Assembly (NCBI GenBank): GCA_038744685.1
Contig: JBCDMB010000025.1
Coordinates: 1 to 46,406 of the forward strand
DNA from: Verrucomicrobiota bacterium
GTDB taxonomy: Bacteria; Verrucomicrobiota; Verrucomicrobiia; Opitutales; Puniceicoccaceae
DNA: 46,406 bases
Reading direction: 5' to 3'
Notes under the pieces: generated by a model
What the model was told of the DNA's origin: nothing
The model's database searches: none
What the model saw: only the letters and a program-made list of their open reading frames with translations
Shown: positions 1-46,406 of the stretch, in pieces
How the letters are laid out: each line of letters opens with the position of its first letter
How positions within the stretch are numbered: the first letter of the stretch is position 1
Made by a program: the position numbers and the translations under genes

Positions 1-2
1 CC

Positions 3-404
3 TCACCGAATCTGGCGGCTCAGCAGAAGCGTTTTGATCGCTGGCGTCACGAATACAATCATGATCGTCCGCACGAAGCGATAGACATGCTCAGACCGGC
101 CGAGATTTACCGTCCCAGTGCCCGGCGTCTTGGTGAAAAAGACAAAATGCGCTACCCGCCGGGTTATCACGTTTGCAGGGTCAGTGGATCAGGCCATGTC
201 AGCTTCATGGGGTCGAACTTCTATCTGAGCGAGATCTACAGCGGCTGTAGGGTAGGTCTCTTTGAGAACGATCGTGGAATCATCGAACTCCACTACGCCA
301 ACTTGCACCTGGGTAATCTTGAGTTCGATGCCAACGAAATCTGGCGACCCAAAACACTCATCATCTCCGCGAACAAAGAACCGCGGGCCACCCGTCCGAA
401 ATGA
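3..404 (+). CDS. IS481-like transposase, C-terminal part (cut by window edge)
   Basis: The frame is already open at the left edge, so only the last 133 codons are visible. Near the start the protein reads FDRWRHEYNHDRPHEAI, then a P..IY.PS segment. This is the usual end of a DDE integrase core (rve_3) in IS481/IS3-type transposases, the last part of the catalytic domain that cuts and joins IS ends. The tail (about residues 45-133) is a beta-rich extension seen in some IS481 relatives. A putative right IS end follows at 565-609. Whether the upstream half is intact cannot be seen. Family assignment rests on motif recognition only. Confidence 0.75.
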   Translation, partial: SPNLAAQQKRFDRWRHEYNHDRPHEAIDMLRPAEIYRPSARRLGEKDKMRYPPGYHVCRVSGSGHVSFMGSNFYLSEIYSGCRVGLFENDRGIIELHYANLHLGNLEFDANEIWRPKTLIISANKEPRATRPK

Positions 405-425
405 AACAAAAACAAAAAGCTCTCT

Positions 426-509
426 TTCGTGTTCGGTTGCTTCGCTCCGGCCTTGCCGCTGCGCGGCACCCCTGACGGGGACGGCCTAAGCGAAGCAACC
501 GAACACGAA
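426..509. repeat. 21-bp perfect inverted repeat (stem-loop)
   Basis: The arms 426-446 and 489-509 are exact reverse complements (TTCGTGTTCGGTTGCTTCGCT-type arm), separated by a 42-base loop that is itself GC-rich and partly self-complementary. It lies 20 bases after the transposase stop codon. It could be a terminator-like or fold-back structure, or a small palindromic mobile repeat. There is no clear T-run, so a plain intrinsic terminator is less likely. Confidence 0.7.
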
Positions 510-564
510 CCACCATCCACCATGAACCTTGACCTCCTTAATCCACCCATCCATACCCATTGAA

Positions 565-609
565 AGTGTAACCTATGTCCTTGTGAAAAGTGTTACCGAT
601 GTCTGTGTT
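565..609 (-). repeat. IS end relic (type A)
   Basis: The stretch contains two spaced sites, one around TGTAACCTATGTCCTTG and one around GTTACCGATGTC. The reverse complement of the same pattern (CACAAGGACATGGGTAACAGA) occurs at 8258-8340 and 9512-9545. Here it follows the IS481-like transposase in the opposite orientation, as expected of the right inverted repeat of that element. Confidence 0.55.
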
Positions 610-610
610 G

Positions 611-657
611 TGCCCTAAAAGACGTCAGAGAACCTAAAAGACGTCAAGTCTTGACTC
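611..657 (+). repeat. Repeat type B: CTAAAAGACGTC motifs plus GTCAAGTCTTGAC palindrome
   Basis: Two direct copies of an AAAAGACGTC motif about 22 bases apart lead into the perfect odd palindrome GTCAAGTCTTGAC (643-655). Related copies lie at 1629-1660 and 8348-8404. The 1629 copy is directly upstream of a complete Y1 transposase gene, so the motif may be the left, hairpin-bearing end of that lineage. Confidence 0.5.
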
Positions 658-691
658 TTTACTGGCGGCTGGGGTGTGATTTTGATCGATG

Positions 692-1505
692 TCAGTTTCT
701 CCAATGGAGTGCTTCTTCCCCGTTGGCTCTGGCGACTCTGAGAGCGGCCATGTTTCGTGCGTTTTGTTCGGTCCACCAAGCACCGGCGATCTTGAGTCTG
801 TCTTGCAGGACGTGTCGATGGGCGCTTCCGATCATGCCGGAACCGGTGGGCAGGCCGTTTTCAATCGCCGAGCGATAATCGAGTTGTTCAATGCGGTTTT
901 GCAGGTAACGCATGGCGTTACGGACGGGAGTTTCGCCTTGCGGGATGCCTTCGGCTTCCACGTAAGGTTCGAGGGAGCGGATGACCTTGTCCGGTCGATT
1001 ACTTTTAAGCCGTCTTTTTTGGGTATCGAGCCACTTGGGAGAAGTAGCCGCCTTCGGCGATGCTGCGGCGAGGTAGTCGCAGACATGGTAAAAGTCCACG
1101 AGATAGTCTTTGGCTCCCAGGCATTGCCGGGCCTGTTCGGCGATCCACGTGGCCCCGTCGCCGACGACATGGAGCTTGGTCGATGCCGCCCAAGGCAGCT
1201 TCGCCACAGTTGCCGCCCACGTGTTTCCGGCCTTTTGGACGTCGCCGAAGCTCACCCCATAGCGGATATTGCCGTGTCCGTGAACGCGTGCCGCGCACAA
1301 GCGCGCTTCCTTCCAGTGGCAGTTCCTGCCCTTGCGCCTGTCGGTGTTTGTTGCCCCGGTGCACTCGACCACCGGCACCATGCTCCCGTCCATCTCGGTA
1401 ACGATGCATTCGGCTCCCTTCGATCTCAGGGCTCCGGTGGAACCGGCAGCCTCCTGACGGCGACGAACGCCACGGGCGTGTTCGAGCGTGATCGTTCGGA
1501 CCGTC
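692..1505 (-). pseudogene. ISKra4-family transposase, N-terminally truncated
   Basis: Read on the minus strand the protein contains EMDGSMVPVVE, VVGDGATWIAEQA, DFYHVCDYLA, NGLPTGSGMIGSAHRHVLQDRLK and AGAWWTEQNARNMAALR. This is the standard motif order of ISKra4-type transposases (DDE fold). The reading frame stays open upstream of the first ATG (1393) with recognisable family residues (TVRTITLEHARGVRRRQE), so coding sequence extends to about 1505. There it runs into a 21-bp tandem duplication and the terminal repeat of a Y1 element. The N-terminal zinc/HTH region is missing, so the gene is almost certainly dead. Confidence 0.82.
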
Positions 1506-1547
1506 GAGTGGATGCAGAAGGGGTCAGAGTGGATGCAGAAGGGGTCA
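1506..1547. repeat. Exact 21-bp tandem duplication at a Y1-element end
   Basis: GAGTGGATGCAGAAGGGGTCA occurs twice head to tail (1506-1526 and 1527-1547). The second copy overlaps the first seven bases (GGGGTCA) of the inverted terminal repeat of Y1 element relic A. It marks the junction between the broken ISKra4 gene and that relic. Confidence 0.85.
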
Positions 1548-1621
1548 AACGCAAAATATAAATATTGCCCTATCTCGTTTTTCTTTTGAGAGTCCTATCA
1601 AATGCCGCGAAAGCAACGAAT
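1541..1621 (+). mobile_element. Y1 element relic A (left end and first codons only)
   Basis: The stretch starts with the same inverted terminal repeat as the complete elements at 3525 and 6721 (GGGGTCAAACGCAAAATATA, one mismatch in the following bases). It continues with the same leader and the start of the transposase gene (ATG at about 1601, MPRKQRI). After that codon run the homology stops and repeat type B begins. Only about 80 bp remain. Confidence 0.8.
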
Positions 1622-1628
1622 CGGAGGA

Positions 1629-1660
1629 CACCAAAAAGACGTCAGGTCTTGACTCTTGAC
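1629..1660 (+). repeat. Repeat type B, copy 2, upstream of Y1 transposase
   Basis: CAAAAAGACGTCAGGTCTTGAC followed by a second TTGAC matches the repeats at 611-657 and 8348-8404. It ends 31 bases before the ATG at 1691. The imperfect palindrome GTCAGGTCTTGAC would fit the subterminal hairpin that Y1 (HUH) transposases recognise. Confidence 0.5.
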
Positions 1661-1690
1661 TAGTTTGCATTTTTGAGGCGTTCTTCCTGT

Positions 1691-2686
1691 ATGCCGAGGC
1701 CACTACGAGTTGAGTATGCGGGGGCGTGCTACCATGTAATTAACCGAGGGAATTACCGTCAGCGTATCTTTGGTGGGAAGGGGGCAGCGGAGGCGTTTGA
1801 GCGGACTTTGGGAGAAGCAGCCGACCGTTTTGGCTGGGAGTTGGGAGCGTATGTGATTATGAGCAATCACTTTCATCTTGCCGTTCAGCTGGGCGAACCG
1901 AATTTGAGTGAGGGGATGAAATGGTTGCAGGGGACTTGGGTGCGGCGATTCAACCGTTACCGGAATTGGACGGGGCGACCGTTCCAGGGGCGTTACAAGG
2001 GGATTCTGGTTGAGCCTGGTCATGTTTATGGTCAGGTGTGCCACTACATTCATTTGAACCCATTAAGAGCGAAACTGGAATCGGAAGAAACGATTGGCGA
2101 CTACCGCTGGAGCAGTCTGCACTGGCTGGGAAAGAGGCGTTGTCCGCGATGGTTAGACGGATCGGTTGTTCTCGAGGAGGCGGGAGGATTGACGGATACA
2201 CCCGCTGGCTGGCGCAATTATCGGAGGTATCTAGCATGGATGGGGACCGATAACCGTGAACGGAAGAGGTTGATGGAAGCAAAGCTGAGTCGTGGTTGGT
2301 GTAAGGGCTCCAAAGATTTTCGGAAATCGATGTGGGATGAAGCGAAGCAGCGGGGAGCCGATTGGGATCGGGTGCGTTTTGAAGGGCTGGATCCTGCTGA
2401 GCTCAACAAAGAAAGAGAAGTTCGTTGGGAGGAACAGCTGGAGGAGGTCGCTAGCATTGCGAAAATCGATCTGGAGAATCTCCCGTTAGGAAAGATGGCA
2501 GAGCCGAAAGCGATTCTTGCGGCGGCAATGAAACGGGCGACATCGGTGAGTAATGGCTGGCTGGCAGAACGGTTGGAGATGGGATCAGCGGCAACGGTCA
2601 GTCAGGCGGCTCAGAGGGTGGTTTTGAAGGAAGAGAGTGGTCAGGAGGTGGAGAAGTTGGTGGGGGAGTTGAGAGTGTTGCGATGA
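1691..2686 (+). CDS. Y1 (IS200/REP-associated type) transposase, lineage 2
   Basis: This is a 331-residue HUH single-strand transposase. The start MPRPLRVEYAGACYHVINRG is the usual N-terminus of the family, so I chose the ATG at 1691. The metal-binding HUH pair is H60-F-H62 in MSNHFHLAV. The nucleophile is probably Y119 in HYIHLNPLRA. The C-terminal ~150 residues form the charged helical extension of REP-associated transposases. It shares the domain plan with the proteins at 3587 and 6781 but is clearly diverged. No 26-bp inverted ends like theirs are seen around it; the upstream repeat type B may be its left end. Confidence 0.88.
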   Translation: MPRPLRVEYAGACYHVINRGNYRQRIFGGKGAAEAFERTLGEAADRFGWELGAYVIMSNHFHLAVQLGEPNLSEGMKWLQGTWVRRFNRYRNWTGRPFQGRYKGILVEPGHVYGQVCHYIHLNPLRAKLESEETIGDYRWSSLHWLGKRRCPRWLDGSVVLEEAGGLTDTPAGWRNYRRYLAWMGTDNRERKRLMEAKLSRGWCKGSKDFRKSMWDEAKQRGADWDRVRFEGLDPAELNKEREVRWEEQLEEVASIAKIDLENLPLGKMAEPKAILAAAMKRATSVSNGWLAERLEMGSAATVSQAAQRVVLKEESGQEVEKLVGELRVLR

Positions 2687-2715
2687 GGGATGGAGTTGGT
2701 TTTCAAATGGCCTCG

Positions 2716-2768
2716 CTCCACCCCGTCCCTCGGGCGAGGGCCACCCCTCCTCGCTTGCGAAGAGGGGA
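2716..2768. repeat. Palindromic CACCCC/CCCTCCTCG repeat, partial copy
   Basis: The sequence holds the CCACCCCTCCTCG..GCGAAGAGGGGAA core that is also present on both sides of the DUF559 gene (25601-25706 and 26168-26303). Here it lies 30 bp downstream of the Y1 transposase stop codon and no DUF559 gene is next to it, so it is probably a solo copy. Confidence 0.6.
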
Positions 2769-2972
2769 ACTGGTTTATAGGTAGTGCCGTTGGGTCTCCA
2801 ACGGCCCCTGTGGGTTGAGTTTGGCTGGCCTTGTGTGAAATGGGCCATCTGAGATGCTTTTGGTGGAGTTGAGGTAGTGAAACTGAGAGGGGTAGTTGTT
2901 GGCGTATAAAACGCTACCTTATAGCCCAAAAATATGCTATTTTGTGGTTTATATAAAGGAGGACTATCACCC

Positions 2973-3524
2973 ATGACATGGAACTGGCAGCAAGAGGATT
3001 GGCCTAATTTCGTTTACCAACCAGCGAAGTTAGCGGCTTTTGAAGCGAATTTCATGAAGGAATCCGGCGTAGTCATCGGTGCGTTTCGTCATTTGGATGA
3101 GGATGACAGGGATATCCTCAAGGTGGATCTGCTTAGTGCTGAAGCACTGAAGACATCCGCAATTGAAGGGGAGCTACTGGATCGCGAGACCTTACAATCA
3201 TCGATTCGGAGGCAGTTCGGTTTGCATACGGATCGCCGCCAAACTTCCCCGGCTGAGCAAGGTATCGCGGAAATGATGGTCGAACTTTACCATGGGTATG
3301 AAAAACCACTGTCTCACGAAACGATCTTTGAGTGGCACCAGCAACTGATGAATGGAAGGCGAGACCTCAGGGATATTGGCCGCTACCGGACCCATGATGA
3401 CTCAATGCAGATAGTCTCTGGTCCTGTCCATGACCCGAGGGTCCATTTCGAAGCGCCGCCATCCCACCGGGTGAAGACGGAAATGAATGCCTTTATCCGA
3501 TGGTTCAATGGGTCTCCCATAGCA
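2973..3524 (+). pseudogene. Fic family protein, truncated before the catalytic motif
   Basis: The start at 2973 has a good ribosome binding site (AAAGGAGG, 2956-2963). The protein opens with MTWNWQQEDWPNF, typical of the DUF4172 domain that precedes some Fic domains. It keeps the inhibitory helix motif TSAIEGE ([S/T]xxxE[G/N]) followed by LDRETLQSSIRR. Fic enzymes usually transfer AMP to protein targets through an HPFxxGNGR loop. That loop should follow after FIRWFNGSPIAG, but exactly there (3525) Y1 element B is inserted, and the missing part does not resume after the element. About 184 genuine residues remain; the last five codons are element sequence. The gene is presumably inactive. Confidence 0.85.
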
Positions 3525-4524
3525 GGGGTCAAACGCAAAATATAAAGATTGCCCTTTTCGCTTTTTTTTTGTGATAGTCCTAGCACATGCCGCGGAAGCA
3601 ACGAATCGAATACCCTGGAGCGATCTATCATGTGATCAGTCGTGGGAATTACCGAAAAGATCTCTTTACGGAGAAGAAGACCGGGGAGGCGTTTGAGCGG
3701 ACTATTTTTCAGGCAGCAGAACGATGTGGATGGAAGATTTATGCCTATGTGATTATGAGCAACCACTATCACTTGGCCTTGGAAACACCGGAACCGAACC
3801 TGGTGGAGGGGATGAAGTGGTTGCAGAGTACCTTTGCCACTCGCTTCAACCGCTTTCACGGTGAAAGGGGGCACGTTTTTCAGGGTCGGTATAAGTCACT
3901 GGTTGTGGAGGAAGATCGCCCGCTGCTTGGACTGATCGACTACATCCATCTCAATCCGGTAAGGGCTGGTTTGTGTTCCGTGGATGAACTTAAGAACTAT
4001 CCGCTTTCCAGCTTTCCCAAATACTTCAAACGGCAAGTGTCTCCTCAGCTGGATCGGGAGATTGTTTTGCTGCTTTGCGAGCAGCCAAACACCTTGAAAG
4101 GATTTCGAGAATACCACAAGCGATTGAAATATCGGGAGGAGGGTGATGGTGCCTTGCGGGGAGAACTTTCGAAACGCTATTGCCGGGGTTGGTTTCTCGG
4201 GAGCAAGAGAGCGAAGAAGGAGTTGGCCAAGGAGCTAGTCAAAGAGAATCCCTTCGCAGACTGGGAAGGGGTTGATTTGAAGGAAGTCAATCAGGCTCGC
4301 TGGGAGAGTGTCGTGGGGGAAGAACTTTCGAAGCGAAGGCTTGGAGAAAAGGACATTGAGTCGAGTCCAAAAGGGGCGCAATGGAAGGTGGAAATCGCCA
4401 AACGCTTGCGCAAGGAGACCACAGCAAGGAATCCATGGATCGCAGCTCGGCTGAGAATGGGCCATCCGAACTATGTGAGTAATTTGGTGAATCGATAGAA
4501 TCTTAATGTTTTGCGTTTGACCCA
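3525..4524 (+). mobile_element. Y1 transposon with inverted terminal repeats, copy B
   Basis: The left end at 3525-3550 begins GGGGTCAAACGCAAAATATA; the right end at 4499-4524 is its reverse complement with three mismatches in 26. The single gene fills the element: the ATG is 62 bp from the left end and the stop abuts the right repeat. The element splits the Fic gene at 2973. No obvious target duplication is seen. A fragment of another copy's right end follows at 4541-4586. Confidence 0.85.
3587..4498 (+). CDS. Y1 transposase of element B
   Basis: This 303-residue protein starts MPRKQRIEYPGAIYHVISRG. The HUH motif is H60-Y-H62 (MSNHYHLAL) and the likely nucleophile is Y119 (DYIHLNPVRAG). The second half is rich in K, R and E and ends MGHPNYVSNLVNR. 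It is very close to the protein at 6781 across its whole length. It is expected to nick and rejoin single-stranded element ends through a phosphotyrosine bond. The frame is intact, so it may be active. The TAG stop sits directly against the right terminal repeat. Confidence 0.9.
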   Translation: MPRKQRIEYPGAIYHVISRGNYRKDLFTEKKTGEAFERTIFQAAERCGWKIYAYVIMSNHYHLALETPEPNLVEGMKWLQSTFATRFNRFHGERGHVFQGRYKSLVVEEDRPLLGLIDYIHLNPVRAGLCSVDELKNYPLSSFPKYFKRQVSPQLDREIVLLLCEQPNTLKGFREYHKRLKYREEGDGALRGELSKRYCRGWFLGSKRAKKELAKELVKENPFADWEGVDLKEVNQARWESVVGEELSKRRLGEKDIESSPKGAQWKVEIAKRLRKETTARNPWIAARLRMGHPNYVSNLVNR

Positions 4525-4540
4525 TTCCCCTTGGAACCAA

Positions 4541-4586
4541 ATTATGTGAGTAACTTGGTGAATCGATAATGTATTTATATTTTGCG
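4541..4586 (+). repeat. Relic of a Y1-element right end
   Basis: ATTATGTGAGTAACTTGGTG and the next bases through TTTATATTTTGCG repeat, with a few changes, the last codons and right terminal repeat of element B at about 4471-4515. A second copy once ended here. The rest of 4587-4812 shows no gene or structure I recognise. Confidence 0.75.
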
Positions 4587-4812
4587 CTCCATCCAGTTTT
4601 TTGACCCTGGCCAGACGCATTGGCATTCCAATAGGCGCCGACGACTAAACCATATTCTCCTTGAGTCTTTGGTGATAGCGATAAACCTAACGACTTATGG
4701 GCTTTTAACCTTGTGTTTCAAAAGGCGCTCATTATTTTCAATTAGGTGTTAAGGTTTTCATCGTTATGTATAGATGCATCGGGGCAGTTAGAATTTTACC
4801 TAGTTTACTAAA

Positions 4813-5223
4813 ATGAACGGTGCCAACGACTCGGCTAGAACCCAAGTGAAGATAGCTGTCGAATCGTTCGATAAGCTACAGGCCATTCTCGATAATGATG
4901 GATCAGTTAATTACGACGTAGTTAGCGAGACTCTTTACGAGCCGGATGATGGCAAACAATATTATGATGCCGTTTCGGTTGTGTTAGGTATCACCGCATA
5001 TGGAATGTTTCGCCTCATCAAGCATCTGATATCCGTCTACGGCACAGGTTTGTTCATTGACGCTACTGTCACGCCTCCCCTGATCACTACTTTAAAGGGA
5101 GTCAAACAAGGAACTACTCATATCAAGACCAAAGATGCCAAAGGAAACGAGGTGATCAAGACTTACGCAGACAAAGATATCTCCCTCGAAGCTATTGGTA
5201 GTTACTTCGGCCAAGGAGGTTGA
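4813..5223 (+). CDS. Unknown 136-residue protein, first gene of a two-gene module
   Basis: I do not recognise a family with confidence. The N-terminal half (residues 1-50) is acidic and helical, followed by a hydrophobic stretch (about 55-85, VVLGITAYGMFRLIKHLI..YGTGLFI) that could be one membrane-associated helix. A short beta-hairpin-like segment (HIKTKDAKGNEVIKTYADKD) follows. This layout loosely recalls the small effector-associated constant components found next to peptidases in conflict systems, but that is a weak resemblance. The stop overlaps a possible TTG start of the peptidase gene at 5220-5223, and the two are surely co-transcribed. The AT content is higher than in the core genes, consistent with acquisition. 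Confidence 0.6.
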   Translation: MNGANDSARTQVKIAVESFDKLQAILDNDGSVNYDVVSETLYEPDDGKQYYDAVSVVLGITAYGMFRLIKHLISVYGTGLFIDATVTPPLITTLKGVKQGTTHIKTKDAKGNEVIKTYADKDISLEAIGSYFGQGG

Positions 5224-5225
5224 TA

Positions 5226-6314
5226 GTGGGTTTCTATGATCCCCAATATGCTATTATCGATCTTAGCGAGGAAGATATCCCTGCCGTTCTCAAGAAAAAT
5301 GGACTAATTGAGTTATATAATAACTCGAACCACCCTGATTTTAGCGGAAGGTTAGCAAGAGTCCTTGTTCATGAATCCATCCACCATTGGCAGTTTACCT
5401 CTTCACCGTATTTAAGACAAAAATTGTTGGAGCCTAAACAAGACTCAAATCAGAGCTCAAATAAGTCTGCTAGGTTTTCATCACATGCCATTACCGAGTG
5501 CTTTGCTCGATTTTGGGACGTGATGATTCGTTCTCCAGATACCATTATACAAGAAGAAGAGATCGACACGGAAGGCGTCCAGATCAGTGTTTTACGTCCA
5601 GGAATGCTACGAACCTGTACGCAAGCAGCATTTGAGCTTTGTATGTTAAAAGGGCCGGGCTGCCGCAGTCATGGCCCACCATACGAGTGGATGAAACATG
5701 AATGTAGTGACAGCTACATGCCTGACTTGCTCTTACCACTTGCTGCTCATATCGCCTTGTGCTCAACGAACCCTAGCGATGCATTTTACGAGGCTGTTAG
5801 GGCTTTCAACAATAATCAGAGTATTCGTCTTTGGCTAGAGAAGTGTGATCCGAACCCGAAGAATCAATGGCCAAGAACCAATTTTATCAATGTGGATTGG
5901 CTACGTGTTTTTCCATTAGCGGTTAAGGCATTGAAAGATAATAAGAAGCTCATGAAACTTTGCCCGAGAAGCTTAGATCCCTTTGCCGATTTTTCTAAAG
6001 AGTCAGTTAAGAGTCACCCAATTTGGTCCAAAGTCCCCTTCGGCTTTAGTAAGCAAAACTGCTATGAATCTGTGATCAATGCGCTTGATACACGCGCCCC
6101 AGCAGGCCTTGAGTTGCACTGGGCTGAACAGTTGATTGCTAAATCCCACCCTAACGCAGCCTTCATCTTTCCGGGCATTGTGAACTTTCGGTATTGTCTA
6201 GGTAAGTTTGCAGGTCCCGCTGCCGTTCGTTTTCGTGATCAGATCGTTTTTTCGGATTGGGTGGATTCAGAACTTCAAGACGTAATTCTGAAGAGTGTTT
6301 TAGAGACGACTTGA
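5226..6314 (+). CDS. Putative zinc metallopeptidase (HExxH), second gene of module
   Basis: The start is set at the GTG at 5226 because a perfect AAGGAGG lies at 5213-5219, six bases upstream; a TTG at 5220 in the same frame would sit on top of it. The 362-residue product carries VLVHESIHHWQF (His49, Glu50, His53), a zincin HExxH site. About 38 residues later comes HAITECFARFWD, where Glu91 could be the third zinc ligand of a gluzincin. No signal peptide or clear membrane segment is seen, so it is probably cytoplasmic. The C-terminal 200 residues match nothing I know. It pairs with the small protein at 4813. Confidence 0.65.
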   Translation: MGFYDPQYAIIDLSEEDIPAVLKKNGLIELYNNSNHPDFSGRLARVLVHESIHHWQFTSSPYLRQKLLEPKQDSNQSSNKSARFSSHAITECFARFWDVMIRSPDTIIQEEEIDTEGVQISVLRPGMLRTCTQAAFELCMLKGPGCRSHGPPYEWMKHECSDSYMPDLLLPLAAHIALCSTNPSDAFYEAVRAFNNNQSIRLWLEKCDPNPKNQWPRTNFINVDWLRVFPLAVKALKDNKKLMKLCPRSLDPFADFSKESVKSHPIWSKVPFGFSKQNCYESVINALDTRAPAGLELHWAEQLIAKSHPNAAFIFPGIVNFRYCLGKFAGPAAVRFRDQIVFSDWVDSELQDVILKSVLETT

Positions 6315-6497
6315 GTGTTTTGAAACGAAATAGGTAGGTGGCAAATCCTTCATTAATGGAAAAAGTATATGGTCGTTGTGAGAAGACCCCTGCGACTGGA
6401 CCAGTTTGCGGGGGTCAGGTCGGTAGTGTCCAGAATCTTTCGCTTTTTCTTTTTCGGTCCTCAGGAAGGTAGTGTTCTTGTTATTGGTTGTGGTTGG

Positions 6498-6544
6498 ATT
6501 GCTCTGGCGTAAGGAGGGCGTAGCCCGACTGGAGCCAGAGCAAT
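6498..6544. repeat. 11-bp inverted repeat behind IS256 remnant
   Basis: ATTGCTCTGGC (6498-6508) and GCCAGAGCAAT (6534-6544) are exact inverted copies. They lie just past the stop codon of the IS256 transposase remnant read on the minus strand, so this may be its end or its terminator. Confidence 0.5.
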
Positions 6545-6547
6545 GGA

Positions 6548-6720
6548 TCATGAGGCGGTTGCCTCGGTGAGTGGTTGTTGATCAAGTTTCTTCATGTCGA
6601 GGTAGCGGCGTAATCCCCACTTCGTGCCGGTGATATATCGCAGCCTTGCGGCAACGAGCATCAGGGCACTATTCCCGTCTGGAAAGGCACCGACCACTCG
6701 CGTGCGTAGGGGCACAGAAA
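6548..6720 (-). pseudogene. IS256-family transposase, C-terminal fragment
   Basis: The minus-strand translation gives RTRVVGAFPDGNSALMLVAA, then RLRYITGTKWGLRRYLDM and a stop. This is the conserved C-terminus of IS256 (mutator-type) transposases. The fragment is about 55 codons long and is cut at its upstream side exactly where Y1 element C begins (6721). The rest of the gene is not found on the other side of that element. Confidence 0.8.
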
Positions 6721-7718
6721 GGGGTCAAACGCAAAATATAAAGATTGCGGATCTGCTCTGTGTTTTTAAGTTTCTACCCCATGGCGCGAAAGCAACGAAT
6801 TGAATACCCCGGCGCAGTGTATCATGTGATCAGTCGGGGGAACTACCGGAAGGATCTGTTTACTGGTGAGAAGACGGGTGAGGCTTTTGAGAAAACCATC
6901 TTTCAGGCAGCGGAACGATGTGGCTGGAAGATTTATGCCTATGTGGTGATGAGTAACCATTACCATCTGGCGTTGGAAACTCCGGAGCCGAACCTGGTAG
7001 AGGGGATGAAGTGGTTACAGAGCACCTTTGCGACACGTTTCAATCGTTTCCGCGGAGAAAAGGGGCATGTATTTCAAGGGCGCTACAAGTCTCTGGTGGT
7101 GGGGGACGATCGCCCCTTACTTGGGCTCATTGACTACATTCACCTCAATCCGGTCAGGGCTGGACTCTGTTCGGTGGATCAATTAAGGGACTATCCACGT
7201 TCCAGCTTTTCGAAATTTTTCAAGCGGCAAGTCTCGCTTCCTCTGGACCGTGAGTCCGTTCTCTCACTGTGTGGCTTGCCGAACAGCTTGAAGGGAACGC
7301 GCGACTACCATGAACGTCTGAGATATCTTGAGGAGGGTGATCGAGCACGGGGTGGAGAACTGTCGAAGCGGTATTGCCGCGGTTGGTTTCTTGGGAACAA
7401 GGAATCAAAGAAAGAACTGGCAAAGGAGCTTGTAAAAGAGAATCCCTTCGCCGCCTGGGAAGGAGTCGATTTAAAGGAGGTCAACGAAGCTCGTTGGGAA
7501 CGTATTGTGATCAAAGAGTTATCGAGGCATAATCGTGGAGAAGGAGACATAGCGTCTGATCCGAAGGGAGCTTCTTGGAAAGTGGAAATTGCAAAGCTTT
7601 TGCGAAATGAGACTACGGCAAAGAATCCCTGGATTGCGGATCGCCTCAGAATGGGGCATCCGAACTACGTGAGTAATTTGGTGAATAGATGAAATCTTTA
7701 TATTTTGCGTTTGACCCC
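6721..7718 (+). mobile_element. Y1 transposon with perfect 26-bp inverted ends, copy C
   Basis: The left end 6721-6746 and right end 7693-7718 are exact 26-base inverted repeats (GGGGTCAAACGCAAAATATA..). Three more matching A/T bases lie outside each end. The 998-bp element holds only the transposase gene. It is inserted in an IS256 transposase remnant. Together with copy B and relic A it shows recent multiplication of this element in the region. Confidence 0.9.
6781..7692 (+). CDS. Y1 transposase of element C
   Basis: This is a 303-residue sister of the protein at 3587. The ATG at 6781 gives MARKQRIEYPGAVYHVISRG, aligned with its sister; an upstream in-frame ATG at 6745 would start inside the left terminal repeat and is unlikely. 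HUH residues are H60-Y-H62 and the likely nucleophile is Y119 in DYIHLNPVRAG. The tail MGHPNYVSNLVNR is shared with the sister. Most differences are conservative, which suggests selection on the protein while it copied. The stop codon touches the right terminal repeat. Confidence 0.9.
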   Translation: MARKQRIEYPGAVYHVISRGNYRKDLFTGEKTGEAFEKTIFQAAERCGWKIYAYVVMSNHYHLALETPEPNLVEGMKWLQSTFATRFNRFRGEKGHVFQGRYKSLVVGDDRPLLGLIDYIHLNPVRAGLCSVDQLRDYPRSSFSKFFKRQVSLPLDRESVLSLCGLPNSLKGTRDYHERLRYLEEGDRARGGELSKRYCRGWFLGNKESKKELAKELVKENPFAAWEGVDLKEVNEARWERIVIKELSRHNRGEGDIASDPKGASWKVEIAKLLRNETTAKNPWIADRLRMGHPNYVSNLVNR

Positions 7719-7774
7719 TTTTTTCGCCCTGCCTTTTTTCGCCCCTGAACATAAAGAGTTGATTACCTTTACTG

Positions 7775-8287
7775 ATGAATTTATTTCGAGGATTTTCTTT
7801 TCTGGTCGGGATAAAGCTTTGCTTTTTTCTAGTCGGTTGTGAAAGAGATAAGAACCTTGATTTGAAAGCCATTTTAGATGATCCAACTCTAGTTAAGTAT
7901 GTTGAATTTGATGAAGATCAAAACGGTTTTTTTCTCCGGATTATTGTAAATGAGTTTAATGAAGAATTTTTTGGAAATTTAAAAAAATCCCCTTCAGATA
8001 TAACTGGAACTGGGAGTATTTATCGTGGGAAAGTCTACTGTGAAAATGGATTTGAATTTTCAGTATGGGTTTGCGTAGACATGTCTTCGAACGGTGAAAT
8101 ATATTATGCGGTGACGGACTCTCAGGAAATAGTAGATTCCTTTCCCCAATTCTATTGGATTTCGATTTCAGAAATTCCTTATTGGAATAATTGGCTCATG
8201 CTGGCAGCATGGTCTATCAATTATGAAGGCACTTCCGGTGACGCAGGGCCCAAAAAGGTAAACCACAAGGATATGGGTAACAGATAG
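7775..8287 (+). CDS. Small lipoprotein of unknown function, altered C-terminus
   Basis: The 170-residue product has a short signal sequence and a lipobox (FFLVGC, Cys22), so it should be lipid-anchored. The mature part is acidic and rich in F, Y and N; I recognise no family. It is AT-rich compared with its neighbours, as are the genes at 4813-6314, suggesting recent transfer. The last ~15 codons (GPKKVNHKDMGNR) are read from a type A IS-end repeat (8258-8287), so the true C-terminus was probably replaced or fused by an insertion. Confidence 0.6.
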   Translation: MNLFRGFSFLVGIKLCFFLVGCERDKNLDLKAILDDPTLVKYVEFDEDQNGFFLRIIVNEFNEEFFGNLKKSPSDITGTGSIYRGKVYCENGFEFSVWVCVDMSSNGEIYYAVTDSQEIVDSFPQFYWISISEIPYWNNWLMLAAWSINYEGTSGDAGPKKVNHKDMGNR

Positions 8288-8404
8288 AACAAGGCCATCG
8301 GTAACACTTTTATGGCGTGTATGCCATGGAAAGAGACCGATGTAATGAGGGACCCAAAAAGACGACAGAGGGACCCAAAAAGGCGACATGTCTTGACACT
8401 TGAC
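8258..8404 (+). repeat. Type A IS end followed by type B repeat
   Basis: 8258-8340 has CACAAGGATATGGGTAACAGA and GCCATCGGTAACACTT, inverted relative to 565-609. 8348-8404 has two GACCCAAAAAG motifs and TCTTGACACTTGAC like 611-657. The same A-then-B order occurs at 565-657, but no transposase lies between these copies. Confidence 0.55.
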
Positions 8405-8761
8405 AAACTCGACCCGAATCCCGTGCCTCCAGTGGCGTCACTCCCGCCCGTCCCCAGAGGGAGCTGTCCCCATGGTCGCTCGCTTCGCTGTGCTATCGGC
8501 GGCTTCCCCCGCTACTCCCAACGAGTCGTGATTGCTCCTCTCCTTGCTCACCCGCGTGCGCAGGTCTCGCCGCACGGGAAAAGTGGCTGAGGCTTAAACT
8601 CCTCCGGAATCGTTGTCGATGGCGCCCTCGATCCTGTCGAAGATGGCGTTTTGTATGCTTCGCGCCTAATCACCGTAAGACCTAAACCGTGTCTTAGACG
8701 TGACGTCCTTTTCATGGGTTTACCTCTCTTTCTTGGGTTTAGTGTTAAGTGATGAGCTTGT
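8405..8761. other. Intergenic stretch, nothing recognised
   Basis: No convincing coding frame, RNA or repeat was found. The GC-rich part 8430-8585 reads like decayed coding sequence but gives no family match by eye. Confidence 0.4.
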
Positions 8762-9382
8762 TCACCCGTGTCCTTGACTTTCTTGTGGTTTCGTTGAACG
8801 AAGAACACGTCTTCGCCAGATCAAAAAGATCATAAAGACCCAGTCGGATGCCAACAGGAAAGCCGGAAAGAGGAGGGTGGCGAAGGTGGGTTCGGGTATG
8901 GCAAAGAGAGTAAGAAAGTACCTAAGCCCTGCCCAGAAATAGGAGACTGGAGGCTCACTCCACGGCTTTCGCCACGACTTCCTGTAGGTTGGGAGAAACG
9001 AGAGGAAATCGATACACATGACCAAGAGGATCGCGGTCAAAGGAGACTTTGCCCAGAGCCAGATGGGTATGATCACGAGCGCACTTAGGAACGCGATCCA
9101 GTCACTTTTCGTGATCCGTTTCTCCCCTATGAAGAGGGAGACGAATGCAATGTAGAGGGAGACCACTGCCTTCGCGCCGAGTACCCACGCAGACGGTCCT
9201 CCGCCGAGGTGGAACTGAGCCACGGTCGCAATCAGCGAAATCACACCGAGATTCAGCCAAGAAAAGACGTGAGGATGCGTTTCTCCTCGCTGGATCGATA
9301 CGATGTAGGTGAAGTATCGGATGACAGTAAAGATTATCGCCAGATACGCGAAAAGGTGCGGGCGAGTCAGGAATTCGTTCAT
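8762..9382 (-). CDS. Integral membrane protein of unknown function
   Basis: The start is placed at the ATG giving MNEFLTRPHLFAYLAIIF (9382); a longer frame from 9448 adds a non-hydrophobic leader without support. The 206-residue protein has about six to seven hydrophobic segments spread over its length (e.g. LFAYLAIIFTVIRYFTYIV, AVVSLYIAFVSLFI, WIAFLSALVIIPIWLW, ILLVMCIDFLSFLPT). The pattern of a small polytopic protein with a PTYRKSWRKPWSEP loop recalls PQ-loop/SWEET-like or related small transporter families, but I cannot name it. No operon partner is present. Confidence 0.7.
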   Translation of the reverse strand: MNEFLTRPHLFAYLAIIFTVIRYFTYIVSIQRGETHPHVFSWLNLGVISLIATVAQFHLGGGPSAWVLGAKAVVSLYIAFVSLFIGEKRITKSDWIAFLSALVIIPIWLWAKSPLTAILLVMCIDFLSFLPTYRKSWRKPWSEPPVSYFWAGLRYFLTLFAIPEPTFATLLFPAFLLASDWVFMIFLIWRRRVLRSTKPQESQGHG

Positions 9383-9511
9383 CGTCTTTTCGTCACTGTC
9401 GTCTCTCCAAGGTCTTTGCAGAAGCAAAAACCGCAACTGAGCCGTCAACCAATACTTCAGCAGGCACAGTTACCAGATGAATTCTTTGAGGAGGTTGGAG
9501 GAAACTAGAAA

Positions 9512-9545
9512 GGAAAACCACAAGGACATGGGTAACAGATGGCGC
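9512..9545 (+). repeat. Solo IS end, type A
   Basis: CCACAAGGACATGGGTAACAGA matches 8258-8287 almost base for base. No transposase gene is adjacent, so this is a solo end left by a deletion. Confidence 0.6.
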
Positions 9546-9953
9546 AAAGACATGGCTGCTTGCCTCAAAGATAGTAACAGTAATCGATAGTATGTAATTC
9601 TCTGGATTCTTTATTTTTCTCGGTTCGCTCATCCCGTCGCGAGCGATCGTCGATATTGAAAAAGAGTTGCCGGGTATAGATCCGGTAATTTCGAACTCTC
9701 TTATTCATCGGTTTCTTGAGGCGTGGTTTCTCTCGGTTATCCGACTCCGTTAAAAACCGTGTTTCCTGACATTATTTTCGATATCTGGAGTGTTTTTAAT
9801 CGTCGAAGGTCTGAGGTCTTAGTGGGACCTGAAAAATGCCATATCTTGACCATCCAAGACCGCATCGACCGACCGACCAAACCAAGAGTCGCACCGCCCG
9901 TTCGCGCCAGCGTGGCCGACGCTTGACTCTAGTTTGCTGATAAGATTTTCTGG
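9546..9953. other. Intergenic stretch before PEP-CTERM gene
   Basis: No gene with recognisable coding character. A 67-codon open frame at 9723-9926 has no visible ribosome site or known motif. The promoter of the following gene should lie in the last 100 bases, but no clear -35/-10 pair stands out. Confidence 0.4.
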
Positions 9954-10826
9954 ATGGTTTTTATAATGAAATACATGCACTCAACCTACTGCGTCTTACT
10001 AGCTGGCTTTGTTCAGATAGTCGAAGCGGTTATTTCCATCGATACCGATGCGGACTGGAATACCAACGGAATCGTCAACACTGGAGATCCCTTGTCGACT
10101 TTTCAGCTCTACGATGCAAACAGTAACCCAGATGGCACTGCCACCATTCTAAACCAGGGAAGAAGGAGTGTAAGGTATGAAAGCGGAAGCACACCGCCAA
10201 GTCGTCCACTCACACAGACTTTCCAGACAACGACGCCATTCATTCTCGAAACGATTCAGTTCGTTTATAACCAGGCGAATGGAACGAGTGCCGACGTAGA
10301 GTTTCGGATCTATGAGGTCGACAACATCGTCGCTCTAAATGCTGCTGATGATGATATCGTCGTATTCGATAGTAATAACCAGCCCGATCCGGAGCCTGGA
10401 GATTTGCTTGATGGCGCCGTGCAGGTCTACAGCCAAACTTTTAATTTGGGAGCGACCATCCTTGATCCAGACCAAAACAGGGTCCTCGAAATCAGCGGGA
10501 TCAACGGTCCAGCCCTTGTCGATCGCTCTTCCGAGGGTCCAAGCGCCGGCTATGCGTTTATCATGCTCGGGCTGACCAATGTCCAGCCCTACGCGTGGGC
10601 TGGTGAAAGACAGCAGGGTGCGATTGTTTCTGGCCCTTTCGCGTTGGATGCGGGACCATATCTTTCAGGAAGATCCTACTCAGACAATCCCGGGTCCTGG
10701 CAGGAGGAAGATGACTTCTCTCTAAACCTCTCTGGCACGGTGATACCGGAACCTTCCGCCTTTTTTCTGATCGGCATAGTAGGAGCTGTAGTGTCCTTGC
10801 GACGTCGGGAGCGGGGCGGTTCCTGA
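9954..10826 (+). CDS. PEP-CTERM sorting domain protein
   Basis: The 290-residue protein starts with a signal peptide (ATG at 9954 or, equally likely, MKYMHSTYCVLLAGF from 9966). It ends with a PEP-CTERM signal: VIPEPSAFFLIGIVGAV, a hydrophobic helix and an arginine-rich tail (LRRRERGGS). Such proteins are exported and processed at the PEP motif by exosortase, then released or glycosylated for the cell surface or extracellular matrix. The mature part is rich in T, N, D and S with a likely beta-sandwich fold (FILETIQFVYNQANGTSADVEF). No exosortase gene is in the window. The exact function is unknown. Confidence 0.88.
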   Translation: MVFIMKYMHSTYCVLLAGFVQIVEAVISIDTDADWNTNGIVNTGDPLSTFQLYDANSNPDGTATILNQGRRSVRYESGSTPPSRPLTQTFQTTTPFILETIQFVYNQANGTSADVEFRIYEVDNIVALNAADDDIVVFDSNNQPDPEPGDLLDGAVQVYSQTFNLGATILDPDQNRVLEISGINGPALVDRSSEGPSAGYAFIMLGLTNVQPYAWAGERQQGAIVSGPFALDAGPYLSGRSYSDNPGSWQEEDDFSLNLSGTVIPEPSAFFLIGIVGAVVSLRRRERGGS

Positions 10827-11146
10827 ATTAACCAGTGTGGCCACTCTCTCTTTCGGTTGCTCTACTTGAACCACCGTTGAACGCACCTCTGTGTCGTATT
10901 GTCCAAGAGTGAGCTACCTCGCACCAGATTTACTCTCAACTTTTTAAGATCAAATAGAGCTGTCCGGTGAGGTCCCACGCCACTGACCATATCGGATTTG
11001 ATGGACAGCTGGAGTTCTCCCCGATCCCCATTTTGAACGGCTCAAGAGGCTCCTCCCAAAGAGTGAGAAACCGGTAGTGCCAAACTTCATTTGTTGATTA
11101 GGCAGCCTTCAGAGGCACAAGGCGGACTGCTAGTCTTTTGCTCAAC
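10827..11146. other. Intergenic stretch between convergent genes
   Basis: This separates the PEP-CTERM gene from the end of the RND pump gene on the other strand. No gene, RNA or clear terminator hairpin was recognised. Confidence 0.4.
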
Positions 11147-14100
11147 TCACGAAGTAGAGTCGCCGGTGACGACGGCACCCTCTACCGGCTCATCATTTTC
11201 TTTTAGTTTCTTTCTTTCAGTCAGTTTTTCGATGATGTAGAAGCTGGCGGGAATCACAAAGATCGCTATGAATGAAGCGAAAAGCATCCCACCAATCACG
11301 GTCATACCGAGGATCCTGCGTGAGACCATTCCCGCTCCGAGAGCGGTTGCCAGCGGCACGCAACCTAGAATGAACGCGAATGAAGTCATCAGGATCGGAC
11401 GGAGCCGCAAATGGGCTGCCTCAAGAGCTGCGTCCCGAATCGACTTCCCGTGCTCTTGCCTTTGCTGTCTCGCGTATTCGACGATCAGAATGGCGTTTTT
11501 AGCAGCAAGACCAATCAACATCACCATCCCAATCTGCGCGTAAATGTTATTCTCCATTCCACATGCCCAAAGTGCGAGGAAGGCACCCGCAATCGCAATA
11601 GGCAGGTTTAGCAGAACGCTAAACGGCAGGGTCCAACTTTCGTAGAGAGCGGCAAGGATAAGGAATACAAAGAGGAGAGATAGACCGAAGATTGCGACGG
11701 GAGAAACTCCAGTGGCGGCCACTTTCTCCTCATAAGACATGCCGCTGTAAGCATAACCCATCGTCCGGTCCATCGTGGAGTCGAAGGTGCTCTCGAGAAG
11801 AGCCATCACATCACCTGTCGAATATCCCGGTGCTGCACTCACATTGATCTGCGCCGTGCGGAAAATGTTGAAATGCTGGATAAACTCAGGCCCGAGCTGC
11901 CTCTCTGTCGTAGTAAAGGTGTTGAGGGGAACGGCGTCACCATCGGTATTTCGCACGTAGAACAGGTCAAGATTTTGGACGTCGGTTCGGAAGTCTCCCT
12001 CGGCCTGAAGGTAAACCTGCCATTGGCGCCCAAAGCGATTGAAGTAGTTGATGAAAGCACCCCCCATAAAGGCTTGGAGAGTCTGGTACACACTAGCCAA
12101 GGGGACTCCTTGTTTGAGGACCTTATCCCGATCCACGTCCACATAGATTTGGGGGATACTGGCGCTGTAGGTGGTCGAGGCCCGCAAGACTTCGGGGCTT
12201 TTCGTGATTTCCTCGATAAAACGTTCGGTTTCCTGTTCGAGGAACTCCGGGCTTCGTCCGCTTTTATCCTGGAGCATAAACGTCACCCCTCCCGAAGTCC
12301 CGATCCCAGGGATAGCAGGGGGAGGAAACGAGAAACCAATCGCCTCGGGTAAATCAAATAACTTTTCGTTCAGTTTTTTGAAAATCGCGCGAAGGTTCAT
12401 TTCGCGAAGATTCTCTCTCGAATAACGCTCTTCCCATGGTTCAAGGGTGATGAAAAAGAACCCACTGTAAGAATTCATGACCCCGGAAAGAAGATTGAAG
12501 CCCGCAACCGCGGTGACGGCTTGCACCCCTGGAACAGAGGCAATCAGATCGTTCACCTGGTCGTTTACCGCTATAGTCCGCTGCAGGGATGCGGAAGGAG
12601 GAAGATTGACCGCTGCAAAAGCGTATCCCTGGTCTTCCGAGGGAATAAACCCAGGGTTGAGTCGGCTGGCGCTGAATCCACCAAGGCCGGCAAAGAAAAT
12701 GATAAAGACCACTGCCAGGAAGCTCTTGCGGATCAGGCTTCCGCATAAAGAAACGTATTTATCGGTAGCCTTATCGAAACCTTTATTGAACTTACCGTAA
12801 AACCATCCCAGAGGGCCACGGACTTTCTTTCGGGGCTTTAAGAGGATGGCAGAAAGTGCGGGACTGAGGGTGAGAGCATTGAACGTCGAAATCAGGACTG
12901 AAATCGCGATCGTGATCGCAAATTGCTGATAGAGTTCACCGGTAATCCCGGGAATAAAAACGGTCGGGACAAAAACCGCCGTCAGCACCATACTGGTGGC
13001 GAAGATCGGTCCACTAACATCATGCATTGCATGCATAGTGGCATCTTTCGGAGACAATCCGCGCTCGATGTAACGCTCCACCGCCTCGACCACCACAATC
13101 GCATCATCGACCACGATTCCAATCGCGAGCACGAGGCCGAACAATGAAAGGGTATTGATCGAGAACCCGAGCATCGGGAAAACAATAAACGTTCCGATCA
13201 AAGAAACCGGGACGGCAACAAGTGGGATGATCGTTGCCCGCCAGCCTTGAAGGAAAATAAAGACGACAAGGACCACTAGGGCCAAAGCCTCAAAAAGCGT
13301 TCGCTGGATTTCTTTGATTCCTTCGGTGACGGCTTCGGTTGTATCGAGAGCTACCGTATACTCCATACCGTCGGGAAAGTTCTCTGCCATCTCAGCCATC
13401 AAATTCCTTGCATCCGTAGCTGCCGTTAGAGCGTTCGAGCCCGGAGTTTGGTAGAGTGCCAAGATCGCCGCCGGTTTCCCGTTGAACTTACCTTCCGATG
13501 TGTAGGTTTGTGCTCCCAGTTCAATTCGCGCTACATCCTGAACCCGGACCACCGAACCATCCTCCTCGGCTCTGATAATGATATTTCCGAACTCTTCTGC
13601 ACTGGTAAGACGGCCCTGTGCCCGAACGGAGTAGGTGAACTCCTGGCCGGCTGGCACCGGCTCGCCACCGATGGTTCCGGCTGGGTTAACGGTGTTTTGA
13701 CTCTGAATCGCGTCAGCAATCTCGGTTACGGTAATGTTTCGACTGGCGAGGACATTTGGATCGATCCAGATCCTCATGGCGTAGTCTCCTGCACCGAAAA
13801 TAGTCACGCTGGAGACGCCGTTCAGCCGTGTGAAGGGATCGTTCAGGTTGATGACGGCATAGTTGGAGAGGAAAAGGCTATCGAGGGAGTCGTCAGGCGA
13901 AGTGATTGCGAAGAGGATTAAAGGGGAAGCGAGTGACTTCTCGACGACGAGGCCCATATCCCGCACCTGCTGGGGAAGTTGGGACTCCGCTTGGCTCACC
14001 CGCATCTGGGTGAGGATTTGGTCGGTATTGATATCAGTCCCCAGTTCGAAGTTTACCGTGAGGGAGAGAAGGCCGTTGTTGGAACTGGTGGAGGACATGT

Positions 14101-14329
14101 ATTGCATGCCGTCCACTCCGCTCATTTGCTGCTCAATGGGTAGTGCGGTGGACTCTTCGACAGTGACCGCATCGGCTCCCGGGTAGGTCGCGTTGACTTT
14201 GATTTGTGGAGGAACAATTTCGGGATATTGAGCGATGGGGAGCATCGTCAGTGAGACGAGGCCGACGATAACCGTCAGGATCGCAATCACCATTGCGACG
14301 ATTGGGCGGTTTACGAAAAACTTGTACAT
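11147..14329 (-). CDS. RND multidrug efflux pump, inner-membrane subunit (HAE1/AcrB type)
   Basis: The 1060-residue length and the opening MYKFFVNRPIVAMVIAI are typical of AcrB/MexB pumps. The proton relay is visible: the Asp pair in GIVVDDAIVVVEAVERYIERG (TM4) and the Lys in LAAKNAILIVEYARQQ (TM10). Porter-domain signatures such as TYPGADAVTVEESTALPIEQ and YALRIW-like segments (DYAMRIWIDP) are present. It exports drugs, detergents or other amphiphiles using the proton gradient. It is the last gene of a three-gene operon, 32 bp after the membrane fusion protein gene. The substrate cannot be told from sequence. Confidence 0.95.
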   Translation of the reverse strand: MYKFFVNRPIVAMVIAILTVIVGLVSLTMLPIAQYPEIVPPQIKVNATYPGADAVTVEESTALPIEQQMSGVDGMQYMSSTSSNNGLLSLTVNFELGTDINTDQILTQMRVSQAESQLPQQVRDMGLVVEKSLASPLILFAITSPDDSLDSLFLSNYAVINLNDPFTRLNGVSSVTIFGAGDYAMRIWIDPNVLASRNITVTEIADAIQSQNTVNPAGTIGGEPVPAGQEFTYSVRAQGRLTSAEEFGNIIIRAEEDGSVVRVQDVARIELGAQTYTSEGKFNGKPAAILALYQTPGSNALTAATDARNLMAEMAENFPDGMEYTVALDTTEAVTEGIKEIQRTLFEALALVVLVVFIFLQGWRATIIPLVAVPVSLIGTFIVFPMLGFSINTLSLFGLVLAIGIVVDDAIVVVEAVERYIERGLSPKDATMHAMHDVSGPIFATSMVLTAVFVPTVFIPGITGELYQQFAITIAISVLISTFNALTLSPALSAILLKPRKKVRGPLGWFYGKFNKGFDKATDKYVSLCGSLIRKSFLAVVFIIFFAGLGGFSASRLNPGFIPSEDQGYAFAAVNLPPSASLQRTIAVNDQVNDLIASVPGVQAVTAVAGFNLLSGVMNSYSGFFFITLEPWEERYSRENLREMNLRAIFKKLNEKLFDLPEAIGFSFPPPAIPGIGTSGGVTFMLQDKSGRSPEFLEQETERFIEEITKSPEVLRASTTYSASIPQIYVDVDRDKVLKQGVPLASVYQTLQAFMGGAFINYFNRFGRQWQVYLQAEGDFRTDVQNLDLFYVRNTDGDAVPLNTFTTTERQLGPEFIQHFNIFRTAQINVSAAPGYSTGDVMALLESTFDSTMDRTMGYAYSGMSYEEKVAATGVSPVAIFGLSLLFVFLILAALYESWTLPFSVLLNLPIAIAGAFLALWACGMENNIYAQIGMVMLIGLAAKNAILIVEYARQQRQEHGKSIRDAALEAAHLRLRPILMTSFAFILGCVPLATALGAGMVSRRILGMTVIGGMLFASFIAIFVIPASFYIIEKLTERKKLKENDEPVEGAVVTGDSTS

Positions 14330-14361
14330 TCCGAGACTTTCTTGGCTTAGCTAAACAGGAC

Positions 14362-15561
14362 CTACAAAGTAGTCTCTTTGGTTGATGAGGAGCTGTCGCC
14401 GTCGGATGTGTCGGGCGGGTCGTCGGTGTTTCCAGACCCAGAAGTTGGCTTCCACGGTGTTGGGTTTACCGTGGCGCCGTTGCTGGCTTTCTGAAGGCCC
14501 TCAATTACAACCGAATCCCCGTCCTTTAGGCCTTTGGTTATGACGACGTTGCTTCCTTTTGTGATCCCACGGGTGACTGGAGTCAAAGAGACTGTTTTAT
14601 CGCTGTTCACCACAAACACCGAAAACATCCCTTGCGTTTCCATGAGGGCCCGCTGGGGAACGAGGATAGCATTCTCAAGAGTTTGTGTTTGAGCCCGGAC
14701 CTTTACGTACTGACCTGGGCGCAGGAAATTATCCTCATTCGGGAAAAGAGCGAAGACTCCAATCGTTCCTGTCCCGGAATCGATTTGACGGTTAATGAAC
14801 TGCAGTTTGCCCTTCTCTGCGTACGTTTGATTGTTCCCAAAAATGAGCTCGAGGTTAGATGGCCTTTCTTCGAACGGTTTGTTCAAAATCCGTTGCAGCT
14901 CAGTGGCGTTTTCAAGATAGGCCTTTTCGGGTATGTAGAATACGGCTTGGATCGGATCGAGGTTCGAGATCACTGCGAGAGTGCTGCTGGGTCCGACTAG
15001 GTCTCCGATGTCCGCCTGGGCCTTGCCGGCGATGCCATTGATCGGAGAATATACCTTGGCATAGCTCAGGTTGAGTTTCGCGTTGTTTAGAGCGGCTTCG
15101 GCGGCTTCAACGTTGGCTTGAGCGGCTTGCTCTGACTGGATCGCATTATCGAGCTGCTTCTGGCTGATCGCGTCGGCTTTAATCAATTCCTTATCGCGTT
15201 CTACGGTAATCTGGGTTTTCACAAGCTGCGCTTTCGCCTCTTCCAAGTCTGCTGCGGCCCCCTGAACAGCGATCTCGAGCGTATCGGGGTCAATGGTGAA
15301 GAGCAGTTGGCCCTCCGTGACCGCGGTGCCATCCGAGTATTCTTGCGTAAGAAGGTATCCTTCTACTTTTGGACGAACGAAGGTGTTCACCTTTCCATCG
15401 AGGGTAGCGACGATTTCGCCAAAGACTGCCACGTTCGTTGGTTCGACAGTCATCACCTGGACAGTCGGGGCTGGAGGCTGAGCAGACTGCTCGCTCTCGT
15501 TGGAACAACCCGTTAGAAAAACAAAAAGGAACAGAGGAAGGTGAGCGAGTCGCGTGGTCAT
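14362..15561 (-). CDS. RND efflux membrane fusion protein (AcrA/MexA type)
   Basis: The 399-residue protein has a lipoprotein signal (FLFVFLTGCSNES), so it is anchored by a lipidated Cys and faces the periplasm. The halves of the lipoyl domain flank a coiled-coil hairpin (about residues 75-165, ..EEAKAQLVKTQITVERDKEL.. and ..QANVEAAEAALNNAKLNL). Then comes SYAKVYSPINGIAGKAQADIGDLV, the family signature. The C-terminal tail is a Ser/Thr/Asp/Gly-rich linker. It bridges the RND pump encoded downstream with the outer membrane factor encoded upstream. Confidence 0.95.
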   Translation of the reverse strand: MTTRLAHLPLFLFVFLTGCSNESEQSAQPPAPTVQVMTVEPTNVAVFGEIVATLDGKVNTFVRPKVEGYLLTQEYSDGTAVTEGQLLFTIDPDTLEIAVQGAAADLEEAKAQLVKTQITVERDKELIKADAISQKQLDNAIQSEQAAQANVEAAEAALNNAKLNLSYAKVYSPINGIAGKAQADIGDLVGPSSTLAVISNLDPIQAVFYIPEKAYLENATELQRILNKPFEERPSNLELIFGNNQTYAEKGKLQFINRQIDSGTGTIGVFALFPNEDNFLRPGQYVKVRAQTQTLENAILVPQRALMETQGMFSVFVVNSDKTVSLTPVTRGITKGSNVVITKGLKDGDSVVIEGLQKASNGATVNPTPWKPTSGSGNTDDPPDTSDGDSSSSTKETTL

Positions 15562-15582
15562 GTTATCGGAAAATTAGTCTTC

Positions 15583-17049
15583 TTATTCTTGAGACGGCAG
15601 AGGTGGCGGGGCGGGTGAATCGTTGATCGGGCCTTCTTCAAAGTTTCCTCCCAAAGCGAGGTAGAGATCAACGCGATTGGTGAAGAGCTGGCCTTGTGCT
15701 GTCAACAAATCGGCCTGCGCAGCAAGCGCCTCACGCTGGACTACCAAGAGACTGGTGAGATCCGTCTCTCCTTCGCGGTATCGGATCTCACCAATTTCCC
15801 GCGCTTTTTCGTAGCTCTCTGCGGCAATCTCCAGCTCATGAACCTGCTCAAAGAGAGACTTCTCCAAAGAGAGAGCGTCTTCTACTTCCTGGAAAGCAGA
15901 AAGCGCGGTCGATTGGTAGGTAGCGACTGCTACCATCTGGTCCGCTTCAGCCTCCTCGAACTCTGCTCTCCGAAGCCCCGCGTCGAACAATGGCTGGAAC
16001 AGATTCAGTCCGATATTGACGAGCATACTCTTTGCATCGAACAAGTCGCCAAAGTTGTCTGAGGTGGACTGATAGGAAGCACTGAGCGAGAACTGGGGTA
16101 GGCGAGCGGCTGATGCGGAATTGGCGAGGAAGAAAGCGGAAGCGACGCGACGGTCAGCGGCAATCAAGTCAGGACGGCGCTCGAGAAGGGTTGATGGCAG
16201 GCCCGCGGGAACATCAACCAACTCCGATCCCAGAGAGTCGGCAATCGAAAGGTCCGTTGATGGATACCGCCCAAGTAGAATCTCCAGGCTTCGGATTGAA
16301 AAACGGAGCGAGAATCGAGCCTCCTCTACGTCCTGGCGGGAGTTGGCGAGATCTGCTTTAGCGGTAAAGGTATCCTGCGCGGATACGTCGCCGGCATTGA
16401 AGCGGGCTTCGGTAATTCGGAAGGTCTCCGCAAAATTGGCCACGAACTCCTCCGCAAGCTCCAGTTGTTGTTTCGCGGTGATGGCCTGAAACCACCCCTT
16501 GGCTACCTGGCCTGCCAGGCTTTGTCGGGCTGCTGCATAGTCTGCAGCGGTTGCGGAGGCTGAGAGTGCGGCACTCTTTGCGGAATCGGATATGCGCCCC
16601 CATACATCCAGTTCCCACGCTAGATCCAGTGAAATGCCGAGCTCAGTGTCGTTTCTTTCCAGCCCGAGAAACCTCTCTTCTTCGGTAAGTTCAAAAATGT
16701 GGAACTGTTTGGCGACTGCGCCTGCGTCCAGCTGCGGGAAAAGTGCGGAATTAGCCTGGCGAGCCTGGGCGATAGCAGCCGACAGGGAGGCAGCAGTCGC
16801 TGCGAGATCGGGGTTTGCTTCCTGGGCCTCGTTTACGAGATCCACGAGCTTGGAATCGTTAAAGGTGGCAATCCAATCGTTGGCAACTGGTCCGGCTTCT
16901 CCTCCGGCATCCCAGCCGCCAGTTGGAGCCATTTCAGTCATTTCTTTTCGCGGATCCGGCTGTGGAATGGAACATCCCGCCAAGAAAAGGGTAGTGAGCA
17001 GTGCGACGACTGCCGATAGGCGAGAATTGAACGCTTGGATTGAAACCAT
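15583..17049 (-). CDS. Outer membrane efflux factor (OprM/NodT type)
   Basis: The 488-residue protein has a lipobox (LLTTLFLAGCSIPQPD) and two OEP repeats, with GISLDLAWELDVWGRI in the first and LVNIGLNLFQPLFDAGLRRAEF in the second. LPSTLLERRPDLIAADRRVASA is diagnostic of NodT-type factors. It forms the trimeric outer membrane channel of the pump. It is the first gene of the operon (outer membrane factor, then membrane fusion protein, then RND), a less common order than pump-last-but-one arrangements. No dedicated regulator gene adjoins it; the divergent neighbour at 17384 is a DUF4838 protein. Confidence 0.95.
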   Translation of the reverse strand: MVSIQAFNSRLSAVVALLTTLFLAGCSIPQPDPRKEMTEMAPTGGWDAGGEAGPVANDWIATFNDSKLVDLVNEAQEANPDLAATAASLSAAIAQARQANSALFPQLDAGAVAKQFHIFELTEEERFLGLERNDTELGISLDLAWELDVWGRISDSAKSAALSASATAADYAAARQSLAGQVAKGWFQAITAKQQLELAEEFVANFAETFRITEARFNAGDVSAQDTFTAKADLANSRQDVEEARFSLRFSIRSLEILLGRYPSTDLSIADSLGSELVDVPAGLPSTLLERRPDLIAADRRVASAFFLANSASAARLPQFSLSASYQSTSDNFGDLFDAKSMLVNIGLNLFQPLFDAGLRRAEFEEAEADQMVAVATYQSTALSAFQEVEDALSLEKSLFEQVHELEIAAESYEKAREIGEIRYREGETDLTSLLVVQREALAAQADLLTAQGQLFTNRVDLYLALGGNFEEGPINDSPAPPPLPSQE

Positions 17050-17383
17050 AAGTCGATTCGGAAGATCGGAATGAAGACCTGAGAGTCTGAGTCTGACGAA
17101 ATGTGAGCAAGCCTAAAGGAAGTGGCAGCTGGGCAGATTTGAATGAGTGGTTCCACGATCGGCTTTCTCTTTCAAGATGGTGGAGCGAAGAGGATGGCCT
17201 TCTGGTGCAGCGAAGTTGATTTGGCTCCCGATCAGAGAAGGTGACCCATCGCGAATTGGACGAGTAGCCGGATAATAACCATCAAAACCGACCTCGTGTA
17301 TTCTTCTTCCCGATTCCTAGCGTTTAGGTTCTTAGTTTTGATCGAGTTGCTTGTTTGGAGTCATTACCGACTGGACAGCAACC
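17050..17383. other. Divergent intergenic region (efflux operon / DUF4838 gene)
   Basis: Both flanking genes read away from this segment, so it should carry both promoters. I see no clear operator palindrome and no confident -35/-10 elements. Confidence 0.4.
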
Positions 17384-19906
17384 ATGGTTGCCAAGCAGGT
17401 CGCCTCACTTTCAAATAAGGAGTTGCTTTGGTTTATCATTAGATTGCTGGTCGCTTTTCTGGCCGTATTCGCCTGCTCCTTGGTGAGTGCTGTTCCGAGT
17501 TCTCATAGGGGAGAAGGAAAGAATCGGTCTCACCCTGGAGTGTTTTCGGTGTTTGAAAAGGATCGCTCAAGCGCACTATTGAAGTTGCCTGTCAATACTC
17601 CCCCCCAGCTAAGAGGTGCCGCTGAGGAATTCTCCAGACAAGTCGAATCTATGGGTGGTGAATCGATATCGATCGTGACAGAGCAAGAGGACTTGGCTTC
17701 TATTCGTCCGGTGATCGAATTTGATGAGGGCCACGGGTTCCCGCCTAGCCCATTTATCTCAGATCGCGGAGACGATCGGTTTGTTCTCGAAGTAAGCTCG
17801 CGCGTCCTCACGATACGGGCAAATGATCCACTAGGGTGGGAGTTTGGTCTTTACACGCTGTTGGATCATTTTGGCGGGGTTCGTTGGTTCTGGCCAGGAG
17901 CCGACGGGACCTACACGCCGGAAAGAGCGAATTGGCGGATTCCCTACGGAACCTACGAGTTTCAGCCGGCTTATTTTTCGCGGCGGTTGACGGTGGGTAG
18001 GAGCGAGGAAGCTGAGACTTGGACGCGAAGAAACCGCCTCAGGGGTTCATACTCCTATTCTCACAATCTGCGACGGATCTTTGATCGTGAATTCTTTCTA
18101 GCGAATCCGGAAACCCTAGCAGTGGACTGGGATCCTCAGAATTCACCTGGACAGGGACACCCTCTTTGGAGGTCTCAACCCGACTTGACCTCCGATCTTG
18201 TGGTTGAGACTGCGGCAAGGGCGGCGATTGAAGCCTTCCAAGAGTCGCCTGATCGCTTGACCTTTTCTTTGGGGATCAACGACAACAATCACTACGGGGA
18301 CAATGAGCAGATTCGTGAGCTCACTCGGCCGATGCGATATTTTCGTGATCTACCTGACTACTCGGATCTGGTCTTTGATTTCATGAATCGGGTCGCAGAG
18401 GTGGTTTCGCTAGAGTTCCCGGATCGGTTTCTTGGATGTCTTTCTTACATGTGGGTGGAGAATGTTCCAAGTTTTCCCGTTCATCCGATGATCCTCCCTT
18501 ACCTCACGGCTGATCGAAGTCAGGGTTACGACGTCGACTTTACTGAAGAGGATCGTGAACTGGTTCGGGAGTGGGTGAGCGCGGGTCCTCGACTTGTTGG
18601 GATATACGACTATCTTCACAGCGCTCCAAATCCGTTTCCACGGAGGGCTAATCTAATCGTAGGTCAGAGGATTCGGGATGCTTATGAAACGGGAGTGCGC
18701 GCTTATTTTGGAGAGGTAAATGCGATTTGGCCTTTTCACGGCGACGTCCCTTGGTCGGTCGCGAGAATGCTTTGGGATCCAACCCTTGATCCGGGAGAGC
18801 TGGAGGAAGAGTTTTTGGTGAAGTTCTTTGGACCTGCGGCGCAAAAGATGGGTGAGTTCTACGACCGGGCCCGTTGGATATGGATGAGTCAGGGTGGCAG
18901 TGCTGTTTGGATTAAGTTTTACAAAGACGAGGGTGGCATCGCTCTTTTTGATGAAGACGATATTTCCGCAATGACCGAAATGTTGGACCAAGCGCTCGTC
19001 GATTCGGGAGAAGGAGTATACAAGACCCGGGTCGATGCCGTGCGAACCACTTGGGAGTTGACGCTAGCCTTCTTTCGAATGCAAAAGGCGAGAGAAGAAT
19101 TGGTTCTCGATGAAAGACAAAGTCTCACTCCAATAGAGATTGTCGAATTCCTGAACGCACGTGCCAAATGGATGGCTGTTCTTGAAAGCCTGAGGCAGGG
19201 TGTTTGGACACGAGAGACCGTCCGAACCGTTTTCTCGCAGTCGGATCCCACGTTTCACGCTGCCCGTAAAATCGTTTCTCAACTTTCTCCCGAAGAAAGG
19301 CTCCGTTTTTGGGATTGGCTCTTTGCTGAATCGTCCCGATTGGACGATTCGACCGCACGGTTTATTTTCGGGCTTGCACGGAGTGCTTCGGACGACAACT
19401 GGGAGAGCCTCGAAAAGACCGAAAACTTGAGAGAGGACTTGGGTGAAATCGAGACACTCGGGAACGAAAACTGGGAACTCAGTCTTTCTGAGCCGTGGAA
19501 ACTTTTGATCAGCCCTTCGGAAAGGGTAGAGGTTTCTTACAAAGGTGATGGGAAACAGGAATACCTTCGGTTTTTGAACGCCTACGCAATCGGGTTAGCA
19601 AGGGAGTTTCCCGTAGAGCGCGGACAAGTTTTTGAAGGAATCGTCAGGGTAGGGGCAAAGACCAGTCTTGGGAATCGTACATCGTTCTACTTCGAGTGGA
19701 AGGCAGAGGATGGGAGACCCCTTGGAACGACCAGGGCCCTTCGTTTGCCGGAGACCGAGCTGAATACTGAAGGGACCTTTCATGTATTCGGCGTCCCTCC
19801 AAAAGGATCTACTGAGGGAGCCTTGGTTTTATCGGCAGTTCGACAAGCGCCAGGTGACACCCTTGATGTTTACAGCGTGGAAATTCGTAGATTTGTCGAA
19901 GACTAG
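17384..19906 (+). CDS. Secreted DUF4838 protein (alpha-glucuronidase-like)
   Basis: The ATG at 17384 is preferred over a TTG at 17351. It gives a signal peptide (LLWFIIRLLVAFLAVFACSLVSA). The 840-residue product has an N-terminal GH67-like fold (FEFGLYTLLDHFGGVRWFWPG-type segment, with YTPERANWRIP and a Y..FQPAYFSRR stretch) followed by a DUF4838 domain (LTFSLGINDNNHYGDN, YLHSAPNPFPRRANLIV, YFGEVNAIWPFHGDVPW). Such proteins are numerous in Verrucomicrobiota and are thought to act on complex polysaccharides. The C-terminal ~170 residues look like a carbohydrate-binding beta-sandwich. Activity and substrate are inference only. Confidence 0.85.
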   Translation: MVAKQVASLSNKELLWFIIRLLVAFLAVFACSLVSAVPSSHRGEGKNRSHPGVFSVFEKDRSSALLKLPVNTPPQLRGAAEEFSRQVESMGGESISIVTEQEDLASIRPVIEFDEGHGFPPSPFISDRGDDRFVLEVSSRVLTIRANDPLGWEFGLYTLLDHFGGVRWFWPGADGTYTPERANWRIPYGTYEFQPAYFSRRLTVGRSEEAETWTRRNRLRGSYSYSHNLRRIFDREFFLANPETLAVDWDPQNSPGQGHPLWRSQPDLTSDLVVETAARAAIEAFQESPDRLTFSLGINDNNHYGDNEQIRELTRPMRYFRDLPDYSDLVFDFMNRVAEVVSLEFPDRFLGCLSYMWVENVPSFPVHPMILPYLTADRSQGYDVDFTEEDRELVREWVSAGPRLVGIYDYLHSAPNPFPRRANLIVGQRIRDAYETGVRAYFGEVNAIWPFHGDVPWSVARMLWDPTLDPGELEEEFLVKFFGPAAQKMGEFYDRARWIWMSQGGSAVWIKFYKDEGGIALFDEDDISAMTEMLDQALVDSGEGVYKTRVDAVRTTWELTLAFFRMQKAREELVLDERQSLTPIEIVEFLNARAKWMAVLESLRQGVWTRETVRTVFSQSDPTFHAARKIVSQLSPEERLRFWDWLFAESSRLDDSTARFIFGLARSASDDNWESLEKTENLREDLGEIETLGNENWELSLSEPWKLLISPSERVEVSYKGDGKQEYLRFLNAYAIGLAREFPVERGQVFEGIVRVGAKTSLGNRTSFYFEWKAEDGRPLGTTRALRLPETELNTEGTFHVFGVPPKGSTEGALVLSAVRQAPGDTLDVYSVEIRRFVED

Positions 19907-19992
19907 AATTTCGCTTTGGGCGCCCACCCATTGTAATAACCTACAAGGGTAACTAGCAGCCGAAGTGCCGATCCGAAGGAGCGGACGAAGGC

Positions 19993-20404
<412 letters not shown>

Positions 20405-20770
20405 ATGAAGCCAGTACTTTCTGAAATCACCAAGGAACAACTCCAGGAGGGTCGCGACCAGTTTAAGGTTGGCGATGGGGTCAAGGTCCACACCCGTGTC
20501 CGCGAGGGCGAGAAGACTCGTATCCAGATCTTTGCAGGGATCGTGATCGCCCGCAAAGGTTCCGGAATCAATGAGACTTTCACGGTTCGCCGGATTGCTT
20601 CCGGTGTTGGTTGTGAGAGGGTCTTTCCAGTTCACTCGCCGAACATCGAAAAGATCGAGGTCGACCGCGAAAGCGTGACGATGCGGGCGAGAATGTACTA
20701 CATGCGGGAACGCATTGGTAAACGTGCGAGCCTTGTGAAAGAAAAGCGTTTGGCTGAGCAGGGTCGATAG
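20405..20770 (+). CDS. rplS: 50S ribosomal protein L19
   Basis: The 121-residue protein contains FKVGDGVKVHTRVREGEKTR and IQIFAGIVIARKGSGINETFTVRR, then GVGCERVFPVHSPNIEKIEV, which are the L19 hallmarks. It lies at the 30S-50S interface. The length is normal. trmD and rpsP, common upstream partners, are not here; the next gene is trpA after 62 bp. Confidence 0.97.
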   Translation: MKPVLSEITKEQLQEGRDQFKVGDGVKVHTRVREGEKTRIQIFAGIVIARKGSGINETFTVRRIASGVGCERVFPVHSPNIEKIEVDRESVTMRARMYYMRERIGKRASLVKEKRLAEQGR

Positions 20771-20832
20771 TCGTAGGTCGTCCGACTACGGATACCTCGT
20801 CATTGGTAATCTGATCCACCGCTCCTTCGGAA

Positions 20833-21672
20833 ATGGTCAACAGCGATCGTATTGCCAACGCTTTCGATCCGAGCCGACTCGCTTCCGCTGGGAAATCTGC
20901 TGCTTTCGTCTCTTACGCGTGCGCGGGCGATCCTGACTTTGAGACTTCCGTCGAAGTCTTTCGCCGCTTGGTCAAGGCCGGTGTGGATGTTCTTGAAATC
21001 GGAGTACCTTTCAGTGATCCCCTGGCAGACGGTCCAACCAACCAACGGGCGGCAGAGCGGGCTCTTGCTTCAGGGATGCACTCTGAGGATGTCTTTCGCC
21101 TGGTTCGCCGGGTGCGGGAATTTACTGACGAAGCTCCCATAGTTTTCTACACGTATTACAATCTGGTTTATTCGAAAGGAATTCGTGAATACGTCCGGGA
21201 GGCAGTAGATGCCGGAGTAGATGGACTGTTGGTTTTGGACCTTCCACCCGAAGAGGCAGGGGAATACCTAGAGATTTGTAAAGAGGAGGGGATGTCGACC
21301 GTGTTTATCGTTGCTCCGACAACGCCTCCAGAACGGATCCCGATCATCACCGGTGTCGCTACCGGATTTGTCTACTACGTATCTCGCGAAGGAGTCACTG
21401 GGGAACGTTCGGAGTTGGCCGAGGGAGTTAAGGAGGCTGTCGCCGCAATCCAAGCCACAACGGACTATCCTGTCGTTGTTGGGTTTGGCATCTCGACCCA
21501 TGATCATGTTCGGGCGACCGCAGGTATGGCTTCTGGCGTTGTTGTTGGGAGCGCAATTGTAAAAAGGTGTGCAGCTTTGGCGAACGCAACGGAGGCAGAG
21601 TGGGACGAGTTTTCCCGTTTTCTTTTGGAGCTTACCTCGGGTTGCAACAAGGATCCGATCGGTCCGTCCTGA
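20833..21672 (+). CDS. trpA: Tryptophan synthase alpha chain
   Basis: The 279-residue TIM-barrel protein has the catalytic Glu and Asp in VLEIGVPFSDPLADGPTNQRA. It also has FYTYYNLVYSKGIREYV, GLLVLDLPPEEA, TGFVYYVSREGVTGER and VVGFGISTHDH with the phosphate-binding GVVVGSAIVK. It cleaves indole-3-glycerol phosphate to indole, which passes to TrpB. trpB is not in the window, so the trp genes are split. It is probably co-transcribed with rplS upstream. Confidence 0.96.
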   Translation: MVNSDRIANAFDPSRLASAGKSAAFVSYACAGDPDFETSVEVFRRLVKAGVDVLEIGVPFSDPLADGPTNQRAAERALASGMHSEDVFRLVRRVREFTDEAPIVFYTYYNLVYSKGIREYVREAVDAGVDGLLVLDLPPEEAGEYLEICKEEGMSTVFIVAPTTPPERIPIITGVATGFVYYVSREGVTGERSELAEGVKEAVAAIQATTDYPVVVGFGISTHDHVRATAGMASGVVVGSAIVKRCAALANATEAEWDEFSRFLLELTSGCNKDPIGPS

Positions 21673-21706
21673 CCCTCGACGATTCTCCCGGCGTTGTTAG
21701 TGTCGA

Positions 21707-22528
21707 ATGACCCGAAAGAAAAACAGTAGTTATAGAGGGGTCTCTATTTTTGTTTGGATTCTCTCTGGATTCGGGGCTTTGTGTGGCTGCTCAAGTCTAT
21801 CCAATGAATCGGGGAAGAGTGAAGCGGAACTTCAACTCGAGTTGGCCGAGGGTATGGGCGACCTGGCTGATCAAGAATTTGGACCCTTCGAACGAATCAT
21901 GGACTTTCCCGACCTCGAGGCTCGCACCAAAGTGGGGAGTAGCCGAGTGGAGTCGCCGCCTCTGCAACAGACCGATGGCCGGCAGTTATCCGGATCCGAA
22001 GGACGGGGAATCGGATTTCCAGCTTCAATCGAGATTCGAAATGCGGACTCTGTGCCAGTGGAGATCACAAAATTCGATGTTCGCCGCCGCACCCCATCCG
22101 TTTTTGGCTACTTCGCCTCGTTTCTCGGGGATGACCCCATCCGTCTCAAACCAGGAGAGGTATGGGACGGCACTTTCATCGTTTCCCGGAGGGAGGGATG
22201 GTATCGGCTCGAAGCTGAAGTTTCGGCACCTGAGGGTTGGACAGCGGTTCGAGGTGACGGAACAAGAGGCGTGTACTTTCGGGAAGAGACTCTGCCCAAG
22301 TTCGGATTTACCGGTTACGCGGTGACTCTTACCTTTTGGAATCTTAATGAGGAACCAGTTGAGTTTCGTTATTGGGTAGCCGATGAAGACTATAAGGGTG
22401 GAATCCCGTCGGATCCGCTTGCCCGTGGAAACATCAAGCTGAAATCAGAAGAGGCTCTCCAGATCGAATTCGAGAGTGATTCCCGGGAATGGAACCTTGT
22501 CACCGCTTCACCTGAGGATAAGGATTGA
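21707..22528 (+). CDS. Lipoprotein of unknown function
   Basis: The 273-residue product has a signal with lipobox FGALCGC (Cys about residue 27) followed by SSLSNESGKSEAE. The rest is acidic with a likely beta-sandwich part (IEIRNADSVPVEITKFDVRRR, FWNLNEEPVEFRYWVADED). I recognise no family. It ends three bases before the thyA start codon, so it is in the same transcript and thyA translation may be coupled to it. Confidence 0.7.
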   Translation: MTRKKNSSYRGVSIFVWILSGFGALCGCSSLSNESGKSEAELQLELAEGMGDLADQEFGPFERIMDFPDLEARTKVGSSRVESPPLQQTDGRQLSGSEGRGIGFPASIEIRNADSVPVEITKFDVRRRTPSVFGYFASFLGDDPIRLKPGEVWDGTFIVSRREGWYRLEAEVSAPEGWTAVRGDGTRGVYFREETLPKFGFTGYAVTLTFWNLNEEPVEFRYWVADEDYKGGIPSDPLARGNIKLKSEEALQIEFESDSREWNLVTASPEDKD

Positions 22529-22531
22529 GCG

Positions 22532-23326
22532 GTGAAAGCCTATCTGGATTTGATGCGCCAGATCCTCGAAACGGGGAGCTTCCGGGATGACCGGACCGGG
22601 ACAGGAACCTGGTCTCTTTTTGGAGCGCAGTTACGTTTCCCTTTGGAGGAGGGATTTCCCCTCGTAACCACGAAAAAGGTCCATTTGCGCTCGATCATTC
22701 ATGAGCTGCTGTGGTTTCTACGCGGCGAAACCAACGTCCGCTCGCTTCAAGAAAATGGTGTGTCTATCTGGGACGAGTGGGCCGATGAGGATGGCAATCT
22801 GGGGCGCGTTTATGGTGCACAGTGGCGTTCGTGGCAGGGCCCGGATGGGCAAACCGTGGATCAAATTGCTGAGGTGGTCCGATCCTTGCGAACCAATCCG
22901 GATAGCCGGCGTCATTTGGTGCTCGCTTGGAATCCAGGTGAGGTTGGAGAAATGGCTCTTCCACCTTGTCATGCTCTATTTCAGTTTTACGTGGCCGAGG
23001 GAAAATTGAGCTGTCAGCTCTACCAAAGAAGCGCGGATATTTTTCTGGGGGTTCCTTTCAATATAGCCTCCTACGCCTTGCTTCTTCAGATGATGGCACA
23101 AGTGTGTAGCTTGGAAGTAGGGGACTTTGTTCATACGTTTGGTGATGTCCACTTGTATGCGAATCATCGAGAGCAAGCGGAGTTGCAGCTTTCCCGAGAG
23201 CCTCGCCCTCTCCCCACGATGCAGCTCAATCCGGACCGCAAAGAACTGAACGAATTCGTCTACGAGGATTTCTCCCTCCAGGGCTATGATCCCTACTCGG
23301 CGATCAAAGCTCCAGTAGCAGTCTAG
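22532..23326 (+). CDS. thyA: Thymidylate synthase
   Basis: This 264-residue enzyme has the same length as the Escherichia coli one. It starts at a GTG (22532), giving [20 protein letters not shown]. The catalytic cysteine is in [12 protein letters not shown], the dUMP site in [22 protein letters not shown], and the folate-site arginine region in [13 protein letters not shown]. It converts dUMP to dTMP with methylene-tetrahydrofolate, producing dihydrofolate that the folA product next door reduces. Confidence 0.97.
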
Positions 23327-23335
23327 TTTTCGATC

Positions 23336-23815
23336 ATGGAGACCCGCGGAACCTGGATTGCGGTAGTCGCCATGAATCAAAATCGGGTGATCGGAAAAGA
23401 TGGACAATTACCCTGGCATCTGCCGGAGGACTTGCAGTTTTTCAAAAAACTGACGGTTGGAGGAACAGTCATTATGGGGCGGAAAACCTACGAATCCATT
23501 GGACGTCCGCTTCCGAAGCGGAGGAATCTTGTGCTTTCTCGGTCACTATCGAATGCGGAGGGAGTTGAGGTCTTCTCCAACCTATCCGATTTAAATGACA
23601 AACTAGGGAATCATGAACGAATCTTCGTGATTGGCGGAGGAGAGATCTACCGGCTAGTGATGCCTTACCTGCAGGAAATTTATTTGTCCCTTGTCGAAGG
23701 AGAGCACGTAGGAGATGCCCACTTTCCACTTTTTGAGGAAGACTTTGAGGCACCCGAAACCGTCTATCGGGGAGATGGTTTTTCGGTGAAGCGGTATTCC
23801 CACACGACGAGTTAG
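23336..23815 (+). CDS. folA: Dihydrofolate reductase
   Basis: The 159-residue protein has VVAMNQNRVIGKDGQLPWHLPED (active-site Trp-His-Leu-Pro-Glu-Asp run), then VIMGRKTYESIGRPLPKRRNLVLSR and IFVIGGGEIYR. These form the NADPH and folate sites. It regenerates tetrahydrofolate after the thyA reaction. The start is nine bases after thyA, a classic thyA-folA pair. Confidence 0.96.
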   Translation: METRGTWIAVVAMNQNRVIGKDGQLPWHLPEDLQFFKKLTVGGTVIMGRKTYESIGRPLPKRRNLVLSRSLSNAEGVEVFSNLSDLNDKLGNHERIFVIGGGEIYRLVMPYLQEIYLSLVEGEHVGDAHFPLFEEDFEAPETVYRGDGFSVKRYSHTTS

Positions 23816-23898
23816 CCCGACAGGATGAACGGCTAAACGGAAGGAACTTCCCCAGTGCTTTTTCTCCTCAAACTTTCGCCCAACAAATTGCCCGTTCA

Positions 23899-25524
23899 CT
23901 ACCGGCCCAAAATCACCTTTGCGGTGTTATGACCGGAAGCACCCCAGACTCCTCCGCCGGGATGAGTGCTCGCACCCGTGAGGTAAAGGCCTTTGACCGC
24001 CGGAACTTTGTAACTCGATAGCTCCGGCATCGGGCGAAAAAAGAACATTTGGTCGAGACTCATTTCGAGGTGCATCACATTACCCCGGTGGTGACCGTGT
24101 AGTCGCTCGATTTCCAACGGAGTTTGAATGTAGCGGTCGATCACTTTCTCAGAGGTGCCTGGAGCATAGCGGTCGACGGCAGCGAGGAGCTTATCCGCCT
24201 CTCGATCAGCGATAGCGTCCCAGTTCTCTCCATTGCGCAACTCATAGGGATGATACTGCCCCCACACGAAAAGAACATGCTTCCCATCCGGGGCGAGGGT
24301 CGGGTCGAGAGCGGAGAACGTCATAGCCAACGGAACTGGATTGGTCGGCGGATGTCCGCGGACAAAGTCTCCGTAAGCATCATCGATTTCATCCCGTGAG
24401 CTGCAAAGGAGCTGCAGACCGTTGTGGCAATCTCCCACCCCATTGTGCAGATCTTCGCCGGGATAGTTCGGCAGGCTGTCCATCGCACACCGAACAATCA
24501 TTCCGAAACCATTGCCGATTCGGAGCTTCGCAACGCCCGCACGGATCCGGTTTGGGAGAGGAGCTTCGCTAAGGAGTTTTTCGACAGTCGTTTTAATGTG
24601 GCAGGCCGCTACAACGATCTTTGCACTGAATTCTTCACCGTTTTCCAGCTCTACTCCTGTTGCCTTTTTACCCGAAGAATCGGTAAGAATCTGGCTTACG
24701 GGAGCGTCTTCACGAACAGTTCCTCCATTTGCGATGATCGCTGCTTTGAGGGCTTGCGTTAAGGCTCCGCTACCACCTTTCGCTCGCTTCATTCCACTTT
24801 GGTGATACATCGCATGCCAACCGGCAAAGTTTCCACTCGCTATTTCGGAGGGGGCTGGACCGGATTGCGCTGCCAGCCAGAGGATAGCAGCCTTGAGCTG
24901 CTCGTTCTCAAATGTTTCTTCGACCAATTGCCCGTAAGGGCCGAAGATCTTCCGTAACATGTCGATCCGACCAAAGCCTTTGATCGACTTTCCAAAAAAG
25001 GAACGAAAGAGATTCCAAGGTGTCGGCGCACGTAGAAACGCTTGAAGAGCCCCCTCGTTGATTTCCTTCCATGCTTCCGTAAAGACGAGATAGGCCTCTG
25101 CATCCTGAGAACTCACCGCAGCGATGCTCTCACAGGTCTTGTGAACGTCTTTGTAAAACCGGATTGCCGGACCTTGATTCGCGGGGAGAGGGGAGTAGCC
25201 CCAAGGGTCCATCTCCAAATATTCGAGTCCGTATCGGGCAAGCGCGAGATCCTTCAAAACCGGTGTTTGATGGATCATAATATGAGCGGAACTACCCACG
25301 TCGATACGGTAGCCCGGAATTCGGTCAGTCTCAGTGCAGACCGCACCTCCGATGATCGGACGTCTTTCGAAAACGGCTACGTTTCGTCCTGCTTTTGCCA
25401 AGTAGGCGGCAGTGATCAATCCATTGTGTCCTCCACCAACAATGATTGCGTCGAATGCACTTTCCACACAGGTAGGGTTGGTCGCTAGTGGAGTGCGGTC
25501 AATCGAATCCCTTTTTTGTTCCAC
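23899..25524 (-). CDS. FAD-dependent oxidoreductase, PYROXD2/phytoene-desaturase-like
   Basis: The 541-residue protein has an N-terminal Rossmann dinucleotide fold (AIIVGGGHNGLITAAYLAKAG, then VAVFERRPIIGGAVCTE). Its C-terminus reads GLYLTGASTHPGGGVWGASG, the pattern of the NAD(P)/FAD amine-oxidase superfamily close to PYROXD2 and CrtI. The middle segment (GFGRIDMLRKIFGPYGQLVE, WHAMYHQSGMKRAKGGSGALTQAL) fits PYROXD2-like proteins better than carotene desaturases. The substrate is unknown. It converges with folA and is 83 bases away. Retinal or carotenoid synthesis for the rhodopsin at 38723 cannot be assigned to it. Confidence 0.85.
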   Translation of the reverse strand: MEQKRDSIDRTPLATNPTCVESAFDAIIVGGGHNGLITAAYLAKAGRNVAVFERRPIIGGAVCTETDRIPGYRIDVGSSAHIMIHQTPVLKDLALARYGLEYLEMDPWGYSPLPANQGPAIRFYKDVHKTCESIAAVSSQDAEAYLVFTEAWKEINEGALQAFLRAPTPWNLFRSFFGKSIKGFGRIDMLRKIFGPYGQLVEETFENEQLKAAILWLAAQSGPAPSEIASGNFAGWHAMYHQSGMKRAKGGSGALTQALKAAIIANGGTVREDAPVSQILTDSSGKKATGVELENGEEFSAKIVVAACHIKTTVEKLLSEAPLPNRIRAGVAKLRIGNGFGMIVRCAMDSLPNYPGEDLHNGVGDCHNGLQLLCSSRDEIDDAYGDFVRGHPPTNPVPLAMTFSALDPTLAPDGKHVLFVWGQYHPYELRNGENWDAIADREADKLLAAVDRYAPGTSEKVIDRYIQTPLEIERLHGHHRGNVMHLEMSLDQMFFFRPMPELSSYKVPAVKGLYLTGASTHPGGGVWGASGHNTAKVILGR

Positions 25525-25600
25525 AGAGCCGAAGTTCTGAAGTAGGGAGGTATTGAAGGGATTGGTTGGTGTTGTAAGAGGTTCCTATTGAAATTGGATT

Positions 25601-25706
25601 CACCACCCCACCACCTGACGGTGGTTCCCCCCTCCTCGCCAGCGAAGAGGGGAATTGGGGAGAAACTCTTCCTCTAAAAGGCGCGCTTCAGCGCGACGGG
25701 GTGGTG
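25601..25706. repeat. Palindromic repeat flanking DUF559 gene, copy 1
   Basis: It is bounded by CACCACCCC and GGGGTGGTG, with an internal CCCTCCTCG..CGAAGAGGGG hairpin and GCGCGCTTCAGCGCG. It lies eight bases beyond the stop of the DUF559 gene. A longer relative is at 26168-26303 on the other side, and a partial copy at 2716-2768. Confidence 0.75.
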
Positions 25707-25714
25707 CAGCCGAT

Positions 25715-26089
25715 CTAATCAAAAAGCCGACGGGTGAAATGCTTCTTGATCTGCTCAAGCACCCAATCGGGGTGTTCAAAAATCGCTCTGTTCTCAAATC
25801 GAATCACGCGAACTCCTTTGCTTTTGATGACTTGAGTTCTTTCGTGGTCCAAGTTCTCTGCGATCACGCCTTCATGAACCTGACCATCGAGCTCAATCGC
25901 CAAGCGCTCAGCGGGACAGTAGAAGTCTACAATAAATTCACCAACTCCTTGCTGTCTTCTAAACTTCCTTCCCTCCAACTGGCGATTCTTGAGTAAAGTC
26001 CACAGGCGCGCTTCAGCAGGAGTCGCTTCGTTGCGGAGTTTACGCCGCAAGGCATTTATATTCTTCTTCGAGGACACTAAGAAAACCAA
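25715..26089 (-). CDS. DUF559 endonuclease-like protein
   Basis: The 124-residue protein has LRNEATPAEARLWTLLKNRQ, GRKFRRQQGVGEFIVDFYCP and LAIELDGQVHEG. This is DUF559, a restriction-endonuclease-like fold related to Vsr. The D..-E-x-D residues (IVDFYCP, IELDGQ) are the likely metal site. Such genes occur scattered through genomes, often next to palindromic repeats. Here repeats with the same ends stand on both sides. Function is unknown; single-strand or mismatch cleavage or repeat mobilisation are possibilities. Confidence 0.88.
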   Translation of the reverse strand: MVFLVSSKKNINALRRKLRNEATPAEARLWTLLKNRQLEGRKFRRQQGVGEFIVDFYCPAERLAIELDGQVHEGVIAENLDHERTQVIKSKGVRVIRFENRAIFEHPDWVLEQIKKHFTRRLFD

Positions 26090-26167
26090 GTCTAAAGACT
26101 GCGATGGGTGCTAGAGGTTTAGTTGGTTTCAAGGGAAATGAGTAGAGATTTCTTTCAATTGAGAGCA

Positions 26168-26303
26168 CACCACCCAACCACCGGAAGGCGGTCCCCCCTC
26201 CTCGGGTGCGAAGAGGGGAATTAGGGACAAGACCTCTCCCTCAAAGAAGCTCCCCTCTTCGTTTACGAGGAGGGGTGGCGCGCTTTAGCGTGACGGGGTG
26301 GTG
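26168..26303. repeat. Palindromic repeat flanking DUF559 gene, copy 2
   Basis: It runs from CACCACCC to GGGGTGGTG and has the same internal CCCTCCTCG..GAAGAGGGGAATT core as copy 1, plus a second CCCCTCTTCG..CGAGGAGGGG hairpin. It ends nine bases before the dnaB stop codon, so it may also serve as a terminator for dnaB. Confidence 0.75.
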
Positions 26304-26311
26304 TTTTCTTC

Positions 26312-27766
26312 CTACCCGAACTCCCCTGCACCCACCTGATTGGCTTCGATGTGATCGGCAAATTTGGTGAACTTTCGGAGAAAGGCTAGGTCGATTACGC
26401 CCGTAGGGCCGTTTCGTTGTTTGGCAAGGATGAGGCGGATCTTCTCAATGTCGTCTGGGCGTTCGTTTTCCTCTTGATCCTCTCTACGGGGTCTATGAAG
26501 AAGCATTACGACGTCGGCATCCTGCTCAATCGAACCCGACTCCCGCAGATCAGACATCCTGGGATCCCTTTTTTCTTTTTCGCTTTCACGATTGAGTTGG
26601 CTAAGGACCAAAACCGGCACTTTAAGCTCCTTTGCCATAGCCTTCATGCCCCGTGAAATCTCGGCTATCTGATTTTCCCTGGAGGCGCGATTATCCATGC
26701 CGGCAACCAGCTGCAGGTAGTCGACGATGACAAGGCCGAGATCCTTACTCCGCGCGCTTACCCTCCTAGCCTTTGCCCGGACCTCCAGAATATTTAGATT
26801 CCCCTGATCATCGACTACGATCTTTGACTGACCAATCTCCTTGGCCGCTTCGACGATTGCCTGTTGTTCATCCCGGGACGAGAAACCGTCCCGCAGTTTG
26901 TTCATATTGACTCCAGCCCGACTACAAAGGATGCGCTGCGCCAGACTTTCCGAACTCATCTCCAAACTAAAAACCAATACCGTCTTCGGATCGGGGTTGC
27001 GCGAATCACCAATCGCGACGTTCTCGGCAATGTTCATCGCAAGACTGGTTTTTCCGACCGACGGGCGCGCGGCCAGAACAATCATCTCCCCGGCATGAAA
27101 ACCGAAGGTCAAGCGATCAAGGTCTGCAAATCCGCTTCTTGTTCCATAGCTGCTATGCCGTTTCGCGAGGATGTCGTTGATCATCTTGATCACGTTCTCG
27201 AGCGGCTTTCCGATCTCTTGTGCAGAATCGGTAACCTGTGTCTCCCCAATCCTGAATATCTCGGATTCAACCTCTGAAAGAAAAGCAGTGATATCGTCCT
27301 GCCCTTCGTAGCATCGCTCCATCGTCTCATTGGACAGACGAATCAGCTGCCGGAGGAGAGACTTTGCCTTTACGATTTCGATCCAGTTCGCGGCAAATGC
27401 AGTGGATCCGACAGACTCCGAGACCTCGTTGATGTAGGAACGGCCTCCGGTCTCATCGAGAAGTCCTAGAGTGTGCAGCTTTTCCTCCAGAGTGATCTCG
27501 TCGATTTCAATACCCTCGCTATTGAGAGTAATGAGTGCGCCGTACATATTCTTGTGAGCGGGTCTGAAAAACGATTCCACATCAATTTTAGCGTTGATGC
27601 AGTCGGTGATAATCTCGGTGGCATTCTCCCGCATACAGGCAGCCAGGAGGGCACGTTCTGCCTCGATACTGTGCGGCTGCTTTTTGCTGATCCCTCCAAA
27701 GTCTTCCCCATTGGATCGTGTCTTTGAACGGCGCTGCTGCCCGTTTCTTTGTTCTTCGCGTGCCAC
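26312..27766 (-). CDS. dnaB: Replicative DNA helicase DnaB
   Basis: The 484-residue protein has the N-terminal DnaB domain (PHSIEAERALLAACM.., about residues 30-135), a linker helix and the RecA-like domain. Walker A is ARPSVGKTSLAMNIA, Walker B is LGLVIVDYLQLVAG, and VLVLSQLNRESEKEKRDPRMSDLRESGSIEQDADVV-type motifs (split here) are seen near the end. It unwinds DNA at the fork and recruits primase. The N-terminal ~28 residues are basic and hydrophilic. It follows the ribosomal protein operon (rplI upstream, 384 bp away), the usual genomic neighbourhood. Confidence 0.97.
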   Translation of the reverse strand: MAREEQRNGQQRRSKTRSNGEDFGGISKKQPHSIEAERALLAACMRENATEIITDCINAKIDVESFFRPAHKNMYGALITLNSEGIEIDEITLEEKLHTLGLLDETGGRSYINEVSESVGSTAFAANWIEIVKAKSLLRQLIRLSNETMERCYEGQDDITAFLSEVESEIFRIGETQVTDSAQEIGKPLENVIKMINDILAKRHSSYGTRSGFADLDRLTFGFHAGEMIVLAARPSVGKTSLAMNIAENVAIGDSRNPDPKTVLVFSLEMSSESLAQRILCSRAGVNMNKLRDGFSSRDEQQAIVEAAKEIGQSKIVVDDQGNLNILEVRAKARRVSARSKDLGLVIVDYLQLVAGMDNRASRENQIAEISRGMKAMAKELKVPVLVLSQLNRESEKEKRDPRMSDLRESGSIEQDADVVMLLHRPRREDQEENERPDDIEKIRLILAKQRNGPTGVIDLAFLRKFTKFADHIEANQVGAGEFG

Positions 27767-28150
27767 TAGAGTAAAAGACTTAACAGTTTGAAAAACGAAG
27801 AACAGACGGCCACAGAATGGATGATTACCAACGGTTACGGGTGACTCCAGTAAGAATTGTTCACATTAATAAATTCTTTCTGCGAACTGGAGTTGTAAGG
27901 TCTACCAAGTAGCCTTGGTTCTTTGAACCGGGGATAGATTGCGAGGATTCTACTCGAAGCAGAAACTTCCTGAGGTCTGGGGGGGCGTAAGCCTTCGGGG
28001 AACCGCTGAGTGGGTAAATAGATCTAGGAATGTCTTGAAGAGCTCTTGGCTTGCCGAAGGCGAGACACTACAATACACAAAACCGTCAGATCCAACGGAC
28101 TCCGCTTTCCCCGGAACCTAGTTCCGAGGCCACGCCTCAAAGTGAAGAAA
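27767..28150. other. Intergenic region between rplI and dnaB with two REP-like palindromes
   Basis: GCCTTGGTTCTTTGAACCGGGG lies at 27912-27933; the related palindrome CCCCGGAACCTAGTTCCGAG (plus GCC) lies in inverted orientation at 28109-28131. They belong to the family of the 32377-32446 element. Apart from these no gene is seen; the dnaB promoter is expected near 27800-27900. Confidence 0.6.
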
Positions 28151-28618
28151 TCAGTCTTCGATCGGATTCTCGGAGACAATTTCAAACCTAAGCTCACCCT
28201 GCACCTGAGGATGGAGCTTGATTGTGACCGAGTGGTCACCAATCGATTTTACCGGGGCCGGGAGATGGACCTGTCTACGGTCCAGCTCAATTCCATTTTC
28301 AGCAATCTTTGCAACGAGGTCCTGAGCTGTTACCGCTCCGAACATTTTGCCACCTTCCCCTGTCTTGACGACGATAGCCACCCGCAGACCCTCGAGCTTA
28401 CTCATCACCGCTTGCGCCTCCTCTAGCTCCGCAGCTTCCCGTTCCGCACGGCGGACGCGGAGTGACTCAATCTGACGCTCGGTTGAACGCGTTGCGGGAA
28501 TCGCCAATTTACGCGGAATCAAGTAGTTCCGAGCATAGCCGGACTTTACACTTACCTTTTCGCCTTCGCCACCGAGGTTGGTGACTGGCTTTAGGAGAAG
28601 AACTTCTGAATGTGCCAT
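28151..28618 (-). CDS. rplI: 50S ribosomal protein L9
   Basis: The 155-residue protein has VLLLKPVTNLGGEGEKVSVKSGYARNYLIPRKLA-type N-terminal domain (short beta-sheet and long helix) and a C-terminal domain with FGAVTAQDLV. It sits near L1 on the large subunit. It follows ssb by 21 bases in the same operon. rpsR, which normally stands between them, is absent. Confidence 0.96.
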   Translation of the reverse strand: MAHSEVLLLKPVTNLGGEGEKVSVKSGYARNYLIPRKLAIPATRSTERQIESLRVRRAEREAAELEEAQAVMSKLEGLRVAIVVKTGEGGKMFGAVTAQDLVAKIAENGIELDRRQVHLPAPVKSIGDHSVTIKLHPQVQGELRFEIVSENPIED

Positions 28619-28639
28619 GAGATTGTGATACTTTTGCTG

Positions 28640-29095
28640 TTAAAATGGGATGTCTTCGTCATCAAAATTTTCGGCAGGACCGCTGCCAGAACGGGAGGAA
28701 CTCTCTCTCGGTGGTGGAGAAGAACGCTCGTAAGAGCCCGAGCCACCACTTTCCTCGTCGCCTCGGCCGCTTCCTAGGAACTGGAAGTTTTCACAGACCA
28801 CCTTGAGCTTGGAACGTTTTTCGCCTTCCTTCGACTCCCAGGTATCTAGCTGCAGGCGTCCTTCGATCATGACGGGACGACCTTTGGAAAGATACTTCCC
28901 TAAAATTTCGCCGACCTTTCCAAATGCATCGATGTCGACAAAAGTCGTCTCCTCACGCTTCTCGCCATCACGGGTAGTGTAGTTGCGCGATACGGCTAAG
29001 CCAAATTTGCAAATAGCATTGTTTCCACTAGCAAATCGGACCTCGGGATCCCGGGTAAGGTTCCCGATAAGGATGACGCGATTGAAGGAAGCCAT
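28640..29095 (-). CDS. ssb: Single-stranded DNA-binding protein
   Basis: The 151-residue protein has an OB-fold: MASFNRVILIGNLTRDPEVRF, FGKVGEILGKYLSKGRPVMIEGRL and LKVVCENFQFLG. A flexible Gly/Ser-rich linker follows. The tip is EDIPF, the acidic tail that binds partner proteins. It coats ssDNA in replication and repair. It lies between rpsF (21 bp) and rplI (21 bp). Confidence 0.97.
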   Translation of the reverse strand: MASFNRVILIGNLTRDPEVRFASGNNAICKFGLAVSRNYTTRDGEKREETTFVDIDAFGKVGEILGKYLSKGRPVMIEGRLQLDTWESKEGEKRSKLKVVCENFQFLGSGRGDEESGGSGSYERSSPPPRESSSRSGSGPAENFDDEDIPF

Positions 29096-29116
29096 GAGTC
29101 TTTAGGGTTACTAGTC

Positions 29117-29416
29117 CTAAGCGGACTCCACCATAACGCGGTTCACTTTTCGATCAAGACGCACCTTTTCCTGTAGGCCTTCAGGCGCTGTCGCCGGGCC
29201 TTCAAAATCATACTGCAAAAAGATGCCGTTTGAGAGTCCGGTTGCGGATTTACGGGCGAAGTCGTGGTTGCCGAGGTTCTTCACCGCATCAACCTTCCCC
29301 TCCACTTCTTCGATCACCTTGGAGTAGGCTTCAGTAAGCTCGTCCACTGATGCCTCGACGCCGCGGGTATCTAGAACGAAGGTGGCTCTGTAATTACGAC
29401 TCGTTTTCTTAATCAT
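29117..29416 (-). CDS. rpsF: 30S ribosomal protein S6
   Basis: The 99-residue protein starts MIKKTSRNYRATFVLDTRG and has the S6 ferredoxin-like fold with VEGKVDAVKNLGNHDFAR and FLQYDFEGPA. It normally binds S18, whose gene is not here. Its ATG overlaps the pth stop codon by four bases (29413-29416), so its translation is coupled to pth. Confidence 0.92.
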   Translation of the reverse strand: MIKKTSRNYRATFVLDTRGVEASVDELTEAYSKVIEEVEGKVDAVKNLGNHDFARKSATGLSNGIFLQYDFEGPATAPEGLQEKVRLDRKVNRVMVESA

Positions 29417-30000
29417 GATGCTTTGCTTCTAGTGTTACATTCGTTCATCGCACGCTCAACACCTCCTGCAACCAGCAGCTCAAGTCCAGCACGCACTTTT
29501 TGGTAGGACTCCTCCAAAAAGGGAGTCTCATCCTTGGAAATTCTCCCGAGAACCCAGTCTTTTAGATCCATCTCAGGGTGTGATTTACCGCCAACGCCGA
29601 TTTTGAAGCGGACAAAGTCCGGCCCCAACTTCTGGAGCAGATCGGCGACTCCATTGTGACCACCAGCGCTACCAGATGGGCTCACTTTAATCCGGCCAGG
29701 ATCGAGTGTGATATCGTCGTATAAAACGCAGAACTGATCGGACCCAAATTTATAATACCGTGCGAGTGCACCGAGAGAGTCTCCCGACCGGTTTACAAAA
29801 GTGCGGGGCTTCACCAGAAGGACTGGGTATCCAGAGAGTTCGGCAAGGCAGGTATCGGCCTGAAACCTCTTCTCCCACACCCAACGACCGTCGAAAGACG
29901 CGGCAAAAGAATCGAGCGCAAGAAAACCTGCATTATGCCGGGTGTTCTCATATTCCTCTCCCGGATTTCCGAGACCGGCAATGATACGCACCCGATTCAT
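29413..30000 (-). CDS. pth: Peptidyl-tRNA hydrolase
   Basis: The 195-residue enzyme has IIAGLGNPGEEYENTRHNAGF (active-site Asn and His), LVKPRTFVNRSGDS, VLYDDITLDPGRIKV (catalytic Asp), GSAGGHNGVADLL and FVRFKIGVGG. It releases tRNA from drop-off peptidyl-tRNAs. It follows rplY by 33 bases, the common rplY-pth pair. Confidence 0.97.
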   Translation of the reverse strand: MNRVRIIAGLGNPGEEYENTRHNAGFLALDSFAASFDGRWVWEKRFQADTCLAELSGYPVLLVKPRTFVNRSGDSLGALARYYKFGSDQFCVLYDDITLDPGRIKVSPSGSAGGHNGVADLLQKLGPDFVRFKIGVGGKSHPEMDLKDWVLGRISKDETPFLEESYQKVRAGLELLVAGGVERAMNECNTRSKAS

Positions 30001-30033
30001 ATTTATGTAGTTTGGGAAAAAGAGGGAGCTCTC

Positions 30034-30687
30034 TTACTTTTCCTCTTCGGAGCTCGCCTCGGCGGAATCACCAGCCCTCTCCTTGATGATTTCCGGCTCA
30101 GCAATCTCCTCTTCAGCGGCAGCTTCAGCCTCCACACGAGGGGAAGCGACTCCAGCGATGGTCAACTCGTCTTCACCGGTGTACTCAACACCTTCGAGGA
30201 CGGGCAGATCTTTCACGTGGAGGGAATCGCCAACATTCAGCGAGGTGACGTCAACGTCGATCTGGTGTGGCAGGTCCTTCGGCAGGCATTTCACTTCCAC
30301 TTCGTGCAGGTGAATATCAAGGATGCCTCCTTCTGTTGAAACGCCAACCGGAGTGCCATGCACGTGGACCGGAATGCTCGCAGTAATTGCATGTCCTTTC
30401 GTCAGTTCGAGGAAGTCAACATGCATAAAGTCGTCTGTAAGGGCATTGCGCTGAACATCCTGAATCAAGGTCATAGCTGAGAAACCGTCTCCATCCTCAA
30501 TGGTCACGATTGAAGACTGCCCGGCCTTGCGCCAGACTTTGACAAAAGAACCGCGATCGATGGTAAGGTTTTTGGTCCCACTGACCCCATAGAGAACAGC
30601 TGGGATTTTGCCTTCACGACGAATCCGACCTGCAGCGCCGCTGCCTGCCCGTTCACGGTTGGAAACTGAGAGAGAAATGTCTTCCAT
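30034..30687 (-). CDS. rplY: 50S ribosomal protein L25 (Ctc type)
   Basis: The 217-residue protein is of the long, general-stress-protein Ctc form. The N-terminal 5S rRNA-binding domain contains GAAGRIRREGKIPAVLYGVSG, and the C-terminal TL5 domain contains VHVHGTPVGVSTEGGILDIHLHEVEVKCLP. The final 35 residues are acidic and alanine-rich. It is the first gene of the operon, so the promoter should lie upstream of 30687. Confidence 0.96.
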   Translation of the reverse strand: MEDISLSVSNRERAGSGAAGRIRREGKIPAVLYGVSGTKNLTIDRGSFVKVWRKAGQSSIVTIEDGDGFSAMTLIQDVQRNALTDDFMHVDFLELTKGHAITASIPVHVHGTPVGVSTEGGILDIHLHEVEVKCLPKDLPHQIDVDVTSLNVGDSLHVKDLPVLEGVEYTGEDELTIAGVASPRVEAEAAAEEEIAEPEIIKERAGDSAEASSEEEK

Positions 30688-31366
30688 TGTAGGAGTGTTC
30701 TAGTCGTTTGTTTGGATGGGAGAAAACGGATGAGAATGATGTGCAGAGAGGGAAAATCAAGGCCAGATTTGGGGAAAATGAGGCTAGAATCCTGGAAATA
30801 GGAAGGGTGGAAGCAGGGCCGCGCACCTTTGAGGGTCAAAAGGTTATCCTCTTAAACGAGCCCTTTGCGACTAAGTTGAACAGTGCTCATCTGAGGCCAC
30901 ATTACGTGGCGGCTGCTTCTAGAATGCCGACCTCGAGAACAGTCCCCTTGCAACCGTGAGAAAAAACAGGAAACTTCAAAGTTGGCCGAAAGATGGTTTC
31001 TGGCGTCACCAGATGGACTCCATACTCTGGCAGATGCAAGGAATGGTTAACGATACGAATACATCGAGTTGTCGTGGTTGTGACACAAGGGGAAGGCAGC
31101 GTTTGATCCCGCCTGTTTTCAATTGCTACCAAGCCGTCAGGGAGAACCTTCAGAACTCCGATATCAATTCGCTACTTAGATAAAACGGACTCGGGATTCG
31201 CTATCGGGATCGAAATCGTGTCTCGAGAGCATTCGATAGCGATGCCGATTTCGATTTTTGCCATCATGCTTCGTAGGAGCCGCGGTTTAGTAACCTTTAC
31301 CAATTCGCTTAAATTCTGGCATATTTGGTGGGATTTAGACTCTTCCTCTTTCGCAATCCATCTGCT
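30688..31366. other. Intergenic region with inverted CGATAGCGAT/ATTTCGAT repeat (31196-31258)
   Basis: No gene or RNA is apparent in 680 bases. At 31196-31258 the sequence GATTCGCTATCGGGATCGAA is followed by an inverted partner around ATTCGATAGCGATGCCGATT. Direct relatives occur at 42837-42863 and 45421-45448. Confidence 0.5.
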
Positions 31367-32272
31367 CTAGGCCCACCCATATCCTTTGTAAGTCCATTGG
31401 ATCTGGCCATCTGAAACGTCAACAACCCCATACCCGAAACCGGTATCCCGGTTCGGACCTTCCCACCAGCCACCGCATATGGCTCCACCCATGAGGAAGG
31501 TTCGTCCCGCCCAATCAATGAGTTCATTGGAATGGAGATGCCCTTGGAGAACGAGGGGAAGGTTGCGTCCCTTGAAAAGCTCGAGGATTTCATTGGCGTT
31601 TTCGACCACCAGATTTTCGGGCAGAGGAGCACTTGGATTCTCGACTACCTGGATAAAGACGGTTCGAAACGGGATATGACTCACCAGAACAATCGGTTTT
31701 TCGGCAGGGATTTTGGAGAGTTCTTTGGTCAACCAGGCAATCTGCTCCTGATTTACATATCCTCTGTAGAATAGGGGAGGACTAGTGAGCTCGACCGAAT
31801 CTATGAGGAAATAGTGAATCCCTCCGTGGTCGAAAGATTGATAGGTCCCGTCTAATTGGAACGCATCCCGCCAAAGTGCGGTTGGATCGATTGCAGGTGG
31901 GGAACCATCGGCTGGAAACGCCCCCGCAAGGTCATGGTTCCCAATTACCGGGTAGACCGGCTGGTCAATCTGTCCAAGAAAATCGGTAAAGACCTTGAAG
32001 GAATCGACACACTCGGAAGCTGCCTTCAAGTATCCGCGGTTGATTACATCTCCGCCGCAAATCCAAAGATCGACCTCTTCTTCGTTCATTGCTTTTACGG
32101 CAAGGTTGAGTGCTTCCGGGACCCGCAAATCTGTTCTGGCATGCACGTCAGTAAAGAAACCGAGGCGAAGCGGAGGAAGTGAAACAGCGGACTGAGCGGT
32201 CGAACGAAACCCAAAACCAATCAACCCAGCACCCGCAGCGAGGGAACCCAAGAATTCTCGTCGGTTAGGCAT
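31367..32272 (-). CDS. Tat-exported calcineurin-like metallophosphoesterase
   Basis: The start is placed at 32272, giving MPNRREFLGSLAAGAGLIGF, a twin-arginine signal (RREFLG). The 301-residue product has all metallophosphoesterase motifs: FFTDVHAR (D.H), WICGGDVINRG (GD), YPVIGNHDLAG (GNHD), VLVSHIP (H) and LVLQGHLHSNE (GH.H). These bind two metals in an extracytoplasmic phosphodiesterase. The C-terminus forms a small cap (CGGWWEGPNRDTGFGYGVV). The in-frame extension to 32359 has no homology feature and was not used. The substrate is unknown. Confidence 0.92.
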   Translation of the reverse strand: MPNRREFLGSLAAGAGLIGFGFRSTAQSAVSLPPLRLGFFTDVHARTDLRVPEALNLAVKAMNEEEVDLWICGGDVINRGYLKAASECVDSFKVFTDFLGQIDQPVYPVIGNHDLAGAFPADGSPPAIDPTALWRDAFQLDGTYQSFDHGGIHYFLIDSVELTSPPLFYRGYVNQEQIAWLTKELSKIPAEKPIVLVSHIPFRTVFIQVVENPSAPLPENLVVENANEILELFKGRNLPLVLQGHLHSNELIDWAGRTFLMGGAICGGWWEGPNRDTGFGYGVVDVSDGQIQWTYKGYGWA

Positions 32273-32376
32273 GGAAAACAAATAGGAGCCCAGCAGATCT
32301 TTGACAAGCCGACGATGGTAAGAAAAAATCCAGGTGCGAATATCAAGAATTCCTCCCATTCTTACAATTGGTAAGT

Positions 32377-32446
32377 GTGGCCTCGGAACTCAGTTCCGGG
32401 GGCCAGTTCTACGAACGAAAACCCCGGTTCGAAGAACCGAGGCCAC
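32377..32446. repeat. REPIN-like element (two inverted palindromes)
   Basis: The 70-bp element begins GTGGCCTCGG and ends with its exact inverse CCGAGGCCAC. It consists of the palindrome GGCCTCGGAACTCAGTTCCG (plus GGG) and, inverted, the palindrome CCCCGGTTCGAAGAACCGAG (plus GCC), about 20 bases apart. Single copies of the palindrome occur at 27912-27933, 28109-28131 and 44639-44661. This matches the architecture of REPINs moved by Y1 transposases. Confidence 0.7.
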
Positions 32447-32764
32447 CATATCCATCGAACGGGAGGATGCAGGCTTATTTCAACAAACTCACCACAGGGC
32501 CGCCAAGTTGGGTAGAAGTCATGGAAGCTGAGTCTTATTTTAGCCGAGTCCGATTGCGGAACGTTTTGATCAACCAACCTCCAGCTCCCTTCCGAGTACA
32601 TATTGAGGGTTGTCAGAGGTCAGCCGACTAAACAGAGTGTCCTTCAACGAATATCAAGAAACCCGACTTTCCGGTTTGCCATCGATGACCATTGGTAGTC
32701 TAGTTCACTCAGTTCTGTGAAAGGTTTTGCTCAGTCCAGCAAACCAAAGGTCACAGTTTGAATT
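32447..32764. other. Intergenic stretch upstream of tmRNA
   Basis: No gene is recognised. The ssrA promoter should lie in its last 60 bases; no unambiguous elements are visible. Confidence 0.4.
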
Positions 32765-33203
<439 letters not shown>

Positions 33204-33297
33204 TGGCCCTTCGTAGCCCCGCTACGTCGGGGCGAAGTAGGGCTTTCCCGCTTCGAACCTTCTTATGAGTCAACGACCGCCTTTTGCGTTGGCAAGC

Positions 33298-33347
33298 CCA
33301 AGGCTTCGGATGGTCACGCACCACCCGAGGGAAGCCTTGGCGTAGGA
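33298..33347. repeat. Palindrome upstream of GIY-YIG gene, copy 2
   Basis: It matches 33150-33199 base for base (CCAAGGCTTCGGATGGTCAC and on) but lacks the outermost arm on the left. It is followed at 33351-33365 by CGAAGTAGGGCTTTC, as is copy 1. It ends 49 bases before the nuclease start codon. Confidence 0.85.
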
Positions 33348-33395
33348 CCGCGAAGTAGGGCTTTCTCTTCGCCAAGTCCGTGATACGATTAGTTC

Positions 33396-33659
33396 ATGGT
33401 CTATGTCTACCGAATTCAAAGCCGCAAATCTCCCTCCTTCGGCTACACTGGATACACGACGAACCTCAAGCAACGTCTCGCGCAGCATAACAGTGGAGAA
33501 GTCGCTTCAACGTCCCGATTCGCGCCGTTTGGCCTGGTCTTCTACGCTGCTTTTCCCGACAAGAGAACAGGACGCAACTTTGAAGACTACCTGAAAACTG
33601 GTTCCGGCAAAGCCTTCGCCCGCAAACGCCTCTGGCCCTCGTCGGAAGACAATTGTTGA
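33396..33659 (+). CDS. Small GIY-YIG nuclease
   Basis: The 87-residue protein is a stand-alone GIY-YIG domain: VYVYRIQSRKSPSFGYTGYTTNLKQRLAQHNSGE-type core with the two-tyrosine motif (VYVYRI..GYTGYT), the catalytic Arg in LKQRLAQHN, and the Glu in NFEDYLKTGSGKAFARKRLW. Such single-domain proteins resemble the UvrC N-terminal nuclease and the nuclease of homing elements. It is preceded by two palindromic repeats that start on the tmRNA end, suggesting a shared function. It ends at 33659. Confidence 0.9.
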   Translation: MVYVYRIQSRKSPSFGYTGYTTNLKQRLAQHNSGEVASTSRFAPFGLVFYAAFPDKRTGRNFEDYLKTGSGKAFARKRLWPSSEDNC

Positions 33660-33816
33660 GGGCGCGTTTTCATGCCTGAAATCTGTTCTGTCACTCAATG
33701 ATTCGGAAGTTCCTCACTACTTCTCGAATTTCAATTTCACCTTAAGTGGTCTTTTCGCTGAGTTGCGTAGCGCAGGGTAGAGACTAGTCCAATCGCTATT
33801 ATCGCAGCAGTTACAT

Positions 33817-34209
33817 TCATTTCGCCCATAGGTTTAACATGTCAGTTAGTCTAGGATAGAAAGTGTAGAGAGAAACCGCGGAAAATAGGATCCCAGCAAG
33901 AGTCACTCTCAGCCTCAAGGAGGCGTATCCAAAAATAAGCGCTAGTGCGCCCCAACTGTAGCTATGTAAAAGATCCAGAATGGTTTGATGCTTATTGGTT
34001 GGAGCAGAACCCACGGTTGGAAACGACCAAAGAAGGACCAGAACGCCAACAAATACCAACGCATGTGCACTTTCCCGTTTCTGAATCTTTCTTCTTTGTT
34101 CTTTGACTTCTCGATAGGGAAGGTCGAGGTCCTCATAGATCTCATTTTGATGATCTGACGAAGAACCAGGCATAGCACTACTAACTTGTTTCGCTTTGAG
34201 CCAGCTCAT
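33817..34209 (-). CDS. Small membrane protein of unknown function
   Basis: The 130-residue frame has a hydrophilic N-terminal half with a basic coiled segment (REVKEQRRKIQKRES) and three likely membrane helices (ALVFVGVLVLLWSFPTV, YSWGALALIFGYASLRL, VTLAGILFSAVSLYTFY). An internal ATG at 34173 is an alternative start. No family was recognised. Confidence 0.5.
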   Translation of the reverse strand: MSWLKAKQVSSAMPGSSSDHQNEIYEDLDLPYREVKEQRRKIQKRESAHALVFVGVLVLLWSFPTVGSAPTNKHQTILDLLHSYSWGALALIFGYASLRLRVTLAGILFSAVSLYTFYPRLTDMLNLWAK

Positions 34210-34609
34210 TCAAAAGTCCATTCATTCGTCAGAGATTTTATATAGAGACGTCTCGCCTAAGAAGGAACCTGATTTTAACTTCAGGCACCTTCCCTCCCGC
34301 TTGAAGCAGCATTAGTACTGGGAGAATGGACTCTGTTGTTAATCCGTAAAGGGCTACGTTGTCTTTTCGGTGAAGATCGACCAAGGGTGACTAGGATCGA
34401 CTTGCCGATTATTGGATATGGAAGTATCCAAAAATTAGATACAGAACTTTATTTGAATTGGCCCTACAATTGCTGCGTCTTGACGGGTGGCGGTTTGAGT
34501 TTTAGGAGAGTGTTAGGGTAGTGAGCGGAACAGCTCATGCATCTAAATCATTTGGCCTAAAAAAGGGGGGTTTTTTCAAAAAATTTTCCAAAAATCTTCA
34601 CCGCCGGAG

Positions 34610-34695
34610 TTATTCACAATGCCGATTTTGGTCATCAACATCTGTAAATTCCTAAGCGGCAGATACTTCGGGACTTATTCACAAAGATATTCACA
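34610..34695 (+). promoter_or_regulatory. Cluster of three DnaA-box-like sites
   Basis: TTATTCACA at 34610-34618 and 34675-34683 and ATATTCACA at 34687-34695 match the DnaA box TTATNCACA (the last with one change), all in the same direction. An AT-rich stretch (34575-34596) lies just upstream. They could form a DnaA-controlled region or part of an origin. No dnaA or gidA gene is nearby to support an origin. Confidence 0.45.
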
Positions 34696-34739
34696 AGTTA
34701 CTACACATCAACACTTTACGAACGATATTATTTGACACG

Positions 34740-35779
34740 TTGGGAGCTTTCATCCTTACTTTGAAGTGTTCCTTCGGGGGCGTGATCTTTGACAGAAGCG
34801 AGGCGAGTAGGAGAGCCACTCCGGTGGTTCACTGAAAGCTTCAGGATAATCCTCGGACTTCGGTCCGATAAATGGTCGGGATGAACTGGCGTTCCTGGCC
34901 CCTGCTACGAGTAGCCCTCGGGTTGCACTGTAAGCCTTCGGGTAAACGAGAGAAGCAGGCAGATGTCACCAACTCCGGCGAAAAGGGTCGTGCCTTTTCG
35001 TATCACCACGATAGCGGAGTTTGGCGGCGAGCGGTGGCCAAGGGGCAGCGTCAAATACGCGGTGCCTAGGCGAGAACCAACCGCGAAGCCGAGTGACGCT
35101 TTTACCTTTCGGTTCGGAAAGTAGAGGCGAACACAGTCGGTCTCAGACCGATAATTGCTACTGTGAGCCAGAGTGGAGAGTGAATGTCCGACAGTGTGGA
35201 CGAACAAAACGCTGTCAGATCGAATCGGTGTCGCAACCGGCGCGGGAAAAAGGACTTTACCTTCGCGAATTGAGTGCCCCACGTGGAAGTCGTCCAGGCC
35301 GGACGGGGACCATGGAAGCCCAATAAGATTCGAATAGCGGGAGGCCCCAAAGAGGTCGTCCGCCTGAGAAATGAACGCAATTTGAGGGTTAAGAGACAAG
35401 ACCCGTTGCTCATGGCAAACGGTCCGCCGAAATACGCGGATGCTGACCATGAGGTATAGGAATGGAAGTGGAGATCTCAGACGTTTCCAATCCGTGTCCG
35501 GACTGCGGCTGTCGGCAGACAGGTGCAAAACCAGGCAGAGAAGTCTCACCCAACAAAATGCTGGTGGTGACACCAGAATCAGGTTCCGCTGCGGGGCCGA
35601 AACGAAATCGCAATCGTCCTTGCGATACGACGCAGCGTCGGGGAACTATCAGCCAGTAACCGCTCGACGGGTGGTTAGGGCGCCAAATGATAGTGAAGCG
35701 AGGAAAGAGAGTGTGGCGAACTCCCAACCCTCACCTTTAATAGGTCCGTAGATCGGAAACGATCTGCGGGCCTTTTTTT
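34740..35779 (+). ncRNA. Candidate long structured non-coding RNA, about 1.0 kb, class unidentified
   Basis: No credible protein is encoded here, yet the segment is full of stable stems. Examples: 34744-34752 with 34833-34841; a UUCG hairpin (TCGGAC-TTCG-GTCCGA, 34853-34868); 34979-34986 with 34993-35000; TCGGTC-TCA-GACCGA (35137-35151) inside CACAGT/ACTGTG; CTGGTG-GTGA-CACCAG with a GNRA loop (35561-35576); and GCTGCG (35588-35593) with CGCAGC (35631-35636) extended by GTTCC/GGAAC and enclosing ATCGCAA/TTGCGAT. The strand ends in a textbook terminator at 35743-35779. A TTGACA (34732-34737) lies just before the proposed 5' end, though the -10 is poor. It does not match tmRNA, RNase P, SRP, 6S or intron cores by eye. 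Large bacterial RNAs such as GOLLD or ROOL are possible relatives, untested. Confidence 0.6.
35743..35779 (+). terminator. Intrinsic terminator of the candidate ncRNA
   Basis: GGTCCGTAGATCG and CGATCTGCGGGCC pair over 13 positions (two or three G-T pairs) around a GAAA loop, followed at once by seven T. It ends the long gene-free structured segment. Confidence 0.9.
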
Positions 35780-36185
35780 GTGTTCACAACCATAGGAATG
35801 GCTTGGGTAGTTTCGCAATAAGCTAGCGGAAGAGATGATTTCAAACCTCTCCGGGCGCGACCAACCACGAATGGTCTTCTGGTCAAATTACGGTTAAGGT
35901 CTTCGACCGATCTGCCCGGTCCGGACGGAGCCGGACCCTCCCGGGAAAGCCGGTGCCCGTTCCGCTGCGCATGAACGCGTGGGCAGACCGTCTGCGACAG
36001 CTAATTCCAGGGAGGGACGACGTCCTCGCTGGAAGCGGAATGCCTTTGCCAAGATCAGATCAGAAGGGCTGCTTTGGCACATTTTCTGACTTCAATATCG
36101 GTCCAGATCATTGGAGCTAAAAGGAAGTGCGCTGCTTTAGTTCAATCTTCTCAACCAGCCTCATATCTTCCACTCTTCCCCGCAG
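35780..36185. other. Intergenic region with REP-like palindromes 35918-35942 and 36011-36028
   Basis: GGTCCGGACGGAGCCGGACC (35918-35937, followed by CTCCC) matches 38439-38463 at all but one base. GGAGGGACGACGTCCTCG (36011-36028) resembles 38346-38372 and the start of 20148-20178. No gene is recognised. Confidence 0.6.
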
Positions 36186-36428
36186 ATGAAACTCTTCCGT
36201 ATTTCGCAGTTTTTCATGCTATTCGTTCCTGGAGTGTGGCTTGGGCTAGTAATCGGCATTTCTTTTTTAGAGGCACCGCTCAAGTTTCAGGCACCGGGAA
36301 TCACTCTTGAGTTGGGACTGGGGATTGGGCGACTTGTTTTTGGAGCACTCAACAAGGAAGTGGTCGAGTTGCTGATTCTCTTTGTTCTTGGGTTTTGGAT
36401 GAAAGGTCCGGAGCCGAAAGTGAGGTGA
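36186..36428 (+). CDS. Small membrane protein of unknown function
   Basis: The 80-residue protein has two hydrophobic helices (FFMLFVPGVWLGLVIGISF and VELLILFVLGFWM) joined by a loop with EAPLKFQAPGITLELGLGIG. The coherent hydrophobic pattern and family-like residues suggest a real gene. Its position just ahead of the COG0523 gene may be chance. Confidence 0.6.
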   Translation: MKLFRISQFFMLFVPGVWLGLVIGISFLEAPLKFQAPGITLELGLGIGRLVFGALNKEVVELLILFVLGFWMKGPEPKVR

Positions 36429-36497
36429 ATTTGGGAGGGCGAATCCTAGACTAACTTCCTAAGTACCTCCCGGAAACCTTCCTTCGAATCGGGATAA

Positions 36498-37889
36498 TTG
36501 ATTCCTCAATTTTCCGTCGACTCTCCTATTGCAAGCGCCTTTCGTTACGGTGTGTCTTTCGCCCGATGGAATCCTGACCTTTCTGAGGAGGAAATATCAA
36601 AAGTTCCGGTCACTGTTTTGTGCGGTTTTCTCGGTGCTGGAAAGACTACCGTTCTGAATCATATCCTTTCTCACAGGGGCTCGCCAAAATTTGCGGTGTT
36701 GGTCAATGACCTCGGGGAGATTAATGTAGATGCGTCCCTGATTCGCAATGCAGTCAAAGAAGAAAACGGTGCGTTTTCCGGAATGTTGGAGCTTCAGGGT
36801 GGCTGCATTTGCTGTAGCATCCAAACGGAGTTGCTCGACTCACTGCTCGAGCTCGTCCAACGATTCGAGCCGGAGTATATCCTCGTCGAGGCTACCGGAG
36901 TGGCAGAGCCGGAGGCGATTCTCGAGACGCTTTATTCAGGGAACACTTTTGGCCGTAGGGGTACGGACTTTCTCCAAGTGGCGAATATGGTGACCGTGAT
37001 CGATGGCGGAAATTTAGGTCAGTATTTTGCCTCAAGCGAAAATACTGGAGGGTCTCGGCGGACGCATCTTCTCCCCAGTGATCCTCGCCGCCCGGTTCAG
37101 GAGCTGCTGATCGAACAGATCGAATGCGCAGATGTTTTGATCCTTAATAAAGTTGATGGTTTAGACGGTGATGATCGTCGTCGGTTTGAAGGTTATCTCA
37201 AGGGTCTCAATCGAACGGCAGAGATATGGGAGTGCAGTTTTGGCAACATTGATGTGGAGGTCCTGCTGGGAACGAATCGATTCAGTGAGCAGAGCACTCT
37301 TGCAGGCGCCGGTTGGCATCAAGCCATGTTGGCAAACGAAAAATCCGGCAGGGTAGAGGGGCACGAGAGCGTGTTGGCCGAAGACTCACAGGAGCACCAT
37401 CATCAGGAACACCTCCACGACCACCAACACGATCATCACCACGAAGACGAGCACGATCATCACCATGATCACGAAGGCCATGACCATCACGATCACAGGG
37501 ACTACGGCTTGGATACATTTGTCTTCAACGCACGGACTCCTTTCGTCGAATCCCGCTTCCTTAAAGTCATGCGCAAGGGGTTGCCGGGAGTGATACGGGC
37601 AAAGGGCCTCTACTGGTCAGATCGCCGTCCGACTCACGTAGGGTTCCTTTCCATCGCAGGTAAGATGATGCGCGCCGACTATCAATCCGAGTGGTTCCAC
37701 ACCGCAGTTCAGCGAGGAGATGAGAAATTGGAAAACCTACCGGAAGTCGTCCGCAATGCATGGACTCCCGGCCAAGGCGATCGGCGCCAGGAAATCGTTT
37801 TCATCGGAATTGATATGGACCGGGAGAAAATCGAAAAGGCACTAAGGGATTGTTTTGTGGAGGAGGTAGGGGTCGGAAAGAAGACGTAG
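36498..37889 (+). CDS. COG0523 (CobW/YjiA-type) GTPase with His-rich metal-binding stretch
   Basis: The 463-residue frame starts at a TTG; the conserved part begins at about residue 36. It has the P-loop GFLGAGKTT (43-51), the metal-binding Cys motif GGCICC (Cys103, 105, 106), EATGVAEPEAIL and the guanine-binding NKVD. A run very rich in His, Asp and Glu (about residues 298-334) binds zinc or similar metals. The CobW C-terminal domain follows (GLPGVIRAKGLYWSDRRPTH). These GTPases insert or deliver Zn, Co or Ni to client proteins, often in zinc starvation. No Zur box or client gene was seen nearby. Confidence 0.92.
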   Translation: MIPQFSVDSPIASAFRYGVSFARWNPDLSEEEISKVPVTVLCGFLGAGKTTVLNHILSHRGSPKFAVLVNDLGEINVDASLIRNAVKEENGAFSGMLELQGGCICCSIQTELLDSLLELVQRFEPEYILVEATGVAEPEAILETLYSGNTFGRRGTDFLQVANMVTVIDGGNLGQYFASSENTGGSRRTHLLPSDPRRPVQELLIEQIECADVLILNKVDGLDGDDRRRFEGYLKGLNRTAEIWECSFGNIDVEVLLGTNRFSEQSTLAGAGWHQAMLANEKSGRVEGHESVLAEDSQEHHHQEHLHDHQHDHHHEDEHDHHHDHEGHDHHDHRDYGLDTFVFNARTPFVESRFLKVMRKGLPGVIRAKGLYWSDRRPTHVGFLSIAGKMMRADYQSEWFHTAVQRGDEKLENLPEVVRNAWTPGQGDRRQEIVFIGIDMDREKIEKALRDCFVEEVGVGKKT

Positions 37890-37938
37890 CTGAACCGAAG
37901 TAAAGATTTCAAGCATCCCAAAAAGCGAGGAGAGAAAC

Positions 37939-38343
37939 ATTACGGTTCAATGGAATACTGATCGCCGTCTGGACGCCTCTCATCCAGTCATTGACGCGTG
38001 GTTGAAGGCAGTGAATGCCCACTCGGTGGTTGATGTTTGTGCGCTTTACGCTCCCGACGCAATTTTGTTGCCGACTCTCTCCGATGTGATTTGTGACTCA
38101 CCCGAACGTATCAGGAAGTATTTCGAGTCCTTTCTCACCCAACCGAAGTTGCTTGCCACTCTCGAAAGTTGCTACGTTCAAGAGTATTCTGAGATTAAGA
38201 TCGACTCGGGGATTTATCAGTTTGAATGGGATAATGAGGAAATGGGGCTAATGCAGTTCACCCGCGCCCGCTTCACCTTCGTCATTCGCGACGAACGGAT
38301 CGTCGAACATCACTCCAGTATGGCGCCGCAGTTGTCAGCTTGA
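37939..38343 (+). CDS. SnoaL/SgcJ-type NTF2-like protein
   Basis: The product (about 134 residues) has VIDAWLKAVNAHSVVDVCAL, YAPDAILLPTLSD and ERIRKYFESFL, as in the SgcJ/EcaC (SnoaL-like, DUF4440-related) family with a cone-shaped barrel. An ATG start is lacking: a TTG at 38002 would cut off the conserved first helix. An ATT at 37939 has a GAGGAG six bases upstream (37927-37932) and would restore it, so I set the start there with low certainty. Function is unknown; relatives are often steroid-isomerase-like or of no known activity. Confidence 0.7.
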   Translation: MTVQWNTDRRLDASHPVIDAWLKAVNAHSVVDVCALYAPDAILLPTLSDVICDSPERIRKYFESFLTQPKLLATLESCYVQEYSEIKIDSGIYQFEWDNEEMGLMQFTRARFTFVIRDERIVEHHSSMAPQLSA

Positions 38344-38658
38344 TTGGAGGGACGGCGGCCCCGCCGTCCTCGATCAGCTTCAAATGAACGCTGGTCTGTT
38401 TTTAACTAGGGCTAGCGTTGCGGTTTTACACAATGCGCGGTCCGAACGGAGCCGGACCCTCCCAGTGAGACTTTTGTATTTCCTCTGATACCATCGCTTC
38501 GTGTTAATTCATGAATTTTGCCGAGATGCAGGAGTTGGTGGAGCAAGCTGGCCCAAGTTGCGGGAGAACAGATTGGAGACTAAGCGGACCCCTCTCTTTG
38601 GCGGTTCCATGTTTCTAGCCTTCTCGGAGAGACTCAAATAAAGAAGAGAACCCAAGTC
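38344..38658. other. Intergenic region with REP-like palindromes 38346-38372 and 38439-38463
   Basis: GGAGGGACGGCGGCCCCGCC (followed by GTCCTCG) is an almost perfect palindrome. GGTCCGAACGGAGCCGGACC (followed by CTCCC) is the twin of 35918-35942. No gene is recognised between the SnoaL-like gene and the rhodopsin terminator. Confidence 0.6.
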
Positions 38659-38686
38659 TGCCGCAGCGCCTTTCGGCGCTACGGCA
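38659..38686 (-). terminator. Terminator hairpin after rhodopsin gene
   Basis: Read on the minus strand, TGCCGTAGCGCC and GGCGCTGCGGCA pair over 12 positions around a GAAA loop, followed by a T/C-rich stretch. It lies 36 bases past the rhodopsin stop codon. Confidence 0.65.
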
Positions 38687-38722
38687 AACCCGGAAAAAAC
38701 GGGGAAAAAACGGCAGCTTATC

Positions 38723-39568
38723 CTACTTGAGAACCGCTTCTTCCGAAACGTAACCCTCGGCCTTGCTCAGTTTCATCGCTACGAGCGAGAGGAGCACTCC
38801 GTAAATGATCTTCGAAGTGATGTCTGCTACTGTGTAGGTAATGTGGCGGCCGACCACACCCGCTTCACCGTCGAGCATGAGCGGCATTAGGTAGGCACCC
38901 GGATAGAGCATCCACGAGATCAGGAAGAGCCACCAGATCGATTCCAGTGTTTTCGCAGCATCGGCCGGAATGCCTTCTTTACCCTCGTTAATGACCTTTT
39001 TCTTCATCACATAGAGGATATCGATGAAGAACACAGTCGATATCGCACCCCAGATCAGCCAAACGGTTGGGTTGGTTACTTCATAAAACTGGCCGGCGTA
39101 TCCGGTTGCAATCATCAGAGTCCCCGAGATCCAGAACCGGTTCCGGACCGAAGAGAACTTACTCTTCGTCAGGGTCACCACAAAGAGGATCTGGAAGAGC
39201 AACATGGGAACATCGATCAACCAGTTCAGGTAACGGTAGCCGTTGTTAAACAGATCCTTTCCTTCCTGCAGCATGTAAAGACCCGTCGCGGGATCGAACG
39301 CAAAGGCGTCGGTCCAGTTCGTGGCCTGCACGTAGAGAAGCAGAGCGGCAGACACCATCACCACCCCTGAGAGGATGGAGGACATTCGGAATCGAGGAGC
39401 GACCTGTTTAATGGTCATGACAAAATACAACAACGCGGCAAGCATGGTTGCGTAACCGAGTGTGAGAGTATGAGCGGAGAGCTGGTAACCCATTTCCGTG
39501 AAACCGATGTCGAGACCGACATAGTTTTCGAAGGTAGCGTTACCGAGAGCGTTTTCTGTATCGGGCAT
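38723..39568 (-). CDS. Microbial rhodopsin with NDQ motif (light-driven sodium pump type)
   Basis: The start is set at the ATG at 39568, giving MPDTENALGNATFENYVG, which aligns with the KR2 N-terminus; the upstream in-frame extension to 39634 is not conserved. The 281-residue protein has seven membrane helices. In helix C, RYLNWLIDVPMLLFQ places Asn115, Asp119 and Gln126 at the KR2 positions 112, 116 and 123, the NDQ signature of sodium-pumping rhodopsins. Arg112, His33, Asp249 and the retinal Schiff-base Lys253 (ADITSKIIYG) are also present. Light drives Na+ export, generating a sodium-motive force. No retinal synthesis gene (blh) lies in the window. The thiamine operon upstream on the same strand is separated by 165 bp and is probably a distinct transcript. 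Confidence 0.95.
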   Translation of the reverse strand: MPDTENALGNATFENYVGLDIGFTEMGYQLSAHTLTLGYATMLAALLYFVMTIKQVAPRFRMSSILSGVVMVSAALLLYVQATNWTDAFAFDPATGLYMLQEGKDLFNNGYRYLNWLIDVPMLLFQILFVVTLTKSKFSSVRNRFWISGTLMIATGYAGQFYEVTNPTVWLIWGAISTVFFIDILYVMKKKVINEGKEGIPADAAKTLESIWWLFLISWMLYPGAYLMPLMLDGEAGVVGRHITYTVADITSKIIYGVLLSLVAMKLSKAEGYVSEEAVLK

Positions 39569-39733
39569 AGCTATAGTCTGAGGTTGGTGGTAGGGAGGCC
39601 AAAGAAAAGGGGTTCGAATCCATCCCGTTTTCAAACTGATCAGAGAGTTTGCTTCTCTAATTAGTGTTCCTTTTGAACCTCATTAGCTAAGGTTTTGGAC
39701 GCAAGCGATCCGTCAGAGAGTTCGAAAAAGCAG

Positions 39734-40537
39734 CTACAGACCAAAGTGATTGATGGGTCCATTACCCTTACCAAGAACCCGGTCTTTTCCGTTGAGAATG
39801 GCCTGATTGGTATACTGACAACCCTTCCGCACAGAGTCCTTCAAACCAAACCCCAAACTAAGATAAGTTGCGATACTGGAGGACAAACTACAGCCGGTTC
39901 CGTGGGTGTTCTTAGTCTCTACCCGAGGATTTGTAATGGTGGTGATTTGACCGGTTTCGGCTTCGTAGAGCGTGTCCACCATTTGGTCATCCAAACCTTC
40001 GAGATGTCCTCCTTTGAGAAGAACTGAAGTCTGGTAGTGTTTGCCAATCTCCTTCGTAGACTCCTGAAGAGATTCAGAATGAATCGATCGCCCCATCAGG
40101 ATTTCCGCTTCCTTGAGATTGGGAGTAATTAAAAGCGAGGCGGGCAAGAACTTTTTCAAACAGTTGACCGCGCTTTCCGCGATCAGCCGATCCCCTGAGG
40201 TCGCGACCATCACTGGATCTAGAACAATATTCCGAGCCCTGTATTCCGACAATTTAGCCGCAACCAATTCGATGACGTCGCAGGAATGGAGCATCCCGAT
40301 CTTGACCGCTCCAAATTCGATGTCACTGAGAACCGCGTCGAGCTGCTTTTCGAGATGGGAGAGTGGGATTGGGTGGATATCGGTAACGCCAAGGGTGTTT
40401 TGGGCGGTGGTAGCAGTGATCACGCTCGCCGCATACCCACCGCAGGCGGAGATGCTCTTGATGTCTGCTTGAATGCCAGCACAGCCACCGGAGTCGCTTC
40501 CTGCGATGGTCAATACGGATGGGTAACGGGTCGTCAT
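39734..40537 (-). CDS. thiD: Hydroxymethylpyrimidine (phosphate) kinase
   Basis: The start at 40537 (MTTRYPSVLTIAGSDSGGCAG) overlaps the tenA stop in an ATGA, so tenA and thiD are translationally coupled. The 267-residue ribokinase-fold enzyme has AGSDSGGCAGIQADIK (substrate and ATP site), VKIGMLHS, VLDPVMVATSGD and KNTHGTGCSLSSSIA (anion hole and catalytic Asp region, GTGC). It phosphorylates HMP and HMP-P in thiamine synthesis and salvage. It is the last gene of the operon. Confidence 0.96.
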   Translation of the reverse strand: MTTRYPSVLTIAGSDSGGCAGIQADIKSISACGGYAASVITATTAQNTLGVTDIHPIPLSHLEKQLDAVLSDIEFGAVKIGMLHSCDVIELVAAKLSEYRARNIVLDPVMVATSGDRLIAESAVNCLKKFLPASLLITPNLKEAEILMGRSIHSESLQESTKEIGKHYQTSVLLKGGHLEGLDDQMVDTLYEAETGQITTITNPRVETKNTHGTGCSLSSSIATYLSLGFGLKDSVRKGCQYTNQAILNGKDRVLGKGNGPINHFGL

Positions 40538-41187
40538 ACTGGCCACGTCTCTTTCCGATAAGCACTGTCCCAGAACATCCACTCCAGCCTCGAGGCTTTT
40601 TCAAAAGCGGCATCCATTCGTCTCAGCGTTTCTTCCGAAGCGGTTTCAGCGTGCTTATCGGTGATGGCTATTGCCTCGTTTACCGAATCGGCAAACTCCT
40701 CTCCTCCATACGTTGCAATCCATTTTTGATAAGGGTTTTCCTCCTGGTTCGTTTGATTCGCTAGAATGAAGTCACCCACCTCTTTATAGATCGTAAAACA
40801 AGGTAAAACGGCGGCCAATCCCTCCTCCAGTGGACGGGTATGAACCATGCGGCTGAGGTAGCTGTTATAGAGCTCACAGGTCGGCGAGATTTTTCCCAGG
40901 TCGGGGCCATTTTCGAGGTAAAGCTCATGGACGGCTTGTTCCACTTCGATAATTCCGGTGGCGGCGCTCAAAAAAAATTGAATATCCGGATCGTCGTTAC
41001 ACTTGATTCCGAGTGCGCCCAAGACCCGTTTGTATTCTGATAAATAGAGCGCATCCTGCTCGATATAGAATCGGAAAACCTCTTTCGACAAAGTGCCGTC
41101 CATCAGCTTTTCAATGAACGGATGTGACTTGATCTCACGTCTGATCGGATCGGTCTTGGCGTTTATCGTTTCGAACCAGTTCGGCAT
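40534..41187 (-). CDS. tenA: Aminopyrimidine aminohydrolase / thiaminase II (TenA)
   Basis: The 217-residue all-helical enzyme has HPFIEKLMDGTLSKEVFRFYIEQDALYL, the active-site Cys in AVLPCFTIYKEVG, and the Glu in RLEWMFWDSAY. It frees HMP from degraded thiamine (salvage) or cleaves thiamine. It overlaps the end of thiE by 25 bp and the start of thiD by four. Its position between thiE and thiD fits a salvage role. Confidence 0.95.
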   Translation of the reverse strand: MPNWFETINAKTDPIRREIKSHPFIEKLMDGTLSKEVFRFYIEQDALYLSEYKRVLGALGIKCNDDPDIQFFLSAATGIIEVEQAVHELYLENGPDLGKISPTCELYNSYLSRMVHTRPLEEGLAAVLPCFTIYKEVGDFILANQTNQEENPYQKWIATYGGEEFADSVNEAIAITDKHAETASEETLRRMDAAFEKASRLEWMFWDSAYRKETWPV

Positions 41188-41813
41188 AGTATTTCCTTTA
41201 GGTTGGTAGTAGTTCGCTCTGGGTCACAGGATCTGGAGATTGCGGATATGACCGCAATTCCATCCGACCCACTTTCAATCACTGCGGCGGCATTCCCTTC
41301 ATCAATTCCACCGATAGATACCAGTGGTTTTCCACTGATCTTCCGGATTTCTTCAATGCCTTCCAAACCGAGAGGAGGTTCCAGATCCAGCGTTTTGGTG
41401 TTGGTGGCAAAAACAGGGGAGAGTCCGAGATAATCCACCTCCAGACCGTTTGCCTCTTCTGCTTGCTCGAAACTGCCCACCGACCATCCGATGATCTTAT
41501 CGTCGCCGATCAGTTTCCGGGCAACCGAAGGGGGCATGTCGCTCTGTCCAAGGTGAACGCCGTCTGCGTTGACCGACAAAGCGATGTCGATCCGATCGTT
41601 CACGAGGAGCGGAACTTCATAGCGGTCGCAAACGGCTTTCGTTTCCACCGCCCTCCGATAAAACCTCTTGGTGTTCAGTTTCTTTTCCCGGAGCTGGACG
41701 ATGGTCGCTCCGCCTCTCAGGGTCGCTTCCAGAATTTGGATGAACTCATCGTCGTCGGAAACACGGTCATCGGTAACGAACATTAATGAGTAGTCTGGGG
41801 GAGGCGGTCTCAC
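41163..41813 (-). CDS. thiE: Thiamine-phosphate synthase
   Basis: The start is the GTG at 41813, which overlaps the thiM stop in a GTGA; this gives a 216-residue protein, the normal length. A longer in-frame extension runs inside thiM and is spurious. It has ATLRGGATIVQLREKKLNTK, VPLLVNDRIDIALSVNADGVHLGQSDMP (phosphate and Mg site) and GLSPVFATNTK, then PLVSIGGIDEGNAAAVI. It joins HMP-PP and the thiazole phosphate to give thiamine phosphate. Confidence 0.95.
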   Translation of the reverse strand: MRPPPPDYSLMFVTDDRVSDDDEFIQILEATLRGGATIVQLREKKLNTKRFYRRAVETKAVCDRYEVPLLVNDRIDIALSVNADGVHLGQSDMPPSVARKLIGDDKIIGWSVGSFEQAEEANGLEVDYLGLSPVFATNTKTLDLEPPLGLEGIEEIRKISGKPLVSIGGIDEGNAAAVIESGSDGIAVISAISRSCDPERTTTNLKEILCRTGSKR

Positions 41814-42571
41814 GATGTTGTGATCCCGTAGAGGCAATCGAGAAAATTCATTTGGAAGCTGCCCGGGCCCTTTGATAGGGCTGCCGCTTGACTGCCCGCT
41901 TCTCCCATGATCTCCATCGCGCTCAATGCGGCTGAGTGCCCATCGGAGTTTACCCCCAAGCAGGCTCCAATCACCGCAGTGGCGGTGCATCCCATACCTG
42001 TTACTGCGGCCATCATTGGGCTGCCCTCGTTCACCTCATCCACTTGAGTTCCTGTGACGACATAGTCAGTGGCACCACTGATCACAATCGTGTTCGAGAG
42101 GGATTGAGAAAGACTCTGAGCCGCGTCGATCGCCTCGGTGGAGGCTGCGGTGCTATCCACTCCCTTCGTGCTACTGGATACTTTCGCCAGTGCCATGATT
42201 TCGGACGCATTCCCCCGGATGACTGTGGGAGTGGCCGCCTCCATAATACTCTTGGCACTCTGATTGCGATACGGAGACGCTCCCATCCCAACTGGATCGA
42301 ATACAGACGGCTTGCCGAGCTCGTTCGCCTTATTCGCCGCCGACAACATCGCGTCCACCCATTCAGGACTCAGTGTCCCCATGTTGATGACCAAAGAGGA
42401 TGATATGGAGACGATATCTTCTACCTCTTCAATGGCATGCGCCATGACAGGCGAGGCTCCGATGGCCAATAGGGCGTTCGCGGTATTGTTCATCACCACG
42501 TAATTGGTGATGTTGTGCACGAGTGGTGACTGTTCCCGAATTTTCGTAATCGTTTGTTCAGTTGTGAGCAT
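41810..42571 (-). CDS. thiM: Hydroxyethylthiazole kinase
   Basis: The 253-residue protein has SPLVHNITNYVVMNNTANALLAIGASPVMAHA, VFDPVGMGASPYRN, VIRGNASEIMALA and AVTGMGCTATAVIGA, with the catalytic Cys of the ribokinase-like anion hole. It phosphorylates the thiazole moiety in salvage. It is the first gene of the thiM-thiE-tenA-thiD operon; all downstream starts overlap the preceding stop. No TPP riboswitch core was seen in the 150 bases upstream. Confidence 0.96.
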   Translation of the reverse strand: MLTTEQTITKIREQSPLVHNITNYVVMNNTANALLAIGASPVMAHAIEEVEDIVSISSSLVINMGTLSPEWVDAMLSAANKANELGKPSVFDPVGMGASPYRNQSAKSIMEAATPTVIRGNASEIMALAKVSSSTKGVDSTAASTEAIDAAQSLSQSLSNTIVISGATDYVVTGTQVDEVNEGSPMMAAVTGMGCTATAVIGACLGVNSDGHSAALSAMEIMGEAGSQAAALSKGPGSFQMNFLDCLYGITTS

Positions 42572-42639
42572 AGAATTTGGGTGAACTTAGCTATCAAAAG
42601 AAAATAGCAGACGCAGGGGAAACAACTCTTTCTTTTGAG

Positions 42640-42792
42640 GGCAGTTCGATTGACCTCCTCTGGCTCGTGATTGCGGAACCGGTGTTGCCGCAACCCCTTA
42701 GTGGCGAGGTACTTTTGGATTTGAGCCGCGTTGCGGCTTGCTCAGAACCAAAACTGCTCTCGTCACGTCCAAAGGAGGTCAATCGAACCGCC
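42640..42792. repeat. Fold-back element with 24-bp arms
   Basis: The arms 42640-42663 (with GTTCGATTGACCTCCT) and 42769-42792 (AGGAGGTCAATCGAAC) are inverted with 22 of 24 matches. The inside also folds (GAGCCGC..GCGGCTTGCTC, CCTCTGGCTCG..). The whole ~150 bp can form a large cruciform or RNA stem. It is not a gene. The CGATAGCGATCTGGATTTCG repeat (42837-42863) follows. Confidence 0.65.
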
Positions 42793-42953
42793 CTTGAATG
42801 GATGGGTTGGGAATTTGCTCCGCTACGAGACCCGATCCCGATAGCGATCTGGATTTCGATTTCCTTCTTTGACCCCTGTCCAAAACCCACCGCAAAAACT
42901 CTACGCATTCTCTCCCTCCCGTTAACAAGTAACTGGAAACTGTCGGACTCCGC

Positions 42954-43367
42954 TCACCCAAACGGATTCACGATCTTTAATTCTCCGAAGGCCCGTCCAT
43001 CCTGAAGATCCTCGCTCAGCAGCTTTGTTGCTCCCGATTCGATTGCCGCAGCGATTATCAATGCATCGTAGAAGCGGTACTGAGTCTGCTCCCGAATTAT
43101 AATTGCTTTCTCGAAAATCGCTTGGGAGGGCATGACACTACACTTTGGCCAAAGCACGAGATCAATAAAGTTGGCCAGGAACTCAGAGCTTAGAGGTTTC
43201 TTGAATCGGTGTAAGGCAACCGAGCTGAACTCCTGCACGACCTGCCAGCTAACCGCCCATTTGCGGTCGATCTGCAAAAGTTCACGCGCTTGGGTTTGTT
43301 TCTTTCGCGAAGTCTTATCGAACGCATAGACGATGACGTTCGTGTCGAGAAAGATCTTAACGCTCAT
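42954..43367 (-). CDS. PIN-domain toxin (VapC type)
   Basis: The 137-residue protein is a PIN nuclease: the first acidic residue in KIFLDTNVIVYAFD, Glu in WQVVQEFSSVAL, Asp in YRFYDALIIAAAI and SEDLQDG near the end. Such toxins cleave tRNA or other RNA. It overlaps the antitoxin gene by 11 bases, the classic toxin-antitoxin coupling with antitoxin first. Confidence 0.9.
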   Translation of the reverse strand: MSVKIFLDTNVIVYAFDKTSRKKQTQARELLQIDRKWAVSWQVVQEFSSVALHRFKKPLSSEFLANFIDLVLWPKCSVMPSQAIFEKAIIIREQTQYRFYDALIIAAAIESGATKLLSEDLQDGRAFGELKIVNPFG

Positions 43368-43575
43368 TCATTTCCACTCGAGAAAACTTGCGGCCTGCGT
43401 TGTAGCGTTCCATCTCCTCGAAAACCGCATCTACCCGCTCTCGCCGTTCATCCCGCTTCGCCAGATCTTCCAGCCATTCCCGGAAAAGGGTATTCAGCGT
43501 AGTTTTCCGGGTCCGAGCTTCCGCTCGAGCAAGCTCAATTAGCTCTTCGTCAGCACTGAAGGTTACGTTTTTCAT
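43357..43575 (-). CDS. RHH-type antitoxin of the PIN toxin
   Basis: The start is at 43575 (MKNVTFSADEELIELARAEA), giving 72 residues; the longer frame to 43641 covers the operator and is unlikely. The N-terminal strand MKNVTFSADEELIELA and helices ARTRKTTLNTLFREWLEDLA form a ribbon-helix-helix fold. The C-terminal RVDAVFEEMERYNAGRKFSR part should bind and block the toxin. The protein and toxin complex probably represses the pair through 43576-43595. Confidence 0.85.
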   Translation of the reverse strand: MKNVTFSADEELIELARAEARTRKTTLNTLFREWLEDLAKRDERRERVDAVFEEMERYNAGRKFSRVEMNER

Positions 43576-43595
43576 TGCACTAAGGTAGTGTGCAC
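43576..43595 (-). promoter_or_regulatory. Possible operator of the toxin-antitoxin pair
   Basis: TGCACTAAGGTAGTGTGCAC is an imperfect inverted repeat directly against the antitoxin start codon, where RHH antitoxins commonly bind to autorepress. Confidence 0.5.
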
Positions 43596-43852
43596 GAAAT
43601 CCGTGTATTTCAAGCGGGTTTCTTACTTTCGATTGGGACAACTCATTTCTCGGAACATTTTCTTCCGACCCCAGTTTTCTTATTCCTAATCCTGCTCGTT
43701 ATCACAATCGAAAAAGAGCGAATTTGCTGAGGTTACTTCGCTCGGAAAAATCTGGATTTTCCGGCGACGCGAGACAACCTAACGACAACGACTTAAATAC
43801 CGCGCCACAGTAGCTTATTCACTCGAACATTCTCACGCATCTGCACTTTCCA

Positions 43853-44440
43853 ATGAAAAACCGAAAACTCCTCCTTGCTCTCCTCACATTTGCTCCCGGC
43901 TTATTGCTCATCGCGTCTCCGGCTGACCAAGACCTTTCCGCCGTCGCATCCGAATGGAAGGAAAAGGCGCCGATGACGGTGGTCCTCGAAACGACCCAGG
44001 GGAATGTCGAAATCGAACTCATGCCCTCGGTCGCTCCTCTCGCCGTGGCGAACTTTGTAACCCACGTGAAAGACGGCTACTACGACGGCCTGACCTTTCA
44101 CAGGGTGATCCCGGGGTTCATGATTCAAGGAGGCGATCCGACCGCTTCCGGCCGGGGTGGGGAGTCCATTTGGGGCAAAACCTTCCCGGATGAATTCTCC
44201 CCCGAGGTTCGATTTGACGAAACGGGTCTCTTGGCCATGGCCAACGCAGGTCCACAAACGAACGGGAGCCAGTTTTTCATCACCACGGCCACCCCGCGTC
44301 ATCTCAACGACCGTCATACGATCTTCGGTAAAGTTACAACCGGCTATGAGAACGTCGAGGCCATTGGAAACGTAAAGACAGGCTGGGGCGACAAACCGAT
44401 CGAGGATCAGAAGATCATCAAGGCGTATGTGAAAGAGTAG
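43853..44440 (+). CDS. Exported cyclophilin-type peptidyl-prolyl isomerase
   Basis: The 195-residue protein begins with a signal peptide (KLLLALLTFAPGLLLIAS). The cyclophilin domain shows GLTFHRVIPGFMIQGGDPTASGRGGESIWGKTFPDEF (split here), then GLLAMANAGPQTNGSQFFIT and HLNDRHTIFGKV. The catalytic Arg (FHRVI) and Gln/Phe (SQFFIT) are in place. It speeds prolyl isomerisation, probably in the periplasm. Confidence 0.95.
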   Translation: MKNRKLLLALLTFAPGLLLIASPADQDLSAVASEWKEKAPMTVVLETTQGNVEIELMPSVAPLAVANFVTHVKDGYYDGLTFHRVIPGFMIQGGDPTASGRGGESIWGKTFPDEFSPEVRFDETGLLAMANAGPQTNGSQFFITTATPRHLNDRHTIFGKVTTGYENVEAIGNVKTGWGDKPIEDQKIIKAYVKE

Positions 44441-44915
44441 GGGGGATAGCGAACGTTCAACGTTGAACTCTAAACGTCCAAATTTGAGATGCTTTCTTTC
44501 GAAGTTGAGCGTTCGATGTTCAAAATTTTGCGTTTGCTATCTTTCGACGTAGTAGCGCCCAGCCCAAATTCATCGGGAAAAGCCGGGCATGGCCAAAACA
44601 AGACCCTCATCTAGTTTACCAGTGGCCGGCTTGTCCGTAGCCTCGGAACTCTGTTCCGGGGAGAGTCTGGATGCTCGAACAAAAGCCTCTACTCCGGTTG
44701 ACTTTCGACGTGCTCAACCTTGGCCAGAACCGAGACCTAAGTTCATTGAGCCGCGAGATGATCCCAATTCCTTCAGATCATTGGTTCATAGTCCCAGGTA
44801 GGGCGCAGGCTCTGGAAACCGGGCATGTCTGAAACGAAACCCTCGTCTAGTCTAAATCTATGTGTCTACCCAAAAAGCTAGAGTAATAAACCGAATGAAC
44901 TCAGGAGATCTGACC
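44441..44915. other. Intergenic region with palindrome 44455-44468, direct repeats and REP copy 44639-44661
   Basis: GTTCAACGTTGAAC (44455-44468) is a perfect 14-bp palindrome; a relative (GTTGAGCGTTCGATGTTC) follows at about 44504. CCTCGGAACTCTGTTCCGGG (in 44639-44661) is a copy of the REP palindrome of 32377-32446. GGGCATGGCCAAAACAAGAC (about 44585) is repeated imperfectly near 44819. No gene is recognised. Confidence 0.55.
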
Positions 44916-45185
44916 TTACTTGGCTCCAAGATCCCTAAGAGCCTTGATGCTCAGGCGATGGATTTTTTTGTTCCCCGGTTTGATCAGGCCATTAGGGCCC
45001 CGTTTGCACTTTCCCAAGCACTCACAGGCGATTACCTTGAAAGGGAAATTCTCGGTCTTCGCCGCCTTAAGGAGTTTTTTTCCCTTCAGCGGCTTGCCTT
45101 GAACCTGCTTCGCCTTCGGCGCGTCGCATTCTTTACAGATGTAAACCCGATCCACCGAGAGACCGTACTGGATTCCGGCTATCAT
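44916..45185 (-). CDS. Small (2Fe-2S) ferredoxin-like protein
   Basis: The 89-residue frame has VYICKECDAPKAKQ, then VIACECLGKCKRGPNGLIKPG. The four-cysteine arrangement (C..C ... C...C with KRGPN) is that of thioredoxin-like [2Fe-2S] ferredoxins. A GTG ten codons in (VDRVYIC) is an alternative start. It probably carries electrons; no partner gene is adjacent. Confidence 0.75.
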   Translation of the reverse strand: MIAGIQYGLSVDRVYICKECDAPKAKQVQGKPLKGKKLLKAAKTENFPFKVIACECLGKCKRGPNGLIKPGNKKIHRLSIKALRDLGAK

Positions 45186-45596
45186 TCAAGTGGAGCATCG
45201 AAGACCTTTTCGGAACTGCTGTGCAAAAAGACGCTGATAGAGGAAAGAGAAGAATTTGAACCACGGATGACTCAGATACTCCTTCGCCAAGGCGTAGGCT
45301 CAGAAGTTGAGCGCGGATAGGAGAAGGAAGAGAAAAAATGAACTATTTGGCCCCTGTTTTCCGTGTTCTCCATGGTCAGAAAGAGAATAGTATGAAGGCA
45401 ATGGCCCTATACGCCCCAAGCCCGATAGCGATTTGGATTTCGATTTCGATTGGTAGAGAGCTGGCTTTGGATTGACGCGCTGCGGAGAATGAAAGGCTGA
45501 GACATCCCTAAAGGGCACTTCGAGCGCACTACAGCCTCAAACCTACGAATCCGCACCAGCGTTCGACTTTCCTCCCTTATTCACGGAAGATCCGAT
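45186..45596. other. Intergenic region with CGATAGCGAT repeat (45421-45448)
   Basis: CCCGATAGCGATTTGGATTT and the next bases repeat the motif at 42837-42863. A fragment CTTCGCCAAGGCGTAGG (about 45284) resembles the arm of the tmRNA-linked palindrome. No gene is recognised. Confidence 0.5.
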
Positions 45597-46061
45597 ATGC
45601 GGGGGTCATTCTTTCCAATTCTTTCCACCTTCATCATGATTTTCGCCTACGGAGAGGGCCTTCCGCCCAACGAGCTGCAAATGACTGCGAAAGACGTGGT
45701 TTTGACACAGCTTGAGGCGTTGCAAACCAACGACACGCCAGAGGCGGACCACGGAATTGGTATCGCCTGGAAATACGCCCATCCAAAAAACAAAGAGAGC
45801 ACTGGTCCGCTCCCGCGGTTCACCCAGATGCTTTACAGTCCCGCCTACAAACCCTTGCTCAATCACAGAAGCCACACCGTAACCGAGTTGGAAAATAGTA
45901 GGAGAGGGGAAGCTACGTTTGAGGTGATCGTGGTCACCGGAGAAGGGGTCCGTCTAAAATACTTCTGGCTCGTCGAACGAATCGACCGCGATGATGAGAA
46001 AAGCCCTTGGCGAACGACAGCCGTCTCCTCCCCAAGCCCGGAGGGTGGGAATCTGGTGTAA
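45597..46061 (+). CDS. DUF4864 protein, exported
   Basis: The 154-residue protein has an N-terminal hydrophobic segment (FFPILSTFIMIFAYGEG). DUF4864 features follow: VVLTQLEALQTNDTPEADHGI, WKYAHPKNKESTGPLPRFTQMLYSPAYKPLL and LKYFWLVERIDRDDEKSPWRTTAV. The fold is NTF2-like and the function unknown. It stands alone in its neighbourhood. Confidence 0.82.
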   Translation: MRGSFFPILSTFIMIFAYGEGLPPNELQMTAKDVVLTQLEALQTNDTPEADHGIGIAWKYAHPKNKESTGPLPRFTQMLYSPAYKPLLNHRSHTVTELENSRRGEATFEVIVVTGEGVRLKYFWLVERIDRDDEKSPWRTTAVSSPSPEGGNLV

Positions 46062-46406
46062 CGGCTGGCAAAAAGGGTTCCGTTTTCGTTACCGGTCAAT
46101 TTTGACCTCACTCTCTCATTCTCTCTTCCTCATGTGCGGGAAAGTTATCCGGCAAAACAGCCGGTAGAACGACTTTACTTGGCTTTCAAGCCCTCAAACC
46201 ACATTCCCCCATCGTAATCCTAATCTTACTCGTAATCTTAATCTCGGAAGATCGATTACGAGTAGGTGAGCCTCCCCCGTTCTGGTTGTCAGGGGACTAT
46301 CGTATTTTCGATTGTTAGTGTGGTTGATGGTTAAAGTGTTTTTCTGCGGATGGGAAGGCGTTTGTTTGCGCCGCTCCCGAGAATGGGCCTAACTCGCTCG
46401 TCGGAG
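46062..46406. other. Right edge, inverted repeat 46227-46264, no gene seen
   Basis: TACTCGTAATC (46227-46237) and GATTACGAGTA (46254-46264) are inverted copies within a longer CGTAATCTTAATC-rich stretch. A gene could begin beyond the edge. Confidence 0.45.

Follow-up and report, generated by a model that had tools for sequence, protein, structure and literature searches.

The window analysed here is a whole contig of 46,406 nucleotides belonging to a Verrucomicrobiota genome of 3.64 Mb. When it was searched in full against Rfam 15 with cmscan, a match to the MISL RNA (RF03079) was found on the + strand at 34844-35724. The match spans model positions 1-751 and scores 350.8 bits (E 1.8e-104), where the gathering score is 274.6. 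The only other RNA matches at threshold were a tmRNA at 32765-33143 and one tRNA, and no threshold-level match to GOLLD, ROOL or OLE was obtained in the window. MISL is present in one copy in its own genome. The features of the locus are as follows.

34560-34597, no strand: A/T-tract-rich stretch just before the first DnaA-type box, assigned by sequence
34610-34618, + strand: DnaA-type box TTATTCACA; the 46 kb window has just one other exact TTATNCACA site
34675-34695, + strand: double DnaA-type box TTATTCACA-aag-ATATTCACA, a direct pair with a 3 bp gap
34732-34761, + strand: putative sigma-70-like promoter, TTGACA (34732-34737), 17-18 nt, then CTTACT/TTACTT
34767-35779, + strand: predicted full MISL transcript, from the promoter-like site and the 5′ element compared with relatives; start ± 5 nt
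34766-34843, + strand: 5′ extension outside the Rfam model, with a UUCG-hairpin region and a conserved element
34795-34842, + strand: helix P0, which closes the 5′ extension, 34795-34799 pairing with 34838-34842
34844-35724, + strand: Rfam MISL RNA RF03079, model positions 1-751
35383-35406, + strand: strongly conserved MISL core TGAGGGTTAAGAGACAAGACCCGT, the pattern of which retrieves Verrucomicrobiota MISL
35588-35636, + strand: pseudoknot, GCUGC (35588-35592) pairing with GCAGC (35632-35636)
35742-35779, + strand: intrinsic terminator with a 14-pair stem, a 4-nt loop and a T run

Identity and structure of the RNA

The original prediction had placed at 34740-35779 a structured non-coding RNA of about 1 kb, of the size class of the ornate RNAs and of unidentified class, and had called for an Rfam scan. 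The full-length RF03079 match and the covarying helices described below bear out the first part of this claim. The class is a known one, since the match runs the full length of the model and lies well above the curated cut-off. The size of the RNA, its fold and the extra insertions that it carries relative to the RF03079 model might have suggested a class still absent from Rfam, but a full-length match with an E value of 1.8e-104 refutes this reading, the probability of which we consider practically nil. The locus is an added member of the already known MISL family. In the open literature searched, MISL has no assigned function and is mentioned only in a Ribonanza preprint.

The segment contains no credible protein-coding gene, as had been proposed. 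None of the five open reading frames overlapping the RNA matched Pfam, and the longest of them (antisense, 222 amino acids) is split between frames in relatives. The minimum free energy of the 1015 nt is −405.5 kcal/mol, a figure that stands without a shuffle control; the case for a structured RNA is made by homology and covariation, not by folding energy.

The transcript is predicted to be approximately 1,013 nt long, and the interval first proposed lies close to it. Transcription probably starts near 34767, a position set by the −10 element of the promoter-like site. This element is weak, and an automatic promoter scan did not report the site. Across MISL loci, the best sigma-70 scores for core-promoter matches were only modestly higher than in shuffled sequence.

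Upstream of model position 1 (34844) lies a 5′ element, TTCNTTGANAGAAC, which is common to the relatives. It reads GATCTTTGACAGAAGC, a variant, at the window locus and GTTCYTTGATAGAAC elsewhere, and is free of mismatches in 103 of the 133 loci where it was located; six of these 133 proved to be mislocated and were dropped from later counts. After the element comes helix P0, the longest native version of which averaged 6.02 bp, as against 4.70 bp when partners were swapped (maximum 4.98 in 200 shuffles). The MISL gene extends beyond the Rfam model, with a conserved 5′ element and a closing helix outside it, and RF03079 does not reach as far as the conserved 5′ end of MISL.

Within the model, UUCG-capped stems are seen in the sequence as had been described (for example at 34858-34868), and the core signature TGAG-G-TAAGAG---AGACCCGT is present at 35383-35406. 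The terminator noted at the end of the segment is also there, its 14-pair stem (35742-35773) closed by a GAAA-type loop and followed by the T run. A 3′ hairpin and a pseudoknot, formed by the hairpin loop with a downstream strand, covary across 50 distinct homologues. The hairpin stem, 35582-35585 with 35595-35598, is 98.8% paired and covaries. The pseudoknot is paired in 94.8% of cells, and two of its pairs are changed on both sides (UA/CG/UG and AU/GC). When the pseudoknot partner was slid to other registers, pairing fell to 28-56%. Hairpin and pseudoknot together have 45 both-side-changed cells, compared with 20 in shuffles. Thus the inner part of a predicted long-range pairing, 35588-35592 with 35632-35636, stands as a covarying pseudoknot; the outer GUUCC/GGGAAC pairing is in competition with the covarying hairpin stem. 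The nested Rfam structure cannot show pseudoknots, and we therefore do not claim this one as new to the Rfam curators.

Distribution of MISL

At E 0.001, RF03079 matched 19 of 87 relatives, and in 15 of these the score passed the cut-off. Two genomes of the same genus that were examined gave no match by RF03079 or by the core pattern. The 24-base core pattern occurred in 69 of the 373 genomes of the order (the reversed control pattern in none), and a search of one genome per GTDB species yielded at least 119 stretches; the 80 core-pattern matches listed all bore Verrucomicrobiota names. Cultured MISL bearers include Haloferula rosea. Most MISL loci used below were gathered by exact match to the core pattern, which biases the set towards conserved cores and presumably leaves the upstream DNA unbiased. 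One genome of the order, G247, has two core matches (C5:185730 and C44:329225), where the other core-matching genomes have one.

DnaA-type boxes upstream of MISL

The DNA preceding the RNA contains three DnaA-type boxes that are absent from the original prediction: TTATTCACA at 34610, TTATTCACA again at 34675 and ATATTCACA at 34687. The last two form a double box, the exact pattern of which recurs nowhere else in the genome of 3.64 Mb. Of the 40 exact TTATNCACA sites in this genome, just two are set close together, and these are the ones upstream of MISL. Relative to the predicted start, the single box lies at about −150 and the double box at −72 to −92.

Boxes of this kind precede MISL throughout the set. 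The 8-mer TTATTCAC was present in 88 of 122 MISL loci (400 nt before the 5′ element); among letter-permuted 8-mers in the same 122 regions, the best other reached 25 and the median was 0.5. The flank controls contained TTATTCAC in 1 of 104 and 1 of 111 cases. Between −225 and −40 of the 5′ element, 89% of 116 loci had at least one TTATTCAC or TTGTTCAC box, against 0.9% of genomic windows, and 60% had two or more TT[AG]TTCAC boxes, against 1 of 15,120 genomic windows; this background consisted of 15,120 windows of equal size drawn from five genomes. By the TT[AG]TTCAC pattern, 13 of the 116 loci had no box. The upstream DNA falls into 27 mutually non-alignable clusters. Seventeen of their representatives have a box (0.3 in shuffled sequence) and ten have two (0.002 in shuffled sequence), so kinship does not explain the enrichment.

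The boxes begin some 50 nt upstream of the 5′ element, and all lie clear of the core promoter region. They hold this position although the neighbouring genes vary by clade, and therefore belong to MISL. Judged by eye from translations, the neighbours include an hrpB-like helicase with a typA-like GTPase, cysK with rho, and a peroxiredoxin with a glutamyl-tRNA-synthetase-like gene; no conserved partner gene of MISL was found among these clade-specific neighbours. No mention of boxes upstream of MISL was found in the open papers searched. The link between MISL and DnaA boxes is a new observation and is statistically strong.

The arrangement of the boxes resembles that of known DnaA targets. With up to two mismatches allowed, a box had a same-strand partner in 63 cases at a gap of 2 bp and in 16 at 3 bp; every other gap from 0 to 30 bp had between 0 and 10. 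Pairs separated by 2 or 3 bp are the ones that E. coli DnaA prefers (PMC11317965). A double box occurred in 52 of 120 loci; 2.8 Mb of background contained one such site, which lay in two overlapping stretches. When 27 whole genomes were searched for the exact double-box pattern, 14 matches were obtained. Ten were directly upstream of MISL (in G000, G029, G064, G125, G194, G215, G222, G223, G250 and G262), and the other four were elsewhere, in G034, G062, G064 (a second one) and G077. Two exact double boxes in members of one genus, G064:C96:738 and G077:C2:19369, lie approximately 8.7-8.9 kb from MISL.

The consensus is relaxed, as C and A are equally common at the ninth base. A motif this short and this loose could serve another regulator that shares it with DnaA, the binding of DnaA here being a prediction. 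We consider this very unlikely, because the paired spacing of 2-3 bp fits DnaA in particular and because the same or closely similar sites occur upstream of dnaA itself: of the 11 such regions examined, every one has TGTGAATAA, TGTGAACAA or a variant close to these. The whole of the host DnaA can be aligned with solved DnaA, its DNA-binding domain is canonical, and FGGRDHGTV was read in five Opitutales DnaA proteins.

Position of MISL relative to the origin of replication

At the window locus an A/T-rich tract is followed by DnaA boxes, and nowhere else in the genome do two exact boxes lie close together. As this genome is in contigs, its own origin could not be placed. These points are compatible with the upstream region being the chromosomal origin, oriC, and with MISL being an RNA transcribed from it. 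Among the homologues, however, only 38 of 103 MISL loci had an A5/T5 tract in the 80 nt preceding the first box, a number that is nevertheless enriched over the 9 of a control stretch. GC skew was read in five relatives and dif was located in three of these; since these genomes yielded no rRNA, the polarity of the skew was set by dif. In G034, the minimum of the cumulative skew falls at approximately 4.548 Mb, as does a box cluster adjoining a dnaN-like gene; this place is opposite dif and 108 kb from MISL. MISL lies on the terminus side in G134, G037 and G153; in G023, about 0.5 Mb separates it from the skew minimum. Skew, dif sites and the dnaN-linked origin thus place MISL away from oriC in the genomes examined, and a location at oriC is ruled out as a general rule. 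For the window locus itself we regard an origin as highly improbable.

The G034 site (G034:C1:4548470-4548630, L255) is a probable oriC in its own right, with DnaA boxes by the dnaN-like gene at the skew minimum, approximately 0.27 Mb from dnaA.

Proposed control of MISL by DnaA

The main rival to control of MISL by DnaA is that the array works as DNA, as a sink or recharging locus for DnaA of the datA/DARS kind, with transcription of MISL incidental or modulating. The boxes are dense, include double boxes and are stronger than elsewhere in several genomes, and the datA and DARS loci of E. coli are double-box loci; in PMC12371093, DARS1, DARS2 and datA are given a large share of chromosomal titration. 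A sink beside MISL would produce most of the same pattern. Against it, the chromosomal position of the array is not conserved, being near the origin in one genome and near the terminus in others, and the array remains near the MISL promoter and accompanies MISL into differing neighbourhoods. On balance we judge a sink unlikely.

Our preferred reading, which we think probably correct, is that MISL is a free-standing gene whose transcription is set by DnaA bound at the upstream boxes, and that its RNA acts in trans. From the boxes and their spacing we infer that DnaA would bind the array before the promoter and so set MISL transcription. In the homologues the boxes stand clear of the core promoter, on its upstream side, and activation would thus be likelier than steric repression. 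On this model the output of MISL would track active DnaA, and with it the initiation of replication or the state of growth, and the RNA would work in trans in the form of a folded particle. The loci that lack boxes (13 of 116), the modest core-promoter matches and the relaxed ninth base count against control by DnaA. The double-box array is the first concrete regulatory lead for MISL, and the hypothesis of a large structured RNA controlled by the replication initiator is directly testable.

What the RNA does is a guess: it may tune some process coupled to replication or growth. A bolder version, which we offer tentatively and think rather less than an even bet, is that MISL is replication-coupled, with DnaA driving its transcription across the Verrucomicrobiota and the RNA feeding back on the control of replication, the chromosome or growth. 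If true, the bacterial cell cycle would have a large ornate RNA built into its circuitry.

Comparison with known systems

The locus shares with the MISL of RF03079 a full-length covariance-model match, the conserved core and the host phylum, and differs from the model in its extra insertions, the 5′ extension, P0, the pseudoknot and the DnaA-type boxes upstream. It is like GOLLD, ROOL and OLE in size class, ornate fold and stand-alone gene, but has no covariance-model match to them. CcnA of Caulobacter crescentus is also a non-coding RNA gene with DnaA boxes, and is concerned with cell-cycle control (PMC8959179). CcnA differs in being 182 nt long, lying inside the origin, being presumably activated by CtrA and having weak boxes (PMC8959179), and no homology between it and MISL is claimed. 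The double-box DnaA targets of E. coli (DARS1/2, polA, purH, mioC and others) likewise consist of same-strand 9-mers 2-3 bp apart, whereas the boxes at MISL precede a large non-coding RNA gene and have a TT[AG]TTCAC consensus with a relaxed ninth base.

MISL was also considered as a phage-borne RNA and this was rejected, there being no sign of phage carriage beyond a single chimeric contig. In this contig, L299 of IMG/VR (1-2347), the 3′ two-thirds of a MISL RNA and the 5′ end of a single-stranded RNA phage are joined on the same strand. The MISL part is truncated at its 5′ end, with 567 nt aligned to the model at 254.5 bits (approximately 480 nt by BLAST); the phage part has a gene matching Phage_mat-A followed by a head-protein-like gene. 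Single-stranded RNA phages have no DNA stage, and L299 therefore derives from RNA. The join is probably a chimera of assembly, library or metatranscriptome, and may be a natural RNA recombinant. Indirectly, the contig implies that the source sample contained MISL RNA.

Two further features of the window were noted. A bacteriorhodopsin-like gene (38723-39634) adjoins a thiamine cluster of thiD, tenA, thiE and thiM-like genes (39734-42571). The tmRNA, 1.6 kb upstream of MISL, has an unusually long predicted tag, AKDNVISFPGAAPEAMAA.
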